From Desulfomonilaceae bacterium (GTDB lineage Bacteria; Desulfobacterota; Desulfomonilia; Desulfomonilales; Desulfomonilaceae), in assembly GCA_031082285.1 (NCBI GenBank), contig JAVHLK010000023.1, forward strand, positions 1 to 59,858: a stretch of 59,858 nt of DNA, written 5' to 3'. This document shows, one piece after another, positions 1 through 59,858 of this stretch (within the stretch, counting starts at the first letter, position 1; every line of letters starts with the position of its first letter). A program made the translations under genes and the position numbers. The notes below the pieces were generated by a model. That model was given only the letters and a program-made list of their open reading frames with translations, made no database searches and was not told where the DNA came from.

Positions 1-3
1 GCA

Positions 4-459
4 TCATGGCTCCTGCTCCAGGCGCTGGTCATAAAGGCAGTTGCATAGCTGTCGATGCAGTCGGTGATCCGAGTGAAGTTGCTCGAAAATTTCTCTAATT
101 TTCGGCTCGGAAATGATCAATGATATACGTGCGTATAACTTCTCCGAGGTTTCAGCGCGAAGACCACCCAGAGCAAGCGCTTGGAGATCGCTTATTCCCG
201 ACCGTGGCTTCACGTCAACGAGGTACTCACGGATCGCATCAATCCGGATTTCCTTCCGTTTCGCTAAACCTTCCTCCATACCGCGGATCTGACCAAGCAA
301 CGACTTTCGATCCTTACACTTCTTCATAAGGTTCCGAAAAATCTCCTTTAGGGCCGAGTCGTTTGTACGCTCTGCAACAGATAAAAAGAATCCGGCCGAC
401 GTGTCTTCACGGCTCATGAGGAAGTCCAGCATATCGATGAGGGTCATCGTTTCAGACAT
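4..459 (-). CDS. Ferritin-like (rubrerythrin-type) protein with degenerate metal ligands
   Basis: A 151-residue, almost entirely helical protein. Two helix pairs resemble the rubrerythrin/ferritin-like fold: residues about 15-55 and about 98-140. The spacing and the 'alkEIFrnL' and 'iReIFEqLhsDHrlH' segments look like ferritin-like helices. In an active diiron rubrerythrin each half carries an Glu plus an ExxH ligand set. Here the first half reads KKCKDRK where ExxH is expected, and the second reads HSDHRLH, so the canonical carboxylates are largely missing. It is the last gene of a minus-strand trio after rubredoxin and glutaredoxin, 14 bp from the latter, which suggests a redox or oxidative-stress role. 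The fold assignment is an inference from pattern only. A non-catalytic structural or sensor role is possible. Confidence 0.6.
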   Translation of the reverse strand: MSETMTLIDMLDFLMSREDTSAGFFLSVAERTNDSALKEIFRNLMKKCKDRKSLLGQIRGMEEGLAKRKEIRIDAIREYLVDVKPRSGISDLQALALGGLRAETSEKLYARISLIISEPKIREIFEQLHSDHRLHRQLCNCLYDQRLEQEP

Positions 460-473
460 TGTTCACGTCCCGT

Positions 474-728
474 TCAGGCCTCAAAGCCGAGAGCCGAACG
501 GATCTCCTCTTCCCTGAAGCCGACAATGACCTCGTTCCCGATCACAAGAGTCGGGAAAGCGCAACGAGAGGAGATCCTCTTGATCTCCTCAATCACTTTC
601 TCTCGCTCTTCCCCATCCAACAAATCCACATCGGTGGACTGGTATTCCACTCCACATTCTTCGAGGAGCTTCTTGCAGGACTTGCAGTGGGTGCACGTAC
701 TTAGTGCATAAAGTTTGCAGGCGCTCAT
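474..728 (-). CDS. Glutaredoxin-like thiol-disulfide protein
   Basis: An 84-residue thioredoxin-fold protein of normal glutaredoxin length. The N-terminal strand is followed by an active-site-like segment CTHCKSC (residues 12-18), giving a CxxC pair plus one further Cys. The cis-Pro region 'FPTLVIGNEVIVGF' (about residues 58-71) is typical of glutaredoxins: TV/TLVI, then a GNE turn, then G-F. It is expected to catalyse thiol-disulfide exchange in the cytoplasm, although in anaerobes such proteins may be reduced by thioredoxin reductase rather than glutathione. It lies between the rubredoxin gene (41 bp upstream) and the ferritin-like gene (14 bp downstream), so co-transcription is likely. A GGAGTTA ribosome site sits just upstream of the ATG. 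Confidence 0.85.
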   Translation of the reverse strand: MSACKLYALSTCTHCKSCKKLLEECGVEYQSTDVDLLDGEEREKVIEEIKRISSRCAFPTLVIGNEVIVGFREEEIRSALGFEA

Positions 729-769
729 ATATAACTCCTTTGGATTTCCTCTGCCACAATTGCCGAAGC

Positions 770-925
770 CTACTCTGGGGAAAACTGATCATTGGAGGCG
801 CCGCACACCGGGCAATTCCAATCGCCGGGCAGCTCTTGAAACGGGGTGTTTTCTGCGACCCCATTTACAGAATCTCCCGCAGTGGGATCGTATACGTGAC
901 CACATACTTCACACACATGCTTCAT
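770..925 (-). CDS. Rubredoxin
   Basis: A 51-residue protein read by hand because it is very short. It begins MKHVCEVCGHVYDP and ends with WNCPVCGASNDQFSPE. The two CxxC knuckles (Cys5/Cys8 and Cys38/Cys41) followed by G, the Y-x-P motif after the first knuckle, and the 'LPGDWNCPVCG' segment are diagnostic of rubredoxin, which binds a single Fe(S-Cys)4 centre and carries electrons in the cytoplasm, typically to rubrerythrin, superoxide reductase or oxygen reductases in anaerobes. It is the first gene of the minus-strand rubredoxin-glutaredoxin-ferritin-like set, which fits an oxygen or peroxide detoxification role. A purine-rich stretch (AGAAGGAGATGAGAG) precedes the ATG. Confidence 0.95.
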   Translation of the reverse strand: MKHVCEVCGHVYDPTAGDSVNGVAENTPFQELPGDWNCPVCGASNDQFSPE

Positions 926-1568
926 AGTACTTCTCTCATCTCCTTCTTTTCGCTCTATCTATGAATTGTAGCTCGTCACCAAGCTCTTCATCATTATTGC
1001 CACCGGTTCCCCGTTTCCAGGGAGAGCGTCCTATTCATATTCAGCCGGGTCCTGATCGTATAGACGGAGAGCGCATACTGAACCTACCCATCGCAATAAT
1101 CATCAAGGCCCTTGATACGCTCTCCGCGCATCATTTGTAAGCAGCCTGAGTGTCGGCTGAGCTGGATCCCCGCTCCAATACTGTATGCGAAAGTCGAAAA
1201 GGGGTCTCGTAATTGCTTCAGACCTTTCACCAAGTGCGTACACTGTTGACCCTTTGCATGATTGACACTGTCATCAAGTATTTCCTGCCGTCTGCAAGAC
1301 CTTCGGTTTTGCCCATTACCTTCGTAGTCTGGTGTGTGACATTGCAGGTTCAATGCCAAGTTCCAACCACGACACCCTAATTACGATAACAGATAGATTT
1401 TACAAGATATTCAATGATGGGAGAACGAGTATTGGAAAAACTCAACGCGGGGCTAATCAGGCAGATAGTTGCGAAGATAAGATTTGTAAGTTGCGAAAGC
1501 AAGACTAAACGGGTAATAGGTTGTCAAACCAGCGTATTGAGGAAGCACTTGAAGTCGCAGAAGTGCAA
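926..1568. other. Intergenic region without a recognised gene
   Basis: About 640 bp between the rubredoxin gene and the end of the sigma-54 activator gene. Short open frames occur on the minus strand (for example 1084-1359), but none resembles a known protein or has a convincing ribosome site. The promoter of the rubredoxin cluster should lie near 930-1000, but I could not assign -35 and -10 boxes with confidence. Confidence 0.4.
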
Positions 1569-3359
1569 TTAATGCCCCTTGCCTCGTTTCGGCGGCTTCA
1601 TATCGAGTTTCCTTAGATGGCGGTATATCGAGTCACGGGAAATTCCCAATCTCCTTGCAGCTTCTCTGGCGTTCTGATCGGTCTGGTTCAGGGCATGCGT
1701 TATGAGAAAGCCCACCACCTCGTCGACGATCTGATTCAATGTCCGGTCGGGATCGAGACAAATGGTCAAGGCAGGCTGTTTTCCCGGTCCGGTTGAAAGG
1801 GGTCCGTCCAATCTCATGGGGCCGGCCTCTGAGACGATCAAAGACCTTTCCAACACGTTTCGAAGTTCCCTGATATTTCCCGGCCATGAATAGTCTTGAA
1901 GCTCTTTCAGCATGTCTTGATGAAGTTCCACCGGCTTCTTGAGTTGCAGTGAAACAGCCAGACTCGGGAGAAGTTGGTTGACCAGTACGGGCAGGTCTTC
2001 GCGGCGCTCTCTTAAGGGCGGCACACGAATCAGGAACACGTTAAGTCTGTAGAACAGAGCCTCAAGAAAGCGCCCCTCCGCAACCTCGGTCTCCAGGTTA
2101 CGGTGAGTGGCCGCCATGAGACGGGCATCAATCCTGATGTGCTTATCCCCTCCGACCCGCAGGAAGGATTTCGAATCCAGAAAGGTGAGAAGCTTGGCCT
2201 GGAGCGACAGCGGCAGCTCGCCGATTTCGTTCATGAGCAGGGTCCCTCCCTCGGCCAACTCGAGAAGGCCTCGCTTTCTGGTTCGTGCGCCTGTGAATGC
2301 CCCTGGTTCGTACCCGAACAGCTCGGACTCGGCAAGCTCATGAGACACGGCTGCGCAGTTAATCGCAAAAAAGGGTCCGCGCGATCTTGGAGAATGATCG
2401 TGAATCCAGCGAGCCAAATGGTCTTTTCCGCTCCCGCTCTCCCCAAGCAGCAGCACTAGGCTGTCGACTGATGCAGCCCTTTGGCCCTTCCTCAATGCAA
2501 TCCGCATGGCCTCCGAAGGATAGTCTCGATCAATGACCTGAACCTCTTGGACGAACTTGAGACGGTCCGTGACGTCTCTTGATACTATGCAGATGCCATG
2601 TGTCTCTCCCTCGGCATTGCGCAGAGGGATTCTGCTGTCATGAAACGTCAATTCCGTGCCATGAACCGTCCGGGTGAACTCCTCTTCGACGGTCTCACCT
2701 TCGAGAACTCTTCGATCCGCCGCCTCCAGGTGACGCGCTGCTTCACTGCCCCAGAGGTGTTGAGCTCTGCGACCGATTATTTCGTCGGCGCCCATTCCAA
2801 ACAATCTCTCCACAGCCGGATTCACTCTGGCATAGACCAAATCGCGGTCCTTGATGAGAATCAGATCGTCGGCACTCTCGAAAACAGCCCTAAACATCTC
2901 TTCATTTGCTCTGATGGTCTCCTGGGCCTTCTTCAGCTCCGTAACCGATTCATGGGCCGCGACCACTTTTCGTCCGGCTTGGTCCGAAAAGCACGTAAGC
3001 CTTACCTGGAACCACCTCTTTTCATCAGGGCTATGGCATGGGTATTCGCAGTAGTATTGTTCCAATTGTCCATTGAGGATGAGCCGAATATTCTTCGCAA
3101 TGTCGCACGCCTCCTCTGAAAAAAGACCGGCGGCCCTTTCACAAATCTCGATATAGTTCCTCCCTATTCCCCAGTCGGACCATGTCATCCCGTTGGCCTC
3201 CGCGAACATTCGCCAAGCCACATTCGTTGCCACGATCCTGCCGGATTCGTCAATCACGGCGATGTGTGCCGACAGAGCGTCGAGAATCGACTGCAGAAAT
3301 CCGGTCTGACTCTGGTCTCGCCTCTCGTTTTCCTTTCTACTCTGTGTGGGCCCTTTCAT
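1569..3359 (-). CDS. Sigma-54-dependent transcriptional activator, PAS-PAS-AAA+-Fis
   Basis: A 596-residue enhancer-binding protein that activates sigma-54 RNA polymerase. Two PAS sensor domains are visible (about residues 20-145 and 150-268, the second with 'ESADDLILIKDRDLVYARVNPAVERLFG'). The AAA+ domain follows: Walker A GESGSGKD at 306-313, the sigma-54 contact loop GAFTGA at 353-358, Walker B GGTLLMNEIGE at 371-381, then the arginine-finger region and 'SWPGNIRELRN'. A Fis-type helix-turn-helix closes the protein ('NAREAARRLGISRDSIYRHLRKL'). The usual Walker B aspartate is Asn377 here, a variant I recall from one subfamily of these activators. No kinase is adjacent, so the PAS domains probably sense the signal directly. 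Target genes are unknown; the downstream redox cluster is a candidate. Confidence 0.95.
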   Translation of the reverse strand: MKGPTQSRKENERRDQSQTGFLQSILDALSAHIAVIDESGRIVATNVAWRMFAEANGMTWSDWGIGRNYIEICERAAGLFSEEACDIAKNIRLILNGQLEQYYCEYPCHSPDEKRWFQVRLTCFSDQAGRKVVAAHESVTELKKAQETIRANEEMFRAVFESADDLILIKDRDLVYARVNPAVERLFGMGADEIIGRRAQHLWGSEAARHLEAADRRVLEGETVEEEFTRTVHGTELTFHDSRIPLRNAEGETHGICIVSRDVTDRLKFVQEVQVIDRDYPSEAMRIALRKGQRAASVDSLVLLLGESGSGKDHLARWIHDHSPRSRGPFFAINCAAVSHELAESELFGYEPGAFTGARTRKRGLLELAEGGTLLMNEIGELPLSLQAKLLTFLDSKSFLRVGGDKHIRIDARLMAATHRNLETEVAEGRFLEALFYRLNVFLIRVPPLRERREDLPVLVNQLLPSLAVSLQLKKPVELHQDMLKELQDYSWPGNIRELRNVLERSLIVSEAGPMRLDGPLSTGPGKQPALTICLDPDRTLNQIVDEVVGFLITHALNQTDQNAREAARRLGISRDSIYRHLRKLDMKPPKRGKGH

Positions 3360-3825
3360 GAATGGTCCTTCCTACAGGAGGTGTGCGCCTTTAGAGTGGG
3401 AGATTCCCTCAATGCACCAGTCGGCTAAATCGAAAGCTATCGCAAAATCGTACATTCCTCAAGCGGAACAAGTTCTTGGACGACATGCCCGGATAACTCG
3501 GCGTGAGGCTTTCCCGTGAGTCGCCCCCAAGATCTTTGCGCCCGATGCGGTCATTGGCAAGCCGATCCCTTTCCTTTGCGGTCAGACCCCTTTGAGACCC
3601 GCCCAAAAGACGCCGACCCACGAGATGGGTCCGAAAGCCGCCCAGTTCACAGGACCTGCGAGCATCATGATTTCAAAGACCTTTTCAGATATCGAGATCA
3701 GCGCAAACTTCACAGCCTATCAGCCGAGTCTCGTTGCAATCCTTGACCCGTAGGCCAAAATATGTGGTAATCTTGGATAATTGCGCGGTACATGCCGAGG
3801 GATTCGGCCCATCTTTTAATGAAGG
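3360..3825. other. Intergenic region without a recognised gene
   Basis: About 465 bp separating the divergent sigma-54 activator gene and the DUF523 remnant. Small open frames exist on both strands (for example 3409-3621 minus and 3516-3746 plus). None shows recognisable protein features. The promoters of both flanking genes should be here but were not resolved. Confidence 0.4.
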
Positions 3826-4170
3826 ATGATAAACCCCATGGAAGAACGGATCAAGCTCGGAGTCAGCGCGTGCCTTTTAGGCCAAGACGTCCGTTACAAC
3901 GGTGGACACGGCAGAGATCCGTTCATCAGGGACACTCTGTCCCAATATGTTGAATTCTTTCCGGTTTGTCCAGAGGTCGAGTGCAGTCTCCCGGTTCCCA
4001 GAGAAGCGATGCGCCTCGTCGGAGATCCGGAGTGTCCCCGACTGATCACCAGCAACAGCCGACCGGATCACACGGAGGGGATATGCAGGCTCCATGATCC
4101 TAAACTGCGGGAGAATTTCATCGAGGCAATCTTCGTCTTGAAGCGGTGGCGGGAAGCTTCAATAGTATAA
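3826..4170 (+). pseudogene. DUF523/DUF1722 (YbgA-type) protein, internally deleted and truncated
   Basis: The N-terminal part is a clear DUF523 domain: 'KLGVSACLLGQDVRYNGGH' followed by 'FFPVCPEVECSLPVPREAMRLVG'. After about residue 80 ('RPDHTEGIC') the protein jumps to RLHDPKLRENFIEAIFVLKRWRE. From family knowledge that segment is the linker/start of the DUF1722 domain and normally follows the missing second half of DUF523, including the 'FxxKSxSPSCG' motif. It then ends at residue 114, whereas intact proteins run to about 320 residues. What is left is therefore a remnant with an internal in-frame loss of roughly 70 codons and loss of the C-terminal domain. A GAAGG ribosome site precedes the first ATG. 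It is unlikely to be functional. It lies upstream of and on the same strand as the epimerase gene. Confidence 0.75.
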
Positions 4171-4244
4171 ACGTGGAGATTGCGCACTAGTCTCCGAGAG
4201 CTTCTCTTTGTGACCGCATTACCCACTTTGGAGGTGCCCCTGAA

Positions 4245-5147
4245 ATGAGAACACTGATCGTCGGAGGCAATGGTTTTGTGGGATCCCATCTCACTCCGTT
4301 CCTTGTGGAGAAAGGCTTTGACGTAACCGTCATGGCGAGACGCCCGGATCGCGGAGCAAGACTCCCATCCGAGGTGAAGATGCTGGCCGCGGATGCAACT
4401 AAGCCGGGAGAGTGGCAGGCACAGGTGCCGACGTTTGATCTCCTCATCAACCTTGCCGGAGTTTCCGTGTTCAAGAAATGGGATGACGCGTACAAGAAGC
4501 TTCTCAGAGATACGAGGATCCTCACTACGCGCCGCTTGGTGGAAGCGATTTCCTCGGATGCTGAAAGGAAAATCACCCTGATCAATACCTCCGGAGCAGG
4601 GATTTATGGTCCTACAGGTGATGAAGAGCTCACCGAGAGCGCTCCGCCCGGTTCTGACTTCCTTTCTCATCTCGCTCGGGACTGGGAAGCGGAAGCCTAC
4701 AAGGCAGAGGAGAAGGGCGTCAGAGTGCTTACTACCAGATTCGGGATAATTCTGGGGAAGGGCGGCGGCGCTCTCACTCAGATGGCCCTGCCGTTCAAGT
4801 TCTTTGCCGGTGGTCCCATTGGCAGCGGGCGGCAATGGGTTCCCTGGATGCACGTCAAGGATCTCTGTCGAGCCGAGCTGTTTCTTATAGAACATGAGAA
4901 TATACGAGGCCCCGTGAACTTCTCCGCTCCAGTCCCGGTAAGGAACGCAGACCTTGGCAAGGCGATCGGAAAGGCTCTTGGACGGCCCTCGTTCATGCCT
5001 GCGCCAGCCTTTATGATCAAGCTCGTGTTGGGTGAATTCGGATCGGTCATCCTCGAAGGTCAGCGAGCAATTCCAAAGCGGCTCCTGGACAACGGATTTC
5101 GGTTCGACTTTCCCACTATCGATGAAGCATTAAAGGATCTCCTCTAA
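4245..5147 (+). CDS. TIGR01777-family NAD(P)-dependent epimerase/oxidoreductase
   Basis: A 300-residue short-chain dehydrogenase-like protein of the extended epimerase type (YfcH/SulA-like TIGR01777 family). The Rossmann motif is GGNGFVGSHL (residues 7-16). 'INLAGVSV' follows strand 4, and 'SGAGIYGPTGDE' replaces the classical catalytic Tyr region, as is usual in this family. The C-terminal half carries 'TRFGIILGKGGGALTQMALPFKFFAGGPIGSGRQWVPWMHVKDL', a hallmark of TIGR01777 proteins, followed by the DUF1731-like tail. The substrate is unknown in this family. The start is supported by GGAGGTG eight bases upstream. Only 15-48 bp separate it from the following membrane protein gene, so the two may be co-transcribed. 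Confidence 0.92.
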   Translation: MRTLIVGGNGFVGSHLTPFLVEKGFDVTVMARRPDRGARLPSEVKMLAADATKPGEWQAQVPTFDLLINLAGVSVFKKWDDAYKKLLRDTRILTTRRLVEAISSDAERKITLINTSGAGIYGPTGDEELTESAPPGSDFLSHLARDWEAEAYKAEEKGVRVLTTRFGIILGKGGGALTQMALPFKFFAGGPIGSGRQWVPWMHVKDLCRAELFLIEHENIRGPVNFSAPVPVRNADLGKAIGKALGRPSFMPAPAFMIKLVLGEFGSVILEGQRAIPKRLLDNGFRFDFPTIDEALKDLL

Positions 5148-5195
5148 GCTGAGTCTCGTACGGTGGGTGACTCCGAGGAGATCAAGAAGAAACCG

Positions 5196-5612
5196 ATGGA
5201 TCATCTCCAAATTGCAAGGAATCTATTTGATTTCGGGATCGTGGTCGTGGTGTGGTTGGCTCAAGTGATCATGTACCCGAGCTTGGCGCACATCAAAGAG
5301 GATGCATTTGTGACGTGGCACAGGCAGTACTCGAGTCGCATTGCGTTCTTCGTCATACCACTGCTGTGCGGCCAGGCAATCATTGTCGGCATCATGGTAT
5401 ACTTCGTCGGAGGCTTTTTGACGATCCTTTCCGCCGCAATCATTGTTCTGTGCTGGGTTTCCACATTCGGATTGTCCGTCCCATGCCACGCAAAGCTGCA
5501 GCGCTCCGGTAAGGATATCTCAGTGATACGCCGGCTGGTCCGGACAAACCTTGTACGGACTGTCCTTTGGTCCGTGGTATTCTTGATCGGTCTGTGGCAG
5601 AGCTTTTCTTGA
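5196..5612 (+). CDS. Small integral membrane protein, function unknown
   Basis: A protein of 138 residues with four predicted hydrophobic helices: about 10-30 (FGIVVVVWLAQVIMYPSL), 45-65, 70-92 and 115-135. I do not recognise a named family. The 'AQVIMYPSLAHI...FVTWHRQYSSRIAFFVIPLL' pattern resembles small DUF-type membrane proteins. The ATG at 5196 is preferred because a purine-rich AGAAG stretch precedes it; an upstream in-frame GTG at 5163 would add 11 residues but has no ribosome site. It closely follows the epimerase gene. The integrase remnant begins within a few bases of its stop codon. Confidence 0.7.
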   Translation: MDHLQIARNLFDFGIVVVVWLAQVIMYPSLAHIKEDAFVTWHRQYSSRIAFFVIPLLCGQAIIVGIMVYFVGGFLTILSAAIIVLCWVSTFGLSVPCHAKLQRSGKDISVIRRLVRTNLVRTVLWSVVFLIGLWQSFS

Positions 5613-5613
5613 G

Positions 5614-6157
5614 ACGTGTCCTCACTGGTTTCGGCCCATTGTTCGCAACGCGTATTACACGGGAATGAGGCGCGGAGAAATACTCGGTGTTACGAGGAAA
5701 CAGGTGAAGCTCCAGAAAAGGATGATCCTGCTGGGCCCTCAGGATACCAAGGAGGCTCATTGGAAGAGGGTGCCGATCCACAGGAACCTGATTCCGACCG
5801 TGGAAGAAGCCACGAGTGTCAGCTCGCGTGGCAACGAAAAGGTCTTCCTACTTCGAGATCATAAGGGAGTGCGCGATCTGACCGAGCAAACGGTCAAGAA
5901 TCCGTCGCCACGGGCGCGCGCTTCCCTTGTTCTTAAAAAAACCGTGGCCGCGATTCCACGACCTTCGCCACACCTGGCGGGCAAATGCTAGGCGGTCGGG
6001 CGTGGACCCTGCCATAGCCGAATCGATTCTGGGCCACCGGTTCAGGGGCAGGTCGGTGAACGAGTGGTATGGTCACGACAGCGACCAGGAGCTTTTCGCG
6101 GCAATCGACAGGATGGCCTTCAACAACGGCGAGACCGAGATCATGGCACGGAGATAA
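5614..6157 (+). pseudogene. Tyrosine recombinase/integrase remnant, 5'-truncated and frameshifted
   Basis: Only the catalytic half of a phage-type integrase remains. In the first frame, from about 5614, one reads '..HWFRPIVRNAYYTGMRRGEILGV' (catalytic Arg box) and then 'TKEAHWKRVPIH' (catalytic Lys hairpin). After a run of seven A residues at 5935-5941 the frame must change: the continuation FHDLRHTWRANARRSG (His-x-x-Arg box), 'ILGHR' and the tyrosine segment NEWYGHD lie in another frame (5927-6157). The core-binding and N-terminal domains are absent because the remnant starts directly after the preceding membrane protein's stop codon. It points at the 3' end of tRNA-Ala 100 bp away, the classic location of an integrase gene. 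It is a dead scar of an integrated element. Confidence 0.85.
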
Positions 6158-6254
6158 GAAATGGACTTCGTGAAAAGAGGTAACTGGATGGTAACTGAGA
6201 CCACCAAAAAGAAAAAAGGCCAAGCGTTTGCTTGACCTAACTCCTTGAATTCTT

Positions 6255-6329
6255 TGGTGGAGATGAAGGGATTTGAACCCTCGACCCCCGCGTTGCGAAC
6301 GCGGTGCTCTCCCGCTGAGCTACATCCCC
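6255..6329 (-). tRNA. tRNA-Ala (anticodon CGC)
   Basis: On the minus strand the sequence folds as a complete cloverleaf of 75 nt including an encoded CCA. The acceptor stem GGGGATG pairs with CATCTCC and has the G3:U70 wobble that is the alanine identity element. The anticodon loop is TTCGCAA, giving anticodon CGC, which reads GCG. The T arm contains GGTTCAAATCC. The CCA end faces the integrase remnant, so this tRNA was probably its insertion site. Confidence 0.95.
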
Positions 6330-6475
6330 TTGAGACTCTCACCCTAGCACTCGACCGTCCGGGTGTCAAGACACGAAGTCGGCCGCGAACCGTCGCTTTG
6401 CATATTCCTTTTTCCGGAACTTGGATATATTCTTAGAGACAGGGGAATGAAGCCCATCTTGGAGAATGCGAGGAA

Positions 6476-7888
6476 ATGAACAATCTCACACTCATTCTCG
6501 CCGTCATCGGAGCGTGTGCAATACTCTGCCAGTGGTTCGTGTTTACATCCATCCGAACGTACCTGTTCGAGAAATACGGTCCCATGTCCAGGCGGATCGC
6601 GTACCCCGTCCTCATCGTGCTGGGAACGCTTAATTTTGCGGCCGGCATCCTCGCGTTCAATACGGAGTGGTTCCCCCCCGATACGCATCAACGAAAGGTA
6701 GTCACAGTGCTGTTCTTCAGCTATCTCGGTTTCGTCCTCACCATGAGTCTGTTTTTCCTGGCTCTCGCCGCGTTTTCACGCACACTGAATATCAAGGATA
6801 AGGCGGTTGCCCTGATTAGAAAGAACTTCCAAGGATGGAAACGCCCAATTCCCGCAGCGTCGGATCGTGCCGGCACGGGAAAGCCTGTGGAGCCCGTAAT
6901 CTCGATGTCGACCGACGCTCCGGCATTGGTGACTGAGATGTCGCGGCCGGAAAAATCCCGGGCGGTTTCGTACGCCCGTAACCAACGGGAAGCGGATCGT
7001 GCATCGCGGCCGCCGTCACCCTCGAGGAGAGCGTTCCTCAAGTGGAGCACCGCGGCGGGAATCGTGGGTGTAGCGGGATATGCCGGCCACGGCGTCGCTC
7101 AAGCATACCGAGACCCCGTGGTGGATAAGTCTCGTGTGATTGTTCCCGAATCGGCCGGATTGAGCCGACCTCTCACTCTGATTCACATTACTGATTTCCA
7201 CTTCGGGTTGTTCGTCGAAAGCCCCGAATTGATGAGGCTCATCGACCAGGTCAATGCCATCGAGGGCGACGCGGTGGTCATTACCGGCGATGTGTTTCAT
7301 TCCAGGATATCTCCGGTCGAATCCGCGGCTCCTTTGCTCAAGAAACTCAGACCCAGGCCGTTAGGCAATTTCGCGGTCCTGGGAAATCACGATTTCTACG
7401 CGGGCGAGCGAAGATCCGTTGACACGCTTCGAGAAGGCGGGCTCACGCTGCTTCGCGATCAATGGGAGACCGTCGAGCACGGCAAGAGCGCCGTACACTT
7501 TGGCGGTATCGACGACCCGTTGGGAAACTGGATATGGGGAAAAGAGTTTCCGGGGTTTCAGTCCTTTGTGGAAAAGGCCCCCGGCGAACGTGGGGTCCGA
7601 ATTCTCCTCTCGCATCGCCCCAACGTGTTGTCGCTTGCGGCGAAATCGAACATGGATCTGGTTCTGGCCGGGCATACCCACGGAGGTCAAGTGATCTTAC
7701 CCACGGGCAACGGGAACCGCGGACTCAGTCTTGCACGATTGGCCTCGCCCTATACGCACGGTTGGTACCGCGAAGGCGCGACGCGAATGTACTTGAATCG
7801 CGGGGTGGGACTCACGTTCGTGCCCTGGCGCATCAACTGCCCGCCCGAGATTGCGGTGGTGCGCCTGGTCGGCAGGACTGCGGCTTAA
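6476..7888 (+). CDS. Membrane-anchored metallophosphoesterase with internal twin-arginine motif
   Basis: A 470-residue protein. The N-terminal 110 residues carry three hydrophobic helices (about 5-25, 40-60 and 75-100). A charged linker follows, then SRRAFLKWSTAAGIVGVAGYAG near residues 182-203, which looks like a twin-arginine (Tat) motif followed by a hydrophobic stretch. From about 230 on there is a calcineurin-like phosphoesterase domain with the metal-binding motifs TDFHFG (DxH), TGDVF (GDxx), GNHDF (GNHD), LSHRP and GHTHGG (GHxH). The family hydrolyses phosphomonoesters or phosphodiesters with two metal ions; YkuE-like members are Tat-exported. The domain is expected outside the cytoplasmic membrane. 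The natural substrate is unknown. A GAGGAA ribosome site precedes the ATG. No operon partner is visible. Confidence 0.92.
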   Translation: MNNLTLILAVIGACAILCQWFVFTSIRTYLFEKYGPMSRRIAYPVLIVLGTLNFAAGILAFNTEWFPPDTHQRKVVTVLFFSYLGFVLTMSLFFLALAAFSRTLNIKDKAVALIRKNFQGWKRPIPAASDRAGTGKPVEPVISMSTDAPALVTEMSRPEKSRAVSYARNQREADRASRPPSPSRRAFLKWSTAAGIVGVAGYAGHGVAQAYRDPVVDKSRVIVPESAGLSRPLTLIHITDFHFGLFVESPELMRLIDQVNAIEGDAVVITGDVFHSRISPVESAAPLLKKLRPRPLGNFAVLGNHDFYAGERRSVDTLREGGLTLLRDQWETVEHGKSAVHFGGIDDPLGNWIWGKEFPGFQSFVEKAPGERGVRILLSHRPNVLSLAAKSNMDLVLAGHTHGGQVILPTGNGNRGLSLARLASPYTHGWYREGATRMYLNRGVGLTFVPWRINCPPEIAVVRLVGRTAA

Positions 7889-8074
7889 GGGATTTCTGAG
7901 ATCGGAACGTCGCGGACTTCGGGAAACGCTGCGCTGACGGTCCAAAGCAGGTTGCCGCGAACGGAGCGGGGCAATGTTGGTTACGCGTGACATGCGAACT
8001 GGTCAGACGCCCGGGAACCGCGGAGTCAGGACATGGGGCGCATGCCCGGCCGGAACGCAGAGCGCGGGGAGTAG

Positions 8075-10291
8075 TCAGTCCCTGAATATACGCAAGTATT
8101 CCAAAATGTTGGAATAATCGTCGGTCCAGGTTCTGGGCGGCCGTTCCTCGCCGCGGTCCATCCCATGCCAACGAGCAAGGCGGGCGAGGCACCCCAGGTC
8201 TGCCGGACTTCTCGCCAGGACTACCCAGTTGGAACTCAAGGCTGCCGTTGAGAGACGCTCTTGAAGCGAGGGGTGATGCAGCGTCCATAAGCCTGCAAGC
8301 CGCTGGTCGCCGGCAAGTGCCTTCAGCAAGGACACGAGATCGAAGTGACGGTTGCTCACGTGCAATACGAGCAGACCATGGGGTGCGAGTTTCGAGAGGT
8401 ACAGTTGAATGGCTTCCTTTGTGAGAAGATGCACGGGAATGGCGTCCGAGGTGAACGCGTCGAGTACGATGACATCGAAATAGTGTGTGGGCGCCTTCTT
8501 CATTGCCAGGCGTGCATCGCCGAGAATCACTTGAACGTTTGCCTTTGTCTCCCCGAGATACGTGAAACAATGCGGATCGGATGCAAGCTCCACCACTGCC
8601 GGATTGATCTCGTAGAAGACCCAGTGGTCGGCAGGAGCGGCATAAGCCGCCAGCGTGCCCGTTCCAAGGCCCGCTACGGCAACCTTTCTCCCGGAAGCCG
8701 GGCGCGGAAGGCATCTAAACACATCTCCGACCGGGCCACCGGGACTGAAGTAGAGAGTCGGCATTCGCTTCATCTCGGGGTCGCAAATCTGGAGACCGTG
8801 GCTCGTCGTGTTGTGCATCATCCGTATCCAATTGTATCTGGGATGTTCCTGGACTCGGAGAACGCCGAAGAAATTCCGGTAGGAGCGTACAGTCTGCCAA
8901 TCGTGGCGGTTTTCCAATGAGTCCGCATACATTCCGGCCAGAATCAGGGCGCCAAGGCCCAGTCCGAAGCGGAGCGGTCGGCCGCGACTGCACGCGTACG
9001 CGACAATCCCTCCGGCCACGGCCAACGTAATGGTCTCCTCACGGTCGAACGCGATCTGCAGCCCGATGTGCGCTGCCCACAGAATACCGATCAACGCCGC
9101 ACACAAGCCCAACGGCAAGACGATGTCCGCCGCTCGTCCGGCCCACGTGCGCAGGGGGAGCGTCGTCGCGGGAATGATCAATCCCGCCGCCACAAGGCCG
9201 ACGGGGTACTCGACGAGGGAGTTGAAGATCAACGGCACGAGAATAAGATTGAATAGACCGCCTATGACTCCGCCCGCGGCGATGATCAAATAGAACTCGG
9301 TCAGCCGGTCTGCCGGAGGGCGGAGACGGACCAGTTCACCATGACACACCATGGCGGTGACAAAGAGGACTGCGAGGTTGAGCGCAAGGAGCCACCACAG
9401 ATTTGTGTCGGGAAACCAGAAGTCCGCGATGATTACGGCCAACAAAGCGAGCGGCAGGCCGTGTACCATGAGGCGATGGGGAATGACCCGGTAGCGGCTG
9501 AAAACGATGATGAATGTGACAAGGTAGAGTCCCAAGGGAATGACCCACAACAAGGGAACCGAAGCAAGATCCGTCGTGATGTATGTGGTCACGCTTTGAA
9601 GGAGGCTCGACGGCACCGCGGCGAGAAGCAGCCACCACCAACGGGACGCGGGCGGAGAGTACGTCGACGAGACATCGGTCCCGGTGGGCCGATGTGGTAC
9701 CTGCCTCCACAAGATGACGGATCCTACCGCAACCAACAGGATCAACAGTACGTAGCCGCCGGTCCATAACCACGCCTGTACGGCAAGGGCTGCACGAGGT
9801 TCGATGAGGAGGGGGAATCCGAGGATTCCCAGCAGGCTCCCAAAATTACTCGCGGCATAGAGAAAGTACGGGTCCCCGGCCCGTGGAGATCGGCTCAGCG
9901 AGAACCAGTTCTGAAAGAGAGGTGCGCTTGCCGACAGAATAAGGAAGGGCAATCCCACTGAAATGGAGAGCAGCGCCAGTAACCACCCGACAGGATTTGC
10001 CCCCGCCGGGGGAATCCACCCGTCGGGTACGCTCACGGGCAGAAGAAAGGCAAATGCGGCCATGAGGCATAGATGAGACGCGATTTGCACGCGCGGAGCC
10101 ACGAACTTCCGTTGCGCATGCGCATAGAGGTAACCGAAGAGCAACGCGGCCTGGAAGAACACGAGACAGGTGTTCCACACCGCCGGCGCGCCGCCCAGGA
10201 GCGGGAGAATCATCTTGCCAAAGAGCGGTTGTATCCAGAAAAGCAGCGCGGCGCTCAGGCAGAGAGCAATAGTGAAAAGGATCTGTATCAC
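8075..10291 (-). CDS. Membrane-fused spermidine-synthase-like protein
   Basis: A 738-residue fusion. The first roughly 430 residues are a polytopic membrane domain with about eleven to twelve hydrophobic helices ('IQILFTIALCLSAALLFWIQPLFGKMILPLLGGAPAVWNTCLVFFQAALL' at the start). The C-terminal 250 residues are a Rossmann-type aminopropyltransferase/methyltransferase domain: VAVAGLGTGTLAAYA (SAM-binding glycine loop), 'FYEINPAVVELA' and 'YFDVIVLDAFTSDAIPVHLLTKEA', as in spermidine synthases. Polyamine synthesis activity is not proven for these fused proteins; they may act on a different substrate at the membrane. The gene stands alone, 330 bp downstream of the decaheme cytochrome gene's start side on the same strand. 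No truncation is evident. Confidence 0.9.
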   Translation of the reverse strand: MIQILFTIALCLSAALLFWIQPLFGKMILPLLGGAPAVWNTCLVFFQAALLFGYLYAHAQRKFVAPRVQIASHLCLMAAFAFLLPVSVPDGWIPPAGANPVGWLLALLSISVGLPFLILSASAPLFQNWFSLSRSPRAGDPYFLYAASNFGSLLGILGFPLLIEPRAALAVQAWLWTGGYVLLILLVAVGSVILWRQVPHRPTGTDVSSTYSPPASRWWWLLLAAVPSSLLQSVTTYITTDLASVPLLWVIPLGLYLVTFIIVFSRYRVIPHRLMVHGLPLALLAVIIADFWFPDTNLWWLLALNLAVLFVTAMVCHGELVRLRPPADRLTEFYLIIAAGGVIGGLFNLILVPLIFNSLVEYPVGLVAAGLIIPATTLPLRTWAGRAADIVLPLGLCAALIGILWAAHIGLQIAFDREETITLAVAGGIVAYACSRGRPLRFGLGLGALILAGMYADSLENRHDWQTVRSYRNFFGVLRVQEHPRYNWIRMMHNTTSHGLQICDPEMKRMPTLYFSPGGPVGDVFRCLPRPASGRKVAVAGLGTGTLAAYAAPADHWVFYEINPAVVELASDPHCFTYLGETKANVQVILGDARLAMKKAPTHYFDVIVLDAFTSDAIPVHLLTKEAIQLYLSKLAPHGLLVLHVSNRHFDLVSLLKALAGDQRLAGLWTLHHPSLQERLSTAALSSNWVVLARSPADLGCLARLARWHGMDRGEERPPRTWTDDYSNILEYLRIFRD

Positions 10292-10623
10292 GTTCCGTTA
10301 TCCTGCGGATTCGAGAGAGCCTTACAAGGGCACCCACAGCGGGCGCCCCCCCATAGGTGCTCACATTGGGATGATCATCCGCATCGGTTCAGAATGGCCC
10401 TTCACGTCCCTTTTGGACGGAAACCTGTTTGAATGCCCGCCCTGTTTCCGGGAGATGCCCCCCCCGCTAGAATCGCCTGTGCCTTCAGCACATTACGATC
10501 ACGAAATTTCTTCTTGTTCCCGTGCTCTGCCCGGTCTTCGACCCGGAAGTCCGGCTCCGCGATAGGCTTTCATAGTCCGTTGTGACCCATAGGTCATGGT
10601 GGTCCGTGAAATGCTCTACGCAG
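10292..10623. other. Intergenic region without a recognised gene
   Basis: About 330 bp between the fused spermidine-synthase-like gene and the stop of the cytochrome gene. It contains C-rich tracts and a stretch near 10528-10545 reading CTTGTTCCCGTGCTCTGC that resembles a decayed copy of the GGGAACGA-type repeat seen elsewhere in the window. No gene is recognised. Confidence 0.4.
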
Positions 10624-12561
10624 TTACTCCACTTTCTCAGAATCCGGTACGGCCTTTCCTTTCATATAGTTATACCACGAGGCACGGTGCCGGTCCGAGG
10701 GTTGGAGAAGTCTCCGGATCGTTTCGGGGTCCAGCGGTCCGGCCGACGGCACGCTGCTTCGCTGTATGACCTCGCCTTGCTCGTCTACGAGAGCATCCCA
10801 TCGGAATCGGTGACCGGGGATCCGGCTCTCCGGCTGCATGATCGGCTGAATTCCGGGCTTCTTCACGGAAACCATTGTCTCGCCAAGCCCGACGGCCTTG
10901 GGACTGCCGTGGCAATTGTGACACGCTCTCCCTTGCGACGCGGTCGTGTGGGGCGTGTAAGGATTCACGACCAGCGCCGGGTACCCGGCACCGGTCGTGG
11001 GGATCTTCCGGTCCACCAAAAGGTTGTCGTGGTCGTCGATGTGACTGATCACGTACTGATACATGGGCCTCATTGGTGAAATTCTGCCGTCACCGCTCCT
11101 TCCAAGAGGCGGCCGCGCCCATCGCCTCATGGTATACGCCCTGAACCATGCGCCCTTTCTCACCTCTCCGCTGAGCCAATCCTTCGATGTGGGCGGCTTC
11201 CACTCGCTCTGAGGCCGGGCCGGCATCGGCCCTTCCGCGGGCGGCAAGAAGTCGGCCTCGGTGCCCACATAGGTCCTCAGTAGATCCTGAACCTGCGGAT
11301 CGTTTTGCATCGCGGTGGCCGCCCACTTCCAGTAATCGGCCCGTTCCTCGAGCATCAGGTGGAATCCGTAGTCCTGAAAGGACCATGCAGCGTGGCACGC
11401 GGAGCACTTCAGTCTTTTCCCGTGTGAGTCAATGCTATGGGGAATCATTTCCGAATTCCATGAAGGCACGATTCGCCCTTCCCCTCTCAGGAGGGTCATT
11501 TTTCCGTCGGGCATCTTCAGGATGCCCGGGTGATCGCCTCTCACGTGGCAACCTTCACATGAAATATTCACTCCATTGCCCATGGTCACGGGCACATCAC
11601 CGGTTCCGTGAATTTCATCGAGCGTGTGACAGTCGGCACACGTCATGCCCGCGCGAAAGTGAACATCCGATGAGAGCCGATGATGCTCGGCTCCGTAGAT
11701 CGTTGGAGCCCGTTTGCCCTTGACAAATGGAGATTGAAATCCTCTGTGGAAGTCCTTCTCAAAGAGTCCGACGTAGTCCGCACCTACGTGGTTGGAGTTG
11801 TGACACTTGAGACACGCGGTGACTCCCGTCGATCGAATCAGCCGATGAGCACGCGGCTTCCCGTCCTTACTGTTGGGGGAGGCCATATGACACGCGGAAC
11901 AGCCTTTTCCACGGTGTTCTCCCCAACGTTGCGAACCGCTCGTGTGAAGGTGGCAGCGAAGACAGGAACGCCGCAGCAGATCGTCCCCCAGGTTTCCCGA
12001 AAGGGAAGGGGAGGGCAGCTGTTTGAGATGTTCCATGTCAGTCGTGGCGTATGCCGTACCCGCGGTTTTCTGCGCACCGAACGCGAATCGGGTGTGGTTG
12101 ATCATTCGTGGCGCCAAGGCCATTGCGGACTTCTTGACTCGACGAACTTCCTCGGGGTGGCACGTGCCGCACGTCTTGTCTACAACCGAAAGGTCTCCGG
12201 GATCTTTGATCAAACCTCGGTGAGCAGCCTCCTCGTCTGCGGCCTCCGGATTCCCTCCGTGGCAGCGAACGCATGCAACTGCATGGGGGGCGTCCATTGA
12301 CGCGTTGGCTTCATGGCAATCAACGCAGCGTCCCGGATCCTTGCAGGGAACTCCCTTCGGAATTTCAGGCGCCTGCCCCCACCATGCGGGATACGACCAG
12401 GGCGGTGAATCGACCGGGGCGTCCGGAGAGGGAGTGAGTCGGGGCGATACTCTATCGGAGATTTCACTGGAAGAATACGACGGTGTTACGACGGCTGAAA
12501 CGACCGCGACAACGAACGCGAACAGAAGCGCGATAAGCGTACCGGGACCGGGATGGTTCAT
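10624..12561 (-). CDS. Decaheme c-type cytochrome
   Basis: A 645-residue exported multiheme cytochrome. An N-terminal hydrophobic segment (about 8-27, 'LIALLFAFVVAVVSAVV') acts as a signal or anchor. I count ten CxxCH heme-binding motifs in order: CVDCH, CVRCH, CGTCH, CLRCH, CSACH, CLKCH, CADCH, CEGCH, CSACH and CHNCH. Nine lie in the first two-thirds and the last is near the C terminus ('RACHNCHGSPKAVG'), with a roughly 150-residue insertion rich in Trp and aromatic residues before it. The many free His residues suggest bis-His ligation. Such proteins act in periplasmic or outer-surface electron transfer, or as reductases of sulfur or nitrogen oxyanions. The substrate cannot be told from sequence. 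It is followed on the same strand by the spermidine-synthase-like gene and preceded 48 bp upstream by a small exported Cys-rich protein. Confidence 0.93.
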   Translation of the reverse strand: MNHPGPGTLIALLFAFVVAVVSAVVTPSYSSSEISDRVSPRLTPSPDAPVDSPPWSYPAWWGQAPEIPKGVPCKDPGRCVDCHEANASMDAPHAVACVRCHGGNPEAADEEAAHRGLIKDPGDLSVVDKTCGTCHPEEVRRVKKSAMALAPRMINHTRFAFGAQKTAGTAYATTDMEHLKQLPSPSLSGNLGDDLLRRSCLRCHLHTSGSQRWGEHRGKGCSACHMASPNSKDGKPRAHRLIRSTGVTACLKCHNSNHVGADYVGLFEKDFHRGFQSPFVKGKRAPTIYGAEHHRLSSDVHFRAGMTCADCHTLDEIHGTGDVPVTMGNGVNISCEGCHVRGDHPGILKMPDGKMTLLRGEGRIVPSWNSEMIPHSIDSHGKRLKCSACHAAWSFQDYGFHLMLEERADYWKWAATAMQNDPQVQDLLRTYVGTEADFLPPAEGPMPARPQSEWKPPTSKDWLSGEVRKGAWFRAYTMRRWARPPLGRSGDGRISPMRPMYQYVISHIDDHDNLLVDRKIPTTGAGYPALVVNPYTPHTTASQGRACHNCHGSPKAVGLGETMVSVKKPGIQPIMQPESRIPGHRFRWDALVDEQGEVIQRSSVPSAGPLDPETIRRLLQPSDRHRASWYNYMKGKAVPDSEKVE

Positions 12562-12609
12562 AACGTGACGTATCGTCCCCTATGGAAGCGGATCTCTTGC
12601 GCGGGGAGG

Positions 12610-13140
12610 CTACCTGTATCTCTGGATGATTCGCCTCACCTGAGCCGTGGGCAGACTGCCGCCCTGGGGATTGGTTTGCACGAATTCCTTCAGAATGGCT
12701 TCCACGGCCTGAAGAGCCGGCGCGGCATTCGGGTGTTGAGGCGTAATGCCGTTCATAGACAGTATCTGCGCAGCCGCTTCCCATTCGTTTCCCGGAGTAA
12801 GGTTCAAAGGGCTTGGCCAGTTGAATGGACTGCGCCTGGGTTTCGGCTTGGGAGCCGGTTTCCGCTCCGGCCGAGCCTGCGTGACCGCTTCACCGCCCTC
12901 GATGCAATGATCCGGATTCCTGAAGCACTTCAGCTTGCACTGCTCCATGTAGTATTCGTCAAGGTCCTTCTTCTCGCAACACCGTTGGCAATCGGCTTTC
13001 GTTTGCTCGCAGAAAGCCTCCGGCGCGGAGAAGTGAAATGCAACAAGTGCCGGCGCGAAGCTGAGCAACAGTGCGATGAAAGTCGGACCAAGCCTCCAAA
13101 ACAACCTTCCCTCAAGCAGTCGTCTCACTTGCCTTGACAC
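12610..13140 (-). CDS. Exported Cys-rich protein of unknown function
   Basis: A 176-residue protein with one N-terminal hydrophobic helix (about 18-36, 'PTFIALLLSFAPALVAFHF') and a cluster of Cys residues right after it (CEQTKADCQRCCEKK...CKLKCFRNPDHC). A Pro/Lys-rich linker (ERKPAPKPKPRR) leads to a C-terminal helical part. I do not recognise the family. The seven clustered cysteines suggest disulfides or metal binding in the periplasm. It is transcribed in the same direction as the decaheme cytochrome gene, whose start is only 48 bp downstream, so a role in assembling or partnering that cytochrome is a reasonable but untested guess. Confidence 0.6.
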   Translation of the reverse strand: MSRQVRRLLEGRLFWRLGPTFIALLLSFAPALVAFHFSAPEAFCEQTKADCQRCCEKKDLDEYYMEQCKLKCFRNPDHCIEGGEAVTQARPERKPAPKPKPRRSPFNWPSPLNLTPGNEWEAAAQILSMNGITPQHPNAAPALQAVEAILKEFVQTNPQGGSLPTAQVRRIIQRYR

Positions 13141-13439
13141 GTCTTCACCTCCATCGGCTCCACAAGGTAGTTGTTGTGTGCTCGTTCACTCCCTGTCGTC
13201 GGATCGACCGTAACGGCGACCCACATAGCGGCTCCACTTTAACCGACTCTCTCTATTCGAGAAATCGACACGATTATGTCAATCGCCCGCACGAACCTCC
13301 ATGGATTCCAGGCGGAGATAACCGAAGGCGTGGGCTTCGGTGTTCGCGTGCGGCTCCACAACCTTTTTAGCATCACCCGAGCCATAAGAAAAGGGGGCGG
13401 AATCACCGGATGCTCTGATTGACGCTTTTCGCGCGATAC

Positions 13440-14255
13440 TCACCGACGGTCCTCCGTTCCGAACAGCCGGGCGCCTTTCAGTACGGTACAGCTCTTTCCT
13501 GCGGATGAGTACTGTAAATGGTTGTTCCATTTCTTCAAGGGAACGTTTCCCGATTCAAAGCTCCGTTCCCAGTTGCCGTCCACTTCATCCCAGAAGTAAA
13601 TAACGAACGACAATCGTCCCCGGTTCCGGCTGTAGATTGCGAGAGTCCAGAGGTCGGTCATCGTGTCCCTGCAGATCCTCGCGGCGGTAGCGTCCGGGTG
13701 CTTGTTCAACGTGTCGATCGCACTATTCTTGATCGCCTTCTTGTATTCGGCATGATCGTGTTTCTTGAAAGGTTCGTCCTTTCGCTCCGAAGGGTCGTCG
13801 GCGGGCTCCTTTTGGGTCTCGTTCCCCGTTTCTTCCGGCCGCGGCGACTGTTCTTGTTTTTTGTCGGACTTCGAGCCGTCCGGGTCCTCGTCTTCGTCCG
13901 TGTCCTCCGTGCCGGCGGCCCGAACCCTGACAGACGGTCCCGGCCTCGAATCCGCGGCAATCTTGGGTTTCAGGAGGTCCTTGTCAGGTTGGCCGGCCTT
14001 TTTGGGTTCGGACGTACCTTTCGTGCCCCAGAGCGAAAACGAACAGCTCGTCAACAGGATGCAGAAAACCAGGACAATCCCTATGTCGGTCCAGTAGTGC
14101 AGGCGTGCCTGCCTGCGAGATTGACGGCGGGCATCCCGCGCAGAACGCGGGAGGGCGGGGCCAAGAAGTGTACCGGCACGGAGGCCGGTACCGGCAAAGG
14201 AGCGAAGTCTAGCGTAAATGCGAGACCGTAATTGGGAAAATGTGTACTTAGCCAT
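13440..14255 (-). CDS. Probable lipoprotein with a long charged linker, function unknown
   Basis: An open frame of 271 residues. Residues 57-72 form a hydrophobic helix ending in LLTSC, a lipobox-like sequence, after which comes a highly charged low-complexity linker (about 80-165, rich in Asp, Glu, Lys, Pro and Ser). A compact C-terminal domain of about 100 residues follows ('LWTLAIYSRNRGRLSFVIYFWDEVDGNW'). The stretch before the lipobox is unusually long and Arg-rich, and its DNA contains two perfect inverted repeats (14135-14151 and 14170-14191), so the annotated ATG at 14255 may not be original and a repeat may have displaced the native signal-peptide start. No ribosome site is evident at 14255. 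Family not recognised. The neighbouring gene on the same strand encodes another exported protein. Confidence 0.5.
   Translation of the reverse strand: MAKYTFSQLRSRIYARLRSFAGTGLRAGTLLGPALPRSARDARRQSRRQARLHYWTDIGIVLVFCILLTSCSFSLWGTKGTSEPKKAGQPDKDLLKPKIAADSRPGPSVRVRAAGTEDTDEDEDPDGSKSDKKQEQSPRPEETGNETQKEPADDPSERKDEPFKKHDHAEYKKAIKNSAIDTLNKHPDATAARICRDTMTDLWTLAIYSRNRGRLSFVIYFWDEVDGNWERSFESGNVPLKKWNNHLQYSSAGKSCTVLKGARLFGTEDRR
14135..14191. repeat. Pair of perfect inverted repeats inside a reading frame
   Basis: CCCGCG-CAGAA-CGCGGG (14135-14151) and GTACCGGC-ACGGAG-GCCGGTAC (14170-14191) lie within 60 bp. The first hairpin resembles the CCCGCG-AAA-CGCGGG hairpin at 50531. They look like a dispersed palindromic (REP-like) element. 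They overlap the N-terminal codons of the lipoprotein gene. Confidence 0.55.
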
Positions 14256-14787
14256 AGAGGAACCGTCTCGTCGACTGAGTCTCGCTGCTCACCGTTTCGC
14301 GCGACCGGCCGATACATTGGTGATATCCGTTTTCTGAAGAAAACGCAACAGATCCTTGGTTCGAGAATCCTTTACTGGAGCCCGTCACGCTGAGTCACCC
14401 GTCGCGGGATTGAGGTGATGCACGGCGAGTGCGGAGTACGGACGCGTTGCTCCCGGTTTCCGTGCGGGTACGTATCATTAGTCTTTTCCATGGGAGCGTC
14501 CTATGGTATGCAATTGATAGCCAACCGCGCACACCTCGGTTGGGAAAGAGTCGATTAAGGTCGACCGACGGCCTTCATAATTCGCCATGGCCTTGAAGAC
14601 GTGAATGACGGCCGACCACAATTGATCCGGAGGTAACGAGGTTCGTAAAATAATGTGTAGCTCTGTCCGAGTGGATTTGTCTGCGTAAGACGTGTTGAGC
14701 ACTTCGTCCTCAATGTCGCTTGACCGCCGGTATTCACCGGTAGGAACCTTCTCGTAAGAGACAATATCTCGGATCAGTCCGGTCAGT
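14256..14787. other. Divergent intergenic region upstream of pckG
   Basis: About 530 bp between the divergent lipoprotein gene and the pckG control region. A minus-strand frame (14478-14801, 107 codons from a GTG inside the palindrome) is open but has no recognisable similarity or ribosome site. It was not accepted as a gene. Confidence 0.35.
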
Positions 14788-14814
14788 CCTTGACCGTGCA
14801 CTGCACGGTCAAGG
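14788..14814. promoter_or_regulatory. 27-bp perfect palindrome upstream of pckG
   Basis: Left arm CCTTGACCGTGCA (14788-14800), one spacer base (14801) and right arm TGCACGGTCAAGG (14802-14814): 13 of 13 positions match. It lies 100 bp before the pckG ATG and 530 bp from the divergent gene. The symmetry and length fit a dimeric transcription-factor operator; it could also form a hairpin in RNA. The regulator is unknown. Confidence 0.6.
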
Positions 14815-14914
14815 GATTCAATGCGTTGAAATCGAACCTGGGACTCGTTGGTTTCCGGCGAGTGGGACCGTGGGATTCGCCGGCCGGCACATAGATTGAG
14901 ACAAGGGAGTTGTA

Positions 14915-16720
14915 ATGACCAAGAACAAGAAGCTTGCAGAGTTGGTGAACAGCACGGCGCAACTGTGTCGACCGGATCGCGTGCACTGGTGCGATGGGTC
15001 GGATGAGGAATATCGACTCATGCTCAGACTGATGGTCCATGGAGGCACGGCAATTCTCATGGACGGGAAACTGCGGCCCAACAGCGTCTTTGTGCGGTCG
15101 GATCCTGCAGATGTGGCGCGAGTGGAGGACCAAACGTACATCTGCTCGGAAAGACAAGAAGACTCCGGACCGACCAACAATTGGGTCGACCCGAAGGAAA
15201 TCAAGGCCGTTCTCACCAAGCTCTTCACGGGATCGATGCGAGGACGGACCATGTATGTCATTCCGTACAGCATGGGGCCCACGGGATCGCCCATTGCCAA
15301 GATAGGCGTTGAATTGACCGATTCGCCCTACGTGGTTGCAAACATGCACATCATGACGCGGGTTGGTACCGAAGTTCTCGACACCTTGGGCGACAACGGC
15401 GATTTCGTCACCGGTCTCCATTCCGTAGGCGCGCCTCTTCCGGACAACTCCTCTCCCGACGCCCCCTGGCCGTGCAACGCCGAGAACAAGTACATCTGCC
15501 ACTTTCCGGAAACTCGGGAGATCTGGTCGTTTGGTTCCGGGTACGGCGGCAATGCTCTGCTCGGCAAGAAATGCCATTCTCTTCGAATTGCGTCGGTACA
15601 GGCGCGCGATGAAGGTTGGCTCGCCGAGCACATGCTGATCCTCAAGTTCACCAGTCCCGAAGGGAGGGTGAGCTATATTACCGGTGCATTCCCATCGGCG
15701 TGCGGAAAGACCAATCTTGCCATGATGATTCCCACCGTGCCGGGATGGAAGGTCGAAACCATAGGAGACGACATTGCCTGGATGAAGTTCGGTGCCGACG
15801 GTCGCCTCTATGCGATCAATCCGGAAGCCGGATTCTTCGGAGTCGCCCCCGGTACGAGTATGAAGTCCAATGCGAACGCGATGCTCACCGTGAGTGAGAA
15901 TTCCATCTTCACCAACTGCGCCATAACCCCGGAGAATGACGTGTGGTGGGAAGGAATGACCGATGAGGAGCCGGCGGAACTGATCGACTGGTTGAGACGT
16001 CCCTGGCATCCGGGCTGTGGTCGGAACGCCGCGCATCCCAATGCTCGTTTCACGACGCCCGTGAGACAGTGCCCGGTAGCGGCCCCGGAGTGGGAGGATC
16101 CCAACGGAGTGCCCATAGATGCAATTCTCTTCGGCGGGCGACGTGCCGGCATCGTGCCTCTGGTGACCGAAGCGTTCGACTGGCAACACGGCACCTTCTT
16201 GGGAGCCTCCGCGAGCAGTGAAACCACCTCCGCGGCTGCAGGAAAGGTCGGAGAATTGCGCCGCGATCCCATGGCCATGCTCCCGTTCTGCGGGTACCAT
16301 ATGGGCGACTATCTGCGACACTGGCTGAACATAGGTTCCAATGGGAATGAGAAAAAGCTCCCAAAGATCTTCTACGTGAACTGGTTTCGCCGGAATTCCG
16401 CCGGCGATTTCCTCTGGCCGGGCTTCGGCGAGAACAGCCGGGTGCTGAAGTGGATCGTCGAACGGGTCGCCGGAGATGCGGAGGCCGTGGATACGCCGAT
16501 CGGGCGGTTGCCCGCACCGGGGTCGCTGGACCTGGGGGGGTTGGACATCGACCCGAAGGTGATGGATGAGCTCCTTCACGTCGACATTGAAGGGTGGCTG
16601 GAAGAAGTGCCGCTCATAGCGGAGTATTTTGACCAATTCGGGGATCGGCTTCCCGAAGGACTCAGGCACGAACTCAGCGCGATGGAAGAACGGTTGCGGT
16701 TGCTGAGAACAGAAGCCTAG
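14915..16720 (+). CDS. pckG: Phosphoenolpyruvate carboxykinase (GTP)
   Basis: A 601-residue protein of full family length. It converts oxaloacetate plus GTP to phosphoenolpyruvate, CO2 and GDP (or the reverse), linking the C4 dicarboxylates to gluconeogenesis. Diagnostic segments are the nucleotide-binding P loop [13 protein letters not shown] (about residues 262-274), the metal-site region '[32 protein letters not shown]', '[18 protein letters not shown]' and '[25 protein letters not shown]' near the C terminus, all typical of the GTP-dependent enzyme. The start is supported by AAGGGAG upstream of the ATG. It stands as a single gene behind a strong palindrome and is convergent with the methyltransferase gene downstream. 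Confidence 0.98.
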
Positions 16721-16786
16721 GGAAGAGAGTTGCCCGGATAGGCACAGGCCCCCCTTAAGGGAACGAGAAGGAACTAGAATTTCAGG

Positions 16787-16818
16787 AAAAATGCCGCGGC
16801 GGTAATCATGCGCCGCGG
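16787..16818 (-). terminator. Rho-independent terminator of the methyltransferase gene
   Basis: On the minus strand CCGCGGCG (16811-16818 read in reverse) pairs perfectly with CGCCGCGG (16794-16801) around a 9-nt loop, and the hairpin is followed by CATTTTTC (U run at 16787-16791). The stem overlaps the methyltransferase stop codon. The hairpin could also slow transcripts arriving from pckG, but no U run follows on the plus strand. Confidence 0.75.
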
Positions 16819-17915
16819 GTGAACATCTCATAAACCGCGTCGGCTATTCGTGCCGCCAAGAGGGGAGGGACCGCATTCCCGATCTGCTTCGCCATCTCGA
16901 TCTTCGTCCCCTTGAATGCGAAGTCGTCCGGGAATGACTGGAATCTTGCGGCCTCTCGATGGGTTATGGGTCTGTGTTGCTCCGGATGGAGGTAACGGCC
17001 CTTCTCCGGCTTGAAGAACTCGGTTCGTATGGTGAAGGCGGGACGATTCCACCAGAGACGGCCAAACAGATCGGTACCTCCCGTTTTCTTTTTTATCCAG
17101 CACCCCGGTGTAAGTTCCAACGCTCTTTCCTGAAGGTCGAAGCGGTTCATCCCCTCTTCAGGTATTGCCCTGTATCTTGCGAGGCTCTTCGCAGTCGGAT
17201 TTCGACCGAAATGCAGGTCCAGTGGGCCGGATTCCTTTCGTATCTCGGTACCCTCCGGCGGAGGCAGGTCCCCGACGGCAGCCCTGACGGTGATCCATGG
17301 CAAGGGTTTTTTCACGTAAAGCGAACTCGTCGACTCGGGATCGTGTCCGTTGGACGGGTCGTAATGAGTCCTCCTGGGAGGAAAGAATCCGTTGGGATTC
17401 GCGAAGTTGCATCCAAGGAGAAAAGCCCTGTACCGAGTCTGAGGAACACCGTAGTCGGCGGCGCAGAGCTTCGCGGAAGCGACCCTGAATCCCATTGCTT
17501 TGGATTCGGTCACAATGGCCTCGTATTCGGGAGAGCCCAGGATCTGAGGTACGTTTTCCATGAGGAAACAGATAGCGCCGGCGCGGCGAACGATTTCAAG
17601 GAAAGGTCGCCAAAGCCGTTTCCTGGGGTCTCCTTTCCTCTCCCTGTTCAAGAGACTGAAGCCTTGGCACGGAGGCCCGCCGATGACGATCTCGGCCGGG
17701 GGAATTCGCGTGGTTGGGCTTGCCAACATCTCTACGATGTCTCCAACCTGACAATGGTTCCCGAAATTGGCATTGTAGGAGTCGGCGGCATACGTGTTGA
17801 CGTCGTTGGCCCACATCGACTTGAACGAACCCTTCGACAGACGCACAAAGCCCAAAGTCATTCCGCCGCAACCGGAGAACGCGTCTATGAGACGTATGGA
17901 GCGGTCGCTCGGCAT
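16806..17915 (-). CDS. DNA (cytosine-5-)-methyltransferase, orphan
   Basis: A 369-residue C5 methyltransferase that transfers a methyl group from SAM to cytosine in a specific DNA sequence. Motif I DAFSGCGGMTLGF, motif IV GGPPCQGFS with the catalytic Cys, motif VI MENVP, motif VIII QTRYRAFLLG, and motifs IX/X 'REAARFQSFPDDF...QIGNAVPPLLA' are all present. A variable target-recognition region lies between VIII and IX. The ATG at 17915 is chosen because GGAAGGAAGAG precedes it; the frame stays open for 38 more codons upstream (to 18029) without a ribosome site. No restriction endonuclease or Vsr-type gene is adjacent, so it looks solitary. It ends in a strong terminator and has a dispersed repeat just upstream, which fits horizontal acquisition. 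Confidence 0.95.
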   Translation of the reverse strand: MPSDRSIRLIDAFSGCGGMTLGFVRLSKGSFKSMWANDVNTYAADSYNANFGNHCQVGDIVEMLASPTTRIPPAEIVIGGPPCQGFSLLNRERKGDPRKRLWRPFLEIVRRAGAICFLMENVPQILGSPEYEAIVTESKAMGFRVASAKLCAADYGVPQTRYRAFLLGCNFANPNGFFPPRRTHYDPSNGHDPESTSSLYVKKPLPWITVRAAVGDLPPPEGTEIRKESGPLDLHFGRNPTAKSLARYRAIPEEGMNRFDLQERALELTPGCWIKKKTGGTDLFGRLWWNRPAFTIRTEFFKPEKGRYLHPEQHRPITHREAARFQSFPDDFAFKGTKIEMAKQIGNAVPPLLAARIADAVYEMFTRGA

Positions 17916-18048
17916 CTCTTCCTTCCTTCCTTTCCGCCGCCCGAAATGTTCGCGTGCCTCGTTGACATATATCGAGAAAGTCTTCACTGCAACCTCTTTT
18001 GCGGAATCCGCGTATGCATTCAGTTGCAAGCGGCCGTCGAACCAAGGG

Positions 18049-18135
18049 CGTCATTGCGAGGAGCGGGTTGACGAAGCAATCTCCTTTCTTGTACAGCCAC
18101 ATCAACGAGATTGCTTCGTTCCCCAATGGAATTTG
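18049..18135. repeat. Dispersed palindromic repeat of the CATTGCGAG/GAAGCAATCTC type
   Basis: CGTCATTGCGAG (18049-18060) is followed by CGAAGCAATCTC (18072-18083) and its perfect 12-nt complement GAGATTGCTTCG (18107-18118). This type of element, which when translated gives peptides like RHCEER.DEAIS, is known to recur in many bacterial genomes. It lies upstream of the orphan methyltransferase. The surrounding 17916-18541 contains no recognised gene. Confidence 0.75.
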
Positions 18136-18541
18136 GGCGATGCGTTCCGTGCCCGCAAGAGTGAATGCTTCCCAGAGGCCGCAATATTCGTTGCCTCGGC
18201 ACACGCGGCGTGGTACCTTTGTCTTGAGCGTTCGGCTTTTAGGAACGGCTGGTTGTAGCCATTGTGAGAAATGTCCATAGACTCTGTTTTCATGACCGGC
18301 GGTTTCATGATACTCTAATGCGTAGGCACGCATAGAAAGAACGTTTCATGCCGCAGATGACGTACCGTTATTACGCAAGACATGCCCGACGGTTTGAGTC
18401 CGACACCCTGGCATTGCATGGGAAAGCCCATGAATCGCTGCTCTGGAACGTGCCGGCAGGCTCATGTGCCCGGCAACGCCGAAGCCCCCGAACTTCGGAC
18501 CGAGTGAGCGGTACGTGCCGTGAGGACAGGCGGAGGTGACC

Positions 18542-19096
18542 ATGGATCGAAAGACACCCGACGTGAAAGAGTCCATCGTGGAACTCATGGAGAACCTGGG
18601 AACAATCGGAGTCTTCATGTTGCGTGAGTCCCGCGCGTTTCTCCGCAAGAGCTGGGGATCCGGCAAAGAAGAGTTCATGGAAGCCGTGGATCATACGGCC
18701 AGAACCATGAAGCAGTCGGGCAAGATGGCGGCGGAGGACATCGAACGAGCCGCGGAGAAGATCAAGCACTCGTGGCCGCTCCTTAATCAGGAGAAGGACC
18801 TTGAGTGGGACAACTTTCTCAAGGAATTGACGGCACGCTTGAAGACCATGGGGGACATCACCAGGGAGACTTTTGACTTGTGCGTGAACCAGGCTAAGGA
18901 GATCCTTGACAAGCAGTGGACGGCCCTGGGACGCCTCGGCGAAGGTCAACTGAATGTTGTGCAGGAACAGACCGAACTGATGGCAAAATCCTTCAAGAAC
19001 CAGTGGTCGGTTTTCAGGGAGACGATGGAAAAGACCGGCAAGAAGATCGACCTAGCAGTTGAAGCGGCATGGGACGAACTGAAAAAGAAGGATTAA
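18542..19096 (+). CDS. All-helical coiled-coil-like protein, function unknown
   Basis: A 184-residue, highly charged and almost entirely helical protein with heptad-like spacing through residues 40-180, Trp residues at regular intervals (KSWGSG, KHSWPLL, DKQWTAL, KNQWSVF, EAAWDEL) and no membrane segment. The repeating pattern of about 33 residues resembles apolipoprotein-like or phasin-like amphipathic repeats. I do not recognise a named family. The ATG at 18542 follows GGCGGAGG; an in-frame GTG six bases earlier is less well placed. It precedes coaE on the same strand, separated by 230 bp. A surface-binding role (membrane, granule or nucleoid) is a guess. Confidence 0.65.
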   Translation: MDRKTPDVKESIVELMENLGTIGVFMLRESRAFLRKSWGSGKEEFMEAVDHTARTMKQSGKMAAEDIERAAEKIKHSWPLLNQEKDLEWDNFLKELTARLKTMGDITRETFDLCVNQAKEILDKQWTALGRLGEGQLNVVQEQTELMAKSFKNQWSVFRETMEKTGKKIDLAVEAAWDELKKKD

Positions 19097-19326
19097 GTTC
19101 CGAGGGAACCGCGGAACCGGACGCATTCTCACCGGTGAAGTGGTCCCTGGATTCTTGGCGGTTCAGCGCCCCATGAGAACGCAGAGGCGGATCGGTTCCC
19201 CAGGACCTCCCCAGTCGTGATTCCGTGATGTTGCCGCCGGTTCCGATGTGCGTTCCGGCTCATCGTCCCTTTCCCGCCCCGGGTGTTCCCGTGAGCCGGC
19301 GGACCGGTAAGTCTCTTCGGAGGTGA

Positions 19327-19959
19327 ATGGACTCCATGGTGGTGGTTGGATTGACCGGAGGCATTGCATCGGGTAAGAGTACTGTAAGCGGTCTTTTTCA
19401 GCAGCTGGGCGTACCGGTAATATGTGCCGACGAGCTTGCCCATGAAGCGGTTAAGCCGGGCGCACCGGCGTTGGAGGAAATTCGTAGGGAATTTGGTGAT
19501 GAGAGCATCGACGAAGAGGGCAACCTGGACCGTGCGGCAATGGCGGCCTTGGTGTTCCACGATCCGGCCTTGCGTAAGAAGCTCGAATCGATCATTCATC
19601 CCCGTGTTTCGGAAGGAAAGAACCGCCGGCTCGAGGAATTCAGACGCCGCGGACACGCGGTTGTCGTGGTGGATGTCCCGCTGCTTTATGAGAGCGGATG
19701 GGAAAAGGAATTCGATCTCGTAATCGTGGTCCACGTTCCACGGCATGTTCAAGAACAGAGGCTGGTGGACAGGGACGGCATGACGCATGAAGATGCTCGG
19801 GCAAGACTCGACGCTCAGATGCCCATCGATGAAAAGAGAGCAAGGGCGGACAGGGTCGTCGACAACACCGGTTCGGTGAAGTACACACGCGAGCAGGTCG
19901 AAGCGATTTTGGGCGCATTGATGGTTGAGGCTGATCGGAGACGTAACACAGGGACTTGA
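19327..19959 (+). CDS. coaE: Dephospho-CoA kinase
   Basis: A 210-residue P-loop kinase that phosphorylates the 3'-OH of dephospho-CoA, the last step of coenzyme A synthesis, in the cytoplasm. It has Walker A GLTGGIASGKST (residues 8-19), then 'GVPVICADELAHEAVKPG', 'IIHPRV' and 'DVPLLYESGWEKEFDLVIVV', which together are specific for CoaE. Length is normal. The ATG at 19327 has GGAGGTGA just upstream; a second in-frame Met three codons later is an alternative. It is followed after 27 bp by a membrane-anchored zinc-ribbon protein. Confidence 0.97.
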   Translation: MDSMVVVGLTGGIASGKSTVSGLFQQLGVPVICADELAHEAVKPGAPALEEIRREFGDESIDEEGNLDRAAMAALVFHDPALRKKLESIIHPRVSEGKNRRLEEFRRRGHAVVVVDVPLLYESGWEKEFDLVIVVHVPRHVQEQRLVDRDGMTHEDARARLDAQMPIDEKRARADRVVDNTGSVKYTREQVEAILGALMVEADRRRNTGT

Positions 19960-19986
19960 GATTCCCGGATTTCAGGCGCGTGAGCG

Positions 19987-20499
19987 ATGTCGATTGAACT
20001 CATTATAGGTGTGGGAATTTGGATAATTATATTCCTGGTTTGGTACGTCAGGACCTATCCGGAGAAGTTCAAGGGTTATTTCCCAAAGCATGCGTTCAAA
20101 GTGAAATGGCCGCAGCGTGACACCTCCAAAGTCGTCCGACTGAAGCCCAAGATCCAGCGCAGTAAGGACTTCAAATCGCTGGTGGAGACCGTCGAGAAGA
20201 CCTGCGCCAAGGACCGGATCATGGCATCCGATGCCGCCGCGATGGTTGAGGCGGTGAAACAGCTCGTAGAAATAGAGTCGGCAAGCGGTCAGATTTGGGA
20301 GGCCTATGCCTTGGACTCACTCGAGACCGCGGTGATTGTGTGCGACGACTGCCGGATCCCTGTGGACAAAATCGTCAAGAAGACCGGAGTCAGGATTCAG
20401 TGCGAGAAGTGCGGCAAGTGGCTGGCCCTCAAGAACTCAAAGGTCACCGTCATCGATCCGCACAGGCCCGACCTGGAAGACTGGGAAAAGTATCACTAA
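19987..20499 (+). CDS. Membrane-anchored protein with C-terminal zinc-ribbon
   Basis: A 170-residue protein with one N-terminal transmembrane helix (residues 3-22, 'IELIIGVGIWIIIFLVWYV'), a basic central region, and a C-terminal four-Cys site: CDDC (about 118-121) and CEKC (about 138-141), which looks like a zinc ribbon. No catalytic motif is recognised. It sits 27 bp after coaE and about 100 bp before a small membrane protein, all on the plus strand, so they may form one transcript. Function unknown. Confidence 0.7.
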   Translation: MSIELIIGVGIWIIIFLVWYVRTYPEKFKGYFPKHAFKVKWPQRDTSKVVRLKPKIQRSKDFKSLVETVEKTCAKDRIMASDAAAMVEAVKQLVEIESASGQIWEAYALDSLETAVIVCDDCRIPVDKIVKKTGVRIQCEKCGKWLALKNSKVTVIDPHRPDLEDWEKYH

Positions 20500-20596
20500 C
20501 ACGGGGCGGGAACGGAACCCGTACGCCTCGTGAAAGCGGAGACATGCCCGAAGGTGCATCAACCTCCCATGGCCGTGTTTACGAGAGAGGTCAAGC

Positions 20597-20884
20597 ATGA
20601 AGAAGTTCATTATTGTCCTGGTGGTCGTCATCGCAGTGATATTCGTCGGCGGGGCATTCCCGATCGGTGGAGATTCGATCTTCGGACACATCGATTCGCT
20701 TCTGGGGATCTCCGCATTCACCGGCCTTCATCATACCGTCTTCTTCTTTCTCCACAGAGGAACGGAGAGGATTGGGGAGGGCTTGACCAAGACGGGTGAG
20801 GACCTGCGGGAGTTCGAGAAGCGTCCCGCGGGGATCGACAACAAGAGAAAGTACAGGCAGCTTGATGAGGCGTCGAGGTACTAG
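20597..20884 (+). CDS. Small membrane protein, function unknown
   Basis: A 95-residue protein. The first 22 residues (MKKFIIVLVVVIAVIFVGGAF) form a typical signal anchor, and a second weaker hydrophobic stretch lies at about 42-53 (GLHHTVFFFLHR). The C-terminal 40 residues are charged and probably cytoplasmic or helical. The ATG has AGAGAGG upstream. No family is recognised. A GC-rich hairpin separates it from the convergent hsp20 gene. Confidence 0.6.
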   Translation: MKKFIIVLVVVIAVIFVGGAFPIGGDSIFGHIDSLLGISAFTGLHHTVFFFLHRGTERIGEGLTKTGEDLREFEKRPAGIDNKRKYRQLDEASRY

Positions 20885-20888
20885 AGGC

Positions 20889-20914
20889 GCCCCTGCAGTA
20901 CGGACCGCAGGGGC
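20889..20914. terminator. Hairpin between convergent genes, possible bidirectional terminator
   Basis: GCCCCTGC (20889-20896) and GCAGGGGC (20907-20914) are perfect complements around a 10-nt loop. The hairpin lies between the small membrane protein gene and the convergent hsp20 gene. No U run follows on either strand, so intrinsic termination is not certain. Confidence 0.5.
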
Positions 20915-20922
20915 TGATCGTG

Positions 20923-21354
20923 TCAGTTGACCTGAATTTCGATCTTCCTGCCGTGTCCCTCGCCGGATTCGACCGGTACGTTGACGGTCAGCACCCCCTT
21001 GTCGAGGTGAGCCTCGATTCCGTCTGTACGGACATCGGACGGCAGTTCGAGGGTTCTTTGAAAGGATCCGTAATATCGCTCGGAACACCGGCACAGGCCG
21101 GATTCCTCGTCAAATTGGGACTTCTTCTCTCCCCGCAGAATCAGTGTACGGTTCTCGACGTCGATGTGAATATCCTCCCTATCCACCCCGGGGACTTCCG
21201 CGATGACCTTGTAAAAGCCTCCCTCGTACTTCAGTTCTACTCTGGGAAACACGTCGGCTTCCGAGACGATCTCGGGAAAGTATTCGGAATATCCGGAACC
21301 GGGAAGTGAGCCCCGGCGCACGGACGGATACGTTGATCTATATAAGGTGGGCAT
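20923..21354 (-). CDS. Small heat shock protein, Hsp20/alpha-crystallin family
   Basis: A 143-residue ATP-independent holdase chaperone that binds unfolding proteins. The alpha-crystallin domain spans about residues 36-135: 'PRVELKYEGGFYKVIAEVPGVDREDIHIDVENRTLILRGEK', 'YGSFQRTLELPSDV' and the signature 'AHLDKGVLTVNVPV'. A C-terminal IxI/V-like segment (IEIQVN) is present. The start is supported by GGAGGTG seven bases upstream. Upstream (21416-21430) there is a TCAAGT-CCC-ACTTGA inverted repeat that might be a control site, but neither a CIRCE element nor a clear heat-shock promoter is seen. It is convergent with the plus-strand genes before it. Confidence 0.95.
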   Translation of the reverse strand: MPTLYRSTYPSVRRGSLPGSGYSEYFPEIVSEADVFPRVELKYEGGFYKVIAEVPGVDREDIHIDVENRTLILRGEKKSQFDEESGLCRCSERYYGSFQRTLELPSDVRTDGIEAHLDKGVLTVNVPVESGEGHGRKIEIQVN

Positions 21355-21523
21355 AGTCGCACCTCCAATATCGGAATCTATCTCTTACAGTGGATTTGGG
21401 CACCGGATGGGCTAAGTCAAGTCCCACTTGAAAAATACTCGAAAACCGTCTAATTTTTGATGACTACCTCTCGGCAATCGAAAATGCATCCATCGGCGTC
21501 GCGAGCATAACGGAGATCGAAAC

Positions 21524-22195
21524 ATGGAGATACGGACTTGGAACGCAGTTGAAGAACAGAAGATCGGCGAATCCATTTCCCGCAAGGTGTTTTGGGGAGA
21601 GAACATCATGGTGACGAAGTGGGAAATCCGGCCGAATACGGTTCTGCCCATTCACGACCACGTCGCGGAACAGATAACCATGGTACAACGCGGGACGCTG
21701 ACCTTGAAGTTCCCCGATGACAAGGACGTGTTGCTGCACGAAGGGGACATGCTCGTCATTCCTCCATCGGTTCGCCACGGCGTCGAGATCGGTCCTGAAG
21801 GCGCTTCGGTGATCGATCTCTTCTCACCAATCCGCGAGGATTTTATTTCCCGGTCCGAAACGTACTTGCCCTCGTCCGGTTCACCTGAAACGGAGAGCGG
21901 AAGAAATGAGGAGAAATACAAGAAGTTCCAATCATACCTGACCGCAGGCGGAATCAAGATACCGTTGGAACAACTCCTCGAGGTCCCGTTGGACATCCTC
22001 GCCCGGTACGTGTACGAGCGCGAGTGCATCACCATGGGGCAACTCCGGGAAATCATGGGATTAGACAAGACGCAGGCCAAGGCACTTCTTCGCGAGTGGA
22101 AGCACGGGGACGACCACAGCCAATCGAGTCTGCAAAAAGCAATGCAGAGACGGGTGATCCTGCCCTGGGAAGGCCCCGGGTCCGAGGACAAGTGA
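21524..22195 (+). CDS. Cupin-domain protein with C-terminal helical domain
   Basis: A 223-residue protein. Residues about 25-105 form a single cupin barrel with the metal-site motif 'LPIHDHVAEQITMVQRGTLTL' (two His and a Glu/Gln) and the second motif 'HEGDMLVIPPSVRHGV' with a His. After a linker, residues 135-200 form a helical domain ('ILARYVYERECITMGQLREIMGLDKTQAKALLREW') that looks like a winged or helix-turn-helix DNA-binding fold. It may be a small-molecule-sensing regulator rather than an enzyme. GGAG lies ten bases before the ATG. A SAM methyltransferase gene follows after 71 bp on the same strand. Confidence 0.8.
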   Translation: MEIRTWNAVEEQKIGESISRKVFWGENIMVTKWEIRPNTVLPIHDHVAEQITMVQRGTLTLKFPDDKDVLLHEGDMLVIPPSVRHGVEIGPEGASVIDLFSPIREDFISRSETYLPSSGSPETESGRNEEKYKKFQSYLTAGGIKIPLEQLLEVPLDILARYVYERECITMGQLREIMGLDKTQAKALLREWKHGDDHSQSSLQKAMQRRVILPWEGPGSEDK

Positions 22196-22266
22196 GCTGC
22201 GTCTCGACCCCGGACCAGTGAGTCGGGAATGAACGTTCGTCACAACACGCCTTTGTAGGAAACAGT

Positions 22267-23055
22267 ATGGAACAGACGAAGATCGACCGGATAAAGGCCG
22301 CGGTAAGAGCAAACTTCGAACAAAGCCCGGACATGTATAAGAAATTCGAAGACGAACACGCGTTCTTCTGGAAGCTGAACGAACGTCTTCTCAGGCTCAT
22401 GGCTCCCCCTCACGGAGCATACATTCTGGATGTGGGTTGCGGAACCGGCGCGAGTTGCGTGCAGATTCTGGACGCGGTTCCCGGAAGTCGTGTCCTGGGG
22501 TTGGATATTTCCCCCGCGATGCTGGAGCAGGCTCGAACCGCCATAGGAGAATCGGAGAGACTCACTCTGGTCGAAGGTGATGCGTCTCGACTCGCGGATT
22601 ACTGTGACGATAAGTTCGACGCGATCGTGTACAGCGCATCCATTTTCCTCATCCCGGATTTCCGGGAGAGCCTTGTCCAGGCTCGATCTCTTCTCAAAGT
22701 CAACGGCGTCGTGGGACTGACGTTCATGGACGGACTGTTCGACCGCGACGGAAACAATGTCATCGCCGAGGCCGACCGATCCGCGGGGGAAGGAGTAAGC
22801 GTAAGGAAACCCGTGAGGATCGACGAATTTCAAACTTTTTTTTCAGAGATTTTTCCCGATTGTCGGCAAGAGACGGCGGAAATCAGATTGTCCCTGGACA
22901 TTCTCAAGAAATTCTTTTCAATCCCCGCGATGTCCGCGGGACTCTTTCCCGCGGTTGAGTATCACGAGAGGGTTCGCAAGATCGCACGAATCTTCGATCA
23001 CATCCGGGACCACGAACCGATCTTCAGATGGTTGCTCATGGTCGGGCGAAAGTAG
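22267..23055 (+). CDS. Class I SAM-dependent methyltransferase
   Basis: A 262-residue methyltransferase with the seven-strand Rossmann fold. Motif I is ILDVGCGTGASCVQIL (about residues 56-71), motif II 'VLGLDISPAMLEQAR', then 'LVEGDASRL' and 'FDAIVYSASIFLIPD'. The C-terminal part is variable, as usual, and sets substrate choice. The substrate (small molecule, quinone, lipid or other) cannot be told from sequence. It follows the cupin gene in the same direction. AGGAAAC precedes the ATG. Confidence 0.9.
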   Translation: MEQTKIDRIKAAVRANFEQSPDMYKKFEDEHAFFWKLNERLLRLMAPPHGAYILDVGCGTGASCVQILDAVPGSRVLGLDISPAMLEQARTAIGESERLTLVEGDASRLADYCDDKFDAIVYSASIFLIPDFRESLVQARSLLKVNGVVGLTFMDGLFDRDGNNVIAEADRSAGEGVSVRKPVRIDEFQTFFSEIFPDCRQETAEIRLSLDILKKFFSIPAMSAGLFPAVEYHERVRKIARIFDHIRDHEPIFRWLLMVGRK

Positions 23056-23125
23056 TGGTACGTTGCGGGAGATCCAGAGAGCACGGCGGTCTGAAATGAG
23101 GGGCGTCCTGCGAGTCATCACGGGT

Positions 23126-23623
23126 TCACTGAGTCCTTCTGATCCATTTGAATGCTTCCATAACCAGCAAGACCACCAATGCCGGAGACAGGTAAGTGAG
23201 CCGCTCAAAGAACGTAACGGGCTCAGTACCAAGAATGGTCTGCATGAGGGGCACGTGCATGCTCAAAATATGGATGCTCTGGGAGTTGGCCACGCCGAAG
23301 ATGACAACAGCATCGCGGCGTAATGCAACCTTGAGGGCGGATACCCGCTCGGAACGGCAATTGAAGACGTGCACGTTCTGCAGCAATACCATAAGAAGCA
23401 GGCCGCTGTTGCGGGCAGAGGCTTCGCCCATGACCTGGCCGTTTATCAGCCAGTACCATAATCCAAAGGCCAAGACGCCGATGGTCAAGCCTGACGCCAC
23501 GGTCTGGCCGATCATCTGCGAATCGAAAATCCCTTCATCCGGCAGGCGGGGCTTGCGTTTCATAGCTCCCGGTTCTCCGCCTTCAAAGGCCGGAGCCACG
23601 TCCTGAATGCCGTTCGTTACCAT
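23126..23623 (-). pseudogene. C-terminal fragment of a cation-transporting P-type ATPase
   Basis: Only the last 166 or so residues of a P-type (calcium-type, P2) ATPase remain. They begin at VTNGIQDVAPAFE, which in intact pumps is the end of transmembrane helix 6, and continue through the C-terminal domain: 'SQMIGQTVASGLTIGVLAFGLWYWLI', 'GLLLMVLLQNVHVFNCRSERVSA' and 'VVLLVMEAFKWIRR'. The N-terminal and cytoplasmic domains, including the DKTGT phosphorylation site, are missing; codons before the first homologous residue (an open frame up to 23851) show no ATPase similarity. It cannot pump ions. It lies at the downstream edge of the minus-strand YeeE/superoxide dismutase cluster. Confidence 0.85.
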
Positions 23624-23801
23624 TGGTCTGCCGTGGAACGGTCGAGATGATCTTCGTGGTGGATATGGGTTCCCTGGAACATGATGCTCAAGAAGCCGTG
23701 TTCCTGAAACAATCGGTTCCGAAGCCCCCGGCCGTGGACGGGTATCGGCATGGGCCCAGCTGCCCTGTTTCACAAGATGCGGAGCGGATGGAGCCCCCTG
23801 T

Positions 23802-24329
23802 TTACAATCCTTTTCTTTCCAGCCCCCAAAACAGCAGCAAGGCGCCTGCAATGAAGATTGGAATGATCACCCAATGGTTCACCCCCAGCACCTGAGGCAT
23901 GGTAATGCGGCCCAGGTCTCCCCAGGTGTAGACCGTTTTGGCGAGCACGGGGTAGGCTTCCGCAAACAGGCCCGCCCCGACGATCATGCCGAGAATGCCC
24001 CACCCCGCGTCCCATCGTCCTTCGCCGAGGGCGCCCATGGACGTTCCCGGACAATATCCCAGAAGGCCCCAGCCTAATCCGAAAATAAAGGCTCCGATAA
24101 TGACGGGTCCCAGAATCGTGGCCTTGATGGAAAGCTTGACCAGTTCCATGTCGTGCAACAGGTAGATCCCCACCATAGCCACCATGATACTGGAGAGCAT
24201 GAACTTGACGATGGTCATGTCCATCAGCCGGAGGGCGCCGATTTGTTTGTCATAGCGCAGGACACGTCCCTTTTGCAGCAAGAATCCGAACAACAGGCCG
24301 GTGACCAGACCATAAGCAAGTGTTTTCAT
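23802..24329 (-). CDS. YeeE/YedE-family transporter, second half-subunit
   Basis: A 175-residue membrane protein with about five hydrophobic helices. The family motif 'GAFIFGLGWGLLGYCPGTSMGALGEGRWDAGWGILGM' (about residues 85-121) contains the conserved Cys-Pro-Gly. From family knowledge, YeeE/YedE proteins take up thiosulfate or handle reduced sulfur/selenium; two half-size genes in tandem are a common arrangement (compare PmpA/PmpB). The ATG overlaps the stop codon of the preceding half-subunit (sequence ATGA), so the two are translationally coupled and should form a heteromeric pore. Its Cys is retained, unlike in the partner, where the matching position is a UGA codon. Confidence 0.9.
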   Translation of the reverse strand: MKTLAYGLVTGLLFGFLLQKGRVLRYDKQIGALRLMDMTIVKFMLSSIMVAMVGIYLLHDMELVKLSIKATILGPVIIGAFIFGLGWGLLGYCPGTSMGALGEGRWDAGWGILGMIVGAGLFAEAYPVLAKTVYTWGDLGRITMPQVLGVNHWVIIPIFIAGALLLFWGLERKGL

Positions 24330-24847
24330 TGCTTACCACCCCCGTAAACCAAGCGAGCTACGATGATTCCACCGATAAAGAAGAAAACCAGGGCAATGAG
24401 ACCGCTGACAGCCAGCTGAAGCGAACCGCTCAGCCCGTGCCCGCTGGGTCACCCGTCGGCCATGCGAGCTCCGAACATGGCCACGACTCCGCCCACAAAT
24501 GCGACCACGGCCCGCTTGCCGGGGCTCTGGGCGCCGAACCGGTCCGCCCACATGTCGGGTACGGCCTGCAGTTTGAACGATCCGGAGGTGACCGCCGAAA
24601 TCATGGCCCCCAGAAAAATGCCTACGACAAACATCCATTGCCAGTCGACCTGGGGCGCAACCTTGATGAAATAGTCCATGTGAGCCACGCGCTCGGGCCC
24701 GAAAAGCTGTTCGATCAACCCCGCCGTGCGCACAAAAGAGGTGGACGCCCCGAAATATTGTCCGACGAACCACACGGACAGAACTCCAACCACGCCGCTG
24801 AGCGCCCCTGCCAGATATGGGCTCCAACCGCCGTCGTTTCGTTTCAT
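24326..24847 (-). CDS. YeeE/YedE-family transporter, first half-subunit, selenoprotein with in-frame UGA (Sec133)
   Basis: A 173-residue membrane protein if the TGA at 24449-24451 is read as selenocysteine. The part before is MKRNDGGWSPYL... to 'VVAMFGARMADG'; then Sec; then PSGHGLSGSLQLAVSGLIA and a further helix ending VYGGGKQ. In the family this site is the conserved Cys of 'ARLADGC-TSGHG-xSGxxQ', so UGA replaces exactly the catalytic/conducting Cys. The frame stays open for 40 codons after UGA, matches the family throughout, and ends with a stop that overlaps the next gene's ATG. A bacterial SECIS-like hairpin follows at the right distance (24415-24434). Start: AGGAGGGAATA before the ATG. 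Without readthrough the protein would end after residue 132. It probably imports a reduced sulfur (or selenium) compound. Upstream neighbour: superoxide dismutase. Confidence 0.88.
24415..24434 (-). promoter_or_regulatory. Predicted bacterial SECIS hairpin
   Basis: Starting 15 nt after the UGA, GCTGAGC pairs with GCTTCAGC (one bulged U) around the loop GGTTC. The loop begins 22 nt after UGA, opens with G and contains GU, which fits the described bacterial SECIS rules (loop 16-37 nt from UGA, G in its first two positions) for SelB recognition. Confidence 0.75.
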
Positions 24848-24934
24848 TATTCCCTCCTTTGCAGATATGCGAAAAACAACTACCGACTGCTGAAAACAGT
24901 AAGGGGTCTTGGTTCTCGTCCTCATGAAGCTTCA

Positions 24935-25537
24935 TCATGTGGCCGACAACAGATTGAAATTCACAAAGTCCCAATTGATGAGATTCTGAACAAAGGAATC
25001 AATATAGTCGCCACGCCTGTTCTGATAATCGAGGTAGTAAGCATGCTCCCAAACATCCACCGTCAACAGAGGCTTCAACCCCCGGGCAATGGGGGTATCG
25101 GCATTTGAAGTTTTCATGACCTCCAGTGTTCCATTCTTCATCAAAAGCCATGCCCAGCCGCTGCCGAACTGCGTCAGCGCAGCATCCTTGAACTTCTGAG
25201 CGAACATATCATAGCTTCCCAAATCGGAGATTATCTTTTTCGCAGCGGCTCCTGAAGGTGCGCCGCCCCCTCCCGGCTTCATCGATTGCCAGTAGAAGGC
25301 GTGATTCCAGACCTGAGCCGCATTGTTGAAAATACCGGTTTGATCAGATCTGTTCGCTGTTTTCTTGATAATATTTTCGAGCGTTTCGTCCGCCAAATCG
25401 GTGCCTTCAAGAAGTTTGTTCACGTTTGTGACATACGCGTTGTGATGCTTGCCGTAATGAAAAGCCAAGGTCCGCCCGCTGATATGCGGTTCGAGGATGT
25501 CCTTCTTATACGGGAGTTCCGGCAGTGTAATTGCCAT
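24935..25537 (-). CDS. sodB: Superoxide dismutase, Fe/Mn family
   Basis: A 200-residue cytoplasmic superoxide dismutase converting superoxide to oxygen and hydrogen peroxide. The N-terminal hairpin contains ELPYKKDILEPHISGRTLAFHYGKHHNAYV with the first metal His; 'NNAAQVWNHAFYWQSM' gives the second His; 'DVWEHAYYLDYQNRR' carries the Asp and His of the signature DxWEHAYY. Segments such as 'GSGWAWL' and 'AQVWNHAFYW' favour the iron type, though Mn use cannot be excluded. GAAAGGAGACAGAG precedes the ATG. It lies 87 bp upstream of the selenoprotein transporter gene and 164 bp downstream of the phosphate symporter gene on the same strand. Confidence 0.97.
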   Translation of the reverse strand: MAITLPELPYKKDILEPHISGRTLAFHYGKHHNAYVTNVNKLLEGTDLADETLENIIKKTANRSDQTGIFNNAAQVWNHAFYWQSMKPGGGGAPSGAAAKKIISDLGSYDMFAQKFKDAALTQFGSGWAWLLMKNGTLEVMKTSNADTPIARGLKPLLTVDVWEHAYYLDYQNRRGDYIDSFVQNLINWDFVNFNLLSAT

Positions 25538-25701
25538 CTCTGTCTCCTTTCAGAATTTGTTTCTTTCCCTATTTTATGCCGCCGGGATTAGGATTACCAT
25601 CCAGATCATTTCGATCCTGACCTGGAAACCGAACCTCTTACAGGCTCAATGCGTTTTTCACAGCATGCCCCTCTCTCTCCTTTCCAAGCCCGTAAGCATC
25701 G

Positions 25702-27369
25702 TCACGACGATTGCTGAGGATAGTCCTGGGAAGGAATGATTTCAGGTAACAGTGATTGCATGCTCAAAACCATCATACGACCGGACTGGGTGAAAAGCCG
25801 GTTGGCCATGAGCAGTCGGGTGACCTCGGTTGTCATGATCTTTCCCTGCGCAACAGCCCCGGCACAGGACTGAATAAACTGTTTGTCCGCTTCCTCAACC
25901 AATTGGAAGAATCGGTTCAACACATCTGCTAACCCATCCTCCTCTGATTCCTGAGTGACCCTGTCGACGATGACGACCAGTTGGTCGAGCCGGTTCTTGA
26001 AATTACTGTGGGCATCAAGCATGAACATATTGTCATCCGCGGCGAGATCTTCAATTTCTCTGCGCAGATCGTACAGATTCTTGGTCGCATTCATGACGCT
26101 CCGGCTGGATCGTATCACGGACTCCATTTGCAGTGTGACCGTCCGGTCCGTCTCCCCGGTCTGCACCTGCGCATAAAAAGAGAATATCTCAGCATGGTAG
26201 CGAGTCAGGTCCGCATACCTGACTACGGGAGCGGGTTCCGAAAGGCCGGGGGGGTATCCTGCTCGATCGGTTTGCCGGACAGCGCGGATTCCGTACCTCT
26301 CGGCAATATAATGGGTGGACAAATACAACTGATGCAATACTTCCTTGCGCAAGGCTTCGAGTGCGGCCTCCGGTACTTCCGCGGTCGTGTTGAGTATGTA
26401 TTGGGTGAGTATGGTGCGTCTTTCCGGGAAGATACGTTCCAGGTACCGTGCAAGTGCGGGGATCACGGGAAAGAAAAGGATGACGCCCATAAAGTTGAAC
26501 AGAGTGTGGAAAGCGGCCATGCCGAGTACGGGGTTGTCGGAGAGTCCGAGGAGATCGTCAATGATCCGGAACATGAGAGGCAATGCGAGCAAAGCAGCCA
26601 GGGCCGTACCTGTTTTGAAGACCAGCGCGCTGACCGCGGCCTGTTTCTTGGCGGGTATTCCGCCGACGGAACCGAGGAGGATGGTCACGGTGGTCCCGAC
26701 ATTGGCCCCGATCACCATGGCCGCTCCCTGGGTGAAGTCGATGATGCCTGAAAAAAGGGTGGTAAGGATGACGGCAATCGTGGCGGAACTCGATTGCATG
26801 ATGACCGTCATCAAGATTCCTGCACCTAGGTAGATCCACAGGCCCACATCGGGCAGCGCGGACAGGTCCACCGCGGCGGCAACATCCTCGACGCTGGTTT
26901 TCATGAAATCCAGGCCGAGAAAGAGAAACCCGAAGGCGGCCACGAGCTTACTGATATTGACATACCGGGCGGACCCCGACAGAACGATCAATCCCAGCCC
27001 GCCGATCCCGATCAGGGGAAGGGCAAAGGCATCGATCTTGAACTTGAATCCGAACACCGCAACGATCCATGCCGTGAATGTCGTTCCGACCATGGCGCCC
27101 ATGATCACGGCAATGGCATTCACCAGGGTCATGAGTCCCGCGCCGACAAAGGCCAGCACCATCAACGAGACGGCTGAACTGCTCTGCAAAACCGCGGTGC
27201 TGACAACCCCCGTCATCAAGCCTTTGAAGCGTGTACCGGTATAACGGCGGATCATGGTCTTGAAGGAGCGGCCGGCCAGCAGCTTGATGGATTCCTCCAT
27301 CATGAAGATGCCGAACAAGAAGATCCCCAGACCGGCAAGAAATTTCCATTCATCGAAAGACGTCATCAT
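25702..27369 (-). CDS. Na+/phosphate cotransporter family protein with PhoU-like C-terminal domain
   Basis: A 555-residue protein. The N-terminal 310 residues are an inverted-repeat membrane domain of the NptA/SLC34 type with two copies of the QSSSA motif: TAVLQSSSAVSLMVLAF (about 57-73) and TVIMQSSSATIAVILTT (about 190-206), each followed by a GANVGTT or GAMVGTTFT segment. The C-terminal 220 residues are helical and PhoU-like. It should couple sodium influx to inorganic phosphate (or another anion) transport; the direction is uncertain. It is the first gene of the minus-strand series leading to sodB and the YeeE pair, although the gaps are large enough for separate promoters. Confidence 0.93.
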   Translation of the reverse strand: MMTSFDEWKFLAGLGIFLFGIFMMEESIKLLAGRSFKTMIRRYTGTRFKGLMTGVVSTAVLQSSSAVSLMVLAFVGAGLMTLVNAIAVIMGAMVGTTFTAWIVAVFGFKFKIDAFALPLIGIGGLGLIVLSGSARYVNISKLVAAFGFLFLGLDFMKTSVEDVAAAVDLSALPDVGLWIYLGAGILMTVIMQSSSATIAVILTTLFSGIIDFTQGAAMVIGANVGTTVTILLGSVGGIPAKKQAAVSALVFKTGTALAALLALPLMFRIIDDLLGLSDNPVLGMAAFHTLFNFMGVILFFPVIPALARYLERIFPERRTILTQYILNTTAEVPEAALEALRKEVLHQLYLSTHYIAERYGIRAVRQTDRAGYPPGLSEPAPVVRYADLTRYHAEIFSFYAQVQTGETDRTVTLQMESVIRSSRSVMNATKNLYDLRREIEDLAADDNMFMLDAHSNFKNRLDQLVVIVDRVTQESEEDGLADVLNRFFQLVEEADKQFIQSCAGAVAQGKIMTTEVTRLLMANRLFTQSGRMMVLSMQSLLPEIIPSQDYPQQSS

Positions 27370-27909
27370 CGAGCACTACTCGGAACCGAGGGCTACCCCC
27401 GGAGAACTGAGAAAACGAAGTGCCGACCGGTTGTACCCATTCATTTCTGAGGTAGCAGAACTCAGCGATCAAAGTGTGTCGTTGCGAGTCCTGAGCTACG
27501 GCACGAACGTGGCTTTGTCAATAATCCGACTTCATAAGAAACGTGATAGTTTGTCTCATTGCTCGGCACACTGCAGGCTGCCCCCCAGTAAGTGAATGGA
27601 ACAGGCCGTGGTGATGACCACGAGACCCTTTCGCTCCTTCCCCTGCGGAAAAGGCGAGTCCCGGCACGATCATTTCAAATCAGGAGACAGGATCCCGAGA
27701 GCGACACAATCCATTCTCGTGACGCGGGTGAGCATGACCACAGTTGCGGCAGAGCAGGCGAGCAACTGTCCTTTAGGCAAGGAAGAAGAACCCTCACCAC
27801 ACTCGGAGGCAAAGCGCGCATAATGACAATTCACAACCCGGGAAGTGTACCAATGTGCTTGGGGGTTTGGTCCAGTTCTTGGTTCCCCGGGGAAGTTACC
27901 TAATCCTCG
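27370..27909. other. Intergenic region without a recognised gene
   Basis: About 540 bp upstream of the Na/phosphate transporter gene. Short frames occur on the plus strand (27592-27903), but they show no known features. The transporter's promoter is expected here but not resolved. Confidence 0.35.
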
Positions 27910-28170
27910 TTACTCGGCGTCTGCAGATCCCTGCCGGCTTCCCGCCTGCGCTTCCCGCTTGGCGAGTTCGTAGAGCCGGCGAATCTCGTCGAGCCTTTCC
28001 TGGGACGTGCTGGTTATCCTGGCTGCCCCCGGTGGAGGCTGATTCATCTGATGGCTGATCCACTGGTCGGAAGTGGCCGGCTGCGTCGCGGATTGAGCAT
28101 GAGCGGCCGTAGCCGTGAACGTCGGGAACATGACACACAAGGCTGCAATTACGAGAAAAATATGTTTCAT
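27910..28170 (-). CDS. Small exported protein, function unknown
   Basis: An 86-residue protein with a typical cleavable signal peptide (MKHIFLVIAALCVMFPTFTATAAHAQS, cleavage probably after AHA-QS). The mature part of about 60 residues is polar with a short helical segment 'SQERLDEIRRLYELAKREAQAG'. No family is recognised. The gene stands alone, with noncoding stretches on both sides. Confidence 0.6.
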   Translation of the reverse strand: MKHIFLVIAALCVMFPTFTATAAHAQSATQPATSDQWISHQMNQPPPGAARITSTSQERLDEIRRLYELAKREAQAGSRQGSADAE

Positions 28171-28557
28171 GGTATTACTCTGCGACCCACTGTCACTCGG
28201 TCAGGAGGAATCGCTCAACGATGCCCCGATGACTCTTGCGGCATCCTATCACGTAAGACGAATGAAATCAAATAGTAGTGCGAATTTCAGCGATAAAGAA
28301 CGAAGAATGGGTCGCGGCGTGTTGAGGGCCTACTCTTGGTCGGCGTGACATTCCGTCGAATCGCCGTGACGGGCAGTCACAACTGACCATGAAAGTCCAC
28401 CTGGGCCCCGGGCCGAAGTACCAGCTCGCTGAGGGTCGAATTGCTTGTTCACTCACGGAGGAACGACGAACCGGAACGAAAGTGCAGCTCACGGCACATG
28501 CGAGCGGCCATCGGGCGGGATACCGGGGACCCTCGTCGGATCCCCGGACGGAGCGGG
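28171..28557. other. Intergenic region without a recognised gene
   Basis: About 390 bp between the small exported protein gene and the end of folD. No gene, repeat or structural RNA is recognised. Confidence 0.35.
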
Positions 28558-29433
28558 CTACTTCATGGTTTCTTTTGCAGCGGTCAACGTGTTCTTCATG
28601 AGCATGGCGATGGTCATGGGACCGACACCACCGGGAACCGGTGTAATGGCCGCGGCCTTCTCCTTGACCTCGTCGAAGGCAACGTCGCCCACGAGTTTGA
28701 AACCTTTGGGATTGTCGGGAGCATCGACACGGTTGATGCCCACATCGATGACCACCGCGCCTTCCTTCACCATGTCGGCCTTGACGAACTCGGGCACGCC
28801 GATGGCTGCGATGACGATGTCCGCGGCCGCGGAACGCCCCTTAAGGTCTTTGGTCCTGGTGTGGCACATGGTGACCGTCGCGTTCATGTCACGCTGATCG
28901 AGCATGTTGGAGAGCGGCCGACCCACGATGTTGCTCCGGCCGATGATCACCACATCCTTACCGGAAGTCTCGAATCCGCCCCTCTTGATGAGCTCGATGA
29001 CTCCCGCGGGAGTGCAGGGGAGAAACCGGACTTCACCGATGCTGATCAAGCCCACGTTGTACGGATGGAAGCAGTCCACGTCCTTCTCAGGCAAAATCGA
29101 CCGAAGGATCTCGGTTTCAGGGATGTGCTTGGGAAGAGGAAGCTGGCAAAGTATGCCGTGGACGCTCTTGTCCTTGTTGTACCCGTCGATCACCTCGAGC
29201 AGTTGTTCGGTCGTGGCGTCGACGGGGAGCTTGGACTCCAGGGACCTGATGCCTATATACTCGCAGGCCTTTTTCTTGTTGCTCACATAGACCTTTGACG
29301 CGGGATCTTCACCCACAAGAATGACCGCGAGGCAGGGTTCCAGCCCTTGGGCCTTCAGACCGAGGACCTCTTGCTTCATCTCGTCCTTGAGTTGCTGAGA
29401 TACTTCATTTCCGCTAATGATTTTAGCCGACAT
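28558..29433 (-). CDS. folD: Bifunctional methylenetetrahydrofolate dehydrogenase/methenyltetrahydrofolate cyclohydrolase
   Basis: A 291-residue cytoplasmic enzyme of one-carbon metabolism interconverting 5,10-methylene-, 5,10-methenyl- and 10-formyl-tetrahydrofolate. Signatures: 'VGEDPASKVYVSNKKKACEYIGI' with the catalytic Lys, 'GILCQLPLPKHI' , 'PCTPAGVIELI' and 'GRSNIVGRPLSNML', the last being the NAD(P) region. The ATG at 29433 gives the normal family length and has AGGAGGTTTGC upstream; the frame is open 25 codons further. It follows cooC on the same strand. In acetyl-CoA-pathway bacteria FolD serves the methyl branch, which agrees with cooC and DUF3786 next door. Confidence 0.97.
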   Translation of the reverse strand: MSAKIISGNEVSQQLKDEMKQEVLGLKAQGLEPCLAVILVGEDPASKVYVSNKKKACEYIGIRSLESKLPVDATTEQLLEVIDGYNKDKSVHGILCQLPLPKHIPETEILRSILPEKDVDCFHPYNVGLISIGEVRFLPCTPAGVIELIKRGGFETSGKDVVIIGRSNIVGRPLSNMLDQRDMNATVTMCHTRTKDLKGRSAAADIVIAAIGVPEFVKADMVKEGAVVIDVGINRVDAPDNPKGFKLVGDVAFDEVKEKAAAITPVPGGVGPMTIAMLMKNTLTAAKETMK

Positions 29434-29568
29434 GCAAACCTCCTTTTCACGATGATCCAAACATGTATGGGCAGTCCGTTGATGCCGTTCGTCCAAGACG
29501 CAATCCACTGCGAGGTGCGTTCAACAGGACTATTGTCCGCGCTCAGTGAGGTTGAACGCAGAAGATTA

Positions 29569-29596
29569 AACCACAAAGTCACAAAGACACGAAGAA
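29569..29596. repeat. Dispersed ACCACAAAG-type repeat
   Basis: The stretch AACCACAAAGTCACAAAGAC followed by ACGAAGA contains the CACAAAG-CACAAAGACACGAAG pattern that recurs as a dispersed element in many bacterial genomes. It lies in the folD-cooC gap. Only one copy is seen in this window. Confidence 0.5.
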
Positions 29597-29680
29597 GTCA
29601 AAGGACAAATCTCTTCAGCTCTACCGGTCGGCCTCCTGGCGGTATCCCCGCCTGTGGTGGATGCCCAAGCCAGGGATGGT

Positions 29681-30439
29681 TCATTCCTCCAACGCCGCGG
29701 CAATCTTCTTGACGGCTGCGTTGATCTCCGGATCGTCGAGATTCGGCGGCCGGTTTTCCAGATCCGCGTTGGCAATCTCTTCGGAGAACGGGAGTATCCC
29801 CACGATGGGGATTCCGGCCAAATTCGCGTGGAGGAACTCTTCTTCCTTCTTATTCCGGACCTTGCTCCCCACTGCCGCGACCTTGTGGAGCCCGATATCC
29901 TGAGTCAGTTGTCGTACTTTGGCCGCAGTTTCGATGCTTCTGCGACCCGGTTCGACCACGATCACCAGGCGATCGACTCCCTGAGCGGTCCCACGGCCGA
30001 GATGTTCGATACCGGCCTCCATGTCCATGATCACGGCATCCTTCTCGTACAACACCAGATGGCTTACGAGCGCCTTGAGGAGAACGCTTTCCGGGCAGAC
30101 GCAGCCCCCGCCGCCCTTTTTCACGGTCCCCATGATCAGGACCCTGACCCCGTCCTTCTCTCGTCCCAACGCTTCCGGGAGATCGTCCACCTTGGGGTTC
30201 ATCTTGAAGAATCCTCCCACGGTTCCCGGTTGAACTCCGGTGCGTTCGGCAATGAGGTCTTCCATCTTTGCCACCGGGACGATTCCCGTGGTGTCGATCC
30301 CGAGAGCCGATCCCAGATTCGCATCGGGATCCGCGTCAACCGCCAGTACTCTAAACCCCTCCCGCGCCCAGTGCCGCGCGAGCAAGCTGCTCAACGTTGT
30401 TTTTCCGACCCCGCCTTTTCCCGAAACGGCTATCTTCAT
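29681..30439 (-). CDS. cooC: CooC-type ATPase for CO dehydrogenase/acetyl-CoA synthase nickel maturation
   Basis: A 252-residue SIMIBI-class P-loop ATPase. Deviant Walker A is SGKGGVGKTTL (residues 6-16), followed by 'LAVDADPDANLGSALGI' (switch I Asp). The CooC-specific Cys pair is GGGGCVCPES (about 111-120), which binds the metal at the dimer interface; Walker B is 'VIMDMEAGIEHLGRGT'. From family knowledge it inserts nickel into the C-cluster of carbon monoxide dehydrogenase (or the acetyl-CoA synthase A-cluster). It is between DUF3786 (upstream) and folD (downstream) on the minus strand. The CODH genes themselves are not in this window. Confidence 0.92.
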   Translation of the reverse strand: MKIAVSGKGGVGKTTLSSLLARHWAREGFRVLAVDADPDANLGSALGIDTTGIVPVAKMEDLIAERTGVQPGTVGGFFKMNPKVDDLPEALGREKDGVRVLIMGTVKKGGGGCVCPESVLLKALVSHLVLYEKDAVIMDMEAGIEHLGRGTAQGVDRLVIVVEPGRRSIETAAKVRQLTQDIGLHKVAAVGSKVRNKKEEEFLHANLAGIPIVGILPFSEEIANADLENRPPNLDDPEINAAVKKIAAALEE

Positions 30440-30533
30440 GATCTTCCTCGTTCAATAAGTATTGGTGTTCAGAGCATCAGCAATTACCCAAGTGAGTGAC
30501 CGACGTCCAACGCCCGATCCCCGGGACTTGGAT

Positions 30534-30591
30534 GAAGAAATCCTCCTTACTCCCTTGTCAAGGGAGGCCTATGGGATTTGCCCGGGAACGA
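30534..30591. repeat. Palindromic repeat, copy 1 (AAATCCTCC...GGATTTGC..GGGAACGA)
   Basis: Outer arms AAATCC (30538-30543) and GGATTT (30574-30579) enclose an inner hairpin CTCCCTT-GTC-AAGGGAG (30550-30566); GGGAACGA follows. It shares its ends with copy 2 at 31406. The pattern (AAATCCCCC..GGGGGATTT) is a known kind of dispersed palindromic element. Confidence 0.7.
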
Positions 30592-30669
30592 CGCGGACGC
30601 CTGCATTTCCGACGGAATTATGGGCAACCGCCATAAAGAACTTGCTCACTCATTCACCGAGAAGGAAGC

Positions 30670-31314
30670 TCATATTCGGGCGGCCCTGAGCAATTCCAAC
30701 ACCGCCATCTCCGCGGCCACGGCCATGTCTTCCGCGCTCAGGAACAGTTCGGCGGTTTCGTCGAAGAGAACGCTCGCATCGGGAGGAAACTCCTCGTCAC
30801 CCTTCCAAACGATGCACGTGATGGGAACGCACGGGAAATAGGGAAGTTCTACCGCAGCGTCACCGGTGTCGAGTACCCTGCCTTTCAGAATTTGGCCCGC
30901 GGTGACCATGGCCTCCGGTTCGTTGCCGAATACTTCGATCAACCGGTCTTTTGTGCTTCGGTTGAATGCGGGTTCGTAAAACTGTCCCTCCTTGAATTCC
31001 CTGAAATGCTTCAGTTTGGACGTGGGCTGCCTGCCGTCGGCATTGTTGAGGTAGTGAATCGTCAGGATGGCAAGCCAAATGGGTGCTTCGGCCCCGGTTT
31101 CCTTGATGGTGAACTGCCGGCTGTCGACGTTCAGTACGATGTTTCCGTCAAGGTGAGGGATGATCAACGAACGGCCGACCAATTCGGCCCGGGCCTTGTC
31201 GGCTGCGCGGCCCGGATCCTTCCTGGCGAAGATCTCCAGTCCTATCTTCAGTGCTTGTTCGTAGTTGCCCTGTTGGGGAACCTCCGGACGGGACGGGTCT
31301 TTGATGTTCAGCAT
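30670..31314 (-). CDS. DUF3786 domain protein
   Basis: A 214-residue cytoplasmic protein of unknown function. Recognised by 'ALKIGLEIFARKDPGRAADKARAEL', 'LIIPHLDGNIVLNVDSRQF', 'APIWLAILTIHYLNNADGRQPTSKLKHFREFKEGQFYEPAFNRST' and the C-terminal 'FPCVPITCIVWKGDEEFPPDASVLFDETAELFLSAEDMAVAAEMAVLELL', all conserved in DUF3786 proteins. From memory, the family is found mainly in anaerobes with the acetyl-CoA pathway, near CODH/ACS or corrinoid genes. Here it sits upstream of cooC and folD on the same strand, consistent with a role in C1 enzyme or cofactor maturation, which is an inference. It is bracketed by two copies of a palindromic repeat. Confidence 0.85.
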   Translation of the reverse strand: MLNIKDPSRPEVPQQGNYEQALKIGLEIFARKDPGRAADKARAELVGRSLIIPHLDGNIVLNVDSRQFTIKETGAEAPIWLAILTIHYLNNADGRQPTSKLKHFREFKEGQFYEPAFNRSTKDRLIEVFGNEPEAMVTAGQILKGRVLDTGDAAVELPYFPCVPITCIVWKGDEEFPPDASVLFDETAELFLSAEDMAVAAEMAVLELLRAARI

Positions 31315-31405
31315 GGTTTCGATCCGTTGTGGGAATGGCCGTCATCGCCATTGCCGAGAAAAGCGACCGCAATTCACATCTCGTTTCCAGGCTCTGCATG
31401 CACCC

Positions 31406-31491
31406 AAGAAATCCTCCCAGCCCCCGTTTGACAAGGTTGAATCCTTACTTCCCAGTCGCTGAAGGGGACTGAGGGGATTTGCGTGGGAACG
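31406..31491. repeat. Palindromic repeat, copy 2 (AAATCCTCC...GGATTTGC..GGGAACGA)
   Basis: AAGAAATCCTCC (31406-31417) and GGGGATTTGCGTGGGAACGA (to 31491) match the ends of copy 1; the middle, with CCCCCGTTTGACAAG, differs in length and is less palindromic. Copies 1 and 2 sit on either side of the DUF3786 gene. Confidence 0.65.
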
Positions 31492-31504
31492 AAAACGAAA
31501 CGAA

Positions 31505-33085
31505 TCAAATGGTCAATCTTCGCACCTTGACCACGTGTTCCAACTCTTCAATGGACGCGACGCACGGGATATCCGCCTGGGAATCGGTGTTCAGGAACAG
31601 CAGGGCTTCGCCGCCCAGCTCCTGGCGAGCGAACTGAAAGTGCGAGATGTTGATCCCGCAATTTCCCAGAGCGGTTCCAACCTTGCCGATAACTCCGGGC
31701 TGGTCCTTGCCGCGAATCATGAGCAGGTCGCCGGACAGGTCGAATTCACCGCGAAATGCACCGTAGCGCACCATTCGAGGTTCGGATTTACCGAACAACG
31801 TGCCTTCCACAATTTGTTCGCGGCTCTCAGTGACCACCTTGAACCGCAGGAGCGACAAGTAATCTTCCGCCCTGCTCACCTTGGTCTCGGAGACGACGAT
31901 GCCTCTCTCTTCAGCAACCATCGGAGCATTGACTTGATTGACGTCCTCTTTCATGATCGGCGTCAGAAGGCCGGTGAGGAAAGACGTTGTGATGGGCTTC
32001 ACGTCCATTCCCACCACGTCGCCGCTGTAATAGGCTTCCACACTCTTTATGCCGGTCTCGAGAATTTGCCCCAAGAATAGGCCCAGCCTTTGCGACAGGT
32101 CCAGGTACGGACGCAGCGCATCCAGGGCCTCGCCGGCAACCGCGGGTGCATTGACCGCGTTCCTTATGATGCCGTTGAGGAGATAGTCCTTTATCTGATC
32201 GGCCACCGCTATGGCGACGTTGTCCTGGGCCTCCTTGGTCGAAGCTCCCAGGTGAGGGGTGCAAATGACGCGGTCCAGACCGACGAGCCGTGTGAGCCCG
32301 GGAGGCTCGGAGGCATACACATCGACTGCTGCACCGGCCACTTTGCCCGATTCGATCGCGTCCGCCAAATCCTCTTCATTCACCACGGGGCCTCGAGAAC
32401 AATTGATAATGCGTACGCCGTCACGCATTTTCGCAATGTTCGCTGCATTGATGAGCCCTCGAGTATCGTCCGTCAGAGGAACATGAAGGGTGATGAAATC
32501 CGCTTCCTTGAAGACATCGTCCATGGATGCGAGCCGAACGCCCATCTGTTTGGCCTGATCTTCCGAGAGAAAAGGATCGTATGCGATGATGTTCATGCCC
32601 AGCCCCGACGCCCGATCCGCGACCACTGCGCCGATCTTGCCTAGGCCGACCACACCGAGTGTCTTGTTCAGTACTTCTGTGCCGCTGAACTTCTTCTTCT
32701 CCCACTTTCCGTCTTTCATGGAGGCGCAGGCCTGGGGGATGTTGCGGGCCAAGGACATCATCATTGAAAGCGTATGTTCCGCGGTGGTAACCGTGTTTCC
32801 GCCCGGAGTGTTCATCACCACGATGCCTCTCTTGGAGGCCGCGCGAATATCCACATTGTCCAGTCCGGTTCCGGCACGACCCACGACCTTCAGGTTGTCC
32901 GCCACGGCGATGACGTCGGCGGTGACCTTTGTGGCTCCACGAATGGCAAGCCCGTGATATTCTCCTATGATTTCCTTGAGCTGATCGGGGCTTAGCCCGA
33001 CCTTTACGTCCACGTCGATACCCGGGGCATCGCGAAATATCTGGACTCCCAGTTCGGAAAGGTTGTCAGAGACGAGAACCTTCAA
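31505..33085 (-). CDS. serA: D-3-phosphoglycerate dehydrogenase
   Basis: A 526-residue long-form SerA that oxidises 3-phosphoglycerate to 3-phosphohydroxypyruvate with NAD+, the first step of serine synthesis. NAD-binding GLGKIGAVVADRASGLGMNIIAYD (glycine motif near residues 146-152), catalytic Arg region 'INCSRGPVVNEEDL', and His of 'CTPHLGASTKEAQDNVA' are clear. The C-terminal part has the ASB domain and an ACT domain ('LMIRGKDQPGVIGKVGTALGNCGINISHFQFAR') that normally binds serine for feedback control. The start is a TTG at 33085, supported by AGGAGGT seven bases upstream. Confidence 0.97.
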   Translation of the reverse strand: MKVLVSDNLSELGVQIFRDAPGIDVDVKVGLSPDQLKEIIGEYHGLAIRGATKVTADVIAVADNLKVVGRAGTGLDNVDIRAASKRGIVVMNTPGGNTVTTAEHTLSMMMSLARNIPQACASMKDGKWEKKKFSGTEVLNKTLGVVGLGKIGAVVADRASGLGMNIIAYDPFLSEDQAKQMGVRLASMDDVFKEADFITLHVPLTDDTRGLINAANIAKMRDGVRIINCSRGPVVNEEDLADAIESGKVAGAAVDVYASEPPGLTRLVGLDRVICTPHLGASTKEAQDNVAIAVADQIKDYLLNGIIRNAVNAPAVAGEALDALRPYLDLSQRLGLFLGQILETGIKSVEAYYSGDVVGMDVKPITTSFLTGLLTPIMKEDVNQVNAPMVAEERGIVVSETKVSRAEDYLSLLRFKVVTESREQIVEGTLFGKSEPRMVRYGAFRGEFDLSGDLLMIRGKDQPGVIGKVGTALGNCGINISHFQFARQELGGEALLFLNTDSQADIPCVASIEELEHVVKVRRLTI

Positions 33086-33310
33086 GGCCTGTACCTCCTT
33101 ATGTTACAGAATGTCGTCGGCAACGAATTCGCGATTGTGCCGATCATGCCTCAGTGGGTCCGTGTACGGGGAGAGTCGTCGGACAAGCATACTCACCTAC
33201 CACAGCTGTCGGTGAGGAAGCCGCCCCCATCGCCTCACTGTTCGGTGTACCACGTAAGCTCCGCCAAATGAACGATCACTTGTCTGGATCTGGATTATCT
33301 CATGTGTCTA

Positions 33311-34126
33311 TCAGGTACCCGGGTAAATGTCAACAAAAGCAATGCCATTTGGTGACACCGAGGTTCGTGTCCGCCTCACCGCGTCCGCATAGTCCGCAAA
33401 CGTGATCTTGATGAAGAAATTGAACCATCTCTCGTAGTTGAGTAATCCTGCATGGGGAGGAATCGTGTGATCCCGGTCGGGAGGGCATGCACGATACGGT
33501 TCGCCGAACTTCTTCAGGCGGGATCGACGGGACGCGAGCCTTGCCGGCGCCATGTACATCCACTGACTCGAGTATGTCCGCATCATGCGGTACTTACAGT
33601 CAACAGCCCGGTCGTCGAGCGGTTGGAAGCGGATCTCCGGACCTCCGGGAGGAAAGCCGTTGATTCGCCATCGCCAGTGGTGAACCGGGCCGGTACCATT
33701 GTACAGGGGAAACTCAAAGATGCGGGCCTTCAATCCTGCCCGTGCACGGCATTCATACGCAAGAAAATTCGTTGAATCATGATCGGGATGCCCGCCCTCG
33801 AAGGCGGTCACAAACAGCATGTCCGGCTTCACGGCTAAGAGAAGTTCGGTGAGGGATTCGGCCGCCTGCCCCATTCCGGGTACCAGTCCGAGGTCCGGTT
33901 GCCTCAACAGGTGCACGCGCGAATCGTGTAGTCCAAGTATCTCGACGGCTTGAGCCAGTTCCGATTCGCGTAGTTCGCCTTGGCCGAAGTAATCGCCGGA
34001 CGTCAGCCATGCGGCGTGGACTTCGGCGCCTTCCTGTAGAAGCATGTGCATTGTCCCGCAGATGAAGACGTCGTCATCGGGATGCGCGAAGAGGAAGAGG
34101 TATGAAGCGTTCGGGTCGGGTATCAT
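33311..34126 (-). CDS. PIG-L/LmbE-family deacetylase
   Basis: A 271-residue zinc-dependent N-acetyl hydrolase. The metal site motif AHPDDDVFICGTMHML (residues 14-29, usual AHPDDE with Asp in place of the Glu) and the third ligand region 'AFEGGHPDHDSTNFLAY' (about 110-126) are present. Family members remove acetyl groups from GlcNAc-linked substrates such as GlcNAc-PI, chitobiose units or mycothiol/bacillithiol precursors. The substrate here is unknown. The gene is flanked by short noncoding stretches and has no clear operon partner. Confidence 0.88.
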   Translation of the reverse strand: MIPDPNASYLFLFAHPDDDVFICGTMHMLLQEGAEVHAAWLTSGDYFGQGELRESELAQAVEILGLHDSRVHLLRQPDLGLVPGMGQAAESLTELLLAVKPDMLFVTAFEGGHPDHDSTNFLAYECRARAGLKARIFEFPLYNGTGPVHHWRWRINGFPPGGPEIRFQPLDDRAVDCKYRMMRTYSSQWMYMAPARLASRRSRLKKFGEPYRACPPDRDHTIPPHAGLLNYERWFNFFIKITFADYADAVRRTRTSVSPNGIAFVDIYPGT

Positions 34127-34224
34127 GAGGCATTCCTGGAAAAGGTAGGTGCGGTGGCCGCCGCGGAACGAACGGAATCACCCGATCCCGGCCGGATCCC
34201 GGAAGCGTGGGTACCCCTTGTCGG

Positions 34225-34539
34225 TTAATGGATTAAATGTGCGCGACCATGATCCGGTGCGGCTTGAGGATGGAGATGGGAATAGATGCTTTCCATGAAG
34301 GCTTCTTTGCATTCAGGGCACATGATGAACACATCGTCCTCGTACACCTGGCGGTTCAATTCTTCTTCGTTGCACGCGGCCATATCACGTATGAGCCGTT
34401 CAATCTCCGTTTCGTCAGCGTGAGACTCCGACTCGGGTATCACTCCATCGAACATCGATCGCACTTTCACTTCCACCTCGTACGTGAGTGCCCCGGCGTT
34501 CAGGTCGCGACCGCATCGATGGCAACGAGTCTTACTCAT
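34225..34539 (-). CDS. Small zinc-ribbon protein, function unknown
   Basis: A 104-residue protein with two CxxC pairs: CHRCGRDL near the N terminus (residues 6-9) and CPECKEAF at about 78-81. Together they form a probable zinc ribbon with a long acidic helical insert (DETEIERLIRDMAACNEEELNRQVYEDD). The ATG at 34539 (MSKTRCHRCG) starts the ribbon directly; the frame extends upstream to 34587 but that part overlaps the hemB promoter. It is divergent from hemB with a 74-bp gap. Function unknown. Confidence 0.7.
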   Translation of the reverse strand: MSKTRCHRCGRDLNAGALTYEVEVKVRSMFDGVIPESESHADETEIERLIRDMAACNEEELNRQVYEDDVFIMCPECKEAFMESIYSHLHPQAAPDHGRAHLIH

Positions 34540-34543
34540 GGCG

Positions 34544-34572
34544 TTGACAGAACCTCCGGTCAAGATTATAAG
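34544..34572 (+). promoter_or_regulatory. Sigma-70-like promoter of hemB
   Basis: TTGACA (34544-34549), a 17-nt spacer and TATAAG (34567-34572): a perfect -35 and a 5/6 -10. Transcription would start near 34579, about 35 nt before the chosen hemB start. Confidence 0.75.
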
Positions 34573-34613
34573 AGAAACACTGACCATATGCCAGCAAAAA
34601 CATGGGAGACCAC

Positions 34614-35609
34614 ATGCACTTCCCCGAATACAGGGCCCGAAGGCTCAGGCGAACGGAAACTCTCCGCAGTATGGTGCGGGAGGTGGAACTGAATACGTCC
34701 GACTTCATTCTGCCGTTCTTTGTAATGCACGGCAATGGCGTCAAGAATCCCATAGAGGGAATGCCGGGAAACTTCCAACTCTCCAGAGATAACCTCCTGA
34801 AAGAAATCGATGAACCTGTTCGCCGCGGCATCCCGGCCATACTCCTGTTCGGCATCCCGGAGAAGAAAGACCCCCTGGGCAAGGAGGGGTATTCGGACAA
34901 AGGCGTTGTTCAGCAGGCTGTTAGGGCCATTAAGGATACATATCCGGATCTGGTCGTGGTAACCGACGTGTGCCTCTGCGAGTACACCGATCACGGTCAC
35001 TGTGGTGTCATCCATAAAGGCGAAGTGGATAACGACCCCACGCTCGACCTGCTCGCGAAGATGTCGGTTTCCCACGTGAAGGCGGGAGCGGACATGGTGG
35101 CTCCCAGCGACATGATGGACGGCCGTGTCGCCGCGATACGCGAAGCGTTGGACGAGAGCGGATACGAGCATACGCCCATCATGTCGTACGCGGCGAAGTA
35201 CGCTTCCGCTTTCTACGGCCCGTTTCGGGAAGCCGCGGGTTCCGCGCCGCAATTCGGAGACCGACGCTCGTACCAGATGGATCCTGCAAACTCGGACGAA
35301 GCGATCCGGGAGGTGGGCATGGATGTGGACGAGGGGGCGGACATCGTTATGGTGAAGCCTGCTCTGCCTTACCTGGACGTGATCTGGCGGGTGCGTAACA
35401 CCTTTGACCTGCCTCTTGCCGCGTACAACGTGAGCGGCGAATTCGCGATGCTCAAGGCCGCGGCCCAAAACGGATGGATAGATCACGATCGCGCGATGAT
35501 GGAAGCGTTGACGTCCATCAAGCGGGCCGGTGCGGATCTCATCATCTCCTACCATGCTCTGGAAGCAGTCCGCATTCTTCAGGGAGATCGTCCCAAGGGT
35601 ATCAAGTGA
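34614..35609 (+). CDS. hemB: Porphobilinogen synthase (delta-aminolevulinate dehydratase)
   Basis: A 331-residue enzyme that condenses two 5-aminolevulinate molecules to porphobilinogen. Signatures: '[19 protein letters not shown]' (metal-site Cys region: [11 protein letters not shown], the zinc-type), '[18 protein letters not shown]' and the Schiff-base lysine segments '[18 protein letters not shown]' and '[12 protein letters not shown]'. Start: the ATG at 34614 has GGGAGA five bases upstream; another in-frame ATG at 34602 lacks a site. A sigma-70-like promoter lies upstream. Its stop overlaps the GTG of ahbD, so the two are translationally coupled. HemB feeds siroheme, heme and corrinoid synthesis. 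Confidence 0.97.
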
Positions 35610-36661
35610 AACCGTTCGAACTGAGACTTGTAGCCTGGGAAATGACCCGGGCTTGTAACCTGGCGTGCGTCCACTGTCGGGCCAGTGCCTGCACCGAGCC
35701 GTCGCCGGAAGAGCTGACGTCGGCCGAAGGTCGTGCATTGATCGACGGAATAGCCAAAGTCGGCAAACCCATCCTCATCATGACTGGAGGAGAGCCGCTC
35801 ATGCGGGCCGATTTCTTCGATCTTGCGCGGTACGCGATGGAAGCGGGGTTGCGAGCGGTGCTTGCAACCAACGGCTGTCTGGTAACTCGCGAAGTGGCCC
35901 GCGACATTGCGTCCATAGGCATTCCTCGGGTCAGTATCAGCCTTGACGGCCCGAGTGCCCCCGACCATGACTCTTTCCGCAAGGTCGACGGCGCGTTTGA
36001 CGCGTCCATGACCGGAATAGAGAACCTCCGGGCCGCGGGAGTGCCGGTGCAGATCAATACGACCCTGACTAGGAGGAACCGAGGCCAATTGGCCGAGATC
36101 ATGGACCTTGCCGAGCGGATCGGAGCCGAAGCGTTCCACGTCTTCCTGTTGGTACCCACGGGGCGTGCCAAGGGGATGTCCGGCGAGGAGATGGGGCCCG
36201 AGGAATACGAGGAATCTCTGAAGGAATTTTACCGTCTCGGCCGCGCGTCGAAGATGGAGACCAAGGCAACCTGTGCGCCGCAGTACTATCGCATACTTCG
36301 GCAGCAGGCAAAGAAAGAGGGCATCGAGGTCAGTCCTGAGACCTTCGGACTGAACGCCCGGACCAGGGGATGCCTGGGAGGTCTGTCCTTTGTTTTCGTA
36401 TCGCACAAGGGAGAATTGCAGCCCTGCGGATACTTTGACGTTCAGGCGGGGAGCGTGCGTGAGGCCGAGTTTAAAGACATCTGGGAGAATGCGGAGGTCT
36501 TCCGCAACCTTCGTACGTTCAGCTTGTTGGAAGGAAAGTGCGGCAAGTGCGATTATCTGAGGTTCTGCGGCGGATGCCGGGCCAGAGCCTACGAGACGAC
36601 CGGGAACTACATGAGCGAAGAACCCTATTGTGCATACACGCCGCGGTCGTTGCAACGATAG
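35606..36661 (+). CDS. ahbD: AhbD, radical SAM heme synthase of the siroheme-dependent pathway
   Basis: A 351-residue radical SAM enzyme that converts Fe-coproporphyrin III to protoheme by oxidative decarboxylation of two propionates. It begins [25 protein letters not shown] with the CxxxCxxC cluster motif. The middle carries '[27 protein letters not shown]', '[29 protein letters not shown]' and '[12 protein letters not shown]', and the C-terminal auxiliary cluster region is '[27 protein letters not shown]'; this set fits AhbD rather than AhbC. GTG start at 35606 overlaps the hemB stop by four bases. The pathway is found in sulfate reducers and archaea, which helps place the organism. The other ahb genes are not in this window. 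Confidence 0.92.
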
Positions 36662-36699
36662 TTGGATACGACACCGCGGCCTTCTTTATGGAGGAATGA

Positions 36700-37329
36700 A
36701 TGATAATCGAACAGATACTCATCGGCGGCTTCGACATATTCTGCTATGTGCTCGGCGACCCGCAGACACGTGAAGGAATCGTGGTCGACCCGGGGGGACC
36801 GGCCGACCAAATCCTTGAGAGAGCCAAGGCCAAGGGCGTAGACAAGATAGTCCTCATCGTGAACACGCACTCACACGTGGATCATGTGGCGGGAAATGAG
36901 GCCATGCATAAGGCCACCGGAGCCCCCATCGCCATACACGAGGCCGAAGCCGGGGGGCTTTCCAATCCCAACCGAGCCATGCTCGCCATGTTCGGGGCAA
37001 GTCAGTCACCGGACGCCAAACGCCTGCTTAAGGATGGTGAAAAGATCACTTTCGGCAATCAATCGGTCGAGGTTATCCACACCCCGGGGCATACCACCGG
37101 GGGAATATGCCTCTATTGGCCCGGGTACGTCATTACGGGCGACACGTTGTTCGTCGGCGGCGTGGGCCGCACGGACCTCCCGGGCGGGTCCTTTCAGGTG
37201 CTGAAGGATTCCATACACCGGCGGCTCTTCACGTTACCCGAGGAGACGGTTGTGCTCCCGGGCCATCATTATGGGCCGACTCCCACCTCGACCATCGGCC
37301 GGGAGAAACGCGAGAACGCGTTCGTGTGA
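36700..37329 (+). CDS. MBL-fold metallohydrolase (glyoxalase II-like)
   Basis: A 209-residue metallo-beta-lactamase-fold hydrolase. Metal site: THSHVDHVAGNEAM (HxHxDH, about residues 56-67), 'VIHTPGHTTGGICLYW' with the third His, 'GDTLFVGGVGRTDLPGGS' with the Asp and 'LPGHHYGPTPTST' with the last His. This resembles hydroxyacylglutathione hydrolase-like or persulfide-dioxygenase-like proteins. Its real substrate (thioester or other) is unknown. GGAGG lies eight bases before the ATG. It follows ahbD after 38 bp on the same strand. Confidence 0.9.
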   Translation: MIIEQILIGGFDIFCYVLGDPQTREGIVVDPGGPADQILERAKAKGVDKIVLIVNTHSHVDHVAGNEAMHKATGAPIAIHEAEAGGLSNPNRAMLAMFGASQSPDAKRLLKDGEKITFGNQSVEVIHTPGHTTGGICLYWPGYVITGDTLFVGGVGRTDLPGGSFQVLKDSIHRRLFTLPEETVVLPGHHYGPTPTSTIGREKRENAFV

Positions 37330-37425
37330 GGTGCTTGTACCACGGGCCACCGTGCCCGGGTTCCGAAATGGGAGGCCGGGTTCTTTCCTGGAAAGATGAC
37401 GGGCAGGGACGCCCGTCTCTCCCGA

Positions 37426-39045
37426 TCACATCCCGCGGTTTCGCAAGAACCGGACGAGAGAGCCAAGCTCACGCGAGCGAACGAGGTACGCTGTCGCGAC
37501 GAAGACCGCGAACCCCGCGCTCATACTGCCCAACAGGACAGTGAGGTTCCAGGCGGTCAATCCCGATTCCCACGCGCCCAGGGTTCGCGTGTAGGCAAGC
37601 AGGGCTCCCATCACCGCCGAGGCGGCGATCAGCTTCAACAAAGTGGTGAATAACCCTCCGTCCGGAGTTCCTCCAAGCTTTCTCGTCAGTATGACGAAGA
37701 GGACGATCAGGTTGAATGCCGCTGCAATGGATGTGGCCAGTGCGAGCCCCCCCTGCTTCATGGGACCCATGAGGAGAAGCCCTCCCACGAGATTCACGAT
37801 CACCGCGCCAATGGACACATACACGGGAGTACGGGTGTCTTTCAGGGAGAAGAACGCTTGGGTGACGACCTTGAGTCCGGAAAAGGCCCAAAGTCCGACG
37901 GTATACCAGAACAGCGCGTACGCGGTCTCATGGGTATCCGTCACCGAGAACGCACCCCGTTGGAAGAGCACGGCGACGATCGGTACCCTGAGCACGATCA
38001 GGGCGACCGATGCGGGGATCGTGAAGAACGCGATCAACCTGAGAGAATAGGAAACCGATTCCCGCAGCCCTGAGATGTCTCCGTCGGCGGCCTGGCGGGA
38101 CATGGAGGGGAGCACGGCGGTTCCAAGCGCAATGGCAAATACTCCCAAGGGCAACTCGACGAGCCTATCCGCGTAATACAGATACGACACCCCGCCCGGG
38201 GCCAGCATGGAGGCGAGGATCGTACTGATCATCACGTTCACCTGATAGACAGCGCCGCCAAGTGCGACCGGCGCGAATAGAATGCCGATTTTTCGAAGAG
38301 CGGGGTGACGGAAATCGAAGTTGGGACGAATGCGTATGCCGCATCGTGTCATGAAGGGAATCTGAAGAGCGAGTTGGAGAAGGCCTGCGGCGACCACTCC
38401 CCACGCCAGCGCATGGGCGGGCGGCACGTTGAAGAACGTGGAGAAGACCGCGACCGCGGTGATCATGCACACGTTGAGAATGATGGGAGCCGCGGCCGGG
38501 GCTGCAAACCGGCCCATGGAATTGAGGACTCCGGATGCCAATATGGTAAGGGAAATGAAGAAGATGTACGGAAACATGATGCGATTCAAGTTGACGGTCA
38601 GGAGGAACATGTCGGGATTCTTGATAAACCCCGGAGCGATGATCCGCACGATCCACGGGCTGAACACGATTCCGGCAACAGTCACCAGAACGAGGGCAAT
38701 TGCGGTGAAGGTGAATGTGATCCTCGCCAGACGTTCCCCTTCCGTCAGCCCGTCTCGCCTGAGCGTCTCCACGTAGGTGGGAACGAAAGCCGCGGAGAGA
38801 GCCCCTTCCGCGAACAGTCGTCGTAAGAGGTTAGGGATGCGAAATGCCACGAAGAAGGCGTCGGCACCGGTACTTGCCCCGAGGAAGAGGGCGATCACCA
38901 GGTCTCGTACGAATCCCGCGACTCGACTGAGCATGGTCCAGAATCCGACCACGCCGGCTGCTCGGGTGGCGGCCCTTTTTTCGAATCGAAAGTCGGTACC
39001 ATTTTCGTTCAAAAGGATTTGACTTTGCGTCCCGTTTTCTGCCAT
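37426..39045 (-). CDS. murJ: Lipid II flippase MurJ (MviN family)
   Basis: A 539-residue MOP-superfamily membrane protein with about fourteen helices. It flips lipid II across the cytoplasmic membrane for peptidoglycan synthesis. Family signatures: 'TMLSRVAGFVRDLVIALFLGASTGADAFFVAFRIPNLLRRLFAEGALSAAFVPTY' near the N terminus (residues 37-90), and 'ASMLAPGGVSYLYYADRLVELPLGVFAIALGTAVLPSMSRQAA' in the middle. Length is typical. It is divergent from rpsT (110 bp gap), an arrangement often conserved in bacteria. Confidence 0.97.
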   Translation of the reverse strand: MAENGTQSQILLNENGTDFRFEKRAATRAAGVVGFWTMLSRVAGFVRDLVIALFLGASTGADAFFVAFRIPNLLRRLFAEGALSAAFVPTYVETLRRDGLTEGERLARITFTFTAIALVLVTVAGIVFSPWIVRIIAPGFIKNPDMFLLTVNLNRIMFPYIFFISLTILASGVLNSMGRFAAPAAAPIILNVCMITAVAVFSTFFNVPPAHALAWGVVAAGLLQLALQIPFMTRCGIRIRPNFDFRHPALRKIGILFAPVALGGAVYQVNVMISTILASMLAPGGVSYLYYADRLVELPLGVFAIALGTAVLPSMSRQAADGDISGLRESVSYSLRLIAFFTIPASVALIVLRVPIVAVLFQRGAFSVTDTHETAYALFWYTVGLWAFSGLKVVTQAFFSLKDTRTPVYVSIGAVIVNLVGGLLLMGPMKQGGLALATSIAAAFNLIVLFVILTRKLGGTPDGGLFTTLLKLIAASAVMGALLAYTRTLGAWESGLTAWNLTVLLGSMSAGFAVFVATAYLVRSRELGSLVRFLRNRGM

Positions 39046-39156
39046 AAAGAAAAATTCCTAAGATGAACTCGATTCCTCTCGGCCCCACGGCCGAAGTCAA
39101 TCGACGTGATACGGGAACGATACTCAATAGGCAACTTCTTTCTGAAGGAGATACGC

Positions 39157-39414
39157 ATGGCCAACCATCCGTCGGCGCTCAAGAGAATGCGACAGAACGA
39201 GCTGCGGCGCATTCGCAACATGTCTTTTCGATCCAAAGTGAAAACCGCGGTGAAGAGGTTTCTTCGCGCGACCGAATCAAAGTCCGAGGACGCGGAAACG
39301 TTGCTCAGGTCCGCAACGGCGCTTCTCCACAGAGGCGTGTCCAAGGGCATTTTTCACAAGAATACGGCTTCCCGAACTGTTTCACGCCTCTCGAAAAGGC
39401 TTCCCTCGGCTTGA
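39157..39414 (+). CDS. rpsT: 30S ribosomal protein S20
   Basis: An 85-residue basic helical ribosomal protein that binds 16S rRNA early in 30S assembly. It starts MANHPSALKRMRQNELRR and continues 'NMSFRSKVKTAVKRFLRA', then 'LHRGVSKGIFHKNTASRTVSRLSKRL', as in the bS20 family. The ATG at 39157 is preceded by AAGGAG six bases upstream. The gene is a single unit divergent from murJ. Confidence 0.98.
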   Translation: MANHPSALKRMRQNELRRIRNMSFRSKVKTAVKRFLRATESKSEDAETLLRSATALLHRGVSKGIFHKNTASRTVSRLSKRLPSA

Positions 39415-39528
39415 AGTCGGCTTGTATACAAGGCTTACCCATGACAGACAAAGGCTCGTCCCGCGGCGCGATTGCCTTCTCTCCTCCACACCTCCTCCTC
39501 GTATGAAAATTCCCAATTGCGTTTCGTT

Positions 39529-39546
39529 CCCGGGCCGGAGCCCGGG
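39529..39546. repeat. CCCGGGC hairpin of the GGGAACGA repeat type
   Basis: CCCGGGC-CGGA-GCCCGGG. Read on the minus strand it continues GGGAACGAAAC, like the hairpin before lysA (GCCTGGGAACGAG). It lies at the 3' end of the CHAT-protein gene region. Confidence 0.55.
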
Positions 39547-39577
39547 AGCGAGGTATGTCCTCGGACAACGAGATCCT

Positions 39578-41530
39578 TCACCGACCGGGATCGCCCAGAA
39601 GAATCCATCCCGTCCAGGACGGAGGCTTCCCTTCAAAAGAGGAATCGAGTCCGGCCGGCAGTTCTCGTTTGTACTCGGACAGGGCTTTTTTCAAAGGAAT
39701 TTGTTCCGACATGCGATTGAGAACCCCGAGCAGAAAAGGTTCATCAGCCCCCCAGTTGGGGTCTGAGTAGTTGATCATCCCCATGTTGACTCCGGAATAG
39801 AACATCGCGGTTGACAGGAGGGTGGGGCCTTCACCGAGCGGGTTCTCTCGGTCCGCCATGTCGAACCATGCGATGGGCAGTACCAAAAGCCCTGATTCAA
39901 GCGGATGTGCAAACATGCGAACCGTCTCGAAGCGACGGCGATCTCGCTTGTCGGGAGAGAAGAAGAAACACGGCTGGCGATCGGGTTGGACCGAATCGGT
40001 CACGGCCAGAGGCACGGCTAAGAGAGAGATCAGTGCGCTGCGCCTGGCGTAATCGAGGAGTCGATCGACCGTCGCGGTCTGGCCCACCCACACGTCGAAT
40101 TTCTTGAACGCCTTCTGCACCTGGACCACGACTTCCGACGGTTTTGGATAGACCGGGTTGGACATGATGAGTCGCTCGATCTTCTCTCCCTCTGACATTT
40201 TCTTAGTCCGAGAGGTCTTCTTCGCCGTCCCTTCCCGAATTTCCTCCGAGGCAACCCAAGGAATGGACTCGAAAACCAGCAGATCCGTCCCGTACACGGA
40301 CCGGTTGTACGATTGGCCTGATGTCCGGATGAATCCGAGCATGTCGGCCGAAGGGATCAACGATATCAAGCGCTCCGCGCCGAGAGGCCGGTCCTCGGGA
40401 TCCAACATGACCGACATGGGAAGATACCAGAGGGAGCGATCGGGAATGACAAGAACCGACGGCTTGTCCTTTGGAAGCGGCGGAAGCTTTCCTAACAGAG
40501 CCCTGTAGATGCGGCGACACGGTTCTTTCCAGGCATGGCCCATGAAACTCGACCTCGAACCGTACGTGAATTCCCGCAATTTGTCCTGCAGATTGAACAC
40601 AGCGGCGTCGATCTCCGCTCTTTTCGCAGAGAACTGATGGTACACGCATTCACTCCCGGTAATAACTCCCACGACCAGTCGGTCTTGCAGGAGATTGAAA
40701 TCCAGGATCAGTTCATCGTCCCGGAGCAGATCGTTCCGTACCTGGTCGAGCGAAGGGGGGACTCCTCGCATCAGCAAAGCGAAACGCTGGGAACTCTTTT
40801 GCATGGCAGCACGAACCTGAGCCAGCTTGGATGTCAGTTCAGACTCCACCGTGCCTGCACCGGAATCGGAAACATCGGATCGCAAGTCGCTCAGTTGTCT
40901 GAGGATGCGTGATTCCTCTTCCGACAACCGGTCCGGAACATCAGCGAATCTCAAAATCCCGGCTTTCTTCAGCGCGAGGTTTCGTCTGCAAATGCGGCGC
41001 TTTTCCATGAGATGGAACACCTGGCCAGCGATCTCTTCCTTGGGCTCCAGGTGGAGAGGCCCCAGTATCTTGGTCGCCAATTCGTCGTACACGGCAAAAC
41101 GTTCCTCCAGCTCGCCGAGCAACGGATCGCCGGGAGGAGTGTCGTTGAGGATGGACTCAAGGCGATCGACCGCGCTCCGGTACTTGAGGATCGCGTTGTC
41201 CGCCTCGCCCGCCAGGTAAAGTCTTCGTGCCTCTTTGATTTCCCTGTCGAGCTGCTCCAAACCGGTGCTCTTGATCGCGGGAGCGGAAGGTTCATCGGCC
41301 TGTCGCTCACGGAACAGCCAACGATACTGTTTCGCCTCGCGGAGCGTACCGGGTGATTCTTGTCCTGCCGGAGCGCTGTTCCCGGCCCGTGCCGTGTCGG
41401 TCGCGACAAGTTCGGTCCGCGTCCCCGAAGCCCATCCGGGGCAGGCACAACAGAAACAGAGGAAAGCAGCGAGAACTGCCAGCCAATGGGAACATGTCGT
41501 CGGTCTTGTGGTGAGTTCAGGTCCGTTCAT
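39578..41530 (-). CDS. Exported CHAT-domain protein lacking the catalytic His and Cys
   Basis: A 650-residue protein with a signal peptide ('HWLAVLAAFLCFCCACPGWASG', about residues 15-36). A helical TPR-like part follows ('EARRLYLAGEADNAILKYRSAVDRLESIL'). The last 400 residues form a CHAT (caspase-like) domain: 'DELILDFNLLQDRLVVGVITGSECVYHQFSAK', 'PSVLVIPDRSLWYLPMSVMLDPEDRPLGAERLISLIPSADML' and the terminal 'WTGWILLGDPG'. The usual His segment (hxxxHG) reads ALISLLAVPLAV here, and the usual Cys segment (LxACxS) reads LLVLPIAWFDMA, so both catalytic residues are absent; it is probably a pseudo-protease. The ATG at 41530 is supported by AGAGGG upstream; the frame is open to 41653. It is a single gene. 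Confidence 0.85.
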   Translation of the reverse strand: MNGPELTTRPTTCSHWLAVLAAFLCFCCACPGWASGTRTELVATDTARAGNSAPAGQESPGTLREAKQYRWLFRERQADEPSAPAIKSTGLEQLDREIKEARRLYLAGEADNAILKYRSAVDRLESILNDTPPGDPLLGELEERFAVYDELATKILGPLHLEPKEEIAGQVFHLMEKRRICRRNLALKKAGILRFADVPDRLSEEESRILRQLSDLRSDVSDSGAGTVESELTSKLAQVRAAMQKSSQRFALLMRGVPPSLDQVRNDLLRDDELILDFNLLQDRLVVGVITGSECVYHQFSAKRAEIDAAVFNLQDKLREFTYGSRSSFMGHAWKEPCRRIYRALLGKLPPLPKDKPSVLVIPDRSLWYLPMSVMLDPEDRPLGAERLISLIPSADMLGFIRTSGQSYNRSVYGTDLLVFESIPWVASEEIREGTAKKTSRTKKMSEGEKIERLIMSNPVYPKPSEVVVQVQKAFKKFDVWVGQTATVDRLLDYARRSALISLLAVPLAVTDSVQPDRQPCFFFSPDKRDRRRFETVRMFAHPLESGLLVLPIAWFDMADRENPLGEGPTLLSTAMFYSGVNMGMINYSDPNWGADEPFLLGVLNRMSEQIPLKKALSEYKRELPAGLDSSFEGKPPSWTGWILLGDPGR

Positions 41531-41816
41531 GTGTATGTGGCCCTCTTGTCGAGAAGAATGCCGTGCATTGCGTTCGTCCGGAAGAAAGACCGTGCTCGAC
41601 GCGACGTTGGATCGATCGAAGGTGAGATCGCGCGTACGCCCCAACAACGGCACGCGAAACGCGACTCAAGTTGCGCAACACACTGAGAGGAGATCGATTC
41701 ATGAACACGGGTGCGGATTCCGGCGCGGCGAGATTGTTACCCATGTCCCCGGGAGAAACAATCGCAACAACTCATGAGAAGCCCACGCGAGTTCATGCAT
41801 CGGATTTCCGTACCGT

Positions 41817-42416
41817 TCACCGTTCGCTGGGTTCGACCCTTCCGCCGTTCACCCACCATTCGTCGTCTTTCTCTTTGAACCACCAGGCGGAGAAATCCGT
41901 GTTGAGTATGCTCCTGGCCAGACGTCTGCCGTCGTCGGTTCGCAGTCTCTTCACGGCCGATGCAATCCAGTCTCGGGCGTACCGGTTTCCAAGGTCCCCC
42001 AGTTCCTTGAGCTGCAGTATCATCTCGATCTGATCCGCGTCATGCGCGGCCTCGGCTTCCGGTGTGGACCGCTCGTTAAACTCTTCGGTCAGCCTGCGTA
42101 TCTCGTCGCCGAACGGCAAACCGGACGTCATGTCCGACACTGCGGCTTCTTCATCGGCCTTCACATACCGCTTGTTCACGTAATTCAGATCGCCGGTCCT
42201 CGCTTCTACCAGATCGTGAAACAGGCACATGTACACGACCCGGTCCGTAGCCAGTTCACCAGACATTCGCGCCAATACGAATCCGATCACCGCGCAGCGT
42301 AAACTGTGCTCGGCTACGGTCTCTCTACCTGTACCCAAGAACTGAAATCCCGATCGAGGAGTGCGCTTGAGCATTCCCACCTCGAAAAGGAAATCGGCAA
42401 TCGTCTTCAATTCCAA
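41817..42416 (-). CDS. HD-domain phosphohydrolase (YfbR/5'-deoxynucleotidase-like)
   Basis: A 199-residue HD-superfamily protein with the metal-binding residues in 'TVAEHSLRCAVIGF' (first His), 'YMCLFHDLVEARTGDLNYVNKRYV' (HD) and 'EAAHDADQIEMILQL' (final Asp). The pattern matches small nucleotide-processing HD proteins (YfbR or HDDC2-like, 5'-deoxyribonucleotidases). The substrate is inferred from the family only. TTG start with GGGGATTGAG upstream. It is divergent from the following methyltransferase gene. Confidence 0.88.
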   Translation of the reverse strand: MELKTIADFLFEVGMLKRTPRSGFQFLGTGRETVAEHSLRCAVIGFVLARMSGELATDRVVYMCLFHDLVEARTGDLNYVNKRYVKADEEAAVSDMTSGLPFGDEIRRLTEEFNERSTPEAEAAHDADQIEMILQLKELGDLGNRYARDWIASAVKRLRTDDGRRLARSILNTDFSAWWFKEKDDEWWVNGGRVEPSER

Positions 42417-42538
42417 AACTCAATCCCCTGAAGTTGTTGTATAGTCTCGGCTTGACTATCATGATTTCACTTCGGTATCAAGGGGGAGAGAAAGGACCGG
42501 AGCGTAACCGTCATGCCGTGGCCCTGTCGACGGCCGGC

Positions 42539-43423
42539 ATGAAATCGCGCTTTTTTCTTATGGATAGGCAATTGCAAAGAAAAGATCCGTTCATCCGAGT
42601 AGACTGCGACCTCTGCGGCGGCGGAAATCACGGGGTGCTCTTCGACAAGGAAGGGTTTGTCCACGTACGCTGTCGGGACTGTGGTCTGGTGTTCGTGAAC
42701 CCTCGGCCGGCAGGCCACGGGGAACGACAAAAATCGGAAGGGACCGGTACCATGGGGGACGATCGTCCGACCTCGGCACAGATCGGACGAATGCGGCGCG
42801 AACTGGCATCAATGGAGCCGTTTCGAAGGTACAACCGTATGCTGGAAATCGGGGCCGGCCGCGGCTGGTTTCTGGATGAGGCATCGAAAAGCGGGTGGCG
42901 AACCTGGGCTCTGGAAATAAACCGGGACGCATTGCACCATCTTGAATCCCGTAGAATCGACACGATCATCACGGAACCCGCCGAGACATTCCACGTCGAT
43001 CCGGGGACCATGGACGTGGTCAGAATCTGGGACGTCATCGAACACCTCGAATCGCCGCGAAAGGCCGCAGAAAGGATCCGGCATGCACTTAGGCCGGGCG
43101 GGCTGGTGCGGTTGTCCACGACCAACTTCGCATCTCTGTCGCGGTGGCTCAACGGTCCGGAATGGGTGTATCTCAACGGAGCCGACCACATTCACCTCTT
43201 TGAGCCCAAGACCATCACGCGCCTCCTGTCGGAGATCGGTTTTACCGACATACGTGTCGCTACTCGGTCCTTCAACATGCGGCGAAAGCTGTACCATCCC
43301 GAACGGGATCTCCCCGTGAAGTTTCCTTTCCTGCGGCCCGTCCGAAAGCTGATCGATGAGACAATCCGGTTGACGCCTTACGGCCATCAGATGATCGTCA
43401 CTGCAATCAAGGCCGAGCGTTGA
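42539..43423 (+). CDS. SAM-dependent methyltransferase with N-terminal zinc-finger-like segment
   Basis: A protein of about 294 residues. The N-terminal part has CDLCGGGNHGVLFDKEGFVHVRCRDCGLVFVNPRP, a four-Cys site seen in many sugar- or lipid-modifying methyltransferases. The SAM-binding motif is 'YNRMLEIGAGRGWFLDEASKSGW' and later 'DVVRIWDVIEHLESPRKAAERIRHALRPGG'. This arrangement is common in methyltransferases acting on cell-surface carbohydrate. The substrate is unknown. Several starts are possible (ATG at 42461, 42539 or 42560) and none has a clear ribosome site; 42539 is a compromise. Confidence 0.8.
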   Translation: MKSRFFLMDRQLQRKDPFIRVDCDLCGGGNHGVLFDKEGFVHVRCRDCGLVFVNPRPAGHGERQKSEGTGTMGDDRPTSAQIGRMRRELASMEPFRRYNRMLEIGAGRGWFLDEASKSGWRTWALEINRDALHHLESRRIDTIITEPAETFHVDPGTMDVVRIWDVIEHLESPRKAAERIRHALRPGGLVRLSTTNFASLSRWLNGPEWVYLNGADHIHLFEPKTITRLLSEIGFTDIRVATRSFNMRRKLYHPERDLPVKFPFLRPVRKLIDETIRLTPYGHQMIVTAIKAER

Positions 43424-43509
43424 GCCAACAATTCTCTTGGCAAGCTGTGGCCGGACCGTGTTATGATCGTACTTTTTTGGCAAAAACACGGGAGGGCACC
43501 GGATTGACC

Positions 43510-43538
43510 TTGACTTCGGAAATGCTTTATCCTATTTT
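43510..43538 (+). promoter_or_regulatory. Sigma-70-like promoter of the arg gene run
   Basis: TTGACT (43510-43515), a 17-nt spacer and TATTTT (43533-43538). It lies in a locally AT-rich stretch 40 bp upstream of the chosen argB ATG and can drive the whole arg series. No ArgR-type box was identified. Confidence 0.6.
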
Positions 43539-43577
43539 ATCAATAAGTTGACAAAAGAACATAAAGTGGTATCTTAC

Positions 43578-44486
43578 ATGACCGCGTCGAACGTCTCAAC
43601 TCCTACTCCCCCCGCTCTGCGAGCCAAGATCCTTGTCGAGGCACTGCCGTACATCAGAAAGTTCGCAGGCAAGCGAATCGTCATTAAATACGGCGGGAGC
43701 GCCATGACGGACCAAGCGCTCAAGAACGATTTCGCCGAGGACATCGCTCTTATCAGCCTCATCGGCATCAATCCGATCGTGGTTCACGGGGGAGGACCGC
43801 AGATTGGGGCGTTGCTGAAAAAGATCGGCAAAGAAAGCCGCTTCGTCAGCGGGCTGCGCGTCACGGACGAGGAAACCATGGATGTGGTGGAAATGGTTCT
43901 TGTGGCCAAGGTCAACAAGGACGTCGTTTCCATGATCAACTTCCACGGCGGCAAGGCCGTGGGGCTGTCGGGCAGGGACGGGGGGCTCATCAAGGCCAGG
44001 AAGGCGCAGCCGGCAAGACTGGCCGATACTGACGAAGATCTCGGCCTGGTGGGTGAAGTGGACAAGATAAACCCCGAAGTCATCAGCTCGCTCGAGGCAA
44101 AGCGATTCGTGCCCGTGATCGCTCCCGTAGGGGCCGGACCGGGAGAGAAGCCATACAACATCAATGCCGATACCGCTGCGGGAGCGCTCTCCGCGGCGCT
44201 CAACGCGGAGAAGTTCATACTCTTGACCGACGTTCCCGGTGTCTTGGACTCTGATGGAAACCTGATCTCCAGTCTCAGTGAAGACGAGGCCACGGAACTG
44301 GTGGAATCAGGGGTCGCGTCGGGAGGAATGATACCCAAACTGCGTTGTTGCCTGAGTGCGATCCGAGGCGGCGTGCCCAAGGCGCACATCGTGGACGGGC
44401 GGGTACCGCACGCGTTGCTTCTTGAAATGCTGACCGAAAAAGGCATCGGAACGGAGATTGTGCGGGAGAAAGCCCCGGGGCTGTGA
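43578..44486 (+). CDS. argB: Acetylglutamate kinase
   Basis: A 302-residue amino-acid-kinase-family enzyme phosphorylating N-acetylglutamate in arginine synthesis. Signatures: 'RIVIKYGGSAMTDQALKNDFAEDIALISLIGINPIVVHGGGPQIG' (phosphate-binding Gly loops), 'VSGRDGGLIKARK', 'NINADTAAGALSAALNAEKFILLTDVPGVLD' and 'ESGVASGGMIPKLRCCLSAI'. The N-terminal helix before the kinase core (RAKILVEALPYIRKF) is typical of arginine-inhibitable, hexameric forms. ATG at 43578. It is the first gene of the arg run, with argD 71 bp downstream. Confidence 0.97.
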   Translation: MTASNVSTPTPPALRAKILVEALPYIRKFAGKRIVIKYGGSAMTDQALKNDFAEDIALISLIGINPIVVHGGGPQIGALLKKIGKESRFVSGLRVTDEETMDVVEMVLVAKVNKDVVSMINFHGGKAVGLSGRDGGLIKARKAQPARLADTDEDLGLVGEVDKINPEVISSLEAKRFVPVIAPVGAGPGEKPYNINADTAAGALSAALNAEKFILLTDVPGVLDSDGNLISSLSEDEATELVESGVASGGMIPKLRCCLSAIRGGVPKAHIVDGRVPHALLLEMLTEKGIGTEIVREKAPGL

Positions 44487-44557
44487 GGCTCCCGCGCAGC
44501 CGAGGCGGGGCTTCAAGCGGCCTCACAAGCAGTCCGACTCTGTGGAAGGATGAGGAG

Positions 44558-45757
44558 ATGGGATCAGAGGATTTCATTCAGATGAATCAAAGATACGTGT
44601 TCAATACGTACGGCCGTACCCCGATTATGCTCGTGGAAGGCCGAGGGTCCCGCGTGTGGGACAGCGATGGGAACGAGTACCTCGACTTCATCGCAGGCTT
44701 GGCCGCGTGCCCCTTGGGACACGGTCATCCCGGTCTGGCGAAGGCGATTGCGGACCAGGCCAAGCGACTGATTCATGTGTCAAATCTGTTCCATATCGAG
44801 CCGCAGATCCGCTTGGCGCAGCTTCTGACGGAGAACTCCTTTGCCGACAAGGCCTTCTTTTGCAATTCCGGTGCAGAGGCCAACGAGGGGGCGATAAAAC
44901 TGGCCCGCAGGTACTTCCATAATCTCGGGCAGCACGATCGGTACCACGTCATCACAATGGACAACTCGTTTCACGGCAGAACTCTCGCGACGTTGGCCGC
45001 CACGGGCCAGAAGAAATACCGTGACGGCTTCGAGCCGCACATGCCGGGCTTTTCCCATGTGGAATTCGGCGACATCGAGGCCCTGGAAAAGGCGATGACG
45101 CCTCAGACCGCGGCGGTCCTGCTGGAGCCGATCCAGGGTGAGGGCGGAGTGCGGGTGGCGCCGGCGAACTACTTGCGAGACGTCAGGAAGTTGTGCACTG
45201 AAAACGGATCATTGCTCATGCTCGATGAAATTCAGACCGGCATGGGTCGAACCGGAAAGTTCTTCGCTTATCAGCATTACGGGATGGAACCGGACGTGAT
45301 GACCTTGGCCAAGGGCATTGCAGGAGGCGTACCGATGGGCGCTCTGCTCGCGACGGACACCGTTGCTTCGGCTCTGGTCCCGGGCACTCACGCTTCCACG
45401 TTTGGAGGCAACCCCCTTGCCGCGGCCGCGGGAGTCGCGGTGGTCGAGGAGATCCTGTCGGAAGGGTTCCTTGCACAGGTTGAAGCAAAGGGTGCTCATC
45501 TCAGGGCCCGCTTGGAGGATCTCGCGCAACGCCACGAAACGATCCGGGAGGCTCGGGGAGTCGGCCTGATGCAAGCCGTTGACTTGAAGGTTCCGGGTGC
45601 TGATCTTGTGACAGCGATGCGTGAGAAAGGGGTGCTGATTAACTGCACGTCCGAAACGGTTGTTCGATTCCTTCCTCCCCTGGTCGTTACCGACGACGAG
45701 ATCGACCGGGCGACGGATACTTTGGACGCTGTTTTACGTTCTATCGAGGTTGGTTGA
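44558..45757 (+). CDS. argD: Acetylornithine aminotransferase
   Basis: A 399-residue PLP-dependent class III aminotransferase converting N-acetylglutamate semialdehyde to N-acetylornithine. PLP phosphate-binding 'FFCNSGAEANEGAIKLAR' and the Schiff-base lysine in 'VMTLAKGIAGGVPMGALLA' are clear; 'MLDEIQTGMGRTGKFFAYQHYG' is the class signature. The ATG has GGATGAGGAG upstream. The stop (45755-45757) is followed by the argF ATG after one base, so translational coupling is likely. The same enzyme may also act in lysine synthesis as a succinyldiaminopimelate transaminase. Confidence 0.97.
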   Translation: MGSEDFIQMNQRYVFNTYGRTPIMLVEGRGSRVWDSDGNEYLDFIAGLAACPLGHGHPGLAKAIADQAKRLIHVSNLFHIEPQIRLAQLLTENSFADKAFFCNSGAEANEGAIKLARRYFHNLGQHDRYHVITMDNSFHGRTLATLAATGQKKYRDGFEPHMPGFSHVEFGDIEALEKAMTPQTAAVLLEPIQGEGGVRVAPANYLRDVRKLCTENGSLLMLDEIQTGMGRTGKFFAYQHYGMEPDVMTLAKGIAGGVPMGALLATDTVASALVPGTHASTFGGNPLAAAAGVAVVEEILSEGFLAQVEAKGAHLRARLEDLAQRHETIREARGVGLMQAVDLKVPGADLVTAMREKGVLINCTSETVVRFLPPLVVTDDEIDRATDTLDAVLRSIEVG

Positions 45758-45758
45758 G

Positions 45759-46655
45759 ATGGATTGGAAGAAGCATTTCTTGAGTCTGTCGCATTTTTCC
45801 GAGGACGAGATCCTGGGTCTGCTGAAACGAGCCCGGGAACTGAAGAGAGGCATCCCGGGAACAGGACCGGCCAGGCCCCTGGAGGGTCGTTCGGTGGGGC
45901 TGATATTCGAGAAGCCGTCGACGCGGACGAGAATATCTTTCGAGGTCGGTATCCATCAACTGGGCGGACAGCCCATCTTTCTCAGTCGAGACGACATACA
46001 GATCGCCCGCGGAGAACCCATACGCGACACGGCCAGGGTGCTGTCCCGCTACCTCCACGGGATCGTCATACGAACCTTCGGACACGTGGTGCTCGAAGAG
46101 TTTGCCAAGTGGTCCTCAATACCGATTATCAACGGCCTGTCGGATTTGCTGCACCCCTGCCAGGTGTTGGGAGACTTGATGACGCTTCAGGAAGTGGGCG
46201 TCGATGTCGCCGCGATGCATGCCGCGTGGGTCGGTGACGGCAACAATATGGCCAATTCGTGGATCAATGCGGCCGAGGTGCTCGGTTTTCGGCTGAGTCT
46301 GGCCTGTCCGGAAGGTTACTTGCCGGCAGTGCAGGCCAAATCGAAGTCCATCACAATATGCCGGGATCCCCGGGAGGCCGTCAAGGGAGCGAACGTGGTT
46401 TCCACCGACGTGTGGGCGTCCATGGGACAGGAAGATGAGGCAGCGGAGAGAGCCGCGGCGTTTGCCGACTATCAGGTTAACTCCGCGCTTCTCGAACACG
46501 CGGCAAAGGACGCATACGTGCTCCACTGTCTGCCGGCCCATCGGAACGAGGAGATCACGGACGAGGTCATGGAATCCGAACGGTCGCTCATTTGGGAGGA
46601 GGCCGAGAATCGGCTGCACGTTCAAAAAGCGGTGCTGGAAATGTTGTGTGCCTGA
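45759..46655 (+). CDS. argF: Ornithine carbamoyltransferase
   Basis: A 298-residue cytoplasmic enzyme making citrulline from ornithine and carbamoyl phosphate. Carbamoyl-phosphate site STRTRISFEVGIHQLGGQPIFL, the ornithine-loop Asp region 'VGDGNNMANSWINAAEVLGF' and the C-terminal 'HCLPAHRNEEITDEVM' are diagnostic. It begins one base after the argD stop. Normal length. Confidence 0.97.
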   Translation: MDWKKHFLSLSHFSEDEILGLLKRARELKRGIPGTGPARPLEGRSVGLIFEKPSTRTRISFEVGIHQLGGQPIFLSRDDIQIARGEPIRDTARVLSRYLHGIVIRTFGHVVLEEFAKWSSIPIINGLSDLLHPCQVLGDLMTLQEVGVDVAAMHAAWVGDGNNMANSWINAAEVLGFRLSLACPEGYLPAVQAKSKSITICRDPREAVKGANVVSTDVWASMGQEDEAAERAAAFADYQVNSALLEHAAKDAYVLHCLPAHRNEEITDEVMESERSLIWEEAENRLHVQKAVLEMLCA

Positions 46656-46679
46656 TCCGCAAGGAACAGAGGAGGTTCG

Positions 46680-47891
46680 GTGAAGGAAAAGAAAGTAAAT
46701 CGGATCGTTTTGGCATATAGCGGAGGACTCGACACATCGGTCATACTCCGTTGGCTTCTGGACACGTATCACTGTCCGGTGACCGCATTTGTTGCGGATC
46801 TCGGGCAGGGCGAGGAACTGGACAATCTGGAAGACAAGGCGCGTGCAACCGGTGCGGACTCGTTCCACCTGTTCGATCTGAGGGAAGAATTTGTTCGGGA
46901 CTATGTGTTTCCCATGTTTCGCGCCAATGCCCTGTACGAAGGGTACTACCTTCTCGGGACATCCATTGCCCGACCGTGCATTGCAAAGGCGCAAATGGAC
47001 GTGGTCAAGAGCGAGTCGGCCGATGCGGTAAGCCACGGAGCCACGGGGAAGGGCAACGATCAGGTTCGTTTCGAATTGGCCTATCTTGCCATGGACCCGG
47101 GCATCACGGTGATCGCTCCGTGGAGGACCTGGGACATGCGATCGCGTTCGGACCTGATCCGGTACGCACGAGAGAAGGGGATACCCGTCACGTCGACGGC
47201 CGAGAAGCCCTACAGTATGGACCGGAACATTCTGCACCTCAGTTTCGAGGGAGGTATTCTGGAAGACCCCTGGGCCGAGCCGCCCAAAGAAATGTTTCTC
47301 CTGACCGTCGATCCCCGAGACGCCCCGGACGTCCCGGAGGAGATCGTGATCACGTTTGATTCGGGCGATCCCGTGAAAGTGGATGGTACCTCAATGAGCC
47401 CTGGGGAGTTGCTGGCACATCTGAACGTGACCGCGGGAAGGAACGGGGTCGGTCGTGTTGACCTTGTGGAGAACCGGTACGTGGGGATGAAGAGCCGCGG
47501 CGTGTACGAAACACCCGGAGGAACGGTCCTGTACCACGCGAGGAGAGCCCTGGAATCGCTGACCCTCGATCGGGAAGTCATGCACCTCAAGGACGAATGG
47601 ATTCCGAGATATGCGACCCTGGTGTACAATGGGTTGTGGTTCTCACCGGAGCGGGAAATGCTGCAGGCGGCCGTCGATGAGGCGGCGCGGGGGGTAACCG
47701 GCGAAGTGCGGCTCAAGTTGTACAAGGGAAATGTCACCGTAACGGGCCGGAGGTCCGAAAGGTCGCTCTACGACGAACGGTTCGCGACCTTCGAAGAGGA
47801 CCGGGTCTACAGCCAGGCCGATGCGGAGGGGTTCATCAGACTGAATGCGCTGCGGTTGAGAATCCGATCCCTTATGCAGGGCGGTCGATGA
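46680..47891 (+). CDS. argG: Argininosuccinate synthase
   Basis: A 403-residue ATP-dependent ligase joining citrulline and aspartate. N-terminal P-loop '[17 protein letters not shown]', then 'PTVHCK'-equivalent region '[16 protein letters not shown]', '[22 protein letters not shown]' and 'APWRTWDM' are all typical. GTG start at 46680 preceded by GGAGG. It is 24 bp after argF. Confidence 0.98.
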
Positions 47892-47996
47892 GCGGGCATC
47901 AGTGTTGTTGTGACAGAGTAGGTGCCGTGAATTCGACAATATGTCTATGCAATCGTGCACGAACTGTGTGCCATTTTGCGAAATTCGGAGAGAGAC

Positions 47997-49424
47997 GTGG
48001 CTAGAAAGCCCAGGAAAGAAAGCGGTAAACCTTCCAAGGAATCAGTCGGGATTCGCAAGGGCCGCTTCGAAAAAGGTATGGATCCGGAATTTGCACGATT
48101 CAACGCGTCAATCGCGTTTGACAAGCGGCTGGCCGCTCAAGACATAACCGGCAGCATTGCTCATGTAAAGATGCTCGGTATGGAAGGGATACTCTCGCCC
48201 GACGAGGCTTACGAAATCGAGATGGGGTTGACGAGGGTGCTCGTCGACATCGAAAACGATCGATTGGCCTTTCGTGATGATTTGGAGGACATACACATTC
48301 ACGTGGAGGAGGCCCTGAAGGAGAAGATCGGTGACACAGCCGGCAAGCTCCACACCGCACGCAGCCGCAACGATCAGGTGGCGTTGGACCTCCGCCTTTA
48401 CGTGCTTGACGTTTCTCAAGAGGTGAGCCACGAACTCTTGAATCTCATGACGGCTTTAACCGACAGGAGTTCCGAGACCATGGACGTGCTGATGCCGGGA
48501 TACACGCATCTCCAGCGCGCGCAGCCGGTTCGCCTGTCTCATCACCTGATGGCCTATTTTCAGATGTTTCGGCGGGACTGGGAAAGGTTCAGAGATGCTC
48601 GGGCCCGGGTTGACGAAATGCCGCTGGGGTCCGCGGCACTTGCCGGCACGACTTTTCCGGTCAACCGCGAGACGGTTGCAACCCTCCTCGGGTTTTCCAA
48701 GATCGGCGCCAACTCCATGGACGCGGTTTCGGACCGCGACTTCGCAGTGGAATTTGTGTTTGACTGTTCCATGGTGATGATGCATTTGTCCCGATTGTCG
48801 GAGGAGCTTATCCTCTGGTCGACTTCAGAATTCGGCTTCTGCAGGCTTCCGGATGCGTACTGCTCCGGGTCGAGCATCATGCCGCAGAAGAAGAACCCCG
48901 ACGCGTGTGAACTGATTCGCGGCAAGACCGGCCGCGTGTTCGGGGACCTCATGTCGTTGCTGACCACGTTGAAGGCTCTGCCTCTCACGTACAACAAGGA
49001 TTTGCAGGAGGACAAGGAACCGCTGTTCGATGCAATAGACACGGTCAAGGGATGCATCAAGATCATGACGGGAATCATACGCGGGGTCGAGTTCGACAAA
49101 GAGCGTATGAACGCGGCCTGCCTGGATCCGAGCCTGGCTGCGACCGATTTGGCCGACGGTTTGACCCGTGAGGGGGTACCGTTCAGGGAAGCACACTCGA
49201 TCATCGGCGCACGGATTCGAGACGAGTATGCCGGCGAAGCTCGTACCAACAAGCGCGGCCGGTTGCCGTCTCCCGAAATGATGGCGGAGGCTCGTTGTCA
49301 TCCCGGAGGAACTGCTCGAGCGAGCGTAGATGAGCAAATTCGTGCGGCGAGGGAGTTCCTGAGCGTTCACATGGACTCCACGGCATCCGGCAAAACCGGG
49401 TCCAAGCGAAAGAGGAAGGGTTGA
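47997..49424 (+). CDS. argH: Argininosuccinate lyase
   Basis: A 475-residue homotetrameric lyase that splits argininosuccinate to arginine and fumarate. Fumarase/aspartase-superfamily signature SSIMPQKKNPDACELIRG, 'LHTARSRNDQVALDLRLYV' and 'GYTHLQRAQPVRLSHHLMAY' are present. It has a longer basic N-terminal tail (ARKPRKESGKPSKESVGIRKG) before the conserved core (GRFEKGMDPEFARFNASIAFD). GTG at 47997 follows GGAGAG; the frame is open to 47955. Its stop overlaps the start of the lipoprotein gene. Confidence 0.96.
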   Translation: MARKPRKESGKPSKESVGIRKGRFEKGMDPEFARFNASIAFDKRLAAQDITGSIAHVKMLGMEGILSPDEAYEIEMGLTRVLVDIENDRLAFRDDLEDIHIHVEEALKEKIGDTAGKLHTARSRNDQVALDLRLYVLDVSQEVSHELLNLMTALTDRSSETMDVLMPGYTHLQRAQPVRLSHHLMAYFQMFRRDWERFRDARARVDEMPLGSAALAGTTFPVNRETVATLLGFSKIGANSMDAVSDRDFAVEFVFDCSMVMMHLSRLSEELILWSTSEFGFCRLPDAYCSGSSIMPQKKNPDACELIRGKTGRVFGDLMSLLTTLKALPLTYNKDLQEDKEPLFDAIDTVKGCIKIMTGIIRGVEFDKERMNAACLDPSLAATDLADGLTREGVPFREAHSIIGARIRDEYAGEARTNKRGRLPSPEMMAEARCHPGGTARASVDEQIRAAREFLSVHMDSTASGKTGSKRKRKG

Positions 49425-50464
49425 GGCGGACTGGTGTCGGGATACTTTGTGTTGTGGTTGCGTGTTCGGTTGTGGGCTGCGGGTACAAGACAAGTCCTCG
49501 GCCCGCGACTGAAACCGTACCGGCCGAGATCGGGCTCGTGGCGGCCCGAGCGTATCCCGGTCGGATCGTCCTCACTTGGGACGTTCCAAGGACCAACACG
49601 GACGGTTCGGAACTCAAAGACATTTCCGGGTTTCGCGTCTACCGGAACGAGGAGATGATCGGGGATGAATGCGTGGACTGTGAACACGAGAAAGGGACCC
49701 CTACCAATATAGATTTCCAGCACCCCGTCAACGCGGTAATTGACGAGGGCGTGGTCACGTATACGGACGAGTCGGTAACAATGGGCAATGTCTATTCATA
49801 TTCCGTGACAGTCTACAATTTGAGAGGAGTGGAAAGCCGGCCCAGCGAACATGTCGCAGTGGTGTTCGACGAACCGCCCCCTCCGCCGGATGGATTGCAG
49901 GCCGAACCGGAAACCGACGGCGTGAGTCTGAAATGGACTACTCCGAGAAGACTCGCGGGTATTCGGAGCTACCACGTGTACCGAGGCGATACCGGGGACG
50001 TCGATGCGATGAAGTCCATCGGGAGAACCAAGTGGGCGGAAAATTACTTCCTTGATAAAGATGTGACTCAGGGAAAGGTGTACTACTATACCGTCCGTTC
50101 GGTGAAGATGAACCGGGGCATACCTTTGGAATCCGAACCGTCGGAGGTCATCGAGGGCTCATTGGCGCCGGATCGCGCACGGCCTCCTGAAAACGTGTCG
50201 GCCCGATCCGTGAGGAATGGAATTCGAGTGGAATGGGATCCCGTGCAGATTGATTCAGAGGAGGCGAATTACAACCTCTACCGCTCGAAATCACGGAGAA
50301 TGCCTTCCAAACTGAATGCCGTACCGCTCACCAAACCGTGGTACATTGACCGAGATGTCACCAGAGAGGAGACGTATCGCTATGCGGTCACCGCGTTTCC
50401 CAAAGACAAGCCGGACGAGGAATCGAATCGTTCCGCGTCGAACGCGGTGAAGTATGGTCACTAA
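49421..50464 (+). CDS. Lipoprotein with LptM-like N terminus and fibronectin type III repeats
   Basis: A 347-residue exported lipoprotein. The signal ends in a lipobox VVGC (Cys20), followed by GCGYKTSPRPATETVPAEI, which resembles the short LptM/YifL motif GCGxKxPxxxP. The rest is three fibronectin type III-like modules: residues about 35-150 ('GRIVLTWDVP...YSYSVTVYN'), 150-250 ('GVSLKWTTPRRLAGIRSYHVYRGD...VYYYTVRSV') and 250-345 ('NGIRVEWDPVQ...YRYAVTAF'). TTG start overlapping the argH stop by four bases. Position next to lysA matches that of LptM next to dapF/lysA in enterobacteria. An outer-membrane assembly role is an inference. Confidence 0.75.
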   Translation: MRRTGVGILCVVVACSVVGCGYKTSPRPATETVPAEIGLVAARAYPGRIVLTWDVPRTNTDGSELKDISGFRVYRNEEMIGDECVDCEHEKGTPTNIDFQHPVNAVIDEGVVTYTDESVTMGNVYSYSVTVYNLRGVESRPSEHVAVVFDEPPPPPDGLQAEPETDGVSLKWTTPRRLAGIRSYHVYRGDTGDVDAMKSIGRTKWAENYFLDKDVTQGKVYYYTVRSVKMNRGIPLESEPSEVIEGSLAPDRARPPENVSARSVRNGIRVEWDPVQIDSEEANYNLYRSKSRRMPSKLNAVPLTKPWYIDRDVTREETYRYAVTAFPKDKPDEESNRSASNAVKYGH

Positions 50465-50530
50465 GTGCTCAGTGGCATAAACCTCCATGATGAGGCATCA
50501 CAACTGAGCATGAAAATCGCCCGGTGGGAC

Positions 50531-50561
50531 CCCGCGAAACGCGGGACCAGGCAGAGCCTGG
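50531..50561. repeat. Two tandem hairpins (CCCGCG-AAA-CGCGGG and CCAGGC-AGA-GCCTGG) before GGAACGAG
   Basis: Two perfect 6-bp hairpins separated by one base, ending in GCCTGGGAACGAG. The second resembles the palindrome at 39529-39546. They fit a dispersed palindromic element inserted between the lipoprotein and lysA genes; they could also act on the long transcript. Confidence 0.6.
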
Positions 50562-50586
50562 GAACGAGAATGAACTGAGTACAGAA

Positions 50587-51942
50587 ATGCATTATTTTGA
50601 ATATAAGAACGACCAACTCTATTGCGAAAGTGTCCCGTTGAGACACATCGCCGAACAAGTGGGCACCCCGGTGTTCGTCTATAGTCGCAGCACCCTGGAG
50701 CGGCACTTCAAGGTCTTCGAGGAGCCCTTCGCCTCTGTGGACCACCTGATCTGCTTCTCCATGAAGGCATGTTCCAACATCGCGATCCTGCATGTCTTCT
50801 CCGAATTGGGCGGAGGAGTGGACATCGTGTCGGGCGGTGAACTCTTCCGCGCGCTCAAGGCAGGGGTCGACCCGTCACGGGTGGTCTACTCCGGGGTCGG
50901 CAAGACCGCTTCCGAGATGGATGAAGCCCTCGCGGCCGGCATTCTCATGTTCAACGTGGAGTCGGAAGAGGAATTGGATCTGCTCGACAAGAGGGCACAG
51001 TTGCTCGGAACCACCGCACGGATGGCGTTTCGGGTGAATCCCGACGTCGATCCCCGTACCCATCCCTACATATCCACGGGAATGAGGCGGAACAAATTCG
51101 GGATCCAGTTCGATCGGGCGACGGACTTGTATCTACGAGCAAAGGAGATGGTTGGAATCGATCCGGTGGGCGTCGACTGCCACATTGGAAGTCAACTGAC
51201 CGAACTGTCGCCGTTCATGGATGCGGTGGCGAAACTTCGAGGATTGGTCGAGGACCTCCGGAAACACGATATCGATATTCGCTATTTGGACATCGGAGGC
51301 GGACTGGGTATCCCTTACGACGAAGAGGACCCGCCGCTGCCGGCTGATTACGGCGCGGCAATACTCGATGGAGTCTCGGACCTGAATCTGAAGCTTATCC
51401 TCGAGCCCGGACGACTCTTGACGGGCAACGCGGGAGTAATGATCACGAAGGTACTCTATCTGAAGCAGGGACCGGAGAAGCTTTTCGTCATCGTGGACGC
51501 GGCCATGAACGATCTGATCAGGCCCAGTCTGTACCAAGCGTACCACTCGGTGTGGAAGGTTCAGCGAAAGGCAGGAGAATCGGACGCCGGTGACAGAATC
51601 GTCGCGGACATTGTGGGTCCCATCTGTGAATCCGGTGATTTCCTGGCTCAGGCACGGGAATTGGAGCAAGTGCAGTCCGGAGACTTGTTGGTGCTGATGA
51701 GTGCCGGCGCGTACGGCTTTTCCATGTCCTCCAATTACAATTCCCGACCCAGGGCCGCGGAAGTGCTCGTGGACAACGAGCGATTTTACGTCATACGGCA
51801 GAGAGAAACGTACGACGATCTGATACGAGGTGAGAGGTTGCCGGAAGGCGCACGGCCTCACCGGAATCGCAAAGGAGTGCATGATGTTTTCAGGGGCTTA
51901 TACCGCGGTAGTGACTCCGTTCAAAAACGACCGGGTGGATGA
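50587..51942 (+). CDS. lysA: Diaminopimelate decarboxylase
   Basis: A 451-residue PLP enzyme of the alanine-racemase fold making L-lysine from meso-diaminopimelate. PLP lysine in 'HLICFSMKACSNIAIL', 'GGGVDIVSGGELFRAL', 'GVDCHIGSQLTELSPF', 'LEPGRLLTGNAGVMITKV' and the second-subunit Cys/Glu segment 'VGPICESGDFLA' are seen. ATG at 50587 sits just after the repeat element. The C-terminal tail beyond 'DDLIRGERLPEGA' runs 62 bp into dapA in another frame; without it the usual end would lie near 51840. Confidence 0.95.
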   Translation: MHYFEYKNDQLYCESVPLRHIAEQVGTPVFVYSRSTLERHFKVFEEPFASVDHLICFSMKACSNIAILHVFSELGGGVDIVSGGELFRALKAGVDPSRVVYSGVGKTASEMDEALAAGILMFNVESEEELDLLDKRAQLLGTTARMAFRVNPDVDPRTHPYISTGMRRNKFGIQFDRATDLYLRAKEMVGIDPVGVDCHIGSQLTELSPFMDAVAKLRGLVEDLRKHDIDIRYLDIGGGLGIPYDEEDPPLPADYGAAILDGVSDLNLKLILEPGRLLTGNAGVMITKVLYLKQGPEKLFVIVDAAMNDLIRPSLYQAYHSVWKVQRKAGESDAGDRIVADIVGPICESGDFLAQARELEQVQSGDLLVLMSAGAYGFSMSSNYNSRPRAAEVLVDNERFYVIRQRETYDDLIRGERLPEGARPHRNRKGVHDVFRGLYRGSDSVQKRPGG

Positions 51943-52756
51943 AGCCAAGCTTCGAAGTCTCATTCGGTTCGGCATTGACGGAGGCATAAGTGGTTTCATT
52001 CCTTGTGGCACTACGGGAGAATCTCCCACCCTGTCCCACGAAGAGCACAACCGCGTCGTTGAACTCACCGTTTCGGAAACGGCCGGTCAGGTCAAGGTGA
52101 TTGCGGGGACGGGATCCAACAGTACCGCGGAAGCAATCAGTCTCACCCGTCACGCGCAAGAGGTCGGCGCGGATGCGGCTCTGCTCGTGAATCCGTATTA
52201 CAACAAGCCCTCGCAGGAGGGTCTGTACCGACACTTCAAAGCCGTTGCAGAGGCCGTCGATATTCCGCTGGTGTTATACAACATCGCGGGACGTACCGCG
52301 GTGAACGTGGAAAATTCCACCATGGAACGACTCAGCAAGATTCCAAACATCGTAGGGGTGAAGGAAGCGTCGGGAAACATCCTGCAGATGAGCGAGGTGA
52401 TTCGGCTGTGCGGTTCCGATTTCGACGTCCTTTCCGGTGACGATCAAATGACGTTCCCCTTGATGGCCCTCGGCGGGAAGGGCGTCATCTCCGTAGTTTC
52501 CAACCTGGTTCCCGACAGGATGTCCGCCATGGTCAAGAGCATGCTCGACGGTGAAGTCGAAAAGGCCAGAGCGATGCACTTTCGGCTCTTCGAGCTGTGT
52601 CAGGCCATGTTCATCGAGACCAACCCCATACCGGTCAAAGCTGCGTTGGGTCTCATGGGAAAAATCGAATCCGAGTACCGTCTTCCCCTTTGCCCGCTTT
52701 CGCCTGATAACTTGCAGAAACTCAAGACGATACTCGAGAGGAATGAACTAATCTGA
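51881..52756 (+). CDS. dapA: 4-hydroxy-tetrahydrodipicolinate synthase
   Basis: A 291-residue class I aldolase-type enzyme that condenses pyruvate and aspartate semialdehyde, the first committed step of the lysine/diaminopimelate pathway. It shows 'FIPCGTTGESPTLSHEEHNRVVE', 'VNPYYNKPSQEGLYRHFKAVAEA' (catalytic Tyr region) and the Schiff-base Lys in 'VGVKEASGNILQMSEVI'. AAAGGAG lies five bases before the ATGATG at 51881. The start overlaps the lysA tail by 62 bp. dapB follows after 16 bp. Confidence 0.97.
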   Translation: MMFSGAYTAVVTPFKNDRVDEAKLRSLIRFGIDGGISGFIPCGTTGESPTLSHEEHNRVVELTVSETAGQVKVIAGTGSNSTAEAISLTRHAQEVGADAALLVNPYYNKPSQEGLYRHFKAVAEAVDIPLVLYNIAGRTAVNVENSTMERLSKIPNIVGVKEASGNILQMSEVIRLCGSDFDVLSGDDQMTFPLMALGGKGVISVVSNLVPDRMSAMVKSMLDGEVEKARAMHFRLFELCQAMFIETNPIPVKAALGLMGKIESEYRLPLCPLSPDNLQKLKTILERNELI

Positions 52757-52772
52757 CACAGGGGGTCCGACG

Positions 52773-53582
52773 ATGAAAGTTGCCGTAAGCGGTGCTGCCG
52801 GAAGGATGGGCGGAAGAATACTGACGCTGTGCCGTGCGCACCCGGAGATCGAGATTTCGGCCGCGCTCGAAGCAGCGGGGCACCCCTATGTGGGAAGAGA
52901 TGCCGGCGAAATTTCCGGGCTGGGCACCTTACACGTTCCGATAGCAGACGACGTCTATAAGGTACTGGAGAGCGCCGACGTATTGATAGACTTCTCTTCG
53001 CCTGAAGCGTCGATGACCAACGTGAAGGCTGCGGCGGAGACCGGCAAGGCGATCGTCGTGGGGACTACCGGTTTCTCCGAGGACCAGCGGGAAGCCTTGA
53101 CCGAGATCGGGAGCGCCACACGCTGCCTCATAGCCCCGAATATGAGCATGGGCGTAAATCTCCTGTTCAAGCTGGTAGAGAGCGTTTCTCGGGCTCTGGG
53201 GGATGAGTACGACGTCGAGATCGTCGAAGCTCACCACAGGATGAAGAAAGACTCGCCCAGCGGAACCGCGGGTAAGCTTGCGGAGATCGTCGCGCGAGCC
53301 TTGAACAGAGACCTGGGAACCGCAGGCGTATACGGCCGACAAGGGCTCGTCGGAGAACGGAAGCCCGAAGAGATCGGCATCATGGCGCTCCGCGGGGGCG
53401 ACATCGTGGGTGAGCACACGGTCATGTTCGTCACCAACGGCGAACGTATTGAGTTGACTCATCGAGCCCATAGTCGGGACGCCTTTGCCAAGGGAGCCGT
53501 TCAGGCCGCGGTGTGGCTCGTGTCCCGGCCCAACGGTCTGTATGACATGCAGGACGTGCTGGGACTGAAGGAGACGTCATGA
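52773..53582 (+). CDS. dapB: 4-hydroxy-tetrahydrodipicolinate reductase
   Basis: A 269-residue NAD(P)H-dependent reductase, second step after DapA. Rossmann motif VSGAAGRMGGRI (residues 4-15), 'ADVLIDFSSPEA', 'GTTGFSED', catalytic 'VEAHHRMKKDSPSGTA' and the C-terminal 'LTHRAHSRDAFAKGA' are all present. Stop overlaps the ATG of the next gene (ATGA). Confidence 0.97.
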   Translation: MKVAVSGAAGRMGGRILTLCRAHPEIEISAALEAAGHPYVGRDAGEISGLGTLHVPIADDVYKVLESADVLIDFSSPEASMTNVKAAAETGKAIVVGTTGFSEDQREALTEIGSATRCLIAPNMSMGVNLLFKLVESVSRALGDEYDVEIVEAHHRMKKDSPSGTAGKLAEIVARALNRDLGTAGVYGRQGLVGERKPEEIGIMALRGGDIVGEHTVMFVTNGERIELTHRAHSRDAFAKGAVQAAVWLVSRPNGLYDMQDVLGLKETS

Positions 53583-54325
53583 GACTGGTACGGTTCAGGA
53601 CCGCGGACGGGATCTTTACGGGTTGCGTAGAAGGTGATGCTCTGTGTGAGGTCGCCGGTACCCCGCTTCCCAGGAGGTACTCGCTGGACGAGGTGAAGTT
53701 GCTCGCGCCCTGTTCTCCTTCGAAGATCGTGGCCGTCGGTCTGAATTACGTGGATCACGCGCGGGAGGTCAACCTTCCCATACCCGAGGAACCACTGCTG
53801 TTCCTGAAGCCGCCTTCCAGTATCGTGGGGCCGGGGGATGCGGTCCGTCTCCCCACGCAGAGTTCGCGGGTGGACTACGAGGCCGAACTCGCGGTGGTAA
53901 TCGGCCGAACCGCGAGCAACGCATCGAGGGAGGATGCGAGAGAACTCATTCTCGGGTACACTTGTCTAAATGACATTACCGCTCGCGATCTCCAAAGGAA
54001 GGACGGCCAGTGGACGAGAGCGAAGAGCTTCGACACGTTCTGCCCAATCGGACCGTGGATCGAGACCGAACTTGACCCTTCCGATCTACGCATCCAACTG
54101 TTGCTCAACGGCGAGTCCAAGCAGGATTCCAGGACATCGAATCTCGTCTTCGATCCCTTTGTGCTGATCGAGCATATTTCCGCGATCATGACGCTCCTTC
54201 CGGGCGATGTCATCGCGACGGGAACGGCCGCCGGCATCGGGCCCCTCAAAGCGGGCGATACGGTCGAAGTGAGGATCGAGGGGATCGGTTCATTGGTCAA
54301 CCCCGTAGAGGTCGCCACCAGATGA
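53579..54325 (+). CDS. Fumarylacetoacetate hydrolase family protein
   Basis: A 248-residue FAH-family enzyme. 'KIVAVGLNYVDHAREVNLPIPEEPLLFLKPPSSIVGPGDAVRLP' is the family entry; metal ligands lie in 'VDYEAELAVVIGR', 'GYTCLNDITARDLQRKDGQWTRAKSFDTFCPIGPWI' and 'PLKAGDTVEVRIEGIGSLVNPV'. Members hydrolyse C-C bonds or decarboxylate/hydrate acyl compounds; the substrate here is unknown. It overlaps dapB and folK by four bases each, so the three are translationally coupled; the link to lysine metabolism is unclear. Confidence 0.93.
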   Translation: MRLVRFRTADGIFTGCVEGDALCEVAGTPLPRRYSLDEVKLLAPCSPSKIVAVGLNYVDHAREVNLPIPEEPLLFLKPPSSIVGPGDAVRLPTQSSRVDYEAELAVVIGRTASNASREDARELILGYTCLNDITARDLQRKDGQWTRAKSFDTFCPIGPWIETELDPSDLRIQLLLNGESKQDSRTSNLVFDPFVLIEHISAIMTLLPGDVIATGTAAGIGPLKAGDTVEVRIEGIGSLVNPVEVATR

Positions 54326-54834
54326 GTGTCACTGTTTACATCGGTTTCGGCTCCAACATGGGAGACCGGGAAGCGATTTTTCGGGCCTCGCTGGAGAGCA
54401 TAACAAAGGTGCCGGGAACCGAGGTCACGGCGCATTCGAAGCTGTACGAAACAGAGCCGGTAGGGCTTGTAGATGGAGGTCGGGAGTTTCTCAACGGAGC
54501 CATTGCATTGGAAACCACGCTCCCGCCGGCGGACCTGATGACTTTTCTTCGGTCCATCGAGCAACGACTTGGCAAGTCGCCCACTCACCGGAGCAACGAA
54601 TCTCGCCCCATCGACCTGGACATGCTCCTGTATGGTGACGGGATCATTCAGGAGGACGGTTTGACTGTCCCTCATCCCAGGATGCACACACGAGGGTTCG
54701 TGCTGGCTCCTCTGGCCGAGATCGCACCCGATGCGGTTCATCCCGTATTGAACCGTACCGTGAGCGTGTTGCTCTCGCGTCTTGCGGATGAGGAACTCCG
54801 GAGCGTTCGGAAACGGGACCGGCTGCCGGCATAG
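54322..54834 (+). CDS. folK: 2-amino-4-hydroxy-6-hydroxymethyldihydropteridine diphosphokinase
   Basis: A 170-residue HPPK enzyme that transfers pyrophosphate from ATP to the pterin precursor in folate synthesis. 'VYIGFGSNMGDREAIFRASLESI' (N-terminal), 'SKLYETEPVG' and the signature 'NESRPIDLDMLLYGDGIIQE...VPHPRMHTRGFVLAPLAEIAPD' are seen. It overlaps the FAH gene by four bases. The next gene starts 7 bp after it. Confidence 0.96.
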   Translation: MSVTVYIGFGSNMGDREAIFRASLESITKVPGTEVTAHSKLYETEPVGLVDGGREFLNGAIALETTLPPADLMTFLRSIEQRLGKSPTHRSNESRPIDLDMLLYGDGIIQEDGLTVPHPRMHTRGFVLAPLAEIAPDAVHPVLNRTVSVLLSRLADEELRSVRKRDRLPA

Positions 54835-54841
54835 AGGGACA

Positions 54842-55108
54842 ATGTTCTTGCGATTACTTCTCCTTGGGATCCTCGTGTACGCCGGTGCCAGAGTGGTTCT
54901 CTGGGTACGCAGGTATCTGAAGTCGCTTCCGCATCGCAGCGAGGTGCGCATTTCCCGCGGGCCCGGGGGAGTCAATGAGATGGTGAGAGATCCGGTGTGT
55001 GGGGTCTACATCACCGAGAAGGAGTCGATCACCGCGGTTGTAAAGGGCAGAGAGTACTACTTCTGTTCCGCAGAATGTCGAAGGAAATTCTTGGAAGATC
55101 AAGGGTGA
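54842..55108 (+). CDS. Membrane-anchored YHS-domain protein
   Basis: An 88-residue protein with one N-terminal transmembrane helix (MFLRLLLLGILVYAGARVVLWV) and a C-terminal YHS-like metal-binding segment: VRDPVCGVYITEKES...GREYYFCSAECRRKFLEDQ. The Cys residues (CGVY and FCSAEC) probably bind a metal ion. It may be a copper- or heme-related small protein, but this is unproven. It follows folK closely and precedes the sensor kinase gene by 6 bp. Confidence 0.8.
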   Translation: MFLRLLLLGILVYAGARVVLWVRRYLKSLPHRSEVRISRGPGGVNEMVRDPVCGVYITEKESITAVVKGREYYFCSAECRRKFLEDQG

Positions 55109-55114
55109 TCCGGG

Positions 55115-56647
55115 ATGAATACCGGCAGCGAAATCCCAAAAATTCTCATCGCGGACGATTCTGAAATCCTGAACAACATGCTCAGGGACGTCTTCGAAGA
55201 AAACGGTTTCGATGTCGTTCAAGCCTTTGACGGAGCTGAATGCATATCGCTCTTTCTCAGGCAAAACCCCGATGTGGTCCTCATCGACGTCCAAATGCCC
55301 AAAGTGGACGGCATTGAGGTGCTGCGCTATATCAAGGAAAAATCGCCGCGGACTCTTGTGATCATCATGACCGGTGCCGGTACCGAAAAGACCGCGGTCC
55401 GGGCGATGAAACTCGGCGCGGACGACTACTTGAACAAACCCTTCGGAGTGGTGGACGTGGTGGCCCTCTCCACGAAACTCCTCGAACGACGACGAAGTGA
55501 CGAAGAGAACATCAGGCTCAAGAATGAAGTTCGCCGCGGTGAAAAATACCTGGCCCACCTGACCAAGATCATCAACGAAGCATTGATCACTACGGACGCC
55601 TTGGGACGCATTCAGTTCATCAACCGGGCCGCGGAGATGCTTTGGGGATATTCCGAAGAGGACCTCAAAGGGAAGGATATTCATTTTCTGATACGTGGCG
55701 AAGCCCGGACGCTCCTGTACAGAGATCTGGTCAAGGACACGATTCGTGCAGGCAAGATAGAAGGGGAATTTCACTTCAGGCGAAAGGACAAGGGGACTTT
55801 TCCCGGGTATCTCTCCACGTCGGTCATCAAGGACAACGGCCGTGTCCGGGGAATCGTGGTCGTCGTGGCCGATCTCACCAGGTTGTACGAAGTGGAAAGG
55901 CGCCTCAAGCAGTCCGAGAAACTCGCATCGCTGGGAAAGGTGGTGGAGGGAATCGCACACGAAGTGAGGAACTGCCTGACATCATTGGGCGGCTTTGCAC
56001 GTCGCCTGCGGAAGAGAACCTCGGACGACGCGACCTGTGCCCGGTACACCAAGATCATACTTGGAGACGTGGGCCGCCTCGAATCCATGGTGAGAGAAAT
56101 CGAGGCCTATGTACGGTTCTCGAAATTCTATCCGTATCAGTTCACGAAGACCGAACTCGTCCCTTTGATTGAAAGGGCCGGAGACAGGGTTCGCGAGGCG
56201 TTGTCCGATGAACAAACGGAAGGCGTGGTCTTCAGGCTGAATGCGGACGACGATCTGCCTCAGATCCATGCGGACCCGACCGCGTTAGAGGAGGTATTCT
56301 TCAATCTCATCATGAATGCATACGAGGCAATGCCGCGCGGGGGAAGGCTCAAGGTGGAAGTCAAGAACCTTCAGTCCGCGGTATCCGTCTCGTTCGTCGA
56401 CACCGGTGTGGGAATTCACAGCGAGGATTTGTCCGAGATATTCAACCCCTTTTTCACGTCCAAGACTGCCGGAGCGGGTATGGGTCTAAGCAAGGTGTAT
56501 CTCCTGGTGGAGGAGCACCGGGGCACGGTGAATGTCGTGTCGGAACCCAACAAAGGGACGACGTTCGAGGTATTTCTCCCTGTGGAAAGACTCATGACCG
56601 GGCTTCATCCGTGGGAAGTCGCGTCACGGAAAGGACCCGTCGGGTGA
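55115..56647 (+). CDS. Receiver-PAS-histidine kinase hybrid, soluble
   Basis: A 510-residue signalling protein without membrane helices. An N-terminal receiver (residues 8-122; phosphoacceptor Asp58 in 'VVLIDVQMPKVDG', Lys in 'YLNKPFG') is followed by a PAS domain (about 150-262) and a HisKA/HATPase module. The H box is GIAHEVRNCLTSLGGF with His282. N box 'NLIMNAYEAMPRGGRLKVEV', G1 'VDTGVGI', F box 'IFNPFFTSK' and G2 'GAGMGLSKVYLL' are intact. Domain order (receiver first) is that of an orphan kinase activated by phosphorylation from another kinase. No separate response regulator is adjacent. It follows the YHS gene by 6 bp, at the end of the coupled run. Confidence 0.93.
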   Translation: MNTGSEIPKILIADDSEILNNMLRDVFEENGFDVVQAFDGAECISLFLRQNPDVVLIDVQMPKVDGIEVLRYIKEKSPRTLVIIMTGAGTEKTAVRAMKLGADDYLNKPFGVVDVVALSTKLLERRRSDEENIRLKNEVRRGEKYLAHLTKIINEALITTDALGRIQFINRAAEMLWGYSEEDLKGKDIHFLIRGEARTLLYRDLVKDTIRAGKIEGEFHFRRKDKGTFPGYLSTSVIKDNGRVRGIVVVVADLTRLYEVERRLKQSEKLASLGKVVEGIAHEVRNCLTSLGGFARRLRKRTSDDATCARYTKIILGDVGRLESMVREIEAYVRFSKFYPYQFTKTELVPLIERAGDRVREALSDEQTEGVVFRLNADDDLPQIHADPTALEEVFFNLIMNAYEAMPRGGRLKVEVKNLQSAVSVSFVDTGVGIHSEDLSEIFNPFFTSKTAGAGMGLSKVYLLVEEHRGTVNVVSEPNKGTTFEVFLPVERLMTGLHPWEVASRKGPVG

Positions 56648-56760
56648 CCTCCCGAGGCGTCGGACGCGGAAGCGGCCGGCAATGGGGCCGCGGTGAGACT
56701 GTAAGTTAGGTGCTTCGGTTTGGTTTGTTGCAGAATGTTGCGGTTCGAACGGAGACACGA

Positions 56761-57381
56761 ATGGCTGCCCCAGAGAGAGGTATGACTGCACTCTGCATCG
56801 CGGTGTTAGTGGTTCTGATTCCATCCTTTGCGCCGGCGGACATCTATGTCCGAACTCACGAGGACGGCCACAGGGAATTCACGAACAGGCCTTCCGGACC
56901 CGGCTGGATCTTCTACATGACCGAAACCGGCGAGCAGCCGGTCGTACGGTTTGTGAAGCAGGAGGGAAAACCGAAGAGCCTGGACGAGATAATCGCGGAA
57001 ATATCGGACAAGTTCGACATCGAGGCAAGCCTGGTCAAAGCGATCATCAGGGCCGAGTCCAACTGCGATCCCAAGGCCGTTTCATCCAAGGGCGCGCAGG
57101 GGCTCATGCAGCTCATGCCGGGTACGGCGCGGGAACTCAATGTGACCCGGCCGTTCGATCCCAAGGAGAACATTATTGGAGGGGTCAAGTACATAAAGGG
57201 CCTGCTGGCTTCGTACGGCGACCTCCGGCTGGCTTTGGCCGCGTACAACGCGGGACCGGGAACCGTCAAGAAGTATGCCGGTATCCCTCCCTATCGTGAA
57301 ACGATCAACTATGTCCGAAAGGTCATTCGTTACTACAAGAACTTCAAGGATAATCCGGGCCTGCGGGTTGCCGGCAGCTAG
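56761..57381 (+). CDS. Lytic transglycosylase, SLT domain
   Basis: A 206-residue exported peptidoglycan-cleaving enzyme. A signal peptide (GMTALCIAVLVVLIPSFAPA, cleavage near A-DIY) is followed by a short DUF4124-like segment ('DIYVRTHEDGHREFTNRPSG'). The SLT domain has catalytic Glu in 'LVKAIIRAESNCDPKAVSSKGAQGLMQLMPGTAREL' and 'GGVKYIKGLLASYGDLRLALAAYNAGPGTVKKYAGIPPYRET'. ATG at 56761 is preceded by GGAG. It acts in the periplasm on glycan strands. It precedes pgsA by 21 bp. Confidence 0.94.
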   Translation: MAAPERGMTALCIAVLVVLIPSFAPADIYVRTHEDGHREFTNRPSGPGWIFYMTETGEQPVVRFVKQEGKPKSLDEIIAEISDKFDIEASLVKAIIRAESNCDPKAVSSKGAQGLMQLMPGTARELNVTRPFDPKENIIGGVKYIKGLLASYGDLRLALAAYNAGPGTVKKYAGIPPYRETINYVRKVIRYYKNFKDNPGLRVAGS

Positions 57382-57402
57382 ATGTCACAAGATCGGAAAT
57401 AA

Positions 57403-57975
57403 ATGACAAAGTACGTGCCCAATTTTCTCACGCTGGGGCGAATAGTCCTCGTCCCTCCCATAGTTATTCTCTTGTTCTTCCCCGGAAAATTCTGGTCCGC
57501 TCTGGCGGCTTTTATCTTCCTCATCGCGTCTCTGACGGATTTCTTCGACGGCTTCATCGCACGACGGTTTCACGTGGAATCGTCCTTTGGGCGTTTTCTC
57601 GATCCCATTGCCGACAAGGTGCTGGTCACCGCTTCCCTCATCATGCTCATCGCACTGGGCCGCGTCGAGGCATGGATCGTCATGTTGATCATCAGCCGTG
57701 AGGTCGCGGTGAGTGCGCTCAGAGCGACCACCAAGTCGTGGGACACGACGCTCAAACCGAGTCCCGCGGGGAAGCTCAAGGCAGTTTTCCAGTTCGCCGC
57801 GATCGTCCCCTTGATGGTCCACTACACCTACCACTTCATCATTCCCATCAATTTCCATCTGATCGGCACGATACTGATCTATATCGCTCTCGTACTGACC
57901 ATCTGGTCCGGTGTGGACTACTTCTACCGGTTCTACCGGGAATACGAAGTTCGCGAGACCGACGACACCTTGTAA
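57403..57975 (+). CDS. pgsA: CDP-diacylglycerol-glycerol-3-phosphate 3-phosphatidyltransferase
   Basis: A 190-residue CDP-alcohol phosphotransferase with about five helices that makes phosphatidylglycerol phosphate. Motif D-x2-DG-x2-AR-x8-G-x3-D-x3-D is intact: DFFDGFIARRFHVESSFGRFLDPIADK (about residues 46-72). N-terminal 'YVPNFLTLGRIVLVPPIV' is typical. It is the last gene of the plus-strand run. Confidence 0.96.
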   Translation: MTKYVPNFLTLGRIVLVPPIVILLFFPGKFWSALAAFIFLIASLTDFFDGFIARRFHVESSFGRFLDPIADKVLVTASLIMLIALGRVEAWIVMLIISREVAVSALRATTKSWDTTLKPSPAGKLKAVFQFAAIVPLMVHYTYHFIIPINFHLIGTILIYIALVLTIWSGVDYFYRFYREYEVRETDDTL

Positions 57976-58203
57976 CGGGCAGGCCGTGCCGTGAGGTTCA
58001 GGCTCCCGCCCGTACCCAAAATCGGTCGGGGATGACCGCCTCGGAAGATGACGACCCAGGGCATCCGTTCCGCGGTCGTGTGCCGAACCGTAGTTGAGTT
58101 TTGGGCAGCCACGTGGGCTCCGTGGCCGGAACGCATGCACGGACACGACGAAGCGTGACGCACACCGGCGCATCCCCCAATGGTTGGTCGGATTTGGTAT
58201 CCC

Positions 58204-58289
58204 TGGCGGAGGGAGAGGGATTCGAACCCCCGGATCTTTCGATCAACGGTTTTCAAGACCGCCGCCTTAAACCGCTCGGCCATCCCTCC
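58204..58289 (-). tRNA. tRNA-Ser (anticodon UGA)
   Basis: An 86-nt class II tRNA on the minus strand with an encoded CCA. Acceptor GGAGGGA pairs with TCCCTCC; the anticodon loop is CTTGAAA (anticodon TGA, reads UCA); a long variable arm (TGATCGAAAGATC) is typical of serine. T arm contains GGTTCGAATCC. Confidence 0.95.
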
Positions 58290-58372
58290 GTGATTGGATG
58301 GTTGCGCAATGCTAGCGTTACGGCGTTCTCTTGTCAAGTGACGCCGACTATCACGGACAGCCGCGCTCGTCA

Positions 58373-58621
58373 TCAAGTACCTTGCCGGATCTCTTGAAGA
58401 AAGACCGGGAACTCGGGGAATTCGGCCATACAACACCCTTGTTCAGAGGGGAATTCGTGGGACACAATACCTATCTTGCGGACAACGCGGCTGCTCCGCA
58501 ACAGGACTGAATCATGGCTCGTTTGTCGGGCATCGTCGTGCACCCATATGCCCAACAGGGCATCCGTGAGGCAAAGATCCGTCAACTCCGAGGTCCCGCA
58601 CAAGATATGGCCTCTCTTCAT
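58373..58621 (-). CDS. Small frame coupled to hepT, function unknown
   Basis: An 82-codon frame whose ATG overlaps the hepT stop (ATGA), so ribosomes could reinitiate. The predicted protein has no recognised motifs; cysteines occur at 8, 17 and near 63. It could be a real third gene of the toxin-antitoxin unit or chance. Listed with low confidence because of the coupling only. Confidence 0.3.
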   Translation of the reverse strand: MKRGHILCGTSELTDLCLTDALLGIWVHDDARQTSHDSVLLRSSRVVRKIGIVSHEFPSEQGCCMAEFPEFPVFLQEIRQGT

Positions 58622-58956
58622 TTTCCAAACTCGTCAAGAATCTCTTTGATCTGAGTCTTCAAAGGCGGGAGGTCTCGTTCGACAATATCCCAAATTCGTT
58701 CCAGATCTATCCCCAGGTAATCATGGACTACAACATTGCGGAATGCGCCGATTTCTCGCCACGGCACTGCAGGATAATTGAGCTTCGTATCGGTTGAAGT
58801 TCTTTGGATTGACTCGGAAAGCGTGTGGAGATTCCGCAAAACCGCATCCTGCGTTTTGCGATCAGCCAGGAACGAACCCTTGCCGTCACCGGTGAACTGT
58901 AAGATGTGGTCAATGCAATCCAGTATGTGTACGAAATAGAGCCGATCATCTTTCAT
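58618..58956 (-). CDS. hepT: HepT-like toxin (DUF86) of an MntA/HepT module
   Basis: A 112-residue helical HEPN-family protein. The RNase-type motif Rx4-6H is 'FRNVVVHDYLGID' (Arg, His and the adjacent Tyr that antitoxins adenylylate). From family knowledge HepT is an RNase toxin neutralised by AMPylation by MntA. Its start overlaps the mntA stop by four bases. Confidence 0.9.
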   Translation of the reverse strand: MKDDRLYFVHILDCIDHILQFTGDGKGSFLADRKTQDAVLRNLHTLSESIQRTSTDTKLNYPAVPWREIGAFRNVVVHDYLGIDLERIWDIVERDLPPLKTQIKEILDEFGK

Positions 58957-59243
58957 AGAGGAACCGCCTGTTGCAATACTCGGTCCCGAATATACGAATG
59001 CAAAGCTCCCACCGTGACGATATGGACCGGCCTTCCGAGCAATTCTTCGAGATCGGCGATAAGCCCTCCCGGAAACCAGGGAGAAGGATTTTCACCGACT
59101 TCAACCAGTATATCGATGTCGCTTGATTCGCCGGCTTCTCCACGGGCTACGGAGCCGAACAGACGTACATTCTCGGCCCCATGTCGAAGGGCAATTTTCA
59201 GGATTTCCTCTCGCTTTTCTTTCAGCAATTGTTCAATTTCCAC
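58953..59243 (-). CDS. mntA: MntA-like nucleotidyltransferase antitoxin
   Basis: A 96-residue minimal nucleotidyltransferase. Motif GSxxRG-x-DxD is GSVARGEAGESSDIDI (residues 30-45; Asp42 and Asp44). It should transfer AMP to the HepT tyrosine. It is the first gene of the pair on the minus strand. Confidence 0.92.
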   Translation of the reverse strand: MEIEQLLKEKREEILKIALRHGAENVRLFGSVARGEAGESSDIDILVEVGENPSPWFPGGLIADLEELLGRPVHIVTVGALHSYIRDRVLQQAVPL

Positions 59244-59858
59244 GGCCGCTGCCCCCTGAGTTATTGGAGAATTTGCATGCTCACTTCGTTGAGTTCAACC
59301 ATTGTCCTATTTTTCTCTGAGTTCATCAACTGCTGAGTGAACATCCTCAATTCTCATCTGTAATTGGATCGACGGGCAGTCCCACATCGTGGATGGTTCG
59401 CTCGTCCGCCTTGTGACTATCTTAACGGAGGCTTCATCCAATTCCAACTAGGCTGATCTCGCGTGCCCCAATTCTCGGCCGGCAAGCCGGCAACAACCTA
59501 AGATGCCTAAGGATTCGATCGTCACGGCATCCTGGGAAGCGTGGTTGCACCCTGGAGACTACGGGAGACCGGGCGAAGAACGTGGACACGTTTGGGCGAG
59601 GCCCCAGAAGAGTCACGCAGACAGATGATCCCACGCACACGTCCGACTCCAAACCTCCGGACGCATGGCTTACTCCTTTGCGCTCATCACTGTTCGCTCG
59701 CTGAAAACGCGAGATCAATAGTCCCTATCCATTCACTCCGGCCGGTTTGCCCGGCCCGGCTATCTCTTGTCGACGAACCTGGAGCCCGAGATTCCTGGTA
59801 TGAATAACGTAGTCGACACGATCTCCCCGCGTCCTTTCTTGGTCTTCGTCGTGGTTCG
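59244..59858. other. Window end, no recognised gene
   Basis: About 615 bp. Small frames exist on both strands (for example 59434-59718 minus and 59541-59807 plus) but none has recognised features. A promoter for mntA should lie near 59260-59330, which is locally AT-rich. Confidence 0.35.

Follow-up and report, generated by a model that had tools for sequence, protein, structure and literature searches.

A perfect palindrome upstream of pckG in a Desulfomonilaceae bacterium, possibly a lineage-specific leader hairpin

Background

Whether a long and perfect palindrome shortly before a metabolic gene marks the operator of a regulon, a hairpin in the messenger RNA or neither is the question raised by the region upstream of pckG in a Desulfomonilaceae bacterium. 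The whole stretch of DNA analysed here, 59,858 nucleotides of one contig, is referred to as the window.

Stable 5'-leader hairpins without a U-tract act as mRNA stabilisers. Dyads upstream of the phosphoenolpyruvate carboxykinase (PEPCK) gene pckA are bound, or predicted to be bound, by regulators in other bacteria. According to a Pseudomonas study, the in vitro binding sites of RccR are a pseudo-palindrome of 28-29 bp upstream of pckA and related sequences at other targets, found in almost every Pseudomonas species (PMC5489143). A study of the Alphaproteobacteria describes PckR and GapR as LacI-family proteins, predicted by comparative genomics to control pckA among many genes, and gives LacI-type sites as 16-22 bp long and mostly even (PMC4052901). 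Judged by titles and the opening lines of abstracts, none of the papers found on PEPCK regulation and on Desulfomonile with PEPCK deals with the present region.

Results

Sequence, position and rarity of the palindrome

As seen in Table 1, the palindrome is composed of two arms around a single base and reads CCTTGACCGTGCA-C-TGCACGGTCAAGG, with arms that are 100% complementary. Its last base is 100 bp from the start codon of pckG, within the 659-bp divergent intergenic region upstream of this gene. The original prediction had described a 27-bp perfect palindrome 100 bp before pckG, in which one base separates two 13-nt arms, and its coordinates and sequence were exact.

Table 1. Coordinates of the palindrome and of neighbouring features in the window
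Feature	Positions	Strand	Remarks
Perfect palindrome, 27 bp	14788-14814	none	As RNA, predicted 12-bp stem and 3-nt loop
Left arm of palindrome	14788-14800		13 nt; followed by 1-nt centre
Right arm of palindrome	14802-14814		13 nt
Inverted repeat CGGTCA-6-TGACCG	14779-14796		Overlaps the left arm
Best sigma-70-like promoter candidate for pckG, TTGATC-18-TAAAAT	14622-14651	+	Consensus match only
pckG	14915-16720	+	GTP-dependent phosphoenolpyruvate carboxykinase, 601 aa; ATG at 14915; Pfam PF00821 (1.3e-170), PF17297 (2.3e-98)
Divergent neighbour	13440-14255	-	271-aa protein without Pfam match; homologues by pckG in relatives
Open reading frame starting in the palindrome	14478-14801	-	Probably not a gene
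C-5 cytosine DNA methyltransferase gene	16806-18029		Convergent, directly after pckG; PF00145 (1.4e-51)

Symmetry of this length had also been called rare by chance, which holds against simulated sequence and to a lesser degree against the genome itself. A perfect inverted repeat with arms of at least 13 and a loop of 0-8 appeared in none of 20 first-order Markov copies of the window, and repeats with arms of at least 11 occurred at 0.15 per copy. However, a sample of 398 kb from the same genome (20 stretches) contained 8 perfect inverted repeats with arms of at least 11 and 3 with arms of at least 13. From this background, about 0.45 perfect hairpins with arms of at least 13 are expected per 60 kb. 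The three repeats of the sample have loops of 3, 4 and 6 and none has a loop of 0-1; where the loop is 1, the longest perfect inverted repeat of the sample reaches an arm length of 11. By the standard of its own genome, only the 1-nt centre of the palindrome is out of the ordinary.

The gene pckG has one match in its own genome. Homologues of the divergent neighbour adjoin pckG in 7 of the 29 loci of relatives, standing upstream and divergent in four (L003, L004, L006, L008) and downstream in three (L009, L011, L012). The methyltransferase gene behind pckG has no homologue in the pckG loci of relatives, whose flanks reach 1.5 kb only. The minus-strand open reading frame that starts in the palindrome, considered as a possible case of autoregulation, was set aside as probably not a gene. 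It has no Pfam match, a search of 20 relatives gave no convincing homologue (best E 0.09), and its third-position GC is 0.57 compared with 0.66-0.71 in five neighbouring genes.

Promoter candidates and the predicted leader fold

The best promoter candidate lies about 135 nt upstream of the palindrome and scores 10.3; over 30 mononucleotide shuffles, the mean score of the best site is 7.1 (sd 1.3). Compared with dinucleotide shuffles, one such site stands against 0.4 (sd 0.7), which is not significant. If this candidate is used, the palindrome would occupy roughly nucleotides 130-157 of a leader of about 257 nt. An alternative arrangement takes TTGACC of the left arm, which resembles a -35 box, with a spacer of 21 nt. 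It would place the palindrome within the promoter, as might suit an operator, and its score of 6.6 is no better than shuffles.

When folded as RNA, the sequence is predicted to form its stem and loop at -21.0 kcal/mol. The 158-nt stretch 14760-14917, palindrome included, has a fold z-score of -2.8 (matched by 1 of 300 shuffles; -2.6 in a separate fold calculation), and without the palindrome one of -0.2 (matched by 120 of 300). In these fold models, the stability of the leader is owed to the palindrome alone. The strong mRNA hairpin proposed at the outset, as one of two options, survives as a predicted structure, so that the original interpretation is partly supported. The other option, an operator for a dimeric regulator, is disfavoured in the form of a regulon site or an old operator by a palindrome that is single and without a counterpart in the relatives compared, as set out below.

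The leader is also predicted to close onto the ribosome-binding region, independently of the palindrome. No translational role is apparent, because the predicted pairing of the ribosome-binding region is identical with and without the palindrome. Nor is the palindrome an intrinsic terminator or attenuator. Like these elements it is a stem-loop before a gene, but no U-tract stands beside the stem on either strand, and it was rejected as a terminator for this reason. The stem is followed by GATTCAATG, and intrinsic-terminator-like sites numbered 0 in 14250-15000. In 14200-15100, no Rfam covariance model matched with E<=1.

Ten relatives of the same family were compared for local hairpins near pckG. 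A z-score below -2.5 was obtained in 3 of the 10 (L004, L005, L009), whose stable hairpins lie within about 120 nt of pckG and have sequences unlike the palindrome. In four others (L006, L007, L008, L010) the best local hairpin was no better than shuffles, and the mean over all ten was -0.97. These folding results are suggestive at best of a leader hairpin that is kept by position among relatives.

Other elements were observed in these leaders. In L009 and L011, which belong to one genus, a promoter-like TTGACG-16-TACAAT or TAGAAT is directly followed by a GC(C/T)GGA...TTCCGGC repeat about 60 nt before pckG, the hairpin standing out from shuffles in L009 (z-score -2.67), and the best local fold of L011 not doing so (-0.54). 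The hairpin near pckG in L012 has a T run behind it and is possibly a terminator.

Comparison with relatives

Of the 41 genomes searched, own genome included, 30 gave a pckG match. The closest relatives compared are of the same family at best, and their pckG is 71-81% identical. The palindrome core was sought in up to 500 nt before pckG in 28 relatives (L003-L031 without L013). L013 was left out here and in the local-hairpin comparison because its pckG match begins at residue 88, so that the preceding DNA is coding. Three less certain cases were kept in the counts: L010, whose upstream sequence appears by eye to be the end of another gene; L007, with an uncertain start codon; and L011, with 267 nt upstream only.

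No counterpart of the palindrome was found upstream of pckG in the 28 relatives. The best core matches had 8-11 of 22 mismatches, similar to the 7-12 of 22 given by 300 shuffles. Conservation upstream of pckG, which the original prediction had named as a check, is therefore missing among these relatives, which are of the same family at best. The palindrome is absent even from L003, L004, L006 and L008, four same-family regions that appear orthologous because the homologue of the divergent neighbour stands divergently there; this speaks against an operator.

Searched as DNA in 20 relatives, the 659-bp region gave nothing alignable; all matches were short, about 17-42 nt, with a best E of 0.014. 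Three of these short matches, of 17, 20 and 26 nt (G010, G020), touch the palindrome. A mismatch-tolerant scan for inverted repeats over 420 nt upstream of pckG in 29 relatives, L001 not being counted, found none with the sequence in the window. Inverted repeats of other sequence were present in 10 of the 29 (L007, L015-L017, L020, L023, L024, L026-L028), most of which belong to the other family of the class. Among these second-family relatives, L024, L028 and L020 carry long inverted repeats upstream of pckG; an example of 45 nt lies at -221 to -177 in L024.

In 42 genomes of the class, two other core matches were found at up to 3 mismatches, each with 3 (G020, G041); that of G020 lies on C34 and its pckG on C52. 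Across 395 genomes of the phylum (own genome included), one other match at up to 2 mismatches was found, in G048, reading TTGTCCGTGCACTGCACGGACAA with paired changes. Because its position is within a YhcG/DUF1016 nuclease gene, it was rejected as a second upstream palindrome. In another family of the phylum, a YhcG/DUF1016 nuclease coding sequence contains CAATTGTCCGTGCACTGCACGGACAATTG, a perfect palindrome of 29 bp (L113:1498-1526).

Second copies and the possibility of an operator

A single, lineage-specific operator, at which a putative dimeric transcription factor would control pckG only, is a less likely explanation than a hairpin, in spite of the perfect odd dyad that speaks for it. The original prediction had pointed to a second genomic copy as a check. 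None exists at up to 3 of 22 mismatches: the 23-bp core finds only itself in the 5.6-Mb genome, and no further site of a regulon operator was seen at this limit. When up to 3 mismatches are allowed, the inner 19 bp occur at 4 other sites, compared with 2 for a reversed control.

Counts for the outer arms favour an operator, with 77 genome sites at up to 3 of 16 mismatches (itself included) against 39 for the reversed control. In a 458-kb sample, which is the 398-kb genome sample plus the window, they gave 7 sites against a mean of 2.65 for permuted arms, and 8 of 135 permutations reached 7. However, at looser limits the counts for inner or full arms did not stand out from those of permuted arms (reached by 30 of 149 and 34 of 150 permutations).

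A still larger excess was seen for TTGACCG-N9-CGGTCAA. At up to 2 mismatches it has 73 genome sites (itself included) against 10 for the reversed control, and the 458-kb sample contains 12 sites, a count reached by 0 of 128 permutations of the arms, whose mean is 2.1. When the gap was varied from 0 to 30, multiples of three gave 5, 8, 12, 12, 9, 10, 7, 5, 8, 12 and 7 sites, and other gaps 0-6. The excess is attributed to codon phase because counts rise at most gaps that are multiples of three. The other sites of the sample lie inside open frames of at least 120 aa in 9 of 11 cases. The same is true of 11 of the 14 sites centred in L032-L045, a subset of the 73 that overlaps the 11 sample sites, open frames being counted by length. 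A regulon signalled by this excess was therefore rejected.

The RccR, PckR and GapR sites resemble the palindrome as inverted repeats upstream of a PEPCK gene, which favours an operator. They differ in that they are common to several central-carbon genes and kept across species, whereas the palindrome is single and was not found in relatives; their PEPCK gene is pckA, whereas pckG encodes the GTP enzyme; and LacI-type sites of 16-22 bp, mostly even, are a poor fit to an odd 27-bp dyad (PMC5489143, PMC4052901). Judged by sequence comparison, the missing second copy and the missing counterpart appear to weigh against a regulon or an old operator.

Possible absence of function or mobile origin

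The palindrome could instead be a functionless by-product of intergenic turnover, such as an imperfect repeat completed by template switching, which is held to be about as unlikely as a private operator. The CGGTCA/TGACCG units directly beside the palindrome would suit such an origin, as would the lack of a second copy and of a counterpart in the genomes searched, and a ribosome-site pairing prediction that the palindrome does not affect. On the other hand, perfect 13-nt arms are far beyond random expectation, and a palindrome under no selection is expected to decay.

It is highly improbable that the palindrome is what remains of a mobile palindromic repeat of the kind seen next to tRNA genes in a Clostridia metagenome-assembled genome (MAG). 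In the GTDB collection, scanned possibly without the genome of the window, the 20-base core had two exact matches, one in a Streptomyces coding sequence and one beside tRNA-Leu in this Clostridia MAG. The MAG carries the identical 23-bp core TTGACCGTGCACTGCACGGTCAA (L047/L090) within a repeat of about 110-140 bp that occurs three times there, twice with the arms changed in a paired manner to TGTA/TACA; these points favour mobility. Nevertheless, agreement between two palindromes needs only about 10-11 nt to coincide, 257 billion bases were searched, the only other core match lies in coding sequence, and the own genome contains no further long copy of the upstream region. The shared core is treated as a coincidence between palindromes because nothing outside it resembles the window by eye.

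The Clostridia repeat was observed at L090:132-154 (the same as L047), L091:1501-1523 and L092:272-294, with cores in TGCA/TGCA or TGTA/TACA form; two of the three copies are near tRNA-Leu genes, and the edge of the repeat resembles a tRNA 3' end.

A phage or plasmid origin was rejected, with no significant DNA match (best E 0.3 for plasmids, 4 for phages); viral contigs contain no exact copy of the 19-bp core, and a looser pattern matched in four of them, where the sequence looks coding-like by eye.

Discussion

The palindrome is best explained, with a probability of roughly 0.45, as a lineage-specific inverted repeat that is most likely transcribed as a leader hairpin of local or no effect. 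Transcription of pckG would start upstream, at the candidate in Table 1, and yield a leader of roughly 260 nt in which the palindrome would form a short, strong hairpin. Any effect would probably be local; for example, the stable stem might slow decay of the leader or hinder its processing. The palindrome would not be an intrinsic terminator, nor would it serve several genes of a regulon.

The leader hairpin fits somewhat better than an operator, because the palindrome accounts for the predicted fold stability of the leader and the best promoter-like site lies upstream of it. The absence of a second copy and of a counterpart in the relatives searched suggests that the hairpin is ordinary and specific to its lineage, as opposed to a control site of several genes. 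The recurrence of other long perfect hairpins in the 398-kb sample supports a hairpin as well. Counting against it, a centre of 1 nt is more in keeping with a DNA dyad than with the loop of an RNA hairpin. As a predicted hairpin, the element resembles U-tract-less mRNA stabilisers of 5' leaders in having a strong stem before the start codon, no T run and a predicted leader stability that depends on the stem. It differs from them in its unusual 1-nt centre.

A broader proposal, regarded as improbable though less so than a mobile origin, is that a stable hairpin is retained between the promoter and the start codon of pckG in this group, while its sequence turns over freely. If this were true, the palindrome would be an extreme case of a sequence-independent signal for mRNA stability or processing at the entry gene of gluconeogenesis.

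These findings imply that perfect palindromes in front of metabolic genes are not necessarily operators of a regulon. They also indicate that codon phase can mimic genome-wide enrichment of a half-site, and that this genome holds other long perfect hairpins. If the palindrome does act as a leader hairpin, it would point to control of PEPCK at the mRNA level in this group of Desulfobacterota.
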